Shown piece by piece: positions 1 through 41,908 of a stretch of DNA of 41,908 bases. Positions within the stretch are counted from its first letter, which is position 1. The number at the start of each line of letters is the position of its first letter. Source of the stretch: an uncultured Bacilli bacterium (GTDB taxonomy: Bacteria > Bacillota_I > Bacilli_A > RF39 > UBA660). The position numbers and the translations under genes were made by a program. The stretch spans positions 1-41,908 of the forward strand of contig CALVSW010000008.1 in NCBI GenBank assembly GCA_944359625.1, given 5' to 3'. The notes under the pieces were generated by a model that did not search any database, had not been told where the DNA came from, and worked only from the letters and a program-made list of their open reading frames with translations.

Positions 1-25
1 CAATTTGTAAGTCCAAATGACAAGA

Positions 26-986
26 CTAATTTTTGGTATCAATCATTTCTAAATCTTTAATACTTTGTAAGTAATGAAGTTCTACTTCACTTGGCTTTAA
101 TGCAATTCTATTTTTATATTTATCATATTCTTTTTTTGCATGATTTAAAGCTTCTTCATGACTAACTTTTCCAGCTCCTTTTAATATATCTTTTCTATTC
201 ATTGTTAGGAAATAATTCAGTTCTTTAATCCAATCTTGCATAGTCATCGGTTTTTCTTCAATCGCTTGTAATTCTGCATAATCTAAATACATTGAAACAA
301 TTCTATTTAAAATGTCTAATTCTTTATCTGTTAAATAGTTTTTTGCAACCGAAGCATCTAATAACGTTGGATAATCTCCACTAAATGTAGTTAACCCCAT
401 AAAATCTTTATCTCCATCAGCTCTTTCAACTATAATTTCTGCTGCAGTGTGTCCGTGTACTGCCCAGTGCATTTTATTTTGAACGGTTTTAAAAAATTCT
501 TGTGTTAGTTTTGATTTAGGATCATAATCAACAGATGTCGCATATATATCTAATATCTCGAATTCTTGCAAGTAATTCATCAAAATATAATCCACCACCT
601 GCTCGTTTTAATAAGTCATCGTTCATAGCAAATCCTTTTATCATATATTCAGTTAATCTCTCATTTGCCCATTTTCTAAAATTTGTTCCAGTATTAGATT
701 TCACCCTAAACCCTATAGCTACAATCATATCAAGATTATAATAATTCATATTATATGTTTTTCCGTTTGAGGCAACTGTTCGGAATTTCCGAACAGTTGC
801 TAATTCATCTAATTCTCCTTCTTCAAATATATGCTTTATATGCTCTGATATATTTGATTTACTTGAATTATATAATCTCACTAGTTGTTCTTGATTTAGC
901 CAAACAGTATTATCTTGCAATTTAACTTCTATATTATCATTGCCATTTTTATCTTTATAAATAATTATATTGCCATGTTCATCCAT
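26..986 (-). pseudogene. RhuM-family protein, broken by an internal deletion/frameshift
   Basis: RhuM-family proteins occur in genomic islands and have no settled biochemical role. Two overlapping minus-strand frames cover one gene. The N-terminal half (986 to 528) carries the family's start region with motifs such as WLNQEQLVRLY and TNFRKWANERL and runs to LLARIRDI. The C-terminal half (598 to 26) resumes with LDIYATSVDYDPKS and continues through QNKMHWAVHGHTAAEI. From memory, intact homologues carry about a dozen residues between RIRDIR and the DIYATS motif. Here these are missing and the frame changes, so a short out-of-frame deletion is the best explanation. A ribosome site (GGGAGGC) precedes the start at 986. 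The two halves could still be translated separately, but the gene is probably dead. Confidence 0.8.
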
Positions 987-1326
987 TGTTCTGCCTCCCG
1001 TTTTTAATAATTGATACTATAATAGTAAAGTTGTCATCATTCTCTTTGTTCTTTAATTTATTTAGCATAATATGCTTATTGTCAAACTTTCCTTTAAAAT
1101 AAAGCAATTTTATTATTTTTTCATTTCGTGTCATTTGGTACAACTTAGCCAATTTGTAAGCCCCATATTTTCTTTTTTTGGCATCCGCCCTATTATAAAT
1201 GATTTCAGCTGCGATTTGATGTGATACTGCATAATGTATTTTGTTTTGTACTTTTTTAAAAAATTTGATAGTTGTAGGAGATTTAGTATCATAATCTACA
1301 CTAGTTGCATAAATATCCGTAATTTT
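979..1326 (-). pseudogene. second RhuM-family C-terminal fragment
   Basis: The frame is open for about 116 codons but has no start, and a stop lies directly upstream. It begins TDIYATSVDYDTKS and continues with KKVQNKIHYAVSHQIAAEII and NRADAKK. This matches the C-terminal half of the neighbouring broken RhuM gene (DIYATSVDYDPKS, QNKMHWAVHGHTAAEIIVERAD). After that it drifts into unrelated sequence and stops inside the start codon region of the adjacent gene. It is a truncated paralogue lying in tandem with the first, so this end of the window has seen repeated insertion and decay. Confidence 0.65.
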
Positions 1327-1447
1327 TTATACTTTTAAAGAAATATTAAATAAATCGATATTTCAAAATTAATACTTACTTTTGCTTCATTAACAACAAT
1401 AATCACTTCTTCATTTACAATATCATATTATATCATAATATTTAAGC

Positions 1448-1474
1448 AAAGAAAAAGTAGATAAAAATCTACTT
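1448..1474 (-). terminator. intrinsic terminator of the HIT-protein gene
   Basis: Read on the minus strand, AAGTAGAT and ATCTACTT form a perfect 8-bp stem with a short A/T loop, followed by a run of T. It overlaps the end of the HIT-protein gene. Confidence 0.7.
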
Positions 1475-2071
1475 ATCAAGATTATTATCTTTTTTAAATT
1501 TCTTTATAGTATCAATAATGTTTTCTATAAACATATCTTTTTTCCAATCAAACTTATCTTCATACCCTAATTCTTTGGCAATTAATATACGCATAATTTG
1601 ACTTATTGGTTCAAAGTTATTAGATAAATAATAAGTATTATTATGATTTATATACATTATATAATTTTTATCTTTAGTTAAATAACTTAGATTATTAATT
1701 TGTTTAAAATTTAATTGCTTAATAATATCTATCTCATCAATAAAATTATAATTTACGATATGGGTATGAGCATGTAAGACACTATTTGCTTTTATATCAC
1801 TATCAATAACAGGAGAACCATGTTCAAAAATAATGGGATATTTAAAATAATATTTTTTAAATAAAGTACGATACTTATTAATTAAAAATTGATATTCTTC
1901 TTTTTCTTCTTTAGTTAATTCAGCCATAGAATTTAAATGTCTTTTACTAATTATTAATAAATATCCCTCTACTAAAGAACCAACCGCAGGTAATACTAAG
2001 AAATTAGCAGTTTCATCAATAATTGTATTTTCAAGTTTAGTTTTATCAATATTACAAAATATACAGTCCAT
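1469..2071 (-). CDS. HIT-family nucleotide-binding protein with extended C-terminus
   Basis: The 200-residue protein opens with MDCIFCNI, a CxxC motif typical of HIT (histidine triad) proteins. It carries the triad-like LHAHTHIVN (H-x-H-x-H) near residue 100. Family members hydrolyse or transfer nucleotides from AMP-linked substrates. Classical HIT proteins are 110-140 residues long; the extra roughly 80 residues here contain YYLSNN and a charged C-terminal helix and suggest a subfamily variant. A good ribosome site (AAGGAG) precedes the start, and the gene has its own terminator, so it is probably monocistronic. The substrate cannot be told from the sequence. A second, shorter HIT protein lies at 28033. 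Confidence 0.8.
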   Translation of the reverse strand: MDCIFCNIDKTKLENTIIDETANFLVLPAVGSLVEGYLLIISKRHLNSMAELTKEEKEEYQFLINKYRTLFKKYYFKYPIIFEHGSPVIDSDIKANSVLHAHTHIVNYNFIDEIDIIKQLNFKQINNLSYLTKDKNYIMYINHNNTYYLSNNFEPISQIMRILIAKELGYEDKFDWKKDMFIENIIDTIKKFKKDNNLDK

Positions 2072-2125
2072 ATTTCTCCTTAACTTTTTAAAATATAGTT
2101 ATTAGTATATCATATGTATAAACCA

Positions 2126-2152
2126 AAATAAAAAGTAGAATTTAATCTACTT
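2126..2152 (-). terminator. intrinsic terminator of the ferredoxin/rubredoxin operon
   Basis: On the minus strand AAGTAGA pairs with TCTACTT around a TTAAAT loop, followed by TTTATTTT. It overlaps the last codons of the ferredoxin gene. Confidence 0.7.
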
Positions 2153-2645
2153 AATCATTAACCTCTAACTTTTCTAATAATTTATTAATAATTGTTTTAT
2201 CTAAATCGTCTTCTTTATTAAGTAAATAATTTAAGAACTTATTAGAGTTAGTACTTTGAGGTAACATATAACCAGCTTCTCTCATAATATCTTCTACCAT
2301 TACTTTATTAGAATGGATTAATGCTTTTAATAATAATTTTTCTTTATCATCGTTTGTATTTTCTAATAAATAATTTAAAGTTCTTAATTCTTCTATTTTA
2401 CTACGAGCTACTTTAAATAAAGAATCTATAACTTCTTTTTTCTTCTTTTGCTGGGCAGGCATTGTATTAGGAAGCATTGTAATAGCATGGGCAGGACACG
2501 CTCTACTGCAAGCACCACAACCGATACATTTTTCAAAATCAATTTGACCTGTTTCAGTATCTGTAGCTCCTACGGGACATACAAATAAACATAAACAATC
2601 TTTGGTACATAATTTTAAATCTCTATAAGCGTGCATATCGGCCAT
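2151..2645 (-). CDS. 2[4Fe-4S] ferredoxin-type protein
   Basis: The 164-residue cytosolic iron-sulfur protein probably carries electrons. Residues 13-24 hold CxxxCxCxxxCP and residues 40-51 hold CIGCGACSRACP, together enough ligands for two [4Fe-4S] clusters. The last 100 residues are charged helices with no iron-sulfur motif. The start lies one base from the stop of the upstream rubredoxin-like gene, so the two are co-transcribed and probably work as a redox pair. In anaerobic Firmicutes such pairs are usually linked to peroxide or oxygen detoxification, but the partner reductase is not in this window. Confidence 0.85.
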   Translation of the reverse strand: MADMHAYRDLKLCTKDCLCLFVCPVGATDTETGQIDFEKCIGCGACSRACPAHAITMLPNTMPAQQKKKKEVIDSLFKVARSKIEELRTLNYLLENTNDDKEKLLLKALIHSNKVMVEDIMREAGYMLPQSTNSNKFLNYLLNKEDDLDKTIINKLLEKLEVND

Positions 2646-2646
2646 A

Positions 2647-3291
2647 TTATTTCACCTCCAATATCTTTAAACTTGGTACTTTACATATTGGACATATCTT
2701 AGGAACATCATTTCCTATATATACATAACCACATATATCACATACCCAAATTTTTACATCTTTTAAATAATTAACACCATTTTTTTGATAATTTTCGATA
2801 ATATATTTAATTATATTAGTAGTTTTAGTAGCCCAAGTAATGATTCTTTTAGCACCACGATCTTGATATTGATTAGCAACTTCCATTGCCTCTTTTAAAC
2901 TATTTATATCATTATTAACGTTATTTAGAATATCATTAAAAGTTCCTTCTTTTTTAACTTCTTTTCTCTCATAATACTCTGCTAATTCTTTAAAAAGTTT
3001 TGTTTCTTCTTCTAAATATTGTTTTTCACAACCTCTTGCAAGATTTGAACAAATTAAAGATATTTCATAATTAGATAATTCTCTTAAATCTTCTTGTTCC
3101 CCTTCATTTTCACTTTTAAAAACAACTACTTTTTCTTCTTCTTTTTTCTCTTCTTCAATAACTTCTTCAAACATTTCTTTAGGAGCACCACATAATGGAC
3201 ATTTCCAATCATCTGGTAAATCAGTAAACTTAACTTTTTCTACAGCTTCATCATATATATATCCACAAATTGTACAACGATATTTTTTCAT
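2647..3291 (-). CDS. rubredoxin / rubrerythrin-like / rubredoxin three-part protein
   Basis: The 214-residue protein has an N-terminal rubredoxin module (CTICG at 6-10, CPLCG at 31-35), an acidic linker, and a helical middle (about residues 70-175) resembling a rubrerythrin four-helix bundle. A C-terminal rubredoxin-like knuckle (CDICG ... CPIC) ends it. The usual rubrerythrin ligand motif ExxH is not visible: the expected place reads [10 protein letters not shown], and no clear second ExxH appears. The middle may therefore not bind a di-iron site. It is the first gene of an operon with the ferredoxin at 2151. The likely role is electron transfer in the oxidative stress response. Confidence 0.8.
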
Positions 3292-3377
3292 TTAATAATC
3301 CTTTCTTTATAATTTTATAACTTTTTAATTAATCGTTACATAAATAATTATAACATGGAATTTATAATCTTATTTGA

Positions 3378-4091
3378 TTAAATAAAGATAATAATATTAT
3401 AAATAATTAATATACTTAAACTTATACAAAATAATAAATATTTGAAATATTTTTTTAATTTAAAATCTGTATAAAATAATGTTCTTATTTTATCAATAAA
3501 TTTAAATCTAGTAATAATAAAAGTAAATATTACTACTCCTATATAATTTAAAATTATATCATCAATATCAAAACTACCAGTATGGGTAAATATTTGAAAA
3601 AATTCAATAATAATTATAGTTGGTAAAATAATAATACTTTGTTTTAAAATATTTCTATATTTTAAATTATTTATCATAAGTAAAAAAGAAAAAGGTATAA
3701 ATAAAGTACAATTACCAATAATATTTTTTAAAAAAGATAGTTTAGAACCATATTTAAATTGTGAGATTATCGTATGAAATGGTTTAATTTGATCAAAGTA
3801 TAGGGAAGTATTAAACTCTATATCTACTCTACCAATAAAGAATGTAATGCTTATTAATAAGATAAAATAAAGTAAAATATATATTAAAATATTAGATTTA
3901 TATACTTCTTCTTTATTTAAGAATATTCCATAAGTATAAATAAATATACTATTAATTATCATAAATATAATACATCTCGAATATGTCATATCATAAATAT
4001 ATTCATTTCGACCAATACATACTAAAAAGAAGAAAATAAATAAATTAATAGTTAAAACTATATTTTTAATTACTATAAATCTTTTTTCCAT
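3378..4091 (-). CDS. VanZ-like membrane protein
   Basis: The 237-residue integral membrane protein has about six hydrophobic segments. The VanZ-family signature is visible: GNCTLFIPFSFLL (compare GNillFiPlGfLL), then FFQIFTHTGSFDIDDIILN (compare lQ...R.fDidDvilN), with the acidic D/DD motif conserved. VanZ-family proteins are linked to glycopeptide tolerance in some settings, but most chromosomal members have no known role. The ribosome site is AAAGGAG. It lies just downstream of an unrelated membrane gene at 4114 on the same strand and may be co-transcribed with it. Confidence 0.75.
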   Translation of the reverse strand: MEKRFIVIKNIVLTINLFIFFFLVCIGRNEYIYDMTYSRCIIFMIINSIFIYTYGIFLNKEEVYKSNILIYILLYFILLISITFFIGRVDIEFNTSLYFDQIKPFHTIISQFKYGSKLSFLKNIIGNCTLFIPFSFLLMINNLKYRNILKQSIIILPTIIIIEFFQIFTHTGSFDIDDIILNYIGVVIFTFIITRFKFIDKIRTLFYTDFKLKKYFKYLLFCISLSILIIYNIIIFI

Positions 4092-4113
4092 ATTTAAATC
4101 TCCTTTAATAATG

Positions 4114-4599
4114 TTATCTTTTTATATCTTTAAAAAATAAATAATATACTAATATAACATTTATTATAAAATCATAGATTCTTAATTTATCAAACAAGAC
4201 AATACTAGATAAAATAGATACTATTATAATAGATATACTTATTAATTTAGGAAATACACCTTTTTCTTTAGTCATCCAAGTAAAGTATGCTAATATAGGT
4301 GAAAATAAGGCAAAAATAGTCCAGCCAATTATAATTGTTTTATTATAGACACCGTTTGTAATAATGGCTACAAAATAATATGCTAAAAGCATTCCTATGC
4401 AAAATAAGAATATATTTAACATAGCTTTTTTCTTAGAACTACTGTATATAGAAATTAAAACACCAAACAAAATCCAAATTGCCATTTCAGATAAAATATT
4501 ACCTAAATTTTGGGTATACATATCAAAAAGTCGGCTAATTACGCCTAAAATAATGCCAATTATAAACATACTTACTGGATTTAAAATATATTTTTTCAT
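4114..4599 (-). CDS. small multi-pass membrane protein (DUF6518-like)
   Basis: The 161-residue protein has about five membrane segments. It starts at an ATG with a strong ribosome site (TTAGGAGCAAT). The pattern GIILGVISRLFD, then an Ala/Trp-rich segment and FTWMTKEKGVF, is familiar from small Firmicutes membrane proteins that I would place near DUF6518. No catalytic motif is visible and no function can be given. It is followed after 22 bases by the VanZ-like gene, so the two may form a two-gene unit. Confidence 0.6.
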   Translation of the reverse strand: MKKYILNPVSMFIIGIILGVISRLFDMYTQNLGNILSEMAIWILFGVLISIYSSSKKKAMLNIFLFCIGMLLAYYFVAIITNGVYNKTIIIGWTIFALFSPILAYFTWMTKEKGVFPKLISISIIIVSILSSIVLFDKLRIYDFIINVILVYYLFFKDIKR

Positions 4600-4610
4600 A
4601 TTGCTCCTAA

Positions 4611-4709
4611 TTACTCAAATTTTACTATAACATTACCGACTCCTAAGATATTATCTAACTCTTCTAGATTATTTATCTTCCCTAGTTTTGTATAATTATA
4701 AGAGCTATT
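4611..4709 (-). pseudogene. C-terminal remnant of a cyclophilin-like protein
   Basis: A short open frame reads SSYNYTKLGKI, then NNLEELDNILGVGN and VIVKFE before a stop. It matches the last 33 or so residues of the intact cyclophilin-like protein at 6899 (TSYSYTRLGKID, DLNSILGSGNVIVRFEY). Nothing upstream continues the similarity, so this is a leftover 3' end of a second copy. Confidence 0.65.
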
Positions 4710-4724
4710 AATGTTGTTTAATTA

Positions 4725-5051
4725 TTAATCATTATAAAATAACTTTTTTCCTAAAAATCCGGGTCTCAATCGACTTATTTTAGGAATGAATGGAATAAAT
4801 AACGGATTTTGACTTTCTAAGCTTAAATGTTTATGCATTGCATCTAAACTTGAAAAGTCCTTACAAATTTTTGATAGTGCTTCTAGATAAGAATTACTAG
4901 TAATAAGATAATCATGAGGTAATGTACAAGCTACAATTAAATCCGGGTTTATTCTTATATTAGTTGGAATTACTAACATAAAAGGAAAATTAAATCCCAT
5001 AGAGGGATTAGCCTTAATAAATATATTATTTGTATTATTAAAATTAATCAT
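4725..5051 (-). CDS. truncated N-terminal part of an alpha/beta-hydrolase-like protein
   Basis: The 108-residue product starts with a good ribosome site (AAAGGATT). I do not recognise it securely. The stretch ALSKICKDFSS followed by NPLFIPFIPK resembles the N-terminal part of esterase-type alpha/beta hydrolases, where a similar LvPvfPRP segment follows the first helix. No GxSxG nucleophile elbow or catalytic His is present and the protein ends soon after, so if the assignment is right this is a truncated gene. It sits beside the cyclophilin-like remnant at 4611, in a patch of broken sequence. Confidence 0.4.
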   Translation of the reverse strand: MINFNNTNNIFIKANPSMGFNFPFMLVIPTNIRINPDLIVACTLPHDYLITSNSYLEALSKICKDFSSLDAMHKHLSLESQNPLFIPFIPKISRLRPGFLGKKLFYND

Positions 5052-5077
5052 GTATATAAATCCTTTCTAATTTATTT

Positions 5078-6829
5078 TTATTCTATAAAGCTATTGTCAT
5101 TAAAATTAGGTTCAGAAAGGTATAAATTTTGATACTGTAAACAATTATTTAATAATTCTTTATGAGTTCCACTACCTATTAATTTACCCTTTTCTATTAC
5201 ATGGATCATATCAGCATCAATAATAGTAGATAAACGATGAGCAACAATAATTATTGTATGATCATTTACTAAATCATCAATTGATTTTTTTATGAATTTT
5301 TGTGATTCATTATCTAAAGCACTAGTGGCTTCATCAAATAATATAATTTTAGTATTTAAAAGAAGAACTCGAGCAATTGCTAAACGTTGTTTTTGACCAC
5401 CAGATAAGTTGATTCCACCTTCACCTATTAAAGTGTCATACTGATTTGGTAAACTCATTATGTAATCATCAATATATGCTTTTTTACAGCATTCTCTAAC
5501 TTCTTGTAATGTAACATCTTTTTTTACTAATTTAAAATTTTCTAAAATAGTTAAATTAAATAAATATGGGTTTTGTCTAATAATTGAAATATTATTTCTT
5601 AAAGATTCTTCAGTTAAATCTTTAATATTTATATTATCAATTAATATACTACCTTCATTAGCATCAAAATATCTTAATAATAAATTAAATATTGTTGTTT
5701 TACCATTACCACTACGCCCTACAATAGCAACTTTTTTATTAGGCTTTATTAATAAATTTAAATCATTTAATGTATAATCTTCTTTTTCTCTATATTTAAA
5801 TTTAACATTTCTAAATTCAATAATACCTATTGGATTTTCTAATACTTTATTGCCATATCTTTGATCTTGATATAATTCATTATTTAAAATTTGACTAATT
5901 CTATTTAAAGATACAGAAACTTTATTAAAGCTTACACCAAAATCACTAAAGTTTTCAACAAAATTATCTATTTTTCCCATATAAGAATGCATCATCAAAA
6001 ATAATGGTAATGTAATTATTCCATCGACAAGTAATTTACCTGATGTTAAAAGTATTAACAATTCAATCATAAAATAAGCCATATCATTTAATCCATAATA
6101 CCATATTTCATCTTTTTTTAATTTATTAGCATTAACAAATAATTTATCATTAACTTTAAATAAATTTTTCTCAATATTTTTAGTTATGCCTAGTGCTTTT
6201 ACTTCTCTTATTCCAGTAATATTTTCAGTGGCAATTTTTAAAAAGGCATCGTTTTCATCAGATATATTTTCTTGACCTTTTTTGATTTTAGGAAATATTT
6301 TATTAGAAATAAACCCTATAATTAAGATTAATAATAACATTTCGAAAAATAAAATATATGATATTTTAAAAGATATGATAATTAAGATAATAACTACTAA
6401 TCCATTACAAAATAATCTTACAATTCTAGATAATAAATCCATTACTTTATTAGGATCTGAGTACAATCTATTGACAAATTCTCCTACGCCAATTTCTTCG
6501 AAAGCAACGGCTGGTAATTTGTCAATTTTTTTATATAAATCATTGCTAACATTTTTAGTAAATTTTATTTCAAAATAATTATATAAAAAATCTTTTGGGA
6601 CTTGTAATATTGCATAAAATAAAATAAATATCCCTTCATATAGTAATATATACATAATAAATTTACTAAAATCTTTAGTTAAAAGGACCTCTACAGCTAT
6701 TCCCCAAAAATACGCAGTAAGTATTTGAGGAATACATAATAAGGCAACCAATAATATATATAAAAATAATTTAAATTTATCATCTTTTATATAATTCCAA
6801 AAAATTTTAAAATTCTTAAACTTATTCAT
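5078..6829 (-). CDS. ABC exporter, fused permease-ATPase
   Basis: The 583-residue half-transporter has a six-helix membrane domain (residues 1-310) and a C-terminal ATPase. The ATPase shows Walker A GRSGNGKTT near residue 370, a Q-loop in IRQNPYLF, the signature NLSGGQKQRLAIARVLL near 472, Walker B IILFDEATSALD near 492 and the switch His in VAHRLST. It should dimerise and export a lipid, peptide or drug; the substrate is unknown. I chose the ATG at 6829 because a strong promoter (6861-6889) lies inside the longer possible reading frame. The promoter and leader are nearly the same as those of the neighbouring cyclophilin-like gene at 6899. Confidence 0.88.
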   Translation of the reverse strand: MNKFKNFKIFWNYIKDDKFKLFLYILLVALLCIPQILTAYFWGIAVEVLLTKDFSKFIMYILLYEGIFILFYAILQVPKDFLYNYFEIKFTKNVSNDLYKKIDKLPAVAFEEIGVGEFVNRLYSDPNKVMDLLSRIVRLFCNGLVVIILIIISFKISYILFFEMLLLILIIGFISNKIFPKIKKGQENISDENDAFLKIATENITGIREVKALGITKNIEKNLFKVNDKLFVNANKLKKDEIWYYGLNDMAYFMIELLILLTSGKLLVDGIITLPLFLMMHSYMGKIDNFVENFSDFGVSFNKVSVSLNRISQILNNELYQDQRYGNKVLENPIGIIEFRNVKFKYREKEDYTLNDLNLLIKPNKKVAIVGRSGNGKTTIFNLLLRYFDANEGSILIDNINIKDLTEESLRNNISIIRQNPYLFNLTILENFKLVKKDVTLQEVRECCKKAYIDDYIMSLPNQYDTLIGEGGINLSGGQKQRLAIARVLLLNTKIILFDEATSALDNESQKFIKKSIDDLVNDHTIIIVAHRLSTIIDADMIHVIEKGKLIGSGTHKELLNNCLQYQNLYLSEPNFNDNSFIE

Positions 6830-6860
6830 AATAACACTTTCATAAACTCTTTCTAAGGCT

Positions 6861-6889
6861 ATTATACAAAAGTAAATTATTATTATCAA
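6861..6889 (-). promoter_or_regulatory. sigma-A promoter of the ABC exporter gene
   Basis: On the minus strand TTGATA (6889-6884) and TATAAT (6866-6861) are spaced by 17 bases. The match is close to consensus and it lies 32 bases before the chosen start. A near copy serves the gene at 6899. Confidence 0.75.
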
Positions 6890-6898
6890 TCTAAAGAA

Positions 6899-7396
6899 TT
6901 AATATTCAAATCTTACTATAACATTTCCTGACCCTAAAATACTATTTAAATCTTCTGGATTATCAATCTTACCTAATCTAGTATAACTATAAGAAGTATT
7001 AAATGATTCATAAAATAATACTAAGCAATTATTACCATATAACATAATATCCCCTTTATTTATAGTTTTAGGATTATATGAATTAGTTGCTAATTTATTA
7101 TCTAAATAATAATATTTTTCATTATTATTTAATTCTTGCATATTAATTTCTAATGGTAACATATTTATAAATTCTTTAGAAGTATTATTATCTTCTAAAG
7201 TAGCTGTATAAGTTTTATTATTTATAATAACTTTTATATTCAAATTTACTTCATCCTTTTCTTCATTACTTTGATTATTATTAATTCCTTCTTTATTATT
7301 TAAATTAGGTTTAAAAATATAATCTTTTTTTAATAAAAACATTACAAATATAATTATTATTAATAAGATCAATAGTATAATTTTTCTTCTTTTCAT
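6899..7396 (-). CDS. membrane-anchored cyclophilin-like fold protein
   Basis: The 165-residue protein has one N-terminal hydrophobic segment (residues 5-21), a low-complexity Asn/Glu linker, and a C-terminal domain of about 110 residues. The motif order is YTATLEDN, then MLPLEINMQELN, GDIMLYGNNCLVLFY, SYSYTRLGKI and GSGNVIVRFEY. This is the pattern of the cyclophilin-like (PF18050-type) domain seen in small Firmicutes proteins. Enzymatic activity is not established for that family. The anchor places the domain outside the membrane. The gene has its own promoter, a near duplicate of the one for the downstream exporter gene. Confidence 0.75.
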   Translation of the reverse strand: MKRRKIILLILLIIIIFVMFLLKKDYIFKPNLNNKEGINNNQSNEEKDEVNLNIKVIINNKTYTATLEDNNTSKEFINMLPLEINMQELNNNEKYYYLDNKLATNSYNPKTINKGDIMLYGNNCLVLFYESFNTSYSYTRLGKIDNPEDLNSILGSGNVIVRFEY

Positions 7397-7427
7397 AATA
7401 ACACTTTCTTAAAATCTTTATAGTTTT

Positions 7428-7456
7428 ATTATACAAAAGCCAAATTTTATTATCAA
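7428..7456 (-). promoter_or_regulatory. sigma-A promoter of the cyclophilin-like gene
   Basis: On the minus strand TTGATA (7456-7451) and TATAAT (7433-7428) are separated by exactly 17 bases. Flanking bases and the leader near the start codon (GAAAGTGTTATTATGA) match those of the exporter gene. Confidence 0.75.
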
Positions 7457-7480
7457 TCAAAAAAAGAAGAATTAAATCTT

Positions 7481-7675
7481 CTAATCATTTTTATTATCTT
7501 TTAAATACGCATATACGGGATAGTTAAGAACACATATTAAAAGACCAATTATTCCTAAAATAATTCCTAATTTAAGTAAAACCCACTCTGCTATTAAGCA
7601 CATACACATACCAATAGCAAAAATAATTCCTCCAAGTGTACCTAAAATAATTTCTAATAACGTTTCTTTTTTCAT
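7481..7675 (-). CDS. small two-helix membrane protein
   Basis: The 64-residue protein has two hydrophobic helices (about residues 7-29 and 31-55) and a charged tail, KDNKND. Gly-rich packing (LGTLGGIIFAIGMCMC) suggests close helix contact. No family is recognised. It stands alone between a lone promoter region and the small conserved gene at 7698. Confidence 0.55.
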   Translation of the reverse strand: MKKETLLEIILGTLGGIIFAIGMCMCLIAEWVLLKLGIILGIIGLLICVLNYPVYAYLKDNKND

Positions 7676-7697
7676 ATTAAATATTATCCTACCAATC

Positions 7698-7865
7698 TCA
7701 ATATTTTTCCTTAGACTCTTTTTTTAATCTTTCTTTTGCCTCTTCAATAGTTTCATTATCTTGACGTAAAAAATTATCGATAAATTTATCTTCTATTTTT
7801 TGATAACTGCCAACAACTGCTTTTTCAATCTTTTCATTAGCTTTAACTAATTTTGACTTTGCCAT
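7698..7865 (-). CDS. small conserved charged protein (55 aa)
   Basis: This short gene encodes a 55-residue, lysine/glutamate-rich, probably helical cytosolic protein. It begins MAKSKLVKANEKIEKAVVGS and continues with YQKIEDKFIDNFL and ETIEEAKERLKKE. The layout (a VxGxYxKIEDKFxxxFL block, then EAKxRL) is one I know from many small conserved hypothetical proteins of Firmicutes; the function is unknown. A good ribosome site (AGAAGGG) lies upstream. It stops with TGA, which argues for the standard code. Confidence 0.75.
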   Translation of the reverse strand: MAKSKLVKANEKIEKAVVGSYQKIEDKFIDNFLRQDNETIEEAKERLKKESKEKY

Positions 7866-7983
7866 AATAATCCCTTCTAATTAAACATCACTTATTTGTT
7901 TAATATGATTTTAGTATAATATTACTATTTTAAAGAAACAATCAGCAATTTATAATTAATTGTTGTAATAAAGGAGTCTTATA

Positions 7984-8329
7984 ATGAATATCCCAAATAA
8001 TAAAAGAGGAAAAACATCACAAGAAAAAATAGAAAAAGTTTTTATAGAATTAATCCAAACTAAAAATATTAATGAAATAACTGTTATTTTATAAGACATA
8101 TTTTAAATTAGATACAGATAATAGTTTTTTACCAATTAAACCTAATTATAAATACGATTCTAAATTAGCTACATCTTTATATAATGATAAATACATAGAT
8201 TATCATATAGCATTTTTTAATGCTGGTATTAATGCAATTATAAAAAAATGGTTAGATAATGGTTGCAAAGAAAGTCCTGAAGAAATAGAATCAATATTAA
8301 TAAGTGAATATAAAAATAAGAATATCTAA
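7984..8329 (+). pseudogene. TetR-family regulator remnant
   Basis: The gene starts with a strong ribosome site (AAAGGAG) and encodes the first part of a TetR-type helix-turn-helix domain: MNIPNNKRGKTSQEKIEKVF, then FIELIQTKNINEITV. It then reaches a stop. A second frame without a start resumes with DYHIAFFNAGINAIIKKWLD and GCKESPEEIESIL, which is the end of a TetR ligand-binding domain. The middle, including the recognition helix, is missing, so the gene is dead through an internal deletion. It faces away from the neighbouring minus-strand genes. Confidence 0.75.
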
Positions 8330-8350
8330 ATAAACTGATATTCTTATTTT
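8312..8350. terminator. bidirectional terminator between tetR remnant and histidine kinase
   Basis: AATAAGAATATC and GATATTCTTATT form a 12-bp stem with a 10-base loop. It is followed by TTTTTATTT on the plus strand and preceded by an A-run that serves the minus strand. Confidence 0.7.
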
Positions 8351-8354
8351 TTAT

Positions 8355-10190
8355 TTAAAAGATTTTATCTAATTTTTCTTTAATTTCATTCTTAGAAAAG
8401 GGTTTAGCAATATAATCAATAAATCCTTTTTCTAAATATTTTTCTTTAGCTCCTGCAATAGCATCAGCTGTTAAGGCTATTACTGGCATATTAAAATTAT
8501 CAAGTTCTTTTAATTTAGAAAGTGTTGTTTCTCCACTCATATTAGGCATCATTATATCCATTAAAATAACATCGTATTTATTTCCAGCATTTATTTTATC
8601 TAAACATTCTTGACCATCATAGCATTCATCAATTATTAAATCAAAATCTTTTAAAGCTCTTCTAGCCACTTTAATATTTAATTTGTTATCATCTACTATT
8701 AAAATACGTTTTCCTTTATAGTTATTTTTTTCAACTAAAGAATTATTTTCTGCAAAACTTTCTATTTCTTTATCAGTCATAGGTTTAGCTATTTTACTTA
8801 TTTTTTGTGGTAAAATAACTAAGAATGTTGTTCCTTCTCCATATTCACTTTGAACATTTATTTTACCACCCATCATATCTACTAAACTTTTAGTAATGGC
8901 AAGCCCTAAGCCAGTTCCTTCGATTGTACTACTTTTTTCGATTCCAAGTCTTTCAAACTTAGAAAATAACTTAGTAATATTTTCTGGTTTAATTCCTCTT
9001 CCTGTATCTTGACAAGTTATATAAATATCCGTAAGATTCTTACTTAAATAGTTAACACATTTAATATTAAGATTTATTTCTCCAGAATCAGTATATTTAA
9101 TCGAATTAGTAAGTAAATTATTAATAATTTCTTTAACCTTACCCTTATCACCTATAAGTTCATAAGGAATATCTTCGGCAATATTTAATTTAAATTTAAT
9201 ATTTTTTTCCCCTATTCTAGTTGATGTTACTTTACACATATTTGTAACTTCTTCCTTAAAATTATAAGGATTTTCTACAAGTTCCATCTTATCAGACTCT
9301 ATTTTATTTATATCTAGTATATTACCAACAATTTCTAAAAGAGTTTGACTAGCATTTTGAATATCTTTACAATCTTCTACTACAACTAAAGGAATCTCAC
9401 TTGTATAAGTAACAACATCATCAGCAAGACCTACAATAGCATTTAATGGAGTTCTAATTTCATGAGACATACTTGATAAAAAATCAGACTTAGCTCGATT
9501 AGCTTTCTCGGCTTGTTCTTTTGCTAAACTTAACTGGGCAATCATTCTTATATCGGGATTTTCAATTGTAAAATACATACATAAACAAATTATTGTTTCA
9601 GCGTAAGTTAATAATAAATACTGAGGATGAGTCATTTGAATAGCAATTGATATCGTTCCAATTATAAAAAATAAAAATACAGGTAAATATTTCTTGTTTT
9701 TTAAATTCTTATAGCTTTTTATAATAACGATTAATATTGCTAAAACATATATAAAACTTATAGCATAAGAAAAATTAACACTTAATCCTTCAGTATAATA
9801 AGTTTGATAATCATTTTGGACTATATTTAAAGGTAATATATATATTATAGCAACTATACAACTTAAAAAAACAATATGTAATTGGGTATATAATTTATTA
9901 TTTATATTTTTTGATATTCTAAATATATAACTGGTAAATATTGCTGTCCATATAATTAAATATACTAAATAAGATTTTAAAACAAATAAGCTAAGTATTT
10001 CGTTAGATTCATAATATTTACAAGCTAAATTACAACAAAGTTCGATAATTAAACCGATAAAATTAGTTATAATTAACATATTATAAATTTTTGTTTCTGT
10101 AGTTTTAATATGTTTTTTTAAATTAAAAGTTAATATTATAATAATAATTATTGGTAAAGCACTAATAGGAAAAAACATACCACTTCCCAT
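8355..10190 (-). CDS. hybrid sensor histidine kinase with 7TM input and receiver domain
   Basis: The 611-residue protein has about seven N-terminal membrane segments (residues 8-215), then a HisKA domain with [11 protein letters not shown] (His near 243). An HATPase follows with N box [10 protein letters not shown]1 DTGRGIKP and G2 [12 protein letters not shown]. The C-terminal receiver has acidic VDDNKLN, phosphoacceptor Asp near 545 in ILMDIMMP, Thr in ALTAD and Lys in AKPF. It probably senses a membrane or small-molecule signal and passes phosphate internally. No DNA-binding output or Hpt domain is encoded next to it, so its partner is elsewhere. The start is preceded by GAGGTGA. Confidence 0.88.
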
Positions 10191-10261
10191 ATTTTATCAC
10201 CTCTATTATATTCATTATAACATGAATATTAATAGATTAAAACTTATAATTAAGGTATTAA

Positions 10262-10287
10262 AAAAGTAATGAATAAACATTACTTTT
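10262..10287. terminator. hairpin terminator upstream of the kinase gene
   Basis: AAAAGTAATG and CATTACTTTT form a perfect 10-bp stem with a 6-base loop. The A/T ends allow use in either direction. It probably ends minus-strand transcription from the acyl-CoA-synthetase-like gene. Confidence 0.6.
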
Positions 10288-10305
10288 AGAGAGAGGAGAA
10301 GAAAA

Positions 10306-10327
10306 TATATAACTATATAGTTATATA
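10306..10327. promoter_or_regulatory. 22-bp perfect palindrome, possible operator
   Basis: TATATAACTAT is followed directly by its reverse complement, giving a 22-bp palindrome with no spacer. It lies between the end of the acyl-CoA-synthetase-like gene and the kinase start. It could bind a dimeric regulator, but it is also AT-only enough to be a simple cruciform or chance. Confidence 0.3.
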
Positions 10328-10365
10328 ATATTATATTAATAAATAGTAAAGAAGTGATAAAATTA

Positions 10366-12156
10366 TCACTTCTTTACCCTACATAATCCTTTTTCTTTCT
10401 TTTGTAAAGCATCTTGTTCTAAAGTTGTATAATCAATCTTTTCTGTTCCAGGAATTCTTGGCAACTCGGTTACAAATTCAAAATCTTTTGGTATTTCGTA
10501 TTCTTTTAATTGCTCTAATTTACCATCTATATTTGTAGGAACTAATAAACTATCATTAATCATATGAATTGTATCTTCATTAGGAATTACATCTTGTTTT
10601 AATACAACATAAGCTTTAGTAATATATAGTTCATCATCATCTGGTACTTTTACACAAGCAATATCGGCTATTCCCTTATAACTAGCGCCAATTATTCTTT
10701 GGACATTATCTAAATATACTTTATGACCAGTACTACGAATAAAAAATCTTGATTTTCTATTAGTTGGTGTAAAATAACCATCTTTATCGATAAAGCCTAA
10801 AGTACCAGTTCTAAAGAATGTTTTACCATTTCTTACAAACTTTGCACACTCCGTTTTATCAGGTTCGCCAAAATATTTTTTAAATACAAAATCGCCAGCT
10901 AAACAAAGTTCACCAATTTCATTATATTTTTTCTCTTCTAATTCATTACCATTTGTTATTGGCTTATCATCAGGAATATCTTTATCAATAATTAACGGCG
11001 TTGTTCCAACTAAAATTTTTCCAGCAGTTGATTGTTTTAAAGGCACACCAACGGGAGTTGAACCAATACTTACAGTTTCGGCATTGCCACAACCATTACC
11101 TATTTCCACAGTACTATTATTATGTTCTTTAAAAAAGGCATAAGCACGATTAGCGTGTTCTACTGTTAAAAAGTCCCCACCAGAAATAAAATGAGATATT
11201 TGGGATAAATCCATATCTTTTGGTAAAAGTTTAATTACCATATCTAAAACGGCAGGACTACCAAATACAATATTAGGATTTTTTCTAAAATAATATTCAA
11301 CTGTTTTACTATCCCATCTTGGGGTCATAATAGCTTCTTTTCCCCAAAGTAAAGAAGTTAATAATGATGTAACCATTCCATATGGATATCTTAAAGGTAC
11401 ACAAGTCATTGTTTTAGTACCAGTAATATTTTCCGTATGACTAGTGTTTCCAGCATACATTTCAGCTGCTAGAATATTTTTATTAGTTAAAACCACAGCT
11501 TTAGGTTGCCCAGTTGATCCACTAGTATATAAAATTAAAGCATCATCATTGCCTCGATTTGGTAAATGAAAGCTATCTTTTTGAAACTTAGCTAAATTAC
11601 CTAGAGTATTAAAATTAAGAAGATGATCACTCTTATTTAAGTTATAATCAAAATTAAAGTCTTTACAATTAACTAAATCATCACTTAAAGTAATAATATA
11701 TCTTACATTAGATTTACTTCTTAACTTTTCATTATATTCTTTAGATTTATCAAAATTAATTAAAATTGGTGATTGATACTTACTTAAATAAGACATTATT
11801 TCAACTTCACTAGCATAATTATCAATATATGTAGTAATGGCACCAATCTCATTTAAAGCAAAAAAGCAAAGTAATGCTTGATAATTACTTGGTAAAGATA
11901 TGGTTACTATATCTCCTTTTTTTACACCTAATTCTCTAAATCCTAAACTTAAGTTATGAGAATCTTCTAATAATTCTTTATAAGTAGCTTTTAAGTTATC
12001 GCTATCTATTGCAGGTAAATCGCGATTTTTTCTACTTAATAATTTAAGGATTGTTGTAATATCAATACCTGGTATAATTGGATTTTTTTCCAAAAAAGTA
12101 GCGTTTACTGATTGGGGTAAATCGATACTTGGATATCCAGTTAATTCTTTTTTCAT
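10366..12156 (-). CDS. AMP-binding (acyl-CoA synthetase-like) protein
   Basis: The 596-residue member of the adenylate-forming ANL superfamily should activate a carboxylate with ATP and pass it to CoA or a carrier. The phosphate-binding loop LILYTSGSTGQPKAV is near residue 209, and a GxGxxE-like GNGCGNAE stretch follows. The A7 motif, normally TGDxG, reads FRTGTLGFIDKDGY near 448, so the aspartate that usually holds the ATP ribose is threonine. The A8 hinge reads NRKSRFFIRSTGHKVY. The substrate is unknown. It has a ribosome site (GGAGGG) and stands alone, divergent from the permease gene at 12292. Activity may be altered. Confidence 0.8.
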   Translation of the reverse strand: MKKELTGYPSIDLPQSVNATFLEKNPIIPGIDITTILKLLSRKNRDLPAIDSDNLKATYKELLEDSHNLSLGFRELGVKKGDIVTISLPSNYQALLCFFALNEIGAITTYIDNYASEVEIMSYLSKYQSPILINFDKSKEYNEKLRSKSNVRYIITLSDDLVNCKDFNFDYNLNKSDHLLNFNTLGNLAKFQKDSFHLPNRGNDDALILYTSGSTGQPKAVVLTNKNILAAEMYAGNTSHTENITGTKTMTCVPLRYPYGMVTSLLTSLLWGKEAIMTPRWDSKTVEYYFRKNPNIVFGSPAVLDMVIKLLPKDMDLSQISHFISGGDFLTVEHANRAYAFFKEHNNSTVEIGNGCGNAETVSIGSTPVGVPLKQSTAGKILVGTTPLIIDKDIPDDKPITNGNELEEKKYNEIGELCLAGDFVFKKYFGEPDKTECAKFVRNGKTFFRTGTLGFIDKDGYFTPTNRKSRFFIRSTGHKVYLDNVQRIIGASYKGIADIACVKVPDDDELYITKAYVVLKQDVIPNEDTIHMINDSLLVPTNIDGKLEQLKEYEIPKDFEFVTELPRIPGTEKIDYTTLEQDALQKKEKGLCRVKK

Positions 12157-12252
12157 ATTTATTTTTCCCTCCTGATTAAAGACATATCTTTAATACAACT
12201 TCATTTTATTATTTTTACTTATTGATGTCAATTTTAAATATTTAAAAAAAGT

Positions 12253-12271
12253 AGATTATATGGTATAATCT
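12253..12271. promoter_or_regulatory. inverted repeat over the -10 box of the permease gene / minus-strand attenuator-like hairpin
   Basis: AGATTATA, three bases, then TATAATCT form a perfect inverted repeat. On the plus strand the right arm contains a TATAAT -10 box 23 bases before the permease start. On the minus strand the same hairpin is followed by a long T-run, like a terminator upstream of the acyl-CoA-synthetase-like gene. It may be an operator or an attenuator. Confidence 0.4.
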
Positions 12272-12291
12272 AACCCATTACAGGAGAAATT

Positions 12292-13443
12292 ATGAATTAT
12301 TTAGAAAAATATAAAAAAGATATTATTAAATTAATATTATTTACAGTTATTATAATATTTGCTTTTATATATATTAAAACAATTGGAAGTTTTTTAGCAT
12401 ATCTCATAAATATATTTATGCCTTTTATTATAGGTATATTTATTGCTTTTATTTTAAATGTATTACTTAATTTTGTCGAAAATAAACTATTTAAAAAATT
12501 AAATAATAAAAACTATAAAACATGGTCTAAATTAAAAAGACCAGTATCAGTAATAATAACCTTTATTATTATAATTACAATTATAGTATTTATATTAGGT
12601 TTATTAATACCACAATTGCAAAACACAGTAAGTTTATTCACCAAAAATTTTGATACTTATAAAGAACAGACTATTGAAATATTAAATAACTTTGGCATTA
12701 ATAGTGAAAGCATAAATAATTATAGTACTAGTATAAATAATCTTAAAAATGAAATAACTAGTTATATTAATAATAATAGAAATGAAATTATGCAGATTAC
12801 TATTGGGGTTGCAAGTAGTTTTCTAGGATCAATTACTTCAATAATTATAGGAATAGTATTTGCTATATATATCCTACTTAAAAAAGAAGATTTATCTAGA
12901 CAATTTAAAAAGATATTAAAAGCTTATCTACCTGAAAAATATGAAAGACGCATTGAAGAAATAGCTAATTTATCAAATATAACTTTTGGTAATTTTATTA
13001 GTGGGCAATGTTTAGAAGCTTTAATTATAGGTTTATTATGTTTTATAGGTATGTTTTTACTTCAAATACCATATGCTTCCACGATATCTGTTTTAGTAGG
13101 TTTTACGGCTTTAATACCCGTATTTGGAGCATTCATTGGTACTTTTATCGGAGCTTTTTTAATTTTTATGGTAGAACCTTTTAAAGCTCTTATATTTATT
13201 ATCTTTATTATTATCTTACAACAATTAGAAGGTAATATCATCTATCCTAAAGTAGTTGGTAAATCTGTTGGCCTTCCAAGTATATGGGTTATGGTTGCTG
13301 TTACTATTGGAGCAAGTATATATGGTGTTTTAGGGATGATTTTAAGTGTTCCTTTATGTTCAATATTATATAGTATTATTAAAACAGATGTTAATCTAAA
13401 AATAGAAGAAAAAAATAAAGTGCCTGCCAAAATAAAAAGATAA
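12292..13443 (+). CDS. AI-2E family (YdbI/PerM-type) permease
   Basis: The 383-residue membrane protein has about eight hydrophobic segments in the family order: three at the N-terminus, a long soluble helical insertion (about residues 100-165), then four or five at the C-terminus. Family hallmarks are VPVFGAFIGTF-like ALIPVFGAFIGTFIGAFL and the PKVVGKSVGLPSIWVMVAV segment. The family was named for possible autoinducer-2 export; other members act in sodium/proton exchange, so the cargo is uncertain. The ribosome site is CAGGAG. It is the only plus-strand gene in this part of the window and converges on the gene at 13451. Confidence 0.85.
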   Translation: MNYLEKYKKDIIKLILFTVIIIFAFIYIKTIGSFLAYLINIFMPFIIGIFIAFILNVLLNFVENKLFKKLNNKNYKTWSKLKRPVSVIITFIIIITIIVFILGLLIPQLQNTVSLFTKNFDTYKEQTIEILNNFGINSESINNYSTSINNLKNEITSYINNNRNEIMQITIGVASSFLGSITSIIIGIVFAIYILLKKEDLSRQFKKILKAYLPEKYERRIEEIANLSNITFGNFISGQCLEALIIGLLCFIGMFLLQIPYASTISVLVGFTALIPVFGAFIGTFIGAFLIFMVEPFKALIFIIFIIILQQLEGNIIYPKVVGKSVGLPSIWVMVAVTIGASIYGVLGMILSVPLCSILYSIIKTDVNLKIEEKNKVPAKIKR

Positions 13444-13461
13444 TATCTAGTTAATTATCTT
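13437..13461. terminator. bidirectional terminator between convergent genes
   Basis: AAGATAAT and ATTATCTT form a stem around a short loop and overlap the last codons of both convergent genes. A-rich and T-rich flanks suit both directions. Confidence 0.6.
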
Positions 13462-13867
13462 CTTCATTAATTGCAAATATTTTTTGATAATAAGATTTTA
13501 ATATTTCTAATAGTTTTAAAGAATCTATGAGTTCACTGCTTTTATGATACTTTTTCATTTTACTAAATGCCCATGAATTACTTACAATCCCTAATAACCA
13601 GGGACTTTTAGGAGTATTCTTATATTTTAATATTATACAATTATTAAAATTACTGTCCATAAAAGCTTTAATAAACTCTATTTTATCAGGACTATATCCT
13701 AAAGCATTAGGTTTACTTAACCATTCATCAAGACTTTTTTTAGCTTTAATAATCTCTTCTTCAGATAAATCTAGCAATTTTATATCTTTTAATAAATCTT
13801 TTTTACTTCTTGTTATTCTTAAGAGTAATTTTGATAATGATGATATTAAATGACTAATATTATTCAT
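13451..13867 (-). CDS. unknown protein, paralogue of the C-terminal domain of its neighbour
   Basis: The 138-residue soluble protein belongs to no family I recognise. Its second half (CIILKYKNTPKSPWLLGIVSN, then a Lys-rich stretch and a C-terminal helix) resembles the end of the 384-residue protein encoded just upstream (CYIFKYKNNLFTSWYLGIVN). The helix KAKKSLDEWLSKPN also matches KAKKELIAWLKGNN there. The start overlaps the upstream stop by 8 bases, so the two are translationally coupled. This suggests a duplicated binding domain, one copy free and one fused, that may work together. Confidence 0.6.
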   Translation of the reverse strand: MNNISHLISSLSKLLLRITRSKKDLLKDIKLLDLSEEEIIKAKKSLDEWLSKPNALGYSPDKIEFIKAFMDSNFNNCIILKYKNTPKSPWLLGIVSNSWAFSKMKKYHKSSELIDSLKLLEILKSYYQKIFAINEEDN

Positions 13868-15014
13868 TTTTATCTTTTCCTTCTTTTAATAAATTTAAAA
13901 TATCTTTAGCATCTTCTACTTCTGTTTCTTTTTTATACTCTTTTATATTACCATAAGAACCTAATTTATTAACTATACCTAGATACCAACTAGTAAATAA
14001 ATTATTTTTATATTTAAAAATATAACATATTTCATTATTTTCATCATAAAATTTATTGGTAAATACGACTTGTAATGGTTTATAGTTATTCCCTTTTAAC
14101 CAAGCTATTAATTCTTTTTTAGCTTTTTTTATATTATAATTTTCTACTTTTAATATTATCTTTTTATCAACAGTTACTAAGATATGTTTATAATCATATT
14201 TAATTAATTTTTTAATATTTATAATCTTTTTAAAATAAGTAAATGGTACTTCTCCAACTAATAAATAATCATCATTATTTTCTTTAAAAACAACAACATT
14301 CCAATCTTCAATATCTTTAATTAATTTTTGATTATAACCAAATGGTAAATAAGGATTTAAAGGAAATATTGAAGTAGCATTTTCAGTTAGAGCATACCTA
14401 CTATAAAGTTTACCATTATCTTTTTTAAATAAAAGAGGTTTAGCAAAATAATACATCTTTCTTTGTTTACGTTCTAAATAACTACCAAAGTATTGTACTG
14501 CTTGGGTTGCACTTAATTTATCTATTTCTTTAATAAATTCATTATCTAAAGTAATCGGATTAATACAGCCAAAAATAGTTAATCCAGCTTCAATATTATT
14601 TTTAATATTAATTTGATTAGCTCTTGTTACCCCATTTTTTAATTTATCAATATCTTTAATATCATATTCAATATTATCTTCAATAATTTTTTTAAATTTA
14701 AATTTATCACATATATCTTTAATAAATCGATAAAAATTATCGATATCTACTTGCGTAGTTGGATAATTTAAAACTAATTCAATATTATAATCATTATCTA
14801 GTAATAAAAGCATTCCTCTACCAAATAAATCTCTATCAAATAATACTAATATTTTATTTCTTATATCATTATCCCATTTATATCTTTCAAAACAACATGC
14901 TTCATCAGATAATCCTAAATATAAGTTTCCTAATATTCCATATTCTTCTAATTTTTTAAGATCTATTTTTTTTACTTTATTTAAATCTTGTTTTATTTTA
15001 ACTAGTACTGACAT
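13860..15014 (-). CDS. unknown 384-residue soluble protein
   Basis: I do not recognise this protein. It lacks a signal peptide and membrane segments. The N-terminal part has LGLSDEACCFERYKW and VLFDRDLFGRGMLLLLD; the middle contains AVQYFGSYLERKQRKMYYFA. The C-terminal 90 residues form a unit repeated in the next gene (see 13451). The ribosome site is GGAGG. It is the second gene from the 3' end of a compact minus-strand run starting with an acyltransferase and a DUF6320 protein. No catalytic motif stands out. Confidence 0.6.
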   Translation of the reverse strand: MSVLVKIKQDLNKVKKIDLKKLEEYGILGNLYLGLSDEACCFERYKWDNDIRNKILVLFDRDLFGRGMLLLLDNDYNIELVLNYPTTQVDIDNFYRFIKDICDKFKFKKIIEDNIEYDIKDIDKLKNGVTRANQINIKNNIEAGLTIFGCINPITLDNEFIKEIDKLSATQAVQYFGSYLERKQRKMYYFAKPLLFKKDNGKLYSRYALTENATSIFPLNPYLPFGYNQKLIKDIEDWNVVVFKENNDDYLLVGEVPFTYFKKIINIKKLIKYDYKHILVTVDKKIILKVENYNIKKAKKELIAWLKGNNYKPLQVVFTNKFYDENNEICYIFKYKNNLFTSWYLGIVNKLGSYGNIKEYKKETEVEDAKDILNLLKEGKDKNE

Positions 15015-15024
15015 AATTCCTCCA

Positions 15025-15681
15025 TTATAAATTAAATAATTTATTTAACTCATCTTTTATATCATCAGTATAAAAGATAATTAACCATAATAATATTATT
15101 AAAGCAAATATTAAACATATTAAAGATAATAAATAATAAGTAGTAATTTTAAATAATATTAAAATAATAGGTATTATAAGTAATAAGATATTTAATAAAA
15201 TAAGTCTTATATAATTAACAATATAATATTTTCTTAATACTATAAAAGATATAAAATTAAATAATATTTCTAAAAAACATATTGAAGGTACTATATAATT
15301 AGTAATTACTTTATTTCTTGTAATAAAATACCATATAAGTAAAATAATTATTAAAATAACACCACACCTACCAAATAATGCTAGTACATCTTGTTTATTC
15401 TTTAAAATAAAATATATAAGCATATAATTAGCAATTAAACCACCTACTATAAATAAAGTATAATGTAAAGAATTACTTACATATAGTTCAATAAATATAC
15501 TTATGATAGTAGCAGATAAAGAAATAAATAATAAACTTTTTAAAATTAAAGTATTAGTTTTTAAATTAATATTTTCCGGAAATATATCTTCATCATTAGT
15601 ACCAATTAGATTATTTTGACATAAAGGACATATATTATCTCTAGTATTAAAATTTATTTTACATTTATTACATCTTTTCAT
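15025..15681 (-). CDS. DUF6320-type zinc-ribbon membrane protein
   Basis: The 218-residue protein starts with a zinc-ribbon (CNKCKINFNTRDNICPLC, residues 4-21) followed by about six membrane helices. This layout matches DUF6320, whose genes often sit beside an acyltransferase of the type found here at 15681. The start codon overlaps the upstream stop in TAATG, so translation is coupled. It probably forms a membrane platform or regulator for the neighbouring acyltransferase, which is an inference from gene order only. Confidence 0.7.
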   Translation of the reverse strand: MKRCNKCKINFNTRDNICPLCQNNLIGTNDEDIFPENINLKTNTLILKSLLFISLSATIISIFIELYVSNSLHYTLFIVGGLIANYMLIYFILKNKQDVLALFGRCGVILIIILLIWYFITRNKVITNYIVPSICFLEILFNFISFIVLRKYYIVNYIRLILLNILLLIIPIILILFKITTYYLLSLICLIFALIILLWLIIFYTDDIKDELNKLFNL

Positions 15682-16919
15682 TATTCTACCTCGGATGCAT
15701 TAATTATAACATTTATATTTCTTTTAGAAAAATAAGTACAAAACTTTTTAATAATTTCATTATATTTATATTTAGATGATATACCTATAGATAAATCATC
15801 TTCAAAAGAACATAAAGTAAATTGAAAACTATTAGTAGCTACTAAGATATTAATGTTTTCAATATAAGAATTTATATTATCATCAAATTTTATAACACCT
15901 ATATTAGAAACACAAGAAGTTGCTAATTTTCTCGTATATAATTCAACTATTTTTAAAATTATATTTTTAATAAATAAAGGGGTAATTCGACATATAATAT
16001 TTTTTTCTAAAGATACCATTTGATTAACTTTAATACTTAAATTTTCTTTTGTTAAATTATTCTTAAATTGTTTACTAACCTCTTTAATAATATCTTCAAT
16101 ACTATCTTCACGATTATTAAATTTATAGATTACCGATATTAAACAAAAATAATTACGAGTTGAAAATGATTTAAAATATTGACGTAAGTCAACGGGCACA
16201 TCGATTTTAATAGTATCATTTAATTCTTTTTCCGACATTACATCTTTCATAGTATAAATAAGAATACTAATTATTAAAGTTGTTAAAGTTGTATTATATT
16301 CATGAGCTAACTTTAAAACTTCTTTAACTGACATATGTAGTTCAAAAAAACGGGTTTTATTTATTAATTTCTTACTATTATAACGATATATATTCGTAGA
16401 ATAATGATCATTAACTTTATTATTAGTTTTTTTATAATATTTTAAAAAACTATCTTCTGAACATTGTAAATAAGAACAACTATAATTATTAATATCTTTT
16501 AATTCATATCTTATTTTTAAATAATTTATGATTAAAGTTTGAAAAAAATTAACACTACCACGACCATCGGATATAATATGTGATACTTCAAAATTAATTC
16601 TTTTCTTATAATAAGATACGCGATATAAAAAATCATTACTATTATTATATAATTTAAAACATATAGGTAAATTTTCTTCAGTTACAATAAACTTCTTATT
16701 ACTTTGTTCTAAAAAATACCAAAATATACCCTTTTTTAAATTTACATTAAAATTAGGATAACTTTTTATAGTTAAATCAAGAGCTTCTTGTAAAATAAAT
16801 TTATCGATATTATCTTTTAAAGTAGCAGAAAATCTAAATATGTTTTGGGTTGAATTACTTGCTAAAGAAGAATATAATTTACCAATATTATCTAGTTTAT
16901 ACCATCTTTTACTTTCCAA
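15681..16919 (-). CDS. condensation/acetyltransferase-fold enzyme (HxxxDG motif)
   Basis: The protein of about 412 residues carries HIISDGRG near residue 118, the HxxxDG active-site motif of the condensation/PapA/alcohol-acetyltransferase superfamily. In that superfamily the His deprotonates an acceptor hydroxyl or amine. A DFGW-like second motif is not obvious. The start is uncertain: the frame extends to a GTG at 16928, but a ribosome site AGGAAGTGG fits a TTG at 16919, used here. The acceptor and donor are unknown; with the downstream DUF6320 protein it may acylate a lipid or cell-envelope alcohol. Confidence 0.75.
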   Translation of the reverse strand: MESKRWYKLDNIGKLYSSLASNSTQNIFRFSATLKDNIDKFILQEALDLTIKSYPNFNVNLKKGIFWYFLEQSNKKFIVTEENLPICFKLYNNSNDFLYRVSYYKKRINFEVSHIISDGRGSVNFFQTLIINYLKIRYELKDINNYSCSYLQCSEDSFLKYYKKTNNKVNDHYSTNIYRYNSKKLINKTRFFELHMSVKEVLKLAHEYNTTLTTLIISILIYTMKDVMSEKELNDTIKIDVPVDLRQYFKSFSTRNYFCLISVIYKFNNREDSIEDIIKEVSKQFKNNLTKENLSIKVNQMVSLEKNIICRITPLFIKNIILKIVELYTRKLATSCVSNIGVIKFDDNINSYIENINILVATNSFQFTLCSFEDDLSIGISSKYKYNEIIKKFCTYFSKRNINVIINASEVE

Positions 16920-16944
16920 TATTACCACTTCCTAATAATATATT

Positions 16945-17652
16945 TTATTTAAATGCTTTAAATATTTTATTAGTTGTCTTATCTTTATCAAACTTATTAA
17001 TAATTAAAATAGTTATCCCAACTAATAAAAATGTTATTCCATATACTAATAAACTAACTAACCAGTTACCGGCAATTATATTAGTACCAGCTAAAACTCC
17101 AGATATAACAGATGGAAACCTAGCTAAAGAAGATATAACAATAAATTTAGAAGCTTTTATTGGTAATAAACCACCAATATAGACAACTAAATCTTTAGGA
17201 GTACCTGGTATTAAAAATAATAATAAAATAACTAATTCTAACTTTTTAGTATTTTTAAATATTTTACTATCTAATATTTTATCAACTTTTTCTTTATTAA
17301 AGAATAAATAAATAACATTTTTACCATATTTTCTAACTAATAAAAAGATAATCGTAGAAAAAATACTAGAAGTTAACATTATAAATATCGTACCCCAGAA
17401 TCCCCCATAACACATTCCAGCAAGTATTTCCATCGGTTCACCTGGTAAAACAACAAGTAATATTTGGACTAATTGCATAAGTATTAAAATAACTAATCCC
17501 CATATTCCTAAATCTTTAACTTTATTTTTAAAAAATAATCTTCCCTCTTCCGTAGTTATAGCTTTAGCATATGGTAATAAATATATAATAGCTATAAGGC
17601 CTATAATTACTACTATAATTGTTAAATACTTTTTTAAATTATCTTTTTTCAT
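16945..17652 (-). CDS. TVP38/TMEM64 (VTT-domain) membrane protein
   Basis: The protein of about 235 residues has roughly six hydrophobic segments and the VTT-domain signature: PGEPMEILAGMCYGGFWGT near the middle and LFLIPGTPKDLVVYIGGLLP later. The two half-helix motifs with Gly/Pro are those of the family that includes YdjX/YtxB and eukaryotic TMEM41/VMP1, where lipid-scrambling activity is known for some members. I chose the ATG at 17652 (ribosome site AGAGG) over two GTG codons just upstream. It probably leads the minus-strand transcription unit running to 13451. Confidence 0.8.
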   Translation of the reverse strand: MKKDNLKKYLTIIVVIIGLIAIIYLLPYAKAITTEEGRLFFKNKVKDLGIWGLVILILMQLVQILLVVLPGEPMEILAGMCYGGFWGTIFIMLTSSIFSTIIFLLVRKYGKNVIYLFFNKEKVDKILDSKIFKNTKKLELVILLLFLIPGTPKDLVVYIGGLLPIKASKFIVISSLARFPSVISGVLAGTNIIAGNWLVSLLVYGITFLLVGITILIINKFDKDKTTNKIFKAFK

Positions 17653-17703
17653 CACCACATAACCTCTATCAAATTTAATTTATTATACCATATTTTAGAG
17701 CAA

Positions 17704-17728
17704 AGAAAAAAGTAGACTTATAATCTAC
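17704..17728 (-). terminator. intrinsic terminator after the peptidase remnant
   Basis: On the minus strand GTAGA, a 7-base loop, and TCTAC are followed by TTTTTTC. It resembles the terminators at 1448 and 2126. Confidence 0.6.
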
Positions 17729-18316
17729 CTATAAAGATTTACCTATATTAAATTTATCTTTATAAAAAGATATAGCATCATTTAATACATTTAAACCATA
17801 TGCTTCTACTTTCTTAGTATCTATTAAATATTTAAACCAGTTAATAAAATTATCATCATTTAATAATTTATTATTTTCTCCTGAAAATAACTGAGCCATT
17901 CCCTCATCAAACCAGACAATTCTTTTTAATTTTTTTCTTTCCTAAATTAATTCTTGATACATAATATGAAATAGTTCATGATTTGCTAGATATAAAGCTT
18001 TATTATATAAAGGGCTACCAACAAATAAATTAGGTTTTATAAAAGTATTTATCATTCCGTTATCAAAAGTACCTGTTGCATATTCTGGTAGTGACTTTCT
18101 TTCTCCTCTTAAAGAGTATATATATTCTCTAAACTCTTCTAAACTATCAAAATAATTTATTTGTATCTTTCTAAAAGAATCAATATCAAATAACTTTTTA
18201 TAAAATGCAATTGCAGCATTTAAAATACTAACCATATTATCAGTTATATATTTTAAAGAATCTGGTGAATATAAAATAAAATCATTTGTATCTTTTCCAT
18301 AAAAAACTCCTAACTT
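17729..18316 (-). pseudogene. gluzincin-type metallopeptidase, interrupted by an in-frame TAG
   Basis: One frame stays open for about 196 codons except for a single TAG at residue 125 or so. Before the stop it holds the zinc-binding HELFHIMYQ (HExxH). After the stop, in the same frame, come WFDEGMAQLFSG (the third zinc ligand of gluzincins) and a helical tail. The N-terminal end is also open but has no start before an upstream TGA; the only Met starts at 18235. The gene therefore looks decayed at both ends. Readthrough of the amber codon is possible but less likely. Intact relatives would be secreted or membrane-linked peptidases of the peptidase-MA type. Confidence 0.65.
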
Positions 18317-18355
18317 TCATAATTTATTAATTAATAGTGCTTTATGAAAAATATG

Positions 18356-18550
18356 TTTGCCACCGGATATATGAATCGCTTAACTTATCTCTACCAAAAT
18401 GGCTATTATTGGTCCATGTCGCCGAGCATTTTCAGCTCTGGCAGCTCTTCTGCTTACGAGTTCTATCAGTACGCAGCTGGCTATACTTTCGGCTACGACC
18501 GTGTGACCCTCGGCAATGGCTTGCGTCCGGTAATCAATCTGCAATCTGAT
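18356..18550 (+). repeat. hypervariable GC-rich cassette, copy 1
   Basis: This 195-bp unit is GC-rich within very AT-rich surroundings. It starts TTTGCCACCGGATATATG and ends with codons for GLRPVINLQSD. It lies in frame in a 79-codon ORF (18344-18583) whose start lacks a ribosome site. The encoded piece runs ATGYMNRLTYLYQNG, YYWSMSPSIF, a Ser/Tyr/Gly-rich core, then GLRPVINLQSDVTISG. This is the C-terminal end of an FGE/C-type-lectin-like (DUF6273-like) domain. The first 50 or so bases are identical to copy 2 apart from one base after the Tyr-Gln-Asn-Gly codons; the core differs from copies 2 and 3 at many codons. There is no N-terminal part of the protein. Confidence 0.8.
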
Positions 18551-18725
18551 GTCACAATAAGTGGCCAAGTTATTTTAGTATAAAAATTACTAATAAAAAT
18601 ATGACATTTTGATAATGAAATAATTATGACACTTTATCTTGAAATTTACATTTATATAAAAATAAATTTAATTTTTGTACATTCTTATATTATCATTAAT
18701 ATTCAACTGCAAAGCCATCAAATTG

Positions 18726-18920
18726 TTTGCCACCGGATATATGAATCGCTTAACTTATCTCTACCAAAATGGCAATTATTGGTCCATGTCGCCGTCCTTT
18801 TTCGACGTTGGCGCTTCGGCTGCTTTTGGGTTCTTTCAGAACGCGTCTGGCTATGCTGACGGCTTCAGCCATGTGACCAGCGGCCTTGGCTTGCGTCCGG
18901 TAATCAATCTGCAATCGGAT
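18726..18920 (+). repeat. hypervariable GC-rich cassette, copy 2
   Basis: The unit is 195 bp, the same length as copy 1, and lies 370 bases downstream in the same orientation. The left arm (through CTCTACCAAAATGGC) and right arm (GGCTTGCGTCCGGTAATCAA) are identical to copy 1. The core encodes SPSFFDVGASAAFGFF and QNASGYADGFSH instead of SPSIFSSGSSSAYEFY and QYAAGYTFGYDR. The frame continues to a TAA at 18948-18950, overlapping the end of the minus-strand XRE gene. No ATG with a ribosome site precedes it. Codon use (GGC, TTC, CTG, CGT, CCG) is unlike every neighbouring gene. Confidence 0.8.
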
Positions 18921-18939
18921 GATATGATAGGTAGTATAT

Positions 18940-19353
18940 TTATTCTTTAACTTTATTTAAATTAATTAAGCTAAGACAAAAAAGACCAATACCTAACATA
19001 ATTAAAGAATCTTTAGTAGATATTTCATTTAGAATATTTAATACTATTACAGCAATACCCATAGCAACTCCTAAAGTATTAATAATTAAAATTATTAAAT
19101 CTTTTATACTTTCTTTATTTTGATAAGGATTTTTACTGTCATCTCTTTTGCATGAATCAATTAAATAAGCACTATCTACGCCAAGAGCTTTAGCAAGCAT
19201 AGATATAGAAGTTATATCAGGATATGATAAACCCCTTTCCCATTTACTTACTGCTTTATCAGTTATATTTAATTTTTTAGCTAATTGTTGTTGAGTTAAA
19301 CCTTGTTTTTTTCTTAATTCAACAATTAGTTCATTAAACTTTTTTTCTTCCAT
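18940..19353 (-). CDS. XRE-family transcriptional regulator with membrane tail
   Basis: The 137-residue protein has an N-terminal helix-turn-helix of the Cro/C1 type (LRKKQGLTQQQLAKKLNITD, then KAVSKWERGLSYPDITSI). Two hydrophobic segments form the C-terminus (about residues 86-107 and 113-130). This layout is common in Firmicutes regulators tied to the membrane. A ribosome site GAGGTGAG fits the ATG at 19353 rather than the GTG nine bases upstream. The target genes are unknown; it sits next to cassette copy 2 on the opposite strand. Confidence 0.85.
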   Translation of the reverse strand: MEEKKFNELIVELRKKQGLTQQQLAKKLNITDKAVSKWERGLSYPDITSISMLAKALGVDSAYLIDSCKRDDSKNPYQNKESIKDLIILIINTLGVAMGIAVIVLNILNEISTKDSLIMLGIGLFCLSLINLNKVKE

Positions 19354-19433
19354 TTTTCTCACCTCAGTTTAATAATAACATTAAATATTTAAACATTAGA
19401 TAACTTATTAGTTTAATTTTCTAAACCATTAGT

Positions 19434-19859
19434 TTACTTATCTAATATTTCTAAGGCTTTTTTATACTTTTCTATTCTTTTTAAATCAGTTGGTGTTATA
19501 TTCTCTAATCTTGTGATATCACTATTATGTTTTAAATCAGCAATTTTAATTTTTGTAGCAATTGGATTAGTCTTTACTTTTTCTATATATTCTATATAAT
19601 CAATCTTTTTATCATGAGTTAATATTTTTAATAAATCTATTACTTCTTGTGGAAATTCTTTTTCTAAGTCATTAAGAGTAATATCAGTATCTTCTACTAC
19701 ATCATGTAATAATGCTACAATACATTCTAATTCCGTATCCATTTGTTCTGCTATATGAATAGGATGATAGATATAAGGTATATTTGCTTTATCAAATTGA
19801 TTTTGATGAGCATTATAGGCAATTATCATTGCCTTTCTAGTTAATTTAGTATTTATCAT
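19434..19859 (-). CDS. HD-domain protein resembling the SpoT/RelA hydrolase domain
   Basis: The protein of about 141 residues shows the order AYNAHQNQ, then YIYHPIHIAEQM, VALLHDVVEDTDIT (the HD pair near residue 51), and ATKIKIADLKHNSD. This matches stand-alone ppGpp-hydrolase (SpoT/MESH1-like) domains, which remove pyrophosphate from the alarmone using a metal ion. No synthetase domain is attached. The start is set at the ATG at 19859 because GTGAGGA lies just upstream. It overlaps the end of the GGDEF gene by 14 bases, so the two are translated together. Confidence 0.8.
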   Translation of the reverse strand: MINTKLTRKAMIIAYNAHQNQFDKANIPYIYHPIHIAEQMDTELECIVALLHDVVEDTDITLNDLEKEFPQEVIDLLKILTHDKKIDYIEYIEKVKTNPIATKIKIADLKHNSDITRLENITPTDLKRIEKYKKALEILDK

Positions 19860-20601
19860 AAAAATCCTCACTTACTTCTTTTATAAACCTTTTTTCTAAA
19901 TCACTATTATATTCATAATAACCATTTTTGCCATTATTTTTTACATAATATAATGCTAAATCTGCTTTTTTAATAGTATCACTTATTTTTTTATCATTAT
20001 TATATATTGCAATACCTGCTGAAAAAGATATATGCATCTTTTTAGATTTTCTTATTAGTTCTTGATTTATTTTATAAATTATTGATTTAACCTTTTTTAT
20101 ATTATCATTATTAAATATAATTAAAAATTCTTCACCACCATAACGAGCTGCATAATCATTACTACTAATATTTTCTTTAATAATTCTCCCAAATAATTTT
20201 AATACTTCATCGCCCACTTGATGACCATAAGTATCATTAATATCTTTAAAATCATCTAAATCACATAGAACAAAAATACTTTTTTTATTTAAAAATAATA
20301 AATAATTTTCTAAATCAGTTCTTGTTTTTAAACCAGTAAGTTTATCATTTTTAAGTTCTATAATAGTATTAATATACTTAGAAATATTTTCTAAATATTC
20401 TATTTTATATTTTACTTTATCTAGTATTATATCTTTTACTACTTTTTCATAATAAAAATTTTTATATTTAAATATATTATCTTTAATTTCATTTTTAATT
20501 ATTTTCTTATAATTTTTACTATATACTTCCTTATTATCAATTAATATAAAATATTCTAAGTTAAATTGTTCTAAAATACTTATTAAATCTTTTCCTACCA
20601 A
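19846..20601 (-). CDS. GGDEF-domain diguanylate cyclase
   Basis: The protein of about 251 residues has a poorly conserved N-terminal sensing region (residues 1-85) and a complete GGDEF domain. That domain shows NDKLTGLKTRTDLE, CDLDDFKDINDTYGHQVGDE, and the active-site loop RYGGEEF near residue 153. It should make cyclic di-GMP from two GTP. No RxxD inhibitory site is evident upstream of the loop. The start is probably the TTG at 20601, eight bases after AGGAGTGG. It is coupled to the HD gene, linking two nucleotide second-messenger enzymes in one transcript. Confidence 0.85.
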   Translation of the reverse strand: MVGKDLISILEQFNLEYFILIDNKEVYSKNYKKIIKNEIKDNIFKYKNFYYEKVVKDIILDKVKYKIEYLENISKYINTIIELKNDKLTGLKTRTDLENYLLFLNKKSIFVLCDLDDFKDINDTYGHQVGDEVLKLFGRIIKENISSNDYAARYGGEEFLIIFNNDNIKKVKSIIYKINQELIRKSKKMHISFSAGIAIYNNDKKISDTIKKADLALYYVKNNGKNGYYEYNSDLEKRFIKEVSEDFYDKY

Positions 20602-20642
20602 GATAACCACTCCTATAAATATTATATCTTATAAAAAAAGAT

Positions 20643-21050
20643 TTACATATTAAATTCTTTAATAAATCCTACTATATCACTATTAACAGTCATAATTCGT
20701 TTATTATTTAGTAATTCATTATATGTAAACCATTTATATTGAATATTATTAATTATAAAATCATTACTAAGTAAATTATCTAATACTTCTACTTGATAAA
20801 AATAATGAGTATATTCTTTTTCTACTTTAGCACTTTCTGAAAACTTTTTATGAACTTTAAAATCAATATATTTAACTTTAATATATTTTTTATCTATATT
20901 TAAAGATTTAGAAACAAAGTCAGTAACTATCTCTAACATATTATTATCTAATAATTTACAATTTAAAAACAAATAACTATCCCATCTTAAATCATAATAT
21001 TGTAAATATCTATTATTATTTTTAATTACAATAATTGCGTGTTTACTCAT
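20643..21050 (-). CDS. Nudix-fold-like protein without a Nudix box
   Basis: The 135-residue protein begins AIIVIKNNNRYLQYYDLRW and ends with KWFTYNELLNNKRIMTVNSD, the frame of a small Nudix domain. In the place of the Nudix box (GX5EX7REUXEEXGU) the sequence reads LEIVTDFVSKSLNID, with no catalytic glutamates. It is therefore probably a binding or structural relative rather than a hydrolase. The assignment rests on overall pattern only. A good ribosome site (GGAGG) is present. Confidence 0.5.
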   Translation of the reverse strand: MSKHAIIVIKNNNRYLQYYDLRWDSYLFLNCKLLDNNMLEIVTDFVSKSLNIDKKYIKVKYIDFKVHKKFSESAKVEKEYTHYFYQVEVLDNLLSNDFIINNIQYKWFTYNELLNNKRIMTVNSDIVGFIKEFNM

Positions 21051-21094
21051 ATTACCTCCATTTAAATTATATCTTATAATTTCATATTAATCAT

Positions 21095-21634
21095 TTATTT
21101 TTTAAATAAATAACATTCTTTTTCATGAGAATTTATAACACCAATTGCTTGTAAATAAGCATATATGATTGTTGTCCCAACAAATTTCATACCTCTTTTT
21201 TTTAAATCTTTTGAAATATTATCAGATAATAACGAGTGAGTAAGTCCAACTTCATAATATATTTTACCATTTGTAAATTCTTTTAAATAATTATAAAAAC
21301 TACCATATTCTTCTTTTATAAGTCTAAAAATTTTAGCATTATTAATACTAGCTTTTATCTTTAATTTATTTCTAATAATTTTCTTATTATTATATAACTC
21401 ATCTACTTTTAAATTATCATAATTACATATTTTATCAAGATTAAAATTATCATATGCTATTATAAAATCTTCTCTTTTATTTAATACACATTCCCATGAT
21501 AAACCAGCTTGAAAAGATTCTAGAATAAGCATCATAAATAGATAATGATCATCAAAGTTAGGAATACCCCATTCTTCATCATGATATTTAATATATAATG
21601 GATTATTTAAATTACACCAGTGACATCTATTCAT
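21095..21634 (-). CDS. tag: DNA-3-methyladenine glycosylase I
   Basis: The 179-residue enzyme cuts 3-methyladenine from DNA. It has the family's zinc site (Cys4 in MNRCHWC, His18 in KYHDEEWG, and the C-terminal His and Cys in NSHEKECYLF) and the recognition segment LILESFQAGLSWECVLNKR with its key Glu. Its length is normal for Tag. The start overlaps the end of the upstream ogt gene by 8 bases, so the two alkylation-repair genes are co-expressed. Confidence 0.92.
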   Translation of the reverse strand: MNRCHWCNLNNPLYIKYHDEEWGIPNFDDHYLFMMLILESFQAGLSWECVLNKREDFIIAYDNFNLDKICNYDNLKVDELYNNKKIIRNKLKIKASINNAKIFRLIKEEYGSFYNYLKEFTNGKIYYEVGLTHSLLSDNISKDLKKRGMKFVGTTIIYAYLQAIGVINSHEKECYLFKK

Positions 21635-22100
21635 AAATATTACCTTCTATTTCTAATAATTTTTTCTTAATATCTAATCCCCAATGATAACCAACTAACT
21701 TATTGTTTTTACCGACTACCCGATGACAAGGTATGATAATAGCAATTGGATTCTTGCCAAGAGCATGGCCAATTGCTTGAGCTGACATTTCTTCCTTTTT
21801 TCTTAGTTTAGCTACTTCAAAGGCTAATTTACTATAAGTAATTGTATTTCCATAAGAAACGCCTTTTAAAATATTTAATACTTGTTTTTGAAATAAAGTT
21901 AAGTTTTCTAATTTAATTAAAGGTACAAAATTAGGCATCTTCCCACTAAAATATATATCTAACCATTTACTTGTTTCTTGAAAAATTAATAAGTCTTTAA
22001 TTAAATAATTAGATTTTTCAAAACTTAATTTAGTTAAATAAACACCATCACTTTCTAAATAAATATTACCTAATTTAGATTTATAAATATATGAATACAT
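21627..22100 (-). CDS. ogt: methylated-DNA-protein-cysteine methyltransferase
   Basis: The 157-residue protein repairs O6-alkylguanine by moving the alkyl group to its own cysteine. The acceptor motif reads IIIPCHRVVG, the helix-turn-helix region is SAQAIGHALGKNPIA, and the C-terminal GYHWGLDIKKKLLEIE is typical. It sits between an unknown gene (one base upstream) and tag (overlapping), forming a three-gene repair unit. Confidence 0.92.
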   Translation of the reverse strand: MYSYIYKSKLGNIYLESDGVYLTKLSFEKSNYLIKDLLIFQETSKWLDIYFSGKMPNFVPLIKLENLTLFQKQVLNILKGVSYGNTITYSKLAFEVAKLRKKEEMSAQAIGHALGKNPIAIIIPCHRVVGKNNKLVGYHWGLDIKKKLLEIEGNIYE

Positions 22101-22101
22101 C

Positions 22102-22941
22102 TTACTTTACTCTTTTTAATGTTTTTGTAAATGTTTGATTAGGTTCTACCTCTAACCAATAAGTTAAATTAGCATTTATTCCATAAGGTATTTCATATAA
22201 TACAAATCGGCGATCAAAAAGCTTGTACTCATATAAATAATCAGTTACATAAATATTATTATCGTCTATAGGCATAACAAATTTTACATATTGAGGTTTT
22301 ATTTTACCACTAATTACTAACTCATCTAAACTTTCAATAATAAAATCTTCAGGTATTCTATTAGGATAAGAAGTTGCATCAATAATTCCTTTATTTAATA
22401 AAATTTCTTTTACATAACAAAAATCTAACAGATTATGCATAACATATTCAAAATCATCACAAAAAATACTTTTTCCCTTAATAATAGGTTTTCCATAAAC
22501 TTTATAAGAAATATTATTTTCTTCATCATAATTACAAATAAAATGATGACTTTTATAACCATTATCTTCAAGAATATATTCAATATCTCTATCCGAAAGT
22601 AATCTAATCTTTGGTGGTAATGAATTATTAATTTCTAAAGTTAAATTTTCTTTCTTAATTATTCCCGGTACTTTTACAACAGTTTTTTCAAATTCTGGTA
22701 ATATTTCCTCGGGTATTAAACAAGGTTTAAATTCAGTTATACTTCTAAATTGCGGATGATTCATAAAACATCTAAGTTCAGGATTATAAACTACATAATC
22801 CTTATCATAAATCACATAGTTAATAGGTATAATAGCAAAACTTTTATTATCCTTATAAAAATTCTGAACCATTAAATCAAAATTATCTATTTCAACTCTT
22901 CCAGATTGATACATTAAACGTTCTATATTTTCATTTATCAT
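22102..22941 (-). CDS. unknown protein leading the alkylation-repair operon
   Basis: The 279-residue soluble protein has no signal peptide or membrane helix and belongs to no family I recognise. It is rich in aromatic and acidic residues, with phrases such as NPELRCFMNHPQFRSITEF and LLSDRDIEYILEDNGYKS. A single base separates it from ogt, which overlaps tag, so it is the first gene of the unit. A role in response to alkylation damage is possible from position, but nothing in the sequence proves it. Confidence 0.65.
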   Translation of the reverse strand: MINENIERLMYQSGRVEIDNFDLMVQNFYKDNKSFAIIPINYVIYDKDYVVYNPELRCFMNHPQFRSITEFKPCLIPEEILPEFEKTVVKVPGIIKKENLTLEINNSLPPKIRLLSDRDIEYILEDNGYKSHHFICNYDEENNISYKVYGKPIIKGKSIFCDDFEYVMHNLLDFCYVKEILLNKGIIDATSYPNRIPEDFIIESLDELVISGKIKPQYVKFVMPIDDNNIYVTDYLYEYKLFDRRFVLYEIPYGINANLTYWLEVEPNQTFTKTLKRVK

Positions 22942-22997
22942 AAATTCAACTCCATGTTAAATTATTATAATTAAATCATATATAGAAGTAAATAATT

Positions 22998-23459
22998 TTA
23001 GTTAATTGTAAACTCAATACCAATATTAAAACTTTCAATATCATCATCTCCACTTGGATAAGCAAAACTTTTTATAAATCGATATTCTCCAGGTTCTAAA
23101 TTTCCATATCCATATGACCAATCAATATCTAATTCGACTGATTTATTAGTTTCTAAATAATATAAAGGTGTTATAAAAGATAATTCTTCAATTGGTTTTA
23201 ATATATACCAAGTATTATTATCTTTTATCTCTAAATGATATTCTTCTCCATATTGAAGTAATTTATCACTTATATTATTTAATATAAATACTGCTCCCCC
23301 ATTTGTTAAAGTACCTTCTTTTATAGATGTAGAAACATAATTTTCATTAATTTTAATATCAGAAACTTCTCCTAATCGTGAATCATTTTTATTTGTACAT
23401 CCCGTAAAACTAAAAACAAATATTCCTAAAAGTAAAATAGACAATAAAATCTTTTTCAT
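22998..23459 (-). CDS. lipoprotein with bacterial Ig-like (Big_14-type) domain
   Basis: The 153-residue lipoprotein has a signal peptide ending in the lipobox FSFTGC (Cys about 21), so it is anchored to the outer face of the membrane. The mature part has TSIKEGTLTNGGAVFILNN, YGEEYHLEIKDNNTWY and LDIDWSYGYGNLEPGEYRFI. This fits the Ig-like domain class I know as Big_14. A paralogue with the same plan lies at 31145. The ribosome site is AGGAG. The ligand is unknown. Confidence 0.8.
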   Translation of the reverse strand: MKKILLSILLLGIFVFSFTGCTNKNDSRLGEVSDIKINENYVSTSIKEGTLTNGGAVFILNNISDKLLQYGEEYHLEIKDNNTWYILKPIEELSFITPLYYLETNKSVELDIDWSYGYGNLEPGEYRFIKSFAYPSGDDDIESFNIGIEFTIN

Positions 23460-23492
23460 TATTAAACTCTCCTATCTTTTTTATAAATTTTA

Positions 23493-23683
23493 TTTGCCAC
23501 CGGATATATGAATCGCTTAACTAATAATTCCCAAATGGCAATTATTGGTCCATGTCGCCGCGCGGTTTCGACTCTGGCACCTCTGCTGCTCGCGAGTTCT
23601 ATCAGAGCGCGGCTGGTTATGCCGGCGACTACTGGGTGGCCATCGGCCTTGGCTTGCGTCCGGTAATCAATCTGCAAGCTGAT
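23493..23683 (+). repeat. hypervariable GC-rich cassette, copy 3 (frameshifted)
   Basis: The unit is 191 bp, in the gap between the lipoprotein and flavodoxin genes, and has the same orientation as copies 1 and 2. The left arm TTTGCCACCGGATATATG and right arm GGCTTGCGTCCGGTAATCAA are identical to the others. It lacks one base in the left arm (AATAATTCCCAAATGG replaces TATCTCTACCAAAATGG) and one codon in the core. Read after the shift, the core would give SPRGFDSGTSAAREFYQSAA. A stop follows directly after the last conserved GAT. No start or ribosome site exists, so it cannot be an expressed gene as it stands. Confidence 0.8.
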
Positions 23684-23695
23684 TAACAAATATCG

Positions 23696-24163
23696 TTATT
23701 TTAACCAATTTAGATATGTATTAGCATCTTCATTACCACTAAATCTTTTAGTACTAATAAAATTTAAATCTTTGTAAGTATCTTTTAAATCACTTAAACT
23801 TTTTTCAATTCCTGAACCACCACTTGTAGCAAATAAATATATTTTTTTATTTTTTAAATTATTTTCTTCAATAAAAGTATTTATAATACGTGGGGCCGTA
23901 TACCACCATATTGGATAACCAATTAAAATAGTATTATAATTATCTATATTTTCTACTTTATTTAATATTTTGGGACGACTATTTATATTATCCATTTCAA
24001 TCGATGACCTACTAGTTTTATCTTCCCAATCTAAGTCATTTTCTGTATATTGTATACTAGGAACTATTTCAAATAAATCTCCTCCAATTACCTTAGCAAT
24101 ATTATGGGCTACTACTTTGGTTTTACCAGTTGCTGAAAAATAACAAATTAATATCTTATTCAT
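23696..24163 (-). CDS. flavodoxin
   Basis: The 155-residue FMN-binding electron carrier has the phosphate loop YFSATGKTK at residues 8-16, ILIGYPIWWYTAPRIINTF around the flavin ring, and FATSGGSGIEKS later. It belongs to the flavodoxin_4-like type common in Firmicutes and Bacteroidetes. The ribosome site is AGAGG. It stands alone and ends 12 bases from cassette copy 3. Confidence 0.88.
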   Translation of the reverse strand: MNKILICYFSATGKTKVVAHNIAKVIGGDLFEIVPSIQYTENDLDWEDKTSRSSIEMDNINSRPKILNKVENIDNYNTILIGYPIWWYTAPRIINTFIEENNLKNKKIYLFATSGGSGIEKSLSDLKDTYKDLNFISTKRFSGNEDANTYLNWLK

Positions 24164-24253
24164 ATTTAACCTCTATAGTAATATTTAATAATAAAATATA
24201 TATTAAATCAAGAAAAATATTTATATACTTAAAAAAACTAGAAATATCTAGTT

Positions 24254-24958
24254 TTAAAGAAGTGATATTAATCTATCATATTCATTTGATAAATTATTAT
24301 CAGTAAAATTTATATATTCAGTATCAATATACCAACTATTAGGATTATTACTTAATAAATCTATTATTTGTTGCATAATACTAGTAGTATCTAATAAAGC
24401 ATTTATTGATTCTTCAACAGTTTTATCTTCTAAGGCAGTTTCTAAATCACCTATATATTTATCTTTATATAAGTCAATATAATAACTATCTAAATTATTA
24501 GTATCTAAATAAGACATAGCTTTTTCTTCTGTAAAGTAATTAAGATAATTATTTTTACATTCTTTTAATTCAGTAGCATAAGTATTTAAATACTTTTTAG
24601 TTTCGATAAATTCTTTACCATCATTTATATAATTATCAACTGTTAATACTTCGACAATACGCTCATCATTTAATAAATCAACAATTTTAAGAACATTATC
24701 AAAATTATCTTTTAAATAATTCTTAAATGCTCTTTCTACTTTAGCATAATCTCCTTTAGTAATGGTTCTATCTAAATAACTATATAATTTTTCTAAATCA
24801 ATTTTATCAATTGCATCAGTATTAACTAAATTATCAATTAAAACTATTTCATCTTCTAACTTAGATTCTTGATTTAAATCACTAACTACATAATAACCAA
24901 TTAAACCAATAAATAATAAGCAAATAACGCCAATAAATATAAATATTTTCTTTTTCAT
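24254..24958 (-). CDS. membrane-anchored helical protein of unknown role
   Basis: The 234-residue protein has one N-terminal membrane segment (residues 4-24) with no lipobox Cys; the rest is acidic and helical outside the cell. Phrases such as DNLVNTDAIDKIDLEKLYSY and VEESINALLDTTSIMQQIID indicate repeated helices. I do not recognise it. The start has AAAGGG upstream. It follows the membrane protein gene at 24974 by 15 bases and is probably in the same operon as signal peptidase. Confidence 0.6.
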   Translation of the reverse strand: MKKKIFIFIGVICLLFIGLIGYYVVSDLNQESKLEDEIVLIDNLVNTDAIDKIDLEKLYSYLDRTITKGDYAKVERAFKNYLKDNFDNVLKIVDLLNDERIVEVLTVDNYINDGKEFIETKKYLNTYATELKECKNNYLNYFTEEKAMSYLDTNNLDSYYIDLYKDKYIGDLETALEDKTVEESINALLDTTSIMQQIIDLLSNNPNSWYIDTEYINFTDNNLSNEYDRLISLL

Positions 24959-24973
24959 ATAAACCCTTTCATA

Positions 24974-25759
24974 TTATCTAACTTTATAAGGAATAAAGTT
25001 AGTTGCAAATTTAAATTTATTTCTATTTTTAATATATAAATAACCAATACTACTAAATACTACTGCCCCTAAAAAATTAACCATTAAATCTTTCATTGTA
25101 TCATTTAACCCTAACTCTAGGTAACCATCAGGAATTACAATAACGCCATCAGATGTTATGACATGAGTTTCTTTTATATCATTTATTAAGATTACTTTAT
25201 TACTTTGATTAGAATCTAAATAAACAGTAGCTATTTTATTTACTATCCGATCTTTTTGCATATCTAAATTCAAATATTTATCCATACCATACTCATAAAA
25301 TTCCCAGACTACTCCAATAGTCATTGAAAAACAAAAAGAAACAATAGCAACATATAAAGGTGATAAATTAATATTCTTACTATTTTCATTTAATAAATCA
25401 ACTAAAGAAAAACCTACTCCAGCTGCTAAAAAACCATTAATAGTATGAAGCATTGTATCCCAATAAGGAATATTACCATAAAAATTATTTATTTCACCTA
25501 GAATTTCTGCTGAAAAAATAAAAATATATATAATTGATTCTAAAAGTGAAGGAATCCCAATCTTAAATTTATCTTCGATAAATGTTGGAATAGTAAATAA
25601 TAATAACGATAGAAAACATAAGAAAGCATTATTTAAATCACCTCTTAATAATTCTAATATCATACATAAAATCACTAAAATTCTTAAAGTAAAATAAACT
25701 AATAATGATTTTTTCTTCGTTTCTTTATATTTCTTTTTTAATCTTTTAAAATAACTCAT
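24974..25759 (-). CDS. DUF2238-like multi-pass membrane protein
   Basis: The 261-residue protein has about six membrane segments. Motifs include PYWDTMLHTINGFLAAGVGF and GVVWEFYEYGMDKYL, which are typical of DUF2238/YjdF-like proteins. A loop with DLMVNFLGAV follows near the end. The function of the family is not established. It lies 14 bases downstream of the signal peptidase gene and 15 bases upstream of the anchored protein, in a tight minus-strand cluster. Confidence 0.7.
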   Translation of the reverse strand: MSYFKRLKKKYKETKKKSLLVYFTLRILVILCMILELLRGDLNNAFLCFLSLLLFTIPTFIEDKFKIGIPSLLESIIYIFIFSAEILGEINNFYGNIPYWDTMLHTINGFLAAGVGFSLVDLLNENSKNINLSPLYVAIVSFCFSMTIGVVWEFYEYGMDKYLNLDMQKDRIVNKIATVYLDSNQSNKVILINDIKETHVITSDGVIVIPDGYLELGLNDTMKDLMVNFLGAVVFSSIGYLYIKNRNKFKFATNFIPYKVR

Positions 25760-25773
25760 AACTACCCCACTAC

Positions 25774-26253
25774 TTAATCTACAGAACCAAACCTATTAAA
25801 AGGAAATATTATAAAATTAGCTTTTCCAACAATATCTTCTTTTTTTACAGGTCCAAAATATCTACTATCAAAAGAATCACTACGATTATCTCCTATTAAG
25901 AAGTATTCATCATCTTTTAATGTATACTCAGGAAAATCAATATTTTCCCCATACCCATAACCAGAAGTATCTTCTTCATTATTTATATATAAAATTCCAC
26001 TAACACATTTTATTTTATCATTTGGCATCCCAATTACTCTTTTAATTAACTTTTTATTATCATGATTAGCAACGACAATATCATATCTTTCTATATTACC
26101 AACTTTAAATAAAAGCATTAAATCATTAGGATATAAAGTATCATTCATCGAATTACCATCGACAGTAACAGGAGTTACAACATATATTCTAAGTAATATA
26201 ATAACTAATAATATTAATACATAAGGAAGATACTCTTTAACAAACTTTTTCAT
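25774..26253 (-). CDS. lepB: signal peptidase I
   Basis: The protein of about 159 residues has one N-terminal membrane anchor. The catalytic Ser is in VDGNSMNDTL and the catalytic Lys in KKLIKRVIGMPND; box E reads FLIGDNRSDSFDSRYFGPV. It cleaves signal peptides of exported proteins on the outer membrane face. I chose the ATG at 26253 (MKKFVKEYLPY, ribosome site GAGGT) rather than the frame's first codon at 26280, because that would overlap the RDD gene. Confidence 0.9.
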   Translation of the reverse strand: MKKFVKEYLPYVLILLVIILLRIYVVTPVTVDGNSMNDTLYPNDLMLLFKVGNIERYDIVVANHDNKKLIKRVIGMPNDKIKCVSGILYINNEEDTSGYGYGENIDFPEYTLKDDEYFLIGDNRSDSFDSRYFGPVKKEDIVGKANFIIFPFNRFGSVD

Positions 26254-26263
26254 TATTCTACCT

Positions 26264-27001
26264 CTATTTAACACTTTCAACTTTAGTCTTAGCTAATTTA
26301 TCATGAATACCAATTTTATCTTTATTAAATAAGATACTAAACAAAATTATATAAGAAAAAACAATATCTAAAAAATATATAGATTTCATTATATTTAAAA
26401 AACTATTTTGTTGGATAAATAAAATAACGCCAACTCTTAATAAAGCAAAAATTAAATTATATAGTATTACAGATCTAATTAAATAGTTATACCATTTAAC
26501 TTCTTTATCATCTATACTAACTATTTTAAGATGACATATTTTCTTTCCTAAAGTAGCTCCATTAGTAATTAAATTAAAACCTACAAAGTAAAGAAGAAAC
26601 ATAACAATATAAATTATATAATAAAAGATATTATTTTTTTCATAATCATAATATATATCTTTATAATTATCTTCATAATATTTATTAACTATTTTTCTTA
26701 TCTCATTATATTCATCATTATCTAAAATACCATCTTCATATCTTTCTACTAATAGATATGAAAAAGTATCATTATCCTTTAATAAATTTTGATATTCAGT
26801 ATCATTTAATTCTTGATCACTATAATAATTAGGTAGAACATAATTCATTTTATAATAACTATTACTATACTCAGTATATTTATTACTACTATCTATATAA
26901 TTATCATAATTAGGATTAACTCTACTATCATTTATTACTGTAACTAAGGTTGTTACAATTAAAATATCAATAAAATATGCTATAAATCTTTTAAATATCA
27001 T
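26264..27001 (-). CDS. RDD-family membrane protein
   Basis: The 245-residue protein starts FKRFIAYFIDILIVT, with the Arg-Asp signature of RDD proteins. It ends with TNGATLGKKICHLKIVSID and two further membrane segments, the other conserved part of the family. Between the halves lies an unusual extracytoplasmic loop of about 100 residues, rich in Tyr, Asn, Asp and Glu. Transport roles are known for few members. It is the first gene of the cluster that includes signal peptidase, and it is divergent from the phosphoesterase at 27120. Confidence 0.8.
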   Translation of the reverse strand: MIFKRFIAYFIDILIVTTLVTVINDSRVNPNYDNYIDSSNKYTEYSNSYYKMNYVLPNYYSDQELNDTEYQNLLKDNDTFSYLLVERYEDGILDNDEYNEIRKIVNKYYEDNYKDIYYDYEKNNIFYYIIYIVMFLLYFVGFNLITNGATLGKKICHLKIVSIDDKEVKWYNYLIRSVILYNLIFALLRVGVILFIQQNSFLNIMKSIYFLDIVFSYIILFSILFNKDKIGIHDKLAKTKVESVK

Positions 27002-27066
27002 TAAATTTCACCCAATATATATTTTATCATTAAATATTTATTTAAACCAGTCTTATTAAAAAATAA

Positions 27067-27094
27067 TTGACAAATATATTTTTTTATTTATACT
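27067..27094 (+). promoter_or_regulatory. sigma-A promoter of the phosphoesterase gene
   Basis: TTGACA (27067-27072) and TATACT (27089-27094) are separated by 16 bases and lie 25 bases before the start codon. Confidence 0.7.
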
Positions 27095-27119
27095 AATCTT
27101 ATTCTTGAAAGAAGGCATT

Positions 27120-28031
27120 ATGATAATACACAATTTTAAATTATATACTAATAAAATTAATAAACATATTTTAATAACATTAGATAGTGACTGGCATATT
27201 AGTCCTAATGGTAGTCTTATAAAACCTATTATAGTTCATAATACTATTAAAAAATTAAATCCTGATATTAGAATTATCGCCGGAGATTTAATAGATGATA
27301 CAAGTACTCTTAAAGGAATTAATAAAAAACGTTTAATAAGTCTACTAGAGCAATCACAAACTATCTGTCCTACAATTGTAGCATTAGGAAATCATGATAT
27401 ATCTAAAATAAGTTTTATTGACGGGTTAAAATGGCATCAAGATTTAAATATAGATTGGTATCAAGAAATAGAAAATAATACCAGTAGTAAATTAGTTTAT
27501 AATAATAAAATATATGAAGGTACGGTATACTTAGATAATAAAATAGAAATTATTTGTTTAAATCCACCCTATTTATATTATTTTATCAATAAAGAATCAC
27601 CAAATAGTTTTTTAAATATCTATCAAAATAAAAATATTAATTTTATAACTGATGAATCATATTACCATATTCTAGTTATTCATTCGTCAGTGGCTGCAAT
27701 TGAAGTAATTAATGATATCCCGGTAATAAATAATGCTGATTTAATATTATCAGGGCATATGCATGGAGGTATGGTACCATTTATTGCTAGAAAACTAGGT
27801 AAACTTGATAATACTCATTATGGAATATTTACTCCGAATGAAAAAATATTATGGGATGCTAAATATTGTTATGGAAAAATTATTAAAGGAAATAAAACTT
27901 TTTTAATTAATCCTGGAATTACTAAATTAGGTCCAGAAAAAGGAATTATAAGTAATTTAAATTTTATTTATCCTAGTGAAATATATAAAATTGATTTAAT
28001 ACCTACGAAAAAAAGGATTCTTAAAAAATAA
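27120..28031 (+). CDS. calcineurin-like metallophosphoesterase
   Basis: The 303-residue protein has the metal-binding blocks of the family: DSDWHISPNG (D-x-H), AGDLIDD, ALGNHDIS, and SGHMHGGMVP near residue 215. It should hydrolyse a phosphoester; substrates of such YkuE-like proteins vary. I chose the ATG at 27120 because AAGAAGG lies just upstream; a TTG at 27105 would extend it by five residues. It is one of few plus-strand genes here and converges on the HIT gene at 28033. Confidence 0.85.
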   Translation: MIIHNFKLYTNKINKHILITLDSDWHISPNGSLIKPIIVHNTIKKLNPDIRIIAGDLIDDTSTLKGINKKRLISLLEQSQTICPTIVALGNHDISKISFIDGLKWHQDLNIDWYQEIENNTSSKLVYNNKIYEGTVYLDNKIEIICLNPPYLYYFINKESPNSFLNIYQNKNINFITDESYYHILVIHSSVAAIEVINDIPVINNADLILSGHMHGGMVPFIARKLGKLDNTHYGIFTPNEKILWDAKYCYGKIIKGNKTFLINPGITKLGPEKGIISNLNFIYPSEIYKIDLIPTKKRILKK

Positions 28032-28051
28032 ATTATTTAAAAGAATCCTTT
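28012..28051. terminator. bidirectional terminator between convergent genes
   Basis: AAAGGATTCTT and AAGAATCCTTT form a perfect 11-bp stem around an AT-only loop. The hairpin includes the last codons of both the phosphoesterase and the HIT genes. Confidence 0.75.
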
Positions 28052-28408
28052 AATAATTCATAAGCTTCTTCTTGTGTTATAGTACATTTTTTAAATTGAT
28101 AATCTGGTAATAAATGCATATGATAATGTTTAATATACTGACTATCTTTATAATTTATTCTAATACTTAATGAAGTAGCATTAGCTTTTTCTATTAAAAC
28201 AGGTGCTAGTTTTTTAGCAACTTCGTTTATATGAATTAATATATCATTATCAAGTTTAGTAAAATCTTCATAATGTTTTTTAGGTATTATTAAAGTATGA
28301 CAATTACTATCTGGATGTAAATCTAAGATTGCTATTACTAAATCATCTTCATATATCTTTTTACATTCTATTTCTTTATTAACCATTTTACAAAATAAAC
28401 AATCCATT
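28033..28408 (-). CDS. HIT-family protein
   Basis: The protein of about 124 residues starts MDCLFCKMVNKEIECKKIY with CxxC. It carries LIIPKKHYEDF and ends the core with the triad YIKHYHMHLLPDY (H-x-H-x-H). It is of normal size for nucleotide hydrolases of this family. The frame extends to a TTG at 28419, but ATG at 28408 fits the family start. Note the longer HIT relative at 1469. Confidence 0.88.
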
Positions 28409-28496
28409 CTTATCACCAACTAAATTGTACAAAATTTTAAGTGTTTGTGTCAAATAATATATTCTAATTGCATAAATTAATGTAGAAGGAGATATT

Positions 28497-29009
28497 ATGG
28501 CTAATTTTAAAGAAATTGTTACCAAAGCCGTTATTGGTAAAGCTAAAAAAAGTTCAAGTAATAAATATACATTAGAAACTGAAGAAGTTCCTAATACAGT
28601 TTTAGGTTGTTGGGTAATAAATCATACATTTAATGGAACTAACGTTGGTGATAAAGTTATTGTAAATGGATCATTTGATGTAAATGTTTGGTATTCATAT
28701 GATAATGATAAAAAAACAACTGTTAGTACTAAAAAATTTAATTATACTGAAAACTTAAAACTTAAAAATCAAAATAGTTTTGATAGTGGTTCAGAAGTTA
28801 TTGTACGTAGTTTAAAACAACCTACTGTATCTGATGTATCTATTACTAATGGTATAATTAACTTAAATATTGATAAAGAATTAGGTATTGAAATAGTTGG
28901 TAATACTAAAGTAAAAGTACCTGTAGAGGACATCGTTGATGATTACGAATTAGTTGAAGAAGATATTGACTCTTCTGTAGATAAAGTAAATGAAGACTAT
29001 CTTAATTAA
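28497..29009 (+). CDS. cotE: outer spore coat morphogenetic protein CotE
   Basis: The 170-residue protein matches CotE as I know it from Bacillus: KEIVTKAVIGKAKKSS at the N-terminus, NTVLGCWVINHTFNGTNVGD, GSFDVNVWYSYDNDKKT, VIVRSLKQPTVSDVSI, and an acidic C-terminal tail. CotE directs assembly of the outer coat around the forespore in the mother cell. The ribosome site AGAAGGAG is strong. No convincing sigma-E promoter could be read. The last 387 bases of the gene and its terminator recur at 37442-37868. The presence of cotE suggests a sporulating lineage. Confidence 0.88.
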   Translation: MANFKEIVTKAVIGKAKKSSSNKYTLETEEVPNTVLGCWVINHTFNGTNVGDKVIVNGSFDVNVWYSYDNDKKTTVSTKKFNYTENLKLKNQNSFDSGSEVIVRSLKQPTVSDVSITNGIINLNIDKELGIEIVGNTKVKVPVEDIVDDYELVEEDIDSSVDKVNEDYLN

Positions 29010-29049
29010 AAAATAATATCACTACTAATATGGTGATATTTTTTTGATA
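28623..29049 (+). repeat. 427-bp direct repeat, left copy (3' part of cotE plus terminator)
   Basis: This is identical to 37442-37868 except for three synonymous differences at 28643, 28646 and 28649. The last 400 bases match without a change. Both copies lie on the plus strand 8819 bases apart and bracket a gene-poor mobile-looking segment. Confidence 0.9.
29015..29045 (+). terminator. terminator of cotE
   Basis: AATATCAC and GTGATATT form an 8-bp stem, followed by TTTTT. The same terminator follows the truncated second copy at 37834-37864. Confidence 0.75.
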
Positions 29050-29170
29050 CATTAGAAATAACGCTAATAAAATGAAATATTATTAATATTATTATTTGAG
29101 TCTGTAAATAATTTTGTGTAAATAACAAATCTCTCCATGATAAAATTAGAGAAATGGAGAGATTTTTATT

Positions 29171-29617
29171 ATGAAAAAAAATAACAAAGGAAAAGAAATA
29201 TTAAAATTATTACAAGAAAATTACGAGATTGAAACAGGACAAGATTTATCTGCTGCCTTAATAGATATGTTTAAAGGTACCTTACAAGAAATGATGAATG
29301 CAGAATTCGATTCGTCTATGGGAATTCTAATTATGATAAAACAACTGAAAAAACTAATTATAGAAATGGCACTACTAAAAAGAATTTGAAAAGTGAGTTT
29401 GGTTCTTTTGAATTTGAAACACCTAGAGATAGAAATGGTAAATTTTAACCTAAAATAGTTCCTAAAAATACGAGGGATGTATCAGGTATTGAAGATAAAA
29501 TAATATCATTGTATGCAAAGAGATTAACAACTAGAGATATAAACGATCAAATACAAGAATTATATGGCATTGAAGTATCTGCAACAATGGTAAGCAATAT
29601 AACTGATCAAGTAATAC
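29171..29617 (+). pseudogene. IS256-family transposase, N-terminal remnant
   Basis: The first 50 or so codons read EILKLLQENYEIETGQDLSA, then TLQEMMNAEFDSSMG, the start of a mutator-type (IS256) transposase. A lost base shifts the frame near 29320. The rest continues in the new frame with NYRNGTTKKNLKSEFGSFEF, ETPRDRNGKF, a stop (TAA at about 29446), DVSGIEDKIISLYAKRLTTR and EVSATMVSNITDQVIP. It then ends abruptly where the next gene begins. The DDE catalytic core is missing, so it is inactive. A hairpin made of ATCTCTCCAT and its complement sits just before the start. Confidence 0.8.
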
Positions 29618-30231
29618 CAAATATTCCTTCAATCCATTCATATAAATCATTTCTGTTTATATAATATTTATTTGATTTTTTATATAATGGTAAACCTTTT
29701 TTAGAATAATATTTCATAACCATATATCTTGAACAATTTAGTTCTTTCATTATTTCAGTCATTGGCAACTCATTAATATCATTTATATTAAATTTCACTC
29801 TTTGACTTAACTCAAAATTCACTGATTTATCATTATATCCAATTATTTTATTACTAACTTCGTCGATTATATTTTTATTTATATTTGCAATTTGAATCAA
29901 ATAAGCCGTATTTAATCTAGGATTATATATCCCTAGATTCTTTATACTGGAAAATTCATTATAAATTGAATGTATACCCATTATGTAATAAACAAGCAAC
30001 TGTAAAGTATGTGATTGAGCCCATTATAGAAATTCTAAATGAATTTTCTAAATTTTTGGTTAGCATAAATCTTGTTAAATAATCAACTACTAATCCAACT
30101 AAGCTACTATGAATATTTTCTTCTTTTAATTCATTATTATCATTAAATTGTATTTCATCAAATGTGGATATTGGAAGATATCCACCTCTTGGCTGTTTTG
30201 CTTGTTTTACAATTTGTGTTACAGATACCAT
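29607..30231 (-). pseudogene. gutted PD-(D/E)XK-nuclease-like accessory gene
   Basis: Two overlapping frames cover parts of one gene. The N-terminal part (30231 to 29959) reads TQIVKQAKQPRGGYLPISTF and SSLVGLVVDYLTRFML, then FRISIMGS. The C-terminal part (29999 to 29607) reads YYIMGIHSIYNEF, GIYNPRLNTAYLI, and an excisionase-like wing ITEIMKELNCSR-type helix. From memory, intact relatives have a segment of 100 or more residues between the two, with a nuclease-like motif. Here it has been deleted and the frame changed. The function of the intact family is not established. Confidence 0.6.
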
Positions 30232-30738
30232 AAAGTACCTCCATTAAATTTGCATATATTTATTTTATTACTTTTTTATTCATTTATAGTATATTTGTTG
30301 TTCTTCTAAAAAAATTATTAATTAATATAAGTTCATACAAAATTGCATAATTTTATATCGTATTTTTAATTATATAAATCATCAATATCATTTGTATTAA
30401 TAATATGTAGTGCTAATGCTTTTTTATTATTTTTCTTTCCATTTTAATCATCATTCCTTTTACTTACAACAATAAACTTTTTATATTTTTTATTTAAAAA
30501 TACTTATAAAATTTTTTTTAAATAGTTATTGAAATTTTATCATATATATATTTAATAAAGAACATAATACACTATTATTTACCATCCTTATTACCGATTA
30601 TTTGGTAAAATGCGTAATTTAATCTAATATGTTAACTATTAGGCAAAGAGATAGACTTCATTCTAAAAATTTACGCAGAACATATATATTTTATTTAAAT
30701 ATCTTTACTATAATCGATCATACATTTTTTAATTGTCT
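30232..30738. other. non-coding gap, about 500 bases
   Basis: No gene was found. A short minus-strand remnant near 30371-30450 reads KKALALHIINTNDIDDLYN before a stop, with no start upstream. It looks like the C-terminal end of a lost gene. The rest is AT-rich and without recognisable structure. Confidence 0.4.
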
Positions 30739-31044
30739 TTATAAATTATCCATAAAATTCAAAAACCTATTATAGAGTAATTTTATAATTTTAATTTTTT
30801 GTGATTTTCTATAAATAAAAAATAATATTAATAATTCATAAATACTTAATAAAATATTAACTATTGAATATACTGCAAAAGATTTGATTAATAGAATAAA
30901 ACCATATTCATCATTTATACGATAAGCAAAAGTTAAACCAACATCGGCATTAATTTTTAATACAAAAAATATTACCACAACAATTAGAATAAGTATTGCT
31001 AATCTTATTAAGTCGTAAAAAAATTCTTTTATTTTAAATAACAT
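30739..31044 (-). CDS. small membrane protein
   Basis: The 101-residue protein has two hydrophobic segments (about residues 13-32 and 50-76) and a basic C-terminal tail. No family is recognised, and the ribosome site is weak, so expression is uncertain. It lies inside the segment bracketed by the two cotE repeats. Confidence 0.45.
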   Translation of the reverse strand: MLFKIKEFFYDLIRLAILILIVVVIFFVLKINADVGLTFAYRINDEYGFILLIKSFAVYSIVNILLSIYELLILFFIYRKSQKIKIIKLLYNRFLNFMDNL

Positions 31045-31144
31045 ATGTTCAATTTTTTAAATTTTGACAAAATAAAAAAGATTACCCTAATTAGATAACC
31101 TTAATAAACTACTCAACAAATTGACTTGTAATTTATAAAAACAA

Positions 31145-31603
31145 CTATTTTATTTCAAATTCTGCAGAAATATAAAATGAACCCTTATAATTTTCTCCAG
31201 TTTGATTTTCAAATGTTGCTTTTTTAATTAATCGATATTTTCCCGAATCTAAATTTACATAAGTATTTTTCCAATTAATATCTAGCTCTTTTGAATCATG
31301 TGCACTTAATGTATATCCTATATCGGTAAATGATGCTTCTAAATTAATTACATGCCATTCGTTATTTTTATAAGTTTCTATCTCAAAATATTCACCATAT
31401 ATTATAGAATTATCTGTATTGTTTGATAATATAAAAGTAGCACCATCTTTAGTAATTGTATTTTCTTTTATAGTTAATGAAACACCTTTGTCTTCAATTA
31501 CTTTATCACTTTTATCCCCAACTTCTATTTTTTCTTTACCACATCCTGTAATTCCTAAAACCATAACGCCACAAAGTACAATTGTTAAAATTGCTTTTTT
31601 CAT
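31145..31603 (-). CDS. lipoprotein with Big_14-type Ig-like domain (paralogue)
   Basis: The 152-residue lipoprotein has a lipobox VLGITGC (Cys about 21). The mature part follows the same plan as the protein at 22998: SLTIKENTITKDGATFILSN, YGEYFEIETYKNNEWH, and ELDINWKNTYVNLDSGKYRL. The ribosome site AGGAGG is strong. It is one of few healthy genes in the bracketed 8.8-kb segment, and may have been carried in with it. Confidence 0.8.
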   Translation of the reverse strand: MKKAILTIVLCGVMVLGITGCGKEKIEVGDKSDKVIEDKGVSLTIKENTITKDGATFILSNNTDNSIIYGEYFEIETYKNNEWHVINLEASFTDIGYTLSAHDSKELDINWKNTYVNLDSGKYRLIKKATFENQTGENYKGSFYISAEFEIK

Positions 31604-31859
31604 ATTTACCTCCTTTTCAGCAAATTTACTTGCCTACTACTAACATTATAGCATAAAAAAAGCAAACTTTTTCATTTACTTCATAATTTATTAAACAAAA
31701 AAATAACCCTATATTAACAACGATTCTACTATTGCTTACTAATCTATCTCAAGAAGATAACATATGATTAGTAAAAATAAACGATTTAAAAATTTAATAA
31801 AATTAAATATTACCTTATCATAAATTTTTGATAATGTATTTCGACATTATATTCAAAAT

Positions 31860-32129
31860 TTATTTTTTGGTTTCATATTGAAATAATTTACTAAATTCTT
31901 GGCTAGCTTTTTCCATTTCATAATTTATATTTTTAATTGCTTTTTCTAGTTTTATTTTATTTGGAAACATATCTATAATATTGTTCGATTTAAAATAATT
32001 ATCTAGAATATTTTTTCTTTTTCTTTTATCAGAAATATTTTTATGTTTTCTACTATTTAAATAAACTACCTCTTGTATTAAATCATCTATTGTTATATTT
32101 GTATTACTTTTTTTGCTTTTTACATACAC
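31860..32129 (-). CDS. hypothetical charged protein, possibly the end of a frameshifted gene
   Basis: The 89-residue product is rich in Lys, Asn and Ile: NITIDDLIQEVVYLNSRKHK, then KSNNIIDMFPNKIKLEKAI. No family is recognised. Its start overlaps the end of another open frame without a start codon (32104-32421, containing KSLTKDIKKYLFSDE and DLKKLNDYFDKLD). That frame in turn follows the small ORF at 32396. The three consecutive frames may be one broken coiled-coil gene of about 260 codons. Confidence 0.35.
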   Translation of the reverse strand: MYVKSKKSNTNITIDDLIQEVVYLNSRKHKNISDKRKRKNILDNYFKSNNIIDMFPNKIKLEKAIKNINYEMEKASQEFSKLFQYETKK

Positions 32130-32395
32130 AGATAACTTTATATTCTTCTTTACTTTTTACAATACTATTGCTAATTATTTCATCAATATTATTTTCGTTA
32201 TCTAGTTTGTCAAAATAATCATTTAATTTTTTTAAATCATTATTTATATTTTTTCTGCAATTATATAATATTGATGTTTCATCACTGAACAGATATTTTT
32301 TTATATCTTTTGTTAAAGACTTAATTTGTTTGCCTAACTCATTATTTTTGATTGAATTATATTTAATTCTTTTCGGCTTTTGATTACTTATCTTT

Positions 32396-32623
32396 CTATA
32401 CTCCTTTAACAGTTCTCCTAACTAACTTTAAAATCTTTTCTTCTACAAGAATTTCATTAACATTTTTTAGAGCAAAGTTTTTTTCTTTCGGAACAAAATA
32501 CGATTTTAAATAATCTATATCTTCATTGGTCTTAATTAAAAGCGGTGTATAGTATTTTTCTTTTTCAATAGCAAGCTCTGTAAATGTCAATCTTTTTTGT
32601 AGCAAAATTTGTCCAACTGCCAT
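32396..32623 (-). CDS. hypothetical short protein, possibly the start of a frameshifted gene
   Basis: The 75-residue product reads MAVGQILLQKRLTFTELAI and continues with YYTPLLIKTNEDIDYLKSYF and KILKLVRRTVKGV. No family is recognised and no clear ribosome site is seen. It is followed at once by a frame without a start codon and then the ORF at 31860, so all three may be parts of one decayed gene of the mobile segment. Confidence 0.35.
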   Translation of the reverse strand: MAVGQILLQKRLTFTELAIEKEKYYTPLLIKTNEDIDYLKSYFVPKEKNFALKNVNEILVEEKILKLVRRTVKGV

Positions 32624-32766
32624 TGTTTATGAAGGTTATGAAGAAGATTTTGTAAAAAGGAAAAATTTCGACATAAAAAGAGTAATGAAAAATTTCATTA
32701 CTCATCAATGCTTAAGAGTCAATTTTATACTTAATGAAAAAACTTATCTTTTATTTTTCTTGCAAT

Positions 32767-34005
32767 TTAATAAATATTTATTCCTAAAGCTGTTTTGATA
32801 TAGTTATAATTTGAAGAATATTTCAACCCTTGGCTTGTGCCTCTATGAACACCAATTAAAGTTCCTCCATTTATTGTAAATACAGGGGAACCACTATCAC
32901 CATGATCTGAATTATAATCAGCTTGAATCATTTTAGTAATAGTTATTCCTGCATCACCACTAGAATCAGAACCATTCCATGTAGCACTTAATGATGTAAT
33001 TTTACCAGAAGTACCATGAGTAGCCTTCCCAGATTTACCAACCATAGTGCCAACAATTAAATTAGGTACATATCCAGCAGTTGTTGATAAACTGGTTACA
33101 GGATAAACAGGATATTGAAGAGTTGAATTAATGGTAGTAGATGTTTGAATAAACGCAGCATCAACGTTACCACCTTGCTGATAAGCTCTTAAAGTACCGT
33201 AAGAAGAATATGAACTACCTATAGATAAGCTACTAACACAATGCCCAGCTGTTACAAAGCCTGTTGTTGACCCTAATTTAGCTCTAAAACCTATTGTACA
33301 ATTATACGTACCTTGTCCCGTATTATATGCTTCTAATGTAGGTTCTGAACCTTGCTTAAACTCAATTATATCTGAATCAATTACTACTTCTTTAAATTCA
33401 TTTTGCTTATCTACAGAATTATCTAACAATTCTACAATAACATGGTTTTTTATAACATCAATATAAAACACAGTAACATTACTACTAACAGATGATTGAC
33501 TAACTGAATTGTTTAATAACTCATATATATCTTCTAACTCATTATAAGAATGAGAAACGTATTCTGTTAACATATCATCATCTGCAGATAACACAGCATT
33601 ATAACTAGAATAAGATGATTGATTACTAGAAGGCACTTCGTTTTGTTTTATTTGGACAACAAGTTTATTATCATCATTTATATATATACCTCCTATATAA
33701 TCAGGATATTCTAATTCATTTGTTGTATTCGATACAAACATCTCGTTTATTTCATTGGCAGTTAATGTAGATTCTACATTTTTAGCAACAATTTGTTGAT
33801 AATTTGGCCCATATTCTTCTTCTAGAACCTTTGCAAAATCTTGCTGAAATTCTTTAGAATTAAAATCAATATATGCCAATTCTGAATTTACATTTTTATT
33901 ATTACCATCTTTAGTAAAAATAATTTTTTCACTAACTATTACAGTTACTACACCTAAAATTAAAATTAAAGCTATGCATAAAAAACTTTTGGATTTAATC
34001 TTCAT
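32767..34005 (-). CDS. exported trypsin-like (S1) serine protease
   Basis: The 412-residue protein has an N-terminal signal or anchor (residues 8-28), a pro-region of about 200 residues, and an S1 protease domain. The catalytic His is in TGFVTAGHCVS (about 254), the Asp in GGNVDAAFIQ (about 283), and the Ser in SDHGDSGSPVF (about 370). The layout resembles alpha-lytic-protease/streptogrisin-type enzymes made as proenzymes. It is probably secreted or anchored and cuts extracellular protein. The ribosome site is AAAGGAA. It lies within the bracketed segment beside the DUF3221-like gene at 34124. Confidence 0.85.
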   Translation of the reverse strand: MKIKSKSFLCIALILILGVVTVIVSEKIIFTKDGNNKNVNSELAYIDFNSKEFQQDFAKVLEEEYGPNYQQIVAKNVESTLTANEINEMFVSNTTNELEYPDYIGGIYINDDNKLVVQIKQNEVPSSNQSSYSSYNAVLSADDDMLTEYVSHSYNELEDIYELLNNSVSQSSVSSNVTVFYIDVIKNHVIVELLDNSVDKQNEFKEVVIDSDIIEFKQGSEPTLEAYNTGQGTYNCTIGFRAKLGSTTGFVTAGHCVSSLSIGSSYSSYGTLRAYQQGGNVDAAFIQTSTTINSTLQYPVYPVTSLSTTAGYVPNLIVGTMVGKSGKATHGTSGKITSLSATWNGSDSSGDAGITITKMIQADYNSDHGDSGSPVFTINGGTLIGVHRGTSQGLKYSSNYNYIKTALGINIY

Positions 34006-34123
34006 TTGCTTTTTCCTTTCTTTAAATTAACCAAAATAGAATCCTAATTTTACATATTATCAGCCATCCTTTATTTTTATTCAAATGCAATAATACATAT
34101 GTTGTCGCCACAATTAAACAAAA

Positions 34124-34429
34124 CTATTCTATTAGTTCTATAGAAATAGCAGAAATTTTTGGCGGTAAAGTTTCTAAAACCGAGCCATCATAAATAATCT
34201 TTACTTTTTGACCAGCAACAAATTGATTACAATTGTTATAATAAACTTCCATAATCCCATTATCATAATTTAAAATTAAATAATCATTTGATTCAATGCT
34301 TTTTATTTCACCATAAATTATTACGTTATCTTCATTTTTCTTATCTTTATTGAAATTTACAATAATAACACATAAAAATATAATAAAAATAATAATCAGT
34401 AAACTAAATATTAAAAACTTTCTTTTCAT
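34124..34429 (-). CDS. membrane-anchored small protein (DUF3221-like)
   Basis: The 101-residue protein has one N-terminal membrane segment (residues 5-27). Its small beta-rich domain reads IIYGEIKSIESNDYLILNYD, then FVAGQKVKIIYDG and LETLPPKISAISIELIE. The pattern resembles DUF3221-type proteins, whose role is unknown. The ribosome site ATGGAGGG is good. It precedes the protease gene on the same strand by about 120 bases. Confidence 0.6.
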   Translation of the reverse strand: MKRKFLIFSLLIIIFIIFLCVIIVNFNKDKKNEDNVIIYGEIKSIESNDYLILNYDNGIMEVYYNNCNQFVAGQKVKIIYDGSVLETLPPKISAISIELIE

Positions 34430-35811
34430 ATACCCTCCATAACCTTTATTTTTTATGCCTAGGTTATAAAATATGTATGCGTTTATTTCAAAATTACTAA
34501 CTTTAAAATTAAGTTTCAGTTGAAATAAAGATGGAAATTAAATTATAAAAACCTTACATTTAATAATTAGATACATCTTATATACTTATTAAACAAACTA
34601 ATTATTTGATTTTTTCTGTGTTTCACTTTATTAAATTTATTGTTGGTTTATTTGCCATTTATTAAAAAGCAAGTTCATTTATAATGACAAATTATAATCA
34701 TCTTCAATATATAAATCATCGCTTAAATTAAATCTGCTGAAGAAATTAATTATGAATTCCAATATATTACATATCCTTCACACACTCCTTAAAAAACTAT
34801 ATCAGCTCTTATAAGCTAATATCTTATAAATTAACATTTAACTCAGGAGCATTATCATAACCTTTATAACTGCATATATCAATTGAAATTTATTGTCATA
34901 TTCATTAACTCCAAAATTAATTGATTAATAACTAGAATAATATAATAATTTTAACAATTAAATGATTACATTAAATATCTAAGATTATTAATAAATTCCC
35001 TTCTATACCGAAATAATATCATTTGCTTTAAAAAAAGTATAGGAACTTTTTACTCCCATAACAACGTATCCCTTGTTAAATAGCCTTATAATTAATGTTA
35101 CAGTAACTTATCATATTAAACACTATCAAATTAATTAAAACTTGAAATTTTTTAAAATTATTAATTACTGACTTAAAATATAAAAAAGATTGGTATAATG
35201 TGATAAATATTTTTAATTATTTACATAATGAATAAATAACCTAAAAATTTCATAATTTAATGTTCCTTTTTACACTATTTAAAAAAGTGGTAAATATCTG
35301 TGCTTCTTTCTTTATACAATTTTCGCCTATATTTATATCATCTTCATTTGTTTTATATACTTACTGCCGAGCTACCATCATTCATAGAATGTACATACTC
35401 CATTTTTTTAATAATTTTATCCATATATATAATTATTTTCTAATGTTTCTTTTAAATAAATCATATTTTCATCATCATTTATATAATAATTTTCAGAAAA
35501 TTTAGAATACAACGTTCTTCAATTTTCTAATTTCGTAATCATTATGAATGAATCATCACTACATTATTATCAACTTATAAAATATTTTTTTATTTTATCC
35601 TTCCAATATCATATAATTTACAAATTATCATATTATAAAACTCGCTTAAAGAAGAGCTTAATTTTATATACTATTGATTTAGAATAATAAATTACCCAAA
35701 TAAAAAATTTAGTCTATAATTATTACTCTACTATATTTATTGTGAAATTTATGTTTTTTATCTATAAAATTATAAATTTTGATAAATTTTTGATGTAACA
35801 ATCATTTTAAT
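34430..35811. other. decayed, gene-poor stretch of about 1.4 kb
   Basis: No intact gene was found. A minus-strand remnant at about 34685-34760 reads FFSRFNLSDDLYIEDDYNLS before a stop and matches the C-terminal end of the replication protein at 35812 (SIYRFNLSDDLYDDYDD). It is thus a leftover of a second copy. Another minus-strand patch near 35430-35515 has short readable pieces with many stops. The remainder is AT-rich without repeats or RNA genes that I can see. Confidence 0.5.
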
Positions 35812-36564
35812 TTATCTTTCTAAATCATCATAATCATCATATAAATCATCACTTAAATTAAATCTATATATACTATTTTCAATAGCATTCTTAAAATATC
35901 CAAACTTATTTTTTATGTCATTTCCATCTTCGTCTTTAAATTTATTTGATATGACTCTTGGAACAATATAATGTATCATTGTCATAAGATCTCTATAAGA
36001 ATTATCTTTTAATAATTTTTCAAATAAATCATCATAATAAAAAATTTGACTATCTTCTTCATTTATATAATTTGTTTCTATTAATTCCAAAGTCAATCTA
36101 TTATGTTCTTCGGCAACAAAAAAAGATGATATTTTCGTTTTATCATCTTTATCTATTATTTCTTTAGTATTTATTATATTAGTATTTATTTGTGGCTGGT
36201 TTTCCACATTTGGATTATCCAGGTGTGGATTTTCCGTATCTGGAGTGTCCTTTTCATTTTCTAATTCTAAATAATAAGGCTTTTCGTAAATTAAATAATT
36301 ATATTCAAAATAGCCTTTTTCTCCCCTAACTTTTTCAATTACCAGGTAATGATTTTGCTGTAATTCTTTTAAAGTTGATCTTATAGCGTCCCTATTTTCC
36401 TTACTAATTGAAAACAAACCATGTAGAGAATAATCCCAATCTTCTGGTAATGATAACATAAATGATAATAACCCTTTAGCTTTATAACTTAAATTTCTAT
36501 CTCTTAAATGATAATTTGACATTACTGTATAATTTTTATTTTTTTCTATTTTAAATACTGACAT
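35812..36564 (-). CDS. helix-turn-helix replication-initiator-like protein (DUF6017-type)
   Basis: The 250-residue protein begins MSVFKIEKNKNYTVMSNYHL, then LSYKAKGLLSFMLSLPEDWD and RSTLKELQQNHYLVIEK. This is the winged-helix start of plasmid, phage and conjugative-element replication or replisome-organiser proteins. After a Pro/Asn-rich linker, the C-terminal part (IFYYDDLFEKLLKDNSYRDL) matches the DUF6017-like domain. Such genes mark mobile elements in Firmicutes. The ribosome site GGAGG is strong. A remnant of a second copy lies near 34685. Confidence 0.8.
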   Translation of the reverse strand: MSVFKIEKNKNYTVMSNYHLRDRNLSYKAKGLLSFMLSLPEDWDYSLHGLFSISKENRDAIRSTLKELQQNHYLVIEKVRGEKGYFEYNYLIYEKPYYLELENEKDTPDTENPHLDNPNVENQPQINTNIINTKEIIDKDDKTKISSFFVAEEHNRLTLELIETNYINEEDSQIFYYDDLFEKLLKDNSYRDLMTMIHYIVPRVISNKFKDEDGNDIKNKFGYFKNAIENSIYRFNLSDDLYDDYDDLER

Positions 36565-36605
36565 ATTTTTACCTCCAAAAAAAGCATAGATTTTTCTATG
36601 CTCAG

Positions 36606-37331
36606 TTAAAATATCATATTCACTTTAAAATAATCAGGTTTAAATTGCTTATTTTTTCTTGCTTTTATTACACCAACTCTATGTTTATGAAAAGTAGGAT
36701 TACCAATATGAGGTAATTCATCAATACCCTTTCTATCTTCTACAATTGATAAAATATCCCATCCGTCCTTAAAATATTTTTGCATTTCACATTGTTTTAT
36801 ATACTGATTAGAATTTAGATTTTCAGTATTTTCATCATCATTCCACATTAAATATTCTAAATAAATTAATTCATTTTCTTTTACTGCATTTTGCAAGGCT
36901 TTTATTTTTTTACTCATAGGGATTTCAGAATATTCTTTTCTATGAAGTACTCTTTTTGAATAAACTACATCATACGATTTTTTATTAAATTCAAAAAAAT
37001 TTTCACTACACAACTTTACTTTATCATGTAATTGTTCTATATTTATTCTATCTTCAGCTCCATAGATAGTTCTTCGTTGAAGGATTATTTCATTATTTTC
37101 ATTTATAATTGGTAGTTGAACATGACCACCATAAAGATATATCATGTTCATTTCAAAAGCATAAACTTTATAACCTTTTTTAAGAAAAGGAATAGTATAA
37201 ATACCATCTAAACATCCTACATCACAAATTTCTAAATTTTTCCCATAATTTTTTTTAATATACTTTAATAATGCATAAAAAGTTGTCCCAACAGTTCCAA
37301 ATGAACTAGCTTTCGTAATTACTGCTCCCAT
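36606..37331 (-). CDS. SAM-dependent methyltransferase-like protein
   Basis: The protein of about 241 residues has motif I of class I methyltransferases (ICDVGCLDGIYTIPFLKKGY) followed by an acidic residue in VYAFEMN. The post-motif SYDVVYSKRVLHRK is in the expected place. The acceptor is unknown. I chose the ATG at 37331 because TTGGAGG lies just upstream; the longer frame to 37430 lacks a site and would start with an unlikely sequence. It lies at the right end of the bracketed segment, divergent from the truncated cotE. Confidence 0.7.
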   Translation of the reverse strand: MGAVITKASSFGTVGTTFYALLKYIKKNYGKNLEICDVGCLDGIYTIPFLKKGYKVYAFEMNMIYLYGGHVQLPIINENNEIILQRRTIYGAEDRINIEQLHDKVKLCSENFFEFNKKSYDVVYSKRVLHRKEYSEIPMSKKIKALQNAVKENELIYLEYLMWNDDENTENLNSNQYIKQCEMQKYFKDGWDILSIVEDRKGIDELPHIGNPTFHKHRVGVIKARKNKQFKPDYFKVNMIF

Positions 37332-37435
37332 ATAAAATACCTCCAATTTTTTACTATGGCACACGGTAATTATATAAAAATCAGCAATCAAATCCTCATT
37401 ATTTACAAAGCTTAGAATGGTTATCACCAAAAACT

Positions 37436-37828
37436 ATGACACATACATTTAATGGAACTAATGTAGGAGATAAAGTTATTGTAAATGGATCATTTGATGT
37501 AAATGTTTGGTATTCATATGATAATGATAAAAAAACAACTGTTAGTACTAAAAAATTTAATTATACTGAAAACTTAAAACTTAAAAATCAAAATAGTTTT
37601 GATAGTGGTTCAGAAGTTATTGTACGTAGTTTAAAACAACCTACTGTATCTGATGTATCTATTACTAATGGTATAATTAACTTAAATATTGATAAAGAAT
37701 TAGGTATTGAAATAGTTGGTAATACTAAAGTAAAAGTACCTGTAGAGGACATCGTTGATGATTACGAATTAGTTGAAGAAGATATTGACTCTTCTGTAGA
37801 TAAAGTAAATGAAGACTATCTTAATTAA
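37436..37828 (+). pseudogene. cotE: 5'-truncated second copy of cotE
   Basis: The 130-codon frame lacks the first 46 or so residues of CotE. From HTFNGTNVGD onward its protein is identical to the product of 28497. Upstream the same frame continues through unrelated codons (QQSNPHYLQSLEWLSPKT) to a stop, so the start region is a chimera. No ribosome site precedes the ATG at 37436. It is almost certainly not expressed as functional CotE. Confidence 0.8.
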
Positions 37829-37868
37829 AAAATAATATCACTACTAATATGGTGATATTTTTTTGATA
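37442..37868 (+). repeat. 427-bp direct repeat, right copy
   Basis: It matches 28623-29049 with three clustered synonymous differences at its left end and 400 identical bases after that. It is followed directly by the promoter region of the J-domain gene, which is probably the original neighbour of cotE. Confidence 0.9.
37834..37864 (+). terminator. duplicate of the cotE terminator
   Basis: It has the same hairpin and T-run as at 29015-29045. Confidence 0.7.
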
Positions 37869-37936
37869 TTTTATAACAAATTATTGACTATTAAAATTAT
37901 TTTGTTAAAATAATATCGATTAAAGGTGGTATTATT

Positions 37937-39547
37937 ATGACATTAAATGAGGCATTAAAAATATTAAAATTAAATAAAAATTTTACAGAAGAAGAACTAA
38001 AAAAAAGTTATCGTAATTTAGTATCAAAATATCATCCAGATAATTTTCCTGAAGGAACTAAAGAAAATTTAGAAGCAACTGAAAAAATTAAAAAAATTAA
38101 TGAAGCTCATGATTTTATTAAAAATTATTTAGATAACAATAATGTAAATGATATTAATTTTATAAAATTGTATATAGCTAAATGTATTAAAGATTTAGAT
38201 AATTACAAAGATAAAACTAATAATCCTAAGTTAGAAAAATATAACAAAGAAATAGATTTAATTGTTCTAGAATTTACAGATTATTCTAATGATATGATGG
38301 ATTATTTAAAATTGGATATAAAATATAAAGAATGTATCCAAAAGATATCAAAAATATTTGAAAAAGTTGTAGATGATTTTATTGAAGAAAATAATCTTAA
38401 TGAATTAATTTTTTATGGAATTAATAAAAATTTTAAAAATTTAAATACATTATATCAAAAATTAATGGAAGTTTTAAAATATATTAAAACTTTAAATAAT
38501 GATTTAAAAAAATATGAAAATGAATCTGGTTATCAAAATTTAAAATCTGAAATTGAAGAATATAAAGCACCTTTTCTATATAATTTAGTAATTAAACAAT
38601 TTAAAACTTATCAAGATATGTTTAATAATTTTGAAAAACTAGTTATAGCTTTATTTAATAAGTATAATAATTCTTTATTATTAGCAAATTATCTAATTAC
38701 AGATATTAAAATATTTAAAAAGTATATAAATGATGATAACGTAAATGAAATTTATGAATCAACATTAAAAATTTTAAATGCATTAAAAAATGAAGAACAA
38801 TATAATTTTTCTCTTGATAGAAATATAGATAAATTAGAAACTTATAAAAAAAGATATCTAGCAATAAAACAACTATGTTTAACTTTAAATTTTATCGATG
38901 ACATTACAAAACAAAATAATAGTAATACTGACATAGCAAAGAAAAGCGAATTTATTAAATTTGTTCAAGAAGCAATTTTTAAAGAAAAAAGAAGATTTGC
39001 AACTGCTATATTCTCAAATGAAGCAAAACTTGCTAATATTAATGTTATTAGTGATTACCATAATATATTAGATGGTTATTATTATTCACCAATGCGCATA
39101 TACATAAATAAAGATTATAGACAAAATAAAAATGAAGTTAATTTTCTACAAATAGTAGAAATAAATTATGAATATGTAATATTAAAATATATAGGTGGGA
39201 AGAGTGCCAATAAGACAATAACTATATCAAAAGATGAATTTATTAAAAATTATATTTTATTAGGATATTTATTATACTGTAATTCTAAAGTTTTTTATGA
39301 TAAAAATAATAAAGTGTTAATATTTATCAATGATAAGTACAATATAATATATTCTTATGAAACAAATACTTTTAAAATCAACAATAATAATAATTTTGCT
39401 ATTAAAAACGATGTATCTTCATATCCAATATTATTTAATGAAATCCAAAAAATAATATCTAATGTACAATACCAATTAGAAAAAGATGAAATAATTAATA
39501 AAAAAAACATAAGTGACAGAATTAGAAGAATATTTAAGAACTTGTAA
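37937..39547 (+). CDS. J-domain protein with long unknown C-terminal region
   Basis: The 536-residue protein starts with a complete J-domain (residues 1-65: LNEALKILKLNKNFTEEEL, the HPD motif in SKYHPDNFPEG, and a final helix). J-domains stimulate Hsp70 (DnaK) ATPase. The remaining 470 residues are helical and Lys/Asn-rich with no Gly/Phe or zinc-finger part, so this is a class III J-protein with a private cargo region. The last 150 residues contain beta-rich phrases such as IYINKDYRQNKNEVNFLQIV. A promoter (TTGACT near 37883) and ribosome site AAAGGTGG precede it. Confidence 0.75.
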   Translation: MTLNEALKILKLNKNFTEEELKKSYRNLVSKYHPDNFPEGTKENLEATEKIKKINEAHDFIKNYLDNNNVNDINFIKLYIAKCIKDLDNYKDKTNNPKLEKYNKEIDLIVLEFTDYSNDMMDYLKLDIKYKECIQKISKIFEKVVDDFIEENNLNELIFYGINKNFKNLNTLYQKLMEVLKYIKTLNNDLKKYENESGYQNLKSEIEEYKAPFLYNLVIKQFKTYQDMFNNFEKLVIALFNKYNNSLLLANYLITDIKIFKKYINDDNVNEIYESTLKILNALKNEEQYNFSLDRNIDKLETYKKRYLAIKQLCLTLNFIDDITKQNNSNTDIAKKSEFIKFVQEAIFKEKRRFATAIFSNEAKLANINVISDYHNILDGYYYSPMRIYINKDYRQNKNEVNFLQIVEINYEYVILKYIGGKSANKTITISKDEFIKNYILLGYLLYCNSKVFYDKNNKVLIFINDKYNIIYSYETNTFKINNNNNFAIKNDVSSYPILFNEIQKIISNVQYQLEKDEIINKKNISDRIRRIFKNL

Positions 39548-39583
39548 TTTGAACATGAGTAACAATATTAATCTGGAAATTAA

Positions 39584-39626
39584 AAAAATCTTTTCATAAT
39601 AAAATAATAAAAATGAAAAGATTTTT
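39584..39626. terminator. bidirectional terminator after the J-domain gene
   Basis: AAAAATCTTTTCAT and ATGAAAAGATTTTT form a perfect 14-bp stem with an AT-only loop. Confidence 0.75.
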
Positions 39627-39695
39627 ATTATGTAAAAAAGCAATTATTATTTACTTTCTAAATCATAATCAGATTATTTATTCTCTTATCTATTA

Positions 39696-39833
39696 TTATC
39701 TTTTTCTACTATTAAGATTATCAATAAATTCTGGAACATATGTTAACACTGCTTCTTTTTCTAATGGAGTTAATACATAATCATCTTTTAAATATTCATA
39801 TTCCTGTTTAGTTGTCATTTTTATTCTTTTCAT
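39696..39833 (-). CDS. possible small protein (45 aa)
   Basis: A short minus-strand frame reads MKRIKMTTKQEYEYLKDDYV, then LTPLEKEAVLTYVPEFIDNL and a basic end. It has a weak ribosome site and could equally start at the inner ATG at 39818. No family is recognised. It is the only coding candidate in the 400-base gap before nadD, and may be a remnant. Confidence 0.35.
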   Translation of the reverse strand: MKRIKMTTKQEYEYLKDDYVLTPLEKEAVLTYVPEFIDNLNSRKR

Positions 39834-39876
39834 TTTCTATTTCAAGTCCTAAAATTTTATTTTAATAAACAAATTG

Positions 39877-39905
39877 TTGACTTTTTAATTTGTTATTAAT
39901 ATAAT
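39877..39905 (+). promoter_or_regulatory. sigma-A promoter of the nadD-cinA / nrtR operon
   Basis: TTGACT (39877-39882) and TATAAT (39900-39905) are separated by exactly 17 bases. They lie about 48 bases upstream of the nadD start. Confidence 0.8.
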
Positions 39906-39918
39906 GTTAATAACATTA
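39902..39918. promoter_or_regulatory. 17-bp perfect palindrome over the -10 box, likely operator
   Basis: TAATGTTAATAACATTA is a perfect inverted repeat (8-1-8) that overlaps the TATAAT box and the transcription start. The operon's last gene encodes an NrtR-type regulator, so this is the natural candidate for its binding site. A partial repeat of the left arm follows at once (ATGTTAATATT). Confidence 0.6.
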
Positions 39919-39952
39919 ATGTTAATATTTTATTTAAAAGAAAGGTTATTTT

Positions 39953-40993
39953 ATGAAAATTGGTATCTTTGGTGGAAGTTTTAATCCAATTCATAATATG
40001 CATTTAAAAATAGCTAATTATTTAATAGAAAATAAGTATCTTGATAAGATTATTTTTGTTCCTACTGGAGATAAATATTCTTATAAAACTCATATGTTAG
40101 AAGCAGATAAAAGATTAATAATGATTAATTTAGCTATTAAAGATAATCCTAATATATTAAGTAGTGATTATGAAATTAAAAATCAAATGGTTTATACGTA
40201 TGAAACTTTAAATTATTTTAAAGAATTATATCACAATGATAAAATATATTTTGTATGTGGTATGGATAATTTAAATTATCTTGATAAATGGCAAAAACCA
40301 GAAGAAATATTAAAATTTCCAATAATTGTCGTTAATAGAAATAAAGAGAAAATGAATTCTAAGTTTTTAAAGTATAAAAATATAAAACAAGTAAAAATAA
40401 AGTTGTCATCACTTTCTTCTACTCTAATACGGCAAAAAATAAAAGATAATAAAAGTATCAAAGACTTAGTACCAAAAGATGTAGAAAAATATATTACTAT
40501 TAATAATTTATATAGGAGGGATTTAAATATGTATAAGGAAATAGTAGAAAAATTAAAAGCTAAAAAATTAACTATTGCAACAATGGAATCATGTACTGGT
40601 GGAGAAATAGCTAGTCAAATAACTAATATTGAAGGTGCTAGTGAAGTAATATTATTTAGTGCGGTTACCTATAGTAATGAATTTAAAATAAAAATGGGTG
40701 TTAGTAAAGATATTATTGATAAGTACTCAGTATATAGTATTGAAACTGCTAGAGAAATGGCTAAAAATATAAAAGAATTTAGTCATTCTGATATAGGTAT
40801 TGGTATTACTGGAAAACTGGCTAGAGCTGATAAAAATAATAATTATGGTAAAGATAATCAAGTATTTATAAATATTATTTATCATGATAAATCTTATGAT
40901 TATACGCTTAGTGTAAGTGGTAAAAATCGGGTTACTAGTAAAAATGAAGTTGCTACTTTTTTAAGTAATAAACTAAATAATATTTTAAGTTAG
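39953..40993 (+). CDS. nadD: NadD-CinA fusion: nicotinate-nucleotide adenylyltransferase joined to NMN amidohydrolase domain
   Basis: The 346-residue protein has two enzymes. Residues 1-188 are NadD: GIFGGSFNPIHNMH (the nucleotidyltransferase start with HxxH), FVPTGDKYSYK, FVCGMDNLNYLDKW, and SSTLIRQKI. NadD makes NaAD from NaMN and ATP. Residues 193-346 are the CinA C-terminal domain (PncC-like): ATMESCTGGEIASQITNIEG, SAVTYSNEFKIKMGVS and GIGITGKLA. PncC deamidates NMN to NaMN, the substrate of NadD. An AGGAGGG ribosome site (40514-40520) and an ATG at 40529, both in frame, lie between the domains, so CinA may also be made alone. It is the first gene of the operon with nrtR. Confidence 0.85.
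   Translation: MKIGIFGGSFNPIHNMHLKIANYLIENKYLDKIIFVPTGDKYSYKTHMLEADKRLIMINLAIKDNPNILSSDYEIKNQMVYTYETLNYFKELYHNDKIYFVCGMDNLNYLDKWQKPEEILKFPIIVVNRNKEKMNSKFLKYKNIKQVKIKLSSLSSTLIRQKIKDNKSIKDLVPKDVEKYITINNLYRRDLNMYKEIVEKLKAKKLTIATMESCTGGEIASQITNIEGASEVILFSAVTYSNEFKIKMGVSKDIIDKYSVYSIETAREMAKNIKEFSHSDIGIGITGKLARADKNNNYGKDNQVFINIIYHDKSYDYTLSVSGKNRVTSKNEVATFLSNKLNNILS
40514..40531 (+). promoter_or_regulatory. internal ribosome site and start codon inside the nadD-cinA fusion
   Basis: AGGAGGG is followed eight bases later by an in-frame ATG. The same bases are read as Arg-Arg-Asp-Leu-Asn-Met in the fusion. This fits loss of the nadD stop codon in a former two-gene operon. Confidence 0.65.
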
Positions 40994-41002
40994 GAGTAAA
41001 TA

Positions 41003-41833
41003 ATGAAAGAATATAAAACTGAAGAAGAATTTTTAAAAGATTATAATGTTAAAGATTTTGATCAATTATCGATGACTAGTGATATTTTATTAGTCAGTGT
41101 ATCAGATCAAGAACAATCTAATTATCGAAAAAATGATAAGAAGATGATGAGTATTTTACTTGTTAAAAGAAATACTTTTCCTTATAAAGATAAATGGTGT
41201 CTTCCAGGAGGATTTTTAAATCCTAAAACCGAAACTTTAGAAGAGTGTGCTAAAAGAGTATTAAAAAAAGAAACAAATATTTCTAATCTTTATTTAGAGC
41301 AATTATATACATTTGATTCACTAAAAAGAGATCCAAGAACGAGAGTTATATCAACAGCATATATGGCTTTAGTAGATAAAAAAAGTATTAAAGATGAAAT
41401 AAATCCTAATGCTAGTTGGTTTGATGTCATATTAATTGAAAATAAAAATGATATTGTCGAAATATCATTAACTAATGGATTAGTAGATATTAATTTTAGT
41501 ATTAAAAAAGAATTAAAAGATAAAACAACTGATCGTTATGCATTTAAAACAATAAATAATAAATCTTTAGCGTTTGATCATGATATCGTTATTTTAGCTG
41601 GTTTAGAACGTTTAAAAAACAAAATAAGTTATACAGATATCGTATTTAATATGATGCCTAAATACTTTACTTTAGGAGAATTACAGCAAGTATATGAAGT
41701 AATATTAAATAAGAAATTATTAGACCCTGCTTTTAGAAGAATAATTGCAAATAAAGTAGAAAAAACTAATTTAACAAAGACTGGTGCTGGACATCGTCCT
41801 TCAACATTATTTACATATAAAATAAAAAAATAA
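41003..41833 (+). CDS. nrtR: NrtR-type Nudix-related regulator of NAD metabolism
   Basis: The 276-residue protein has an N-terminal Nudix domain (ILLVKRNTFPYKDKWCLPGG, then the box region near residues 68-92) and a C-terminal winged helix. The winged-helix end reads MMPKYFTLGELQQVYEVILN and ends AGHRPSTLFTYK, a pattern typical of NrtR. NrtR proteins repress NAD biosynthesis genes and release DNA on binding ADP-ribose. The Nudix box reads ETLEECAKRVLKKETNI, so the usual REUxEE glutamates are partly lost and hydrolysis is unlikely. The gene starts ten bases after the nadD-cinA stop, with a ribosome site TAGGAG. Confidence 0.85.
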   Translation: MKEYKTEEEFLKDYNVKDFDQLSMTSDILLVSVSDQEQSNYRKNDKKMMSILLVKRNTFPYKDKWCLPGGFLNPKTETLEECAKRVLKKETNISNLYLEQLYTFDSLKRDPRTRVISTAYMALVDKKSIKDEINPNASWFDVILIENKNDIVEISLTNGLVDINFSIKKELKDKTTDRYAFKTINNKSLAFDHDIVILAGLERLKNKISYTDIVFNMMPKYFTLGELQQVYEVILNKKLLDPAFRRIIANKVEKTNLTKTGAGHRPSTLFTYKIKK

Positions 41834-41851
41834 TGGTTCTTAAACATTGAG

Positions 41852-41880
41852 GAGTGATGAAATATTTTCATTACTCTTTT
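41852..41880 (+). terminator. terminator of the NAD operon
   Basis: GAGTGATGAAA and TTTCATTACTC pair around a TAT loop, followed by TTTTTATTT. Confidence 0.75.
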
Positions 41881-41908
41881 TATTTCTAAAAATATTAGTA
41901 GCAAGCAT

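What the first reader, a model, noticed from the sequence alone, without database searches (positions are those of the whole stretch)
18356..23683. Three dispersed GC-rich cassettes with fixed ends and a hypervariable core
Seen: units at 18356-18550, 18726-18920 and 23493-23683 share the same first 30 or so bases and last 30 or so bases. About 25 codons between them differ heavily. All are on the plus strand in gaps between minus-strand genes, and are far richer in G and C than anything nearby. Each encodes only the tail of an FGE/C-type-lectin-like domain ending in GLRPVINLQ, with no upstream part of the protein and no good ribosome site. Known: fixed ends plus a variable core is the structure of silent cassettes used in gene conversion (vls, pilS, MgPar) and of variable repeats of diversity-generating retroelements. 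Inference: these are donor cassettes or stranded variable repeats feeding one expressed surface-protein gene elsewhere in the genome.
Basis: partly seen in the sequence, partly recalled or inferred. Interest (0 to 1): 0.88.

Follow-up and report, generated by a model that had tools for sequence, protein, structure and literature searches.

The report
Retroelement-written silent gene cassette library
A gut bacterium carries one complete surface-protein gene plus about forty scattered, unreadable copies of its variable tail, and the variation carries the mark of a diversity-generating retroelement (an error-prone copying machine), a combination of two known diversification strategies that I found nowhere described.

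Summary
The three cassettes belong to a genome-wide set: 42 silent full cassettes plus one complete gene in the 1.25-Mb assembly, nearly all intergenic. Exactly one long gene (692 aa, contig C35) ends in the cassette. The hypervariable core is written by a diversity-generating retroelement (DGR). Five template repeats, three distinct, sit in a conserved structured RNA with AAC/AAT codons at the variable positions. Template adenines differ at 49.9% of sites against 5.9% for other bases (odds ratio 16, p about 1e-189). A congener (G002) has a classic DGR with the same template RNA, Avd and a reverse transcriptase. A sister species (G001) has the same one-gene-plus-silent-cassettes design. Cassettes are also copied DNA-to-DNA: the expressed cassette is identical to a silent one over about 218 nt, and the flanking arms carry species-specific fixed differences even at orthologous sites. 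Only the expressed gene has the DGR-type 3' hairpin. Not shown: the DGR reverse transcriptase and Avd were not found in this assembly (91% complete) or in the sister's, and the direction and purpose of exchange are inferred.

The parts
18356..18564 (+). Silent cassette 1: 5' arm 18356-18414, hypervariable template-homologous core 18415-18530 (116 nt), conserved 3' end to about 18564
   Evidence: adenine-site pattern against template
18726..18932 (+). Silent cassette 2: 5' arm 18726-18784, core 18785-18900 (116 nt, fits template type 3: 14 of 25 template adenines changed, 1 of 91 other bases), conserved 3' end
23492..23683 (+). Silent cassette 3: frameshifted 5' arm 23492-23550, core 23551-23663 (113 nt, fits template type 1: 18 of 29 adenines changed, 3 of 84 others), conserved 3' end; same position as cassette C54:3746-3926 in sister species G001
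18565..18725 (+). AT-rich spacer between cassettes 1 and 2; closely similar spacers recur in the cassette arrays on contigs C1 and C20

Best explanation
These are silent variable repeats (VRs) of a diversity-generating retroelement, kept as a dispersed cassette library around one expressed surface-protein gene. SHOWN: standalone template-repeat RNAs exist; core variation is adenine-specific relative to them; one complete gene carries the cassette as its C-terminal tail and alone has a DGR-type 3' hairpin; about 42 copies are silent; one silent cassette is identical to the expressed one; arms evolve in concert within each species; a congener has the intact DGR (template RNA, Avd, reverse transcriptase). 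INFERRED: a DGR reverse transcriptase, missing from the assembly, writes adenine-randomised cDNA mainly into the expressed gene; cassettes are then copied between the gene and silent sites by homologous recombination across the roughly 59-bp 5' arm and the 3' end, so that past variants are stored and can be recalled or recombined. New silent copies tend to be captured at T-tracts just after transcription terminators. The product is probably a membrane-anchored lectin-like binding protein on the cell surface.
For: One complete gene among more than 40 cassettes. Five template repeats in a conserved RNA context with AAC/AAT at variable codons. Adenine specificity 472/946 against 173/2926. Mean entropy by codon position 0.90, 0.70, 0.29. 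The congener's gene differs from its own template at 14/32 adenines and 0/81 other bases, with bAvd (PF22296; PHROG Avd of DGR) and a reverse transcriptase with the IGNMTSQ motif. The expressed cassette is identical to silent C1:112565 in the whole cassette and beyond; this pair scores 16.0 against a null maximum of 4.6. Arm diagnostics are CCGG/TCGCT in 48/48 in G000 and A(C/A)GG/TCGAT in 20/22 in G001. At the site G000 C9:24650 / G001 C66:4552, flanks are 98.4% identical but cores differ at 14/29 template adenines and 6/84 others. The expressed gene alone has a 13-bp stem with 4-nt loop, as DGR targets require in phage BPP-1 (PMC3240598). T-tract on the 5' side of 17/48 cassettes against 7.6% of control positions (p 4e-8).
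Against: No DGR reverse transcriptase or Avd in the G000 or G001 assemblies. Only one silent cassette matches the current expressed cassette, so exchange rate and direction are unknown. About ten silent cassettes have frameshifted arms and could donate only their core. The G001 expressed gene lacks a recognisable 3' hairpin. Everything rests on draft metagenome assemblies without reads.
Confidence: 0.72

Rival explanations
1. Direct-writing model: the DGR diversifies every silent cassette in place, in trans, from the standalone template RNAs. There is little or no exchange with the expressed gene, and the one identical pair is an occasional duplication.
For: Cassettes with frameshifted arms still carry cores with few non-adenine changes (C20:7950 2/91, C19:10910 2/91, C8:23492 3/84), so cores changed without their arms. 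All cassettes keep the GC-rich 3' segment shared with the template. Trans action on remote targets has been reported (PMC10907252).
Against: Silent cassettes lack the downstream hairpin (2 of 42, the background rate). The 5' arms, which lie outside the template, are nevertheless homogenised within species, and one silent copy equals the expressed cassette including 3' sequence beyond the template.
Confidence: 0.3
2. Dead relics: the DGR has lost its reverse transcriptase in this clade and the cassettes are decaying leftovers with no function.
For: No DGR reverse transcriptase or Avd found in two assemblies. Treponema denticola isolates with VR genes but no reverse transcriptase or template are known (PMC4891356). 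Several cassettes are truncated or reduced to their ends.
Against: In G000 the cores show few non-adenine changes against the templates (1 to 8 of about 84 in most) and stay near 60% GC in a roughly 25% GC genome. The templates are intact, and at one site with 98.4% identical flanks the cores have been rewritten at adenines.
Confidence: 0.2
3. A plain silent-cassette gene-conversion system of the vls/pilS/MgPar type, with variation accumulating by ordinary mutation and recombination.
For: One expression gene, many silent partial copies, fixed ends and variable core.
Against: Changes are concentrated at template adenines with third codon positions preserved, and dedicated template repeats exist.
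Confidence: 0.03
4. Assembly or binning artefact: strain variants of one gene assembled as separate fragments.
For: Several contigs end inside or next to cassettes.
Against: Cassettes sit inside long contigs with unique flanking genes, and many are at the same positions in an independent assembly of another species.
Confidence: 0.02

Closest known systems
Diversity-generating retroelements (BPP-1 type)
   Same: Template repeat in a non-coding RNA, adenine-specific variation in the VR, VR at the C-terminus of a lectin-like protein, GC-rich 3' segment and downstream hairpin at the expressed gene, and an intact Avd/reverse transcriptase locus in a congener.
   Different: About 42 VRs lie in non-coding DNA with no gene, several standalone template loci exist, and no reverse transcriptase was found in the assembly. 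The surveys read here report up to four VRs (DiGReF, PMC3521204), seven target genes (T. denticola, PMC4891356) or 15 (Thiohalocapsa PB-PSB1, PMC10907252); in DiGReF only one VR lay outside any identifiable coding region.
Silent-cassette gene conversion (Borrelia vls, Neisseria pilS, Mycoplasma genitalium MgPar)
   Same: One expressed gene, many promoterless partial copies with conserved ends, DNA-level copying between copies, and (from general knowledge, for vls) a GC content above that of the genome.
   Different: Diversity is written by reverse transcription of a template RNA rather than accumulated in the silent copies; cassettes are dispersed over many intergenic sites; unidirectional donation to the gene is not shown.
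Treponema denticola DGR with remote target genes
   Same: Many VRs far from the core locus, some genomes without a reverse transcriptase (PMC4891356).
   Different: There the remote VRs lie in target genes; here they are bare cassettes without upstream coding sequence.

Membership tests
Diversity-generating retroelement | Template repeat / variable repeat pair with adenine-specific substitutions | tested here: met
   472/946 template adenines changed against 173/2926 other bases; five templates found
Diversity-generating retroelement | Template inside a non-coding structured RNA shared with a bona fide DGR | tested here: met
   Same scaffold as the G002 DGR, 81% identical; consensus fold with 10 pairs showing double changes among 8 sequences, several near-identical. 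Rfam RT-14 only below threshold
Diversity-generating retroelement | DGR-type reverse transcriptase in the genome | tested here: inconclusive
   Not found in G000 (91% complete) or G001 (89%); present in congener G002. The two RTs in G000 are retron types
Diversity-generating retroelement | Accessory protein Avd | tested here: inconclusive
   Absent from the G000 and G001 assemblies, present in G002, G021, G030; PF22296 bAvd
Diversity-generating retroelement | Hairpin/cruciform downstream of the VR | tested here: met
   Expressed gene: 13-bp stem, 4-nt loop; G002 gene has an analogous 12-bp stem read by eye. Not met for silent cassettes (2/42) or for the G001 gene
Diversity-generating retroelement | VR codes the C-terminal part of a C-type-lectin-like protein | tested here: inconclusive
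   Met for position in the single complete gene; model pLDDT 95 resembles DUF6273/DUF1566 proteins and weakly Legionella Lcl, CD94, CD23. Silent cassettes are in no gene
Silent-cassette gene conversion (vls/pilS/MgPar) | One expression gene and many silent partial copies | tested here: met
Silent-cassette gene conversion (vls/pilS/MgPar) | Silent sequence found in the expression site | tested here: met
   C1:112565 identical to the expressed cassette; one case, direction unknown
Silent-cassette gene conversion (vls/pilS/MgPar) | Expression site changes between strains while donors stay unchanged | not testable with these tools
   No strain series or reads; between species the silent cores also differ

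The most novel reading that the evidence does not exclude
A DGR coupled to a heritable archive: variants made by mutagenic retrohoming in one gene are copied into dozens of silent intergenic loci and later recalled, giving bacteria both a random generator and a memory of useful binding specificities. New archive slots would be created by capture at the 3' ends of transcription units.
Probability: 0.35. Interest if true: 0.93.

Novelty: new variant of a known kind. Interest (0 to 1): 0.82.

Why it matters
DGRs are thought to overwrite their target, so each good variant is lost at the next event. A silent library of DGR-written variants would solve that, joining the two main bacterial strategies for surface variation in one system. 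It would also show where DGR products can go besides their target gene, and it is directly testable with long reads because 40-odd marked loci per genome record past events. Searches of the paper library found nothing on DGRs with silent cassettes beyond general reviews that mention both.

Tried and rejected
Retron reverse transcriptases in the genome (C1:73000, Ec107-like; C18:153, type II-A with an NDT-like neighbour) were considered as the writer and set aside: their motifs are QGSPTSA and LPLGLITSP and PADLOC scores them as retrons. Phage origin: no match in IMG/VR for the cassette end or the RNA scaffold. Rfam: no family above threshold; RT-14 (24 against 48 bits) and RT-17 only as weak hints. 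Polarity of shared segments among cassettes: a C31/C32/C14 trio shares its 5' part and differs mostly towards 3', but their run scores (4.7 to 5.6) barely exceed the null maximum of 4.6, so no claim is made. A first AlphaFold model with nine sequences was poor (pLDDT 62) and its matches meaningless. A general search for hairpins 3' of silent cassettes gave the background rate.

Full report
CHECK OF THE OBSERVATION. The window is contig C8 of a 1.25-Mb draft genome in 40 contigs; a closely related species (G001) is named in public records as an uncultured Bacilli bacterium, isolate BRZ_LM__bin26. Genome searches found 43 places similar to the cassette, 41 exact copies of the 27-nt 3' end with none for the reversed control, and 56 translated matches. 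I fetched 0.3 Mb around them and extracted 43 full cassettes: 42 silent and one in a gene, with 41 distinct cores. Only 2 of the 58 aligned silent pieces overlap an open frame of 120 aa or more.

THE COMPLETE GENE. One contig, C35, has a 692-aa open frame with an N-terminal membrane-spanning stretch and the cassette as its last 80 or so residues. Only its last part is GC-rich: 20-40% GC upstream, 57% in the core. A second long frame containing a cassette, on C19, overlaps two other genes in a different frame and looks accidental. Silent copies begin sharply at gene position 1827/1828 (TTTGCC), a few at 1813/1816, and end at variable points about 10-35 nt after the core.

WHAT MAKES THE CORE VARIABLE. 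Within the core, the first two codon positions vary and the third is mostly fixed (mean entropy 0.90, 0.70, 0.29). Five 'core-only' copies (C20:7607, C20:13203, C10:23426, C14:173, C35:587) carry AAC, AAT or ACT at most of those codons and sit in a conserved AT-rich non-coding context. They are template repeats of a diversity-generating retroelement, of three sequence types. Against the best-fitting template, 472 of 946 adenines are changed but only 173 of 2926 other bases (odds ratio 15.8, p 2.5e-189). A-to-G is commonest and A-to-C rarest, as described for DGRs (PMC3521204). Choosing the best-fitting template by non-adenine mismatches biases this ratio upward, but with three templates the bias cannot explain a 16-fold difference; the cassettes are also not fully independent of each other, so the p-value is nominal.

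THE DGR IN A CONGENER. G002, same genus, has a standard locus: VR gene (676 aa), an ISL3 transposase, a small ORF, the template repeat in the same RNA scaffold, Avd and a 372-aa reverse transcriptase with the IGNMTSQ motif. Avd is confirmed by Pfam bAvd and PHROGs. Its VR differs from its template at 14/32 adenines and 0/81 other bases. G002 has three complete genes and, in the search, no silent cassettes. The RNA scaffold folds into a consensus structure with ten pairs supported by double changes, though the eight sequences are few and partly near-identical.

WHAT IS MISSING. Neither the DGR reverse transcriptase nor Avd was found in G000 or G001. Both assemblies are about 90% complete and break at these repeats, so absence is not established. 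The two reverse transcriptases in G000 are retrons.

DISPERSED CASSETTES ARE COPIED. First, the expressed cassette and silent cassette C1:112565 are identical from TTTGCC through about 218 nt, beyond the template region, before diverging. Two independent adenine-random events could not give this; the pair scores 16.0 against a null maximum of 4.6. C2:29911 and C2:30253, neighbours in an array, are also identical in the core. Second, many cassettes occupy the same site in G001, yet the 5' arm, which is not in the template, has species-specific bases: 48/48 in G000 and 20/22 in G001, the two exceptions (C66, C28) lying in stretches that are 98.4% and 94.5% identical to G000 and so perhaps recently transferred. 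Concerted evolution is the simplest reading; independent insertion at the same sites is the alternative. Third, at the G000 C9 / G001 C66 site the flanks are 98.4% identical while the cores differ at 14 of 29 template adenines and 6 of 84 other positions.

WHERE THE DGR PROBABLY WRITES. In phage BPP-1 a hairpin 3' of the VR is needed for efficient homing (PMC3240598). The expressed gene has a perfect 13-bp stem with a 4-nt loop just after its stop codon, and the G002 gene an analogous one with a CTCT loop (sequence). Only 2 of 42 silent cassettes have a stem of 9 bp or more within 120 nt, the background rate. This favours writing into the expressed gene followed by copying to silent sites. Against it, cassettes with frameshifted arms carry fresh cores, so core-only replacement also occurs, by direct homing or short conversion tracts. 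The G001 gene shows no hairpin, and its silent cassettes fit the available templates less well (which stopped part-way with an error after twelve cassettes); its own templates are mostly not assembled.

HOW CASSETTES SPREAD. T-tracts lie directly upstream of 17 of 48 cassettes against 7.6% of control positions. Both sites that are occupied in one species and empty in the other lie in the T-tract after a terminator-like hairpin. The three window cassettes are not clear examples of this. Capture at transcript 3' ends is a speculation from this pattern.

PROTEIN. With 50 homologues AlphaFold gives a confident C-terminal model (pLDDT 95). It resembles DUF6273/DUF1566 viral proteins, a Thomasclavelia protease region (E 7e-5), and weakly the Legionella Lcl domain and several C-type lectins (E above 0.1). 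This fits the lectin-like fold of DGR targets but does not prove it.

DISTRIBUTION AND NOVELTY. Among 147 genomes, only G000 and G001 have many short-frame cassette matches; relatives have complete genes. DGR surveys read here report up to four VRs, seven target genes or 15 target genes. The literature searches gave no report of a DGR with a silent cassette library. I rate it a new variant of a known kind: the parts are known, the combination appears not to be.

Noticed in passing
window 28497-29009 and 37436-37828: A 300-bp direct repeat (99%) of a coding sequence, second copy truncated, bounds an 8.8-kb stretch with excisionase-like and replication-protein-like genes; possibly an integrated element.
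   Followed up: no
L199 4440-4790 (G000 C11:10553) and L200 80-400 (G001 C10:148): The RNA scaffold that carries the template repeats also occurs without any template repeat, next to a ribosomal-protein L27-like gene in both species; ARAGORN (G000 copy) and Rfam (G000 copy) do not identify it.
   Followed up: partly
L066 6265-6352, L073 4767-4838, L077 12941-13057: Cassettes reduced to their two conserved ends with the variable core missing.
   Followed up: no
L064 7292-8153 and 12887-14040; L071 9108-9958; L121 1-737: Template repeats are sandwiched between two silent cassettes (VR-TR-VR modules) at several loci, also in G001.
   Followed up: partly
L088 (G000 C9:24318-27130) and L122: A 2.6-kb stretch is 98.4% identical between G000 and G001, whose other shared regions are mostly 80-90%, suggesting recent transfer carrying a cassette.
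   Followed up: partly
L067 7001-7960 and L065 153-2073: Two retron reverse transcriptases, one Ec107-like and one type II-A-like with an NDT-like neighbour.
   Followed up: partly
L063 587-704 against 903-1093: The template next to the expressed gene is type 3, whereas the gene's current cassette fits type 1, so its content came from elsewhere (another template or a silent cassette).
   Followed up: partly
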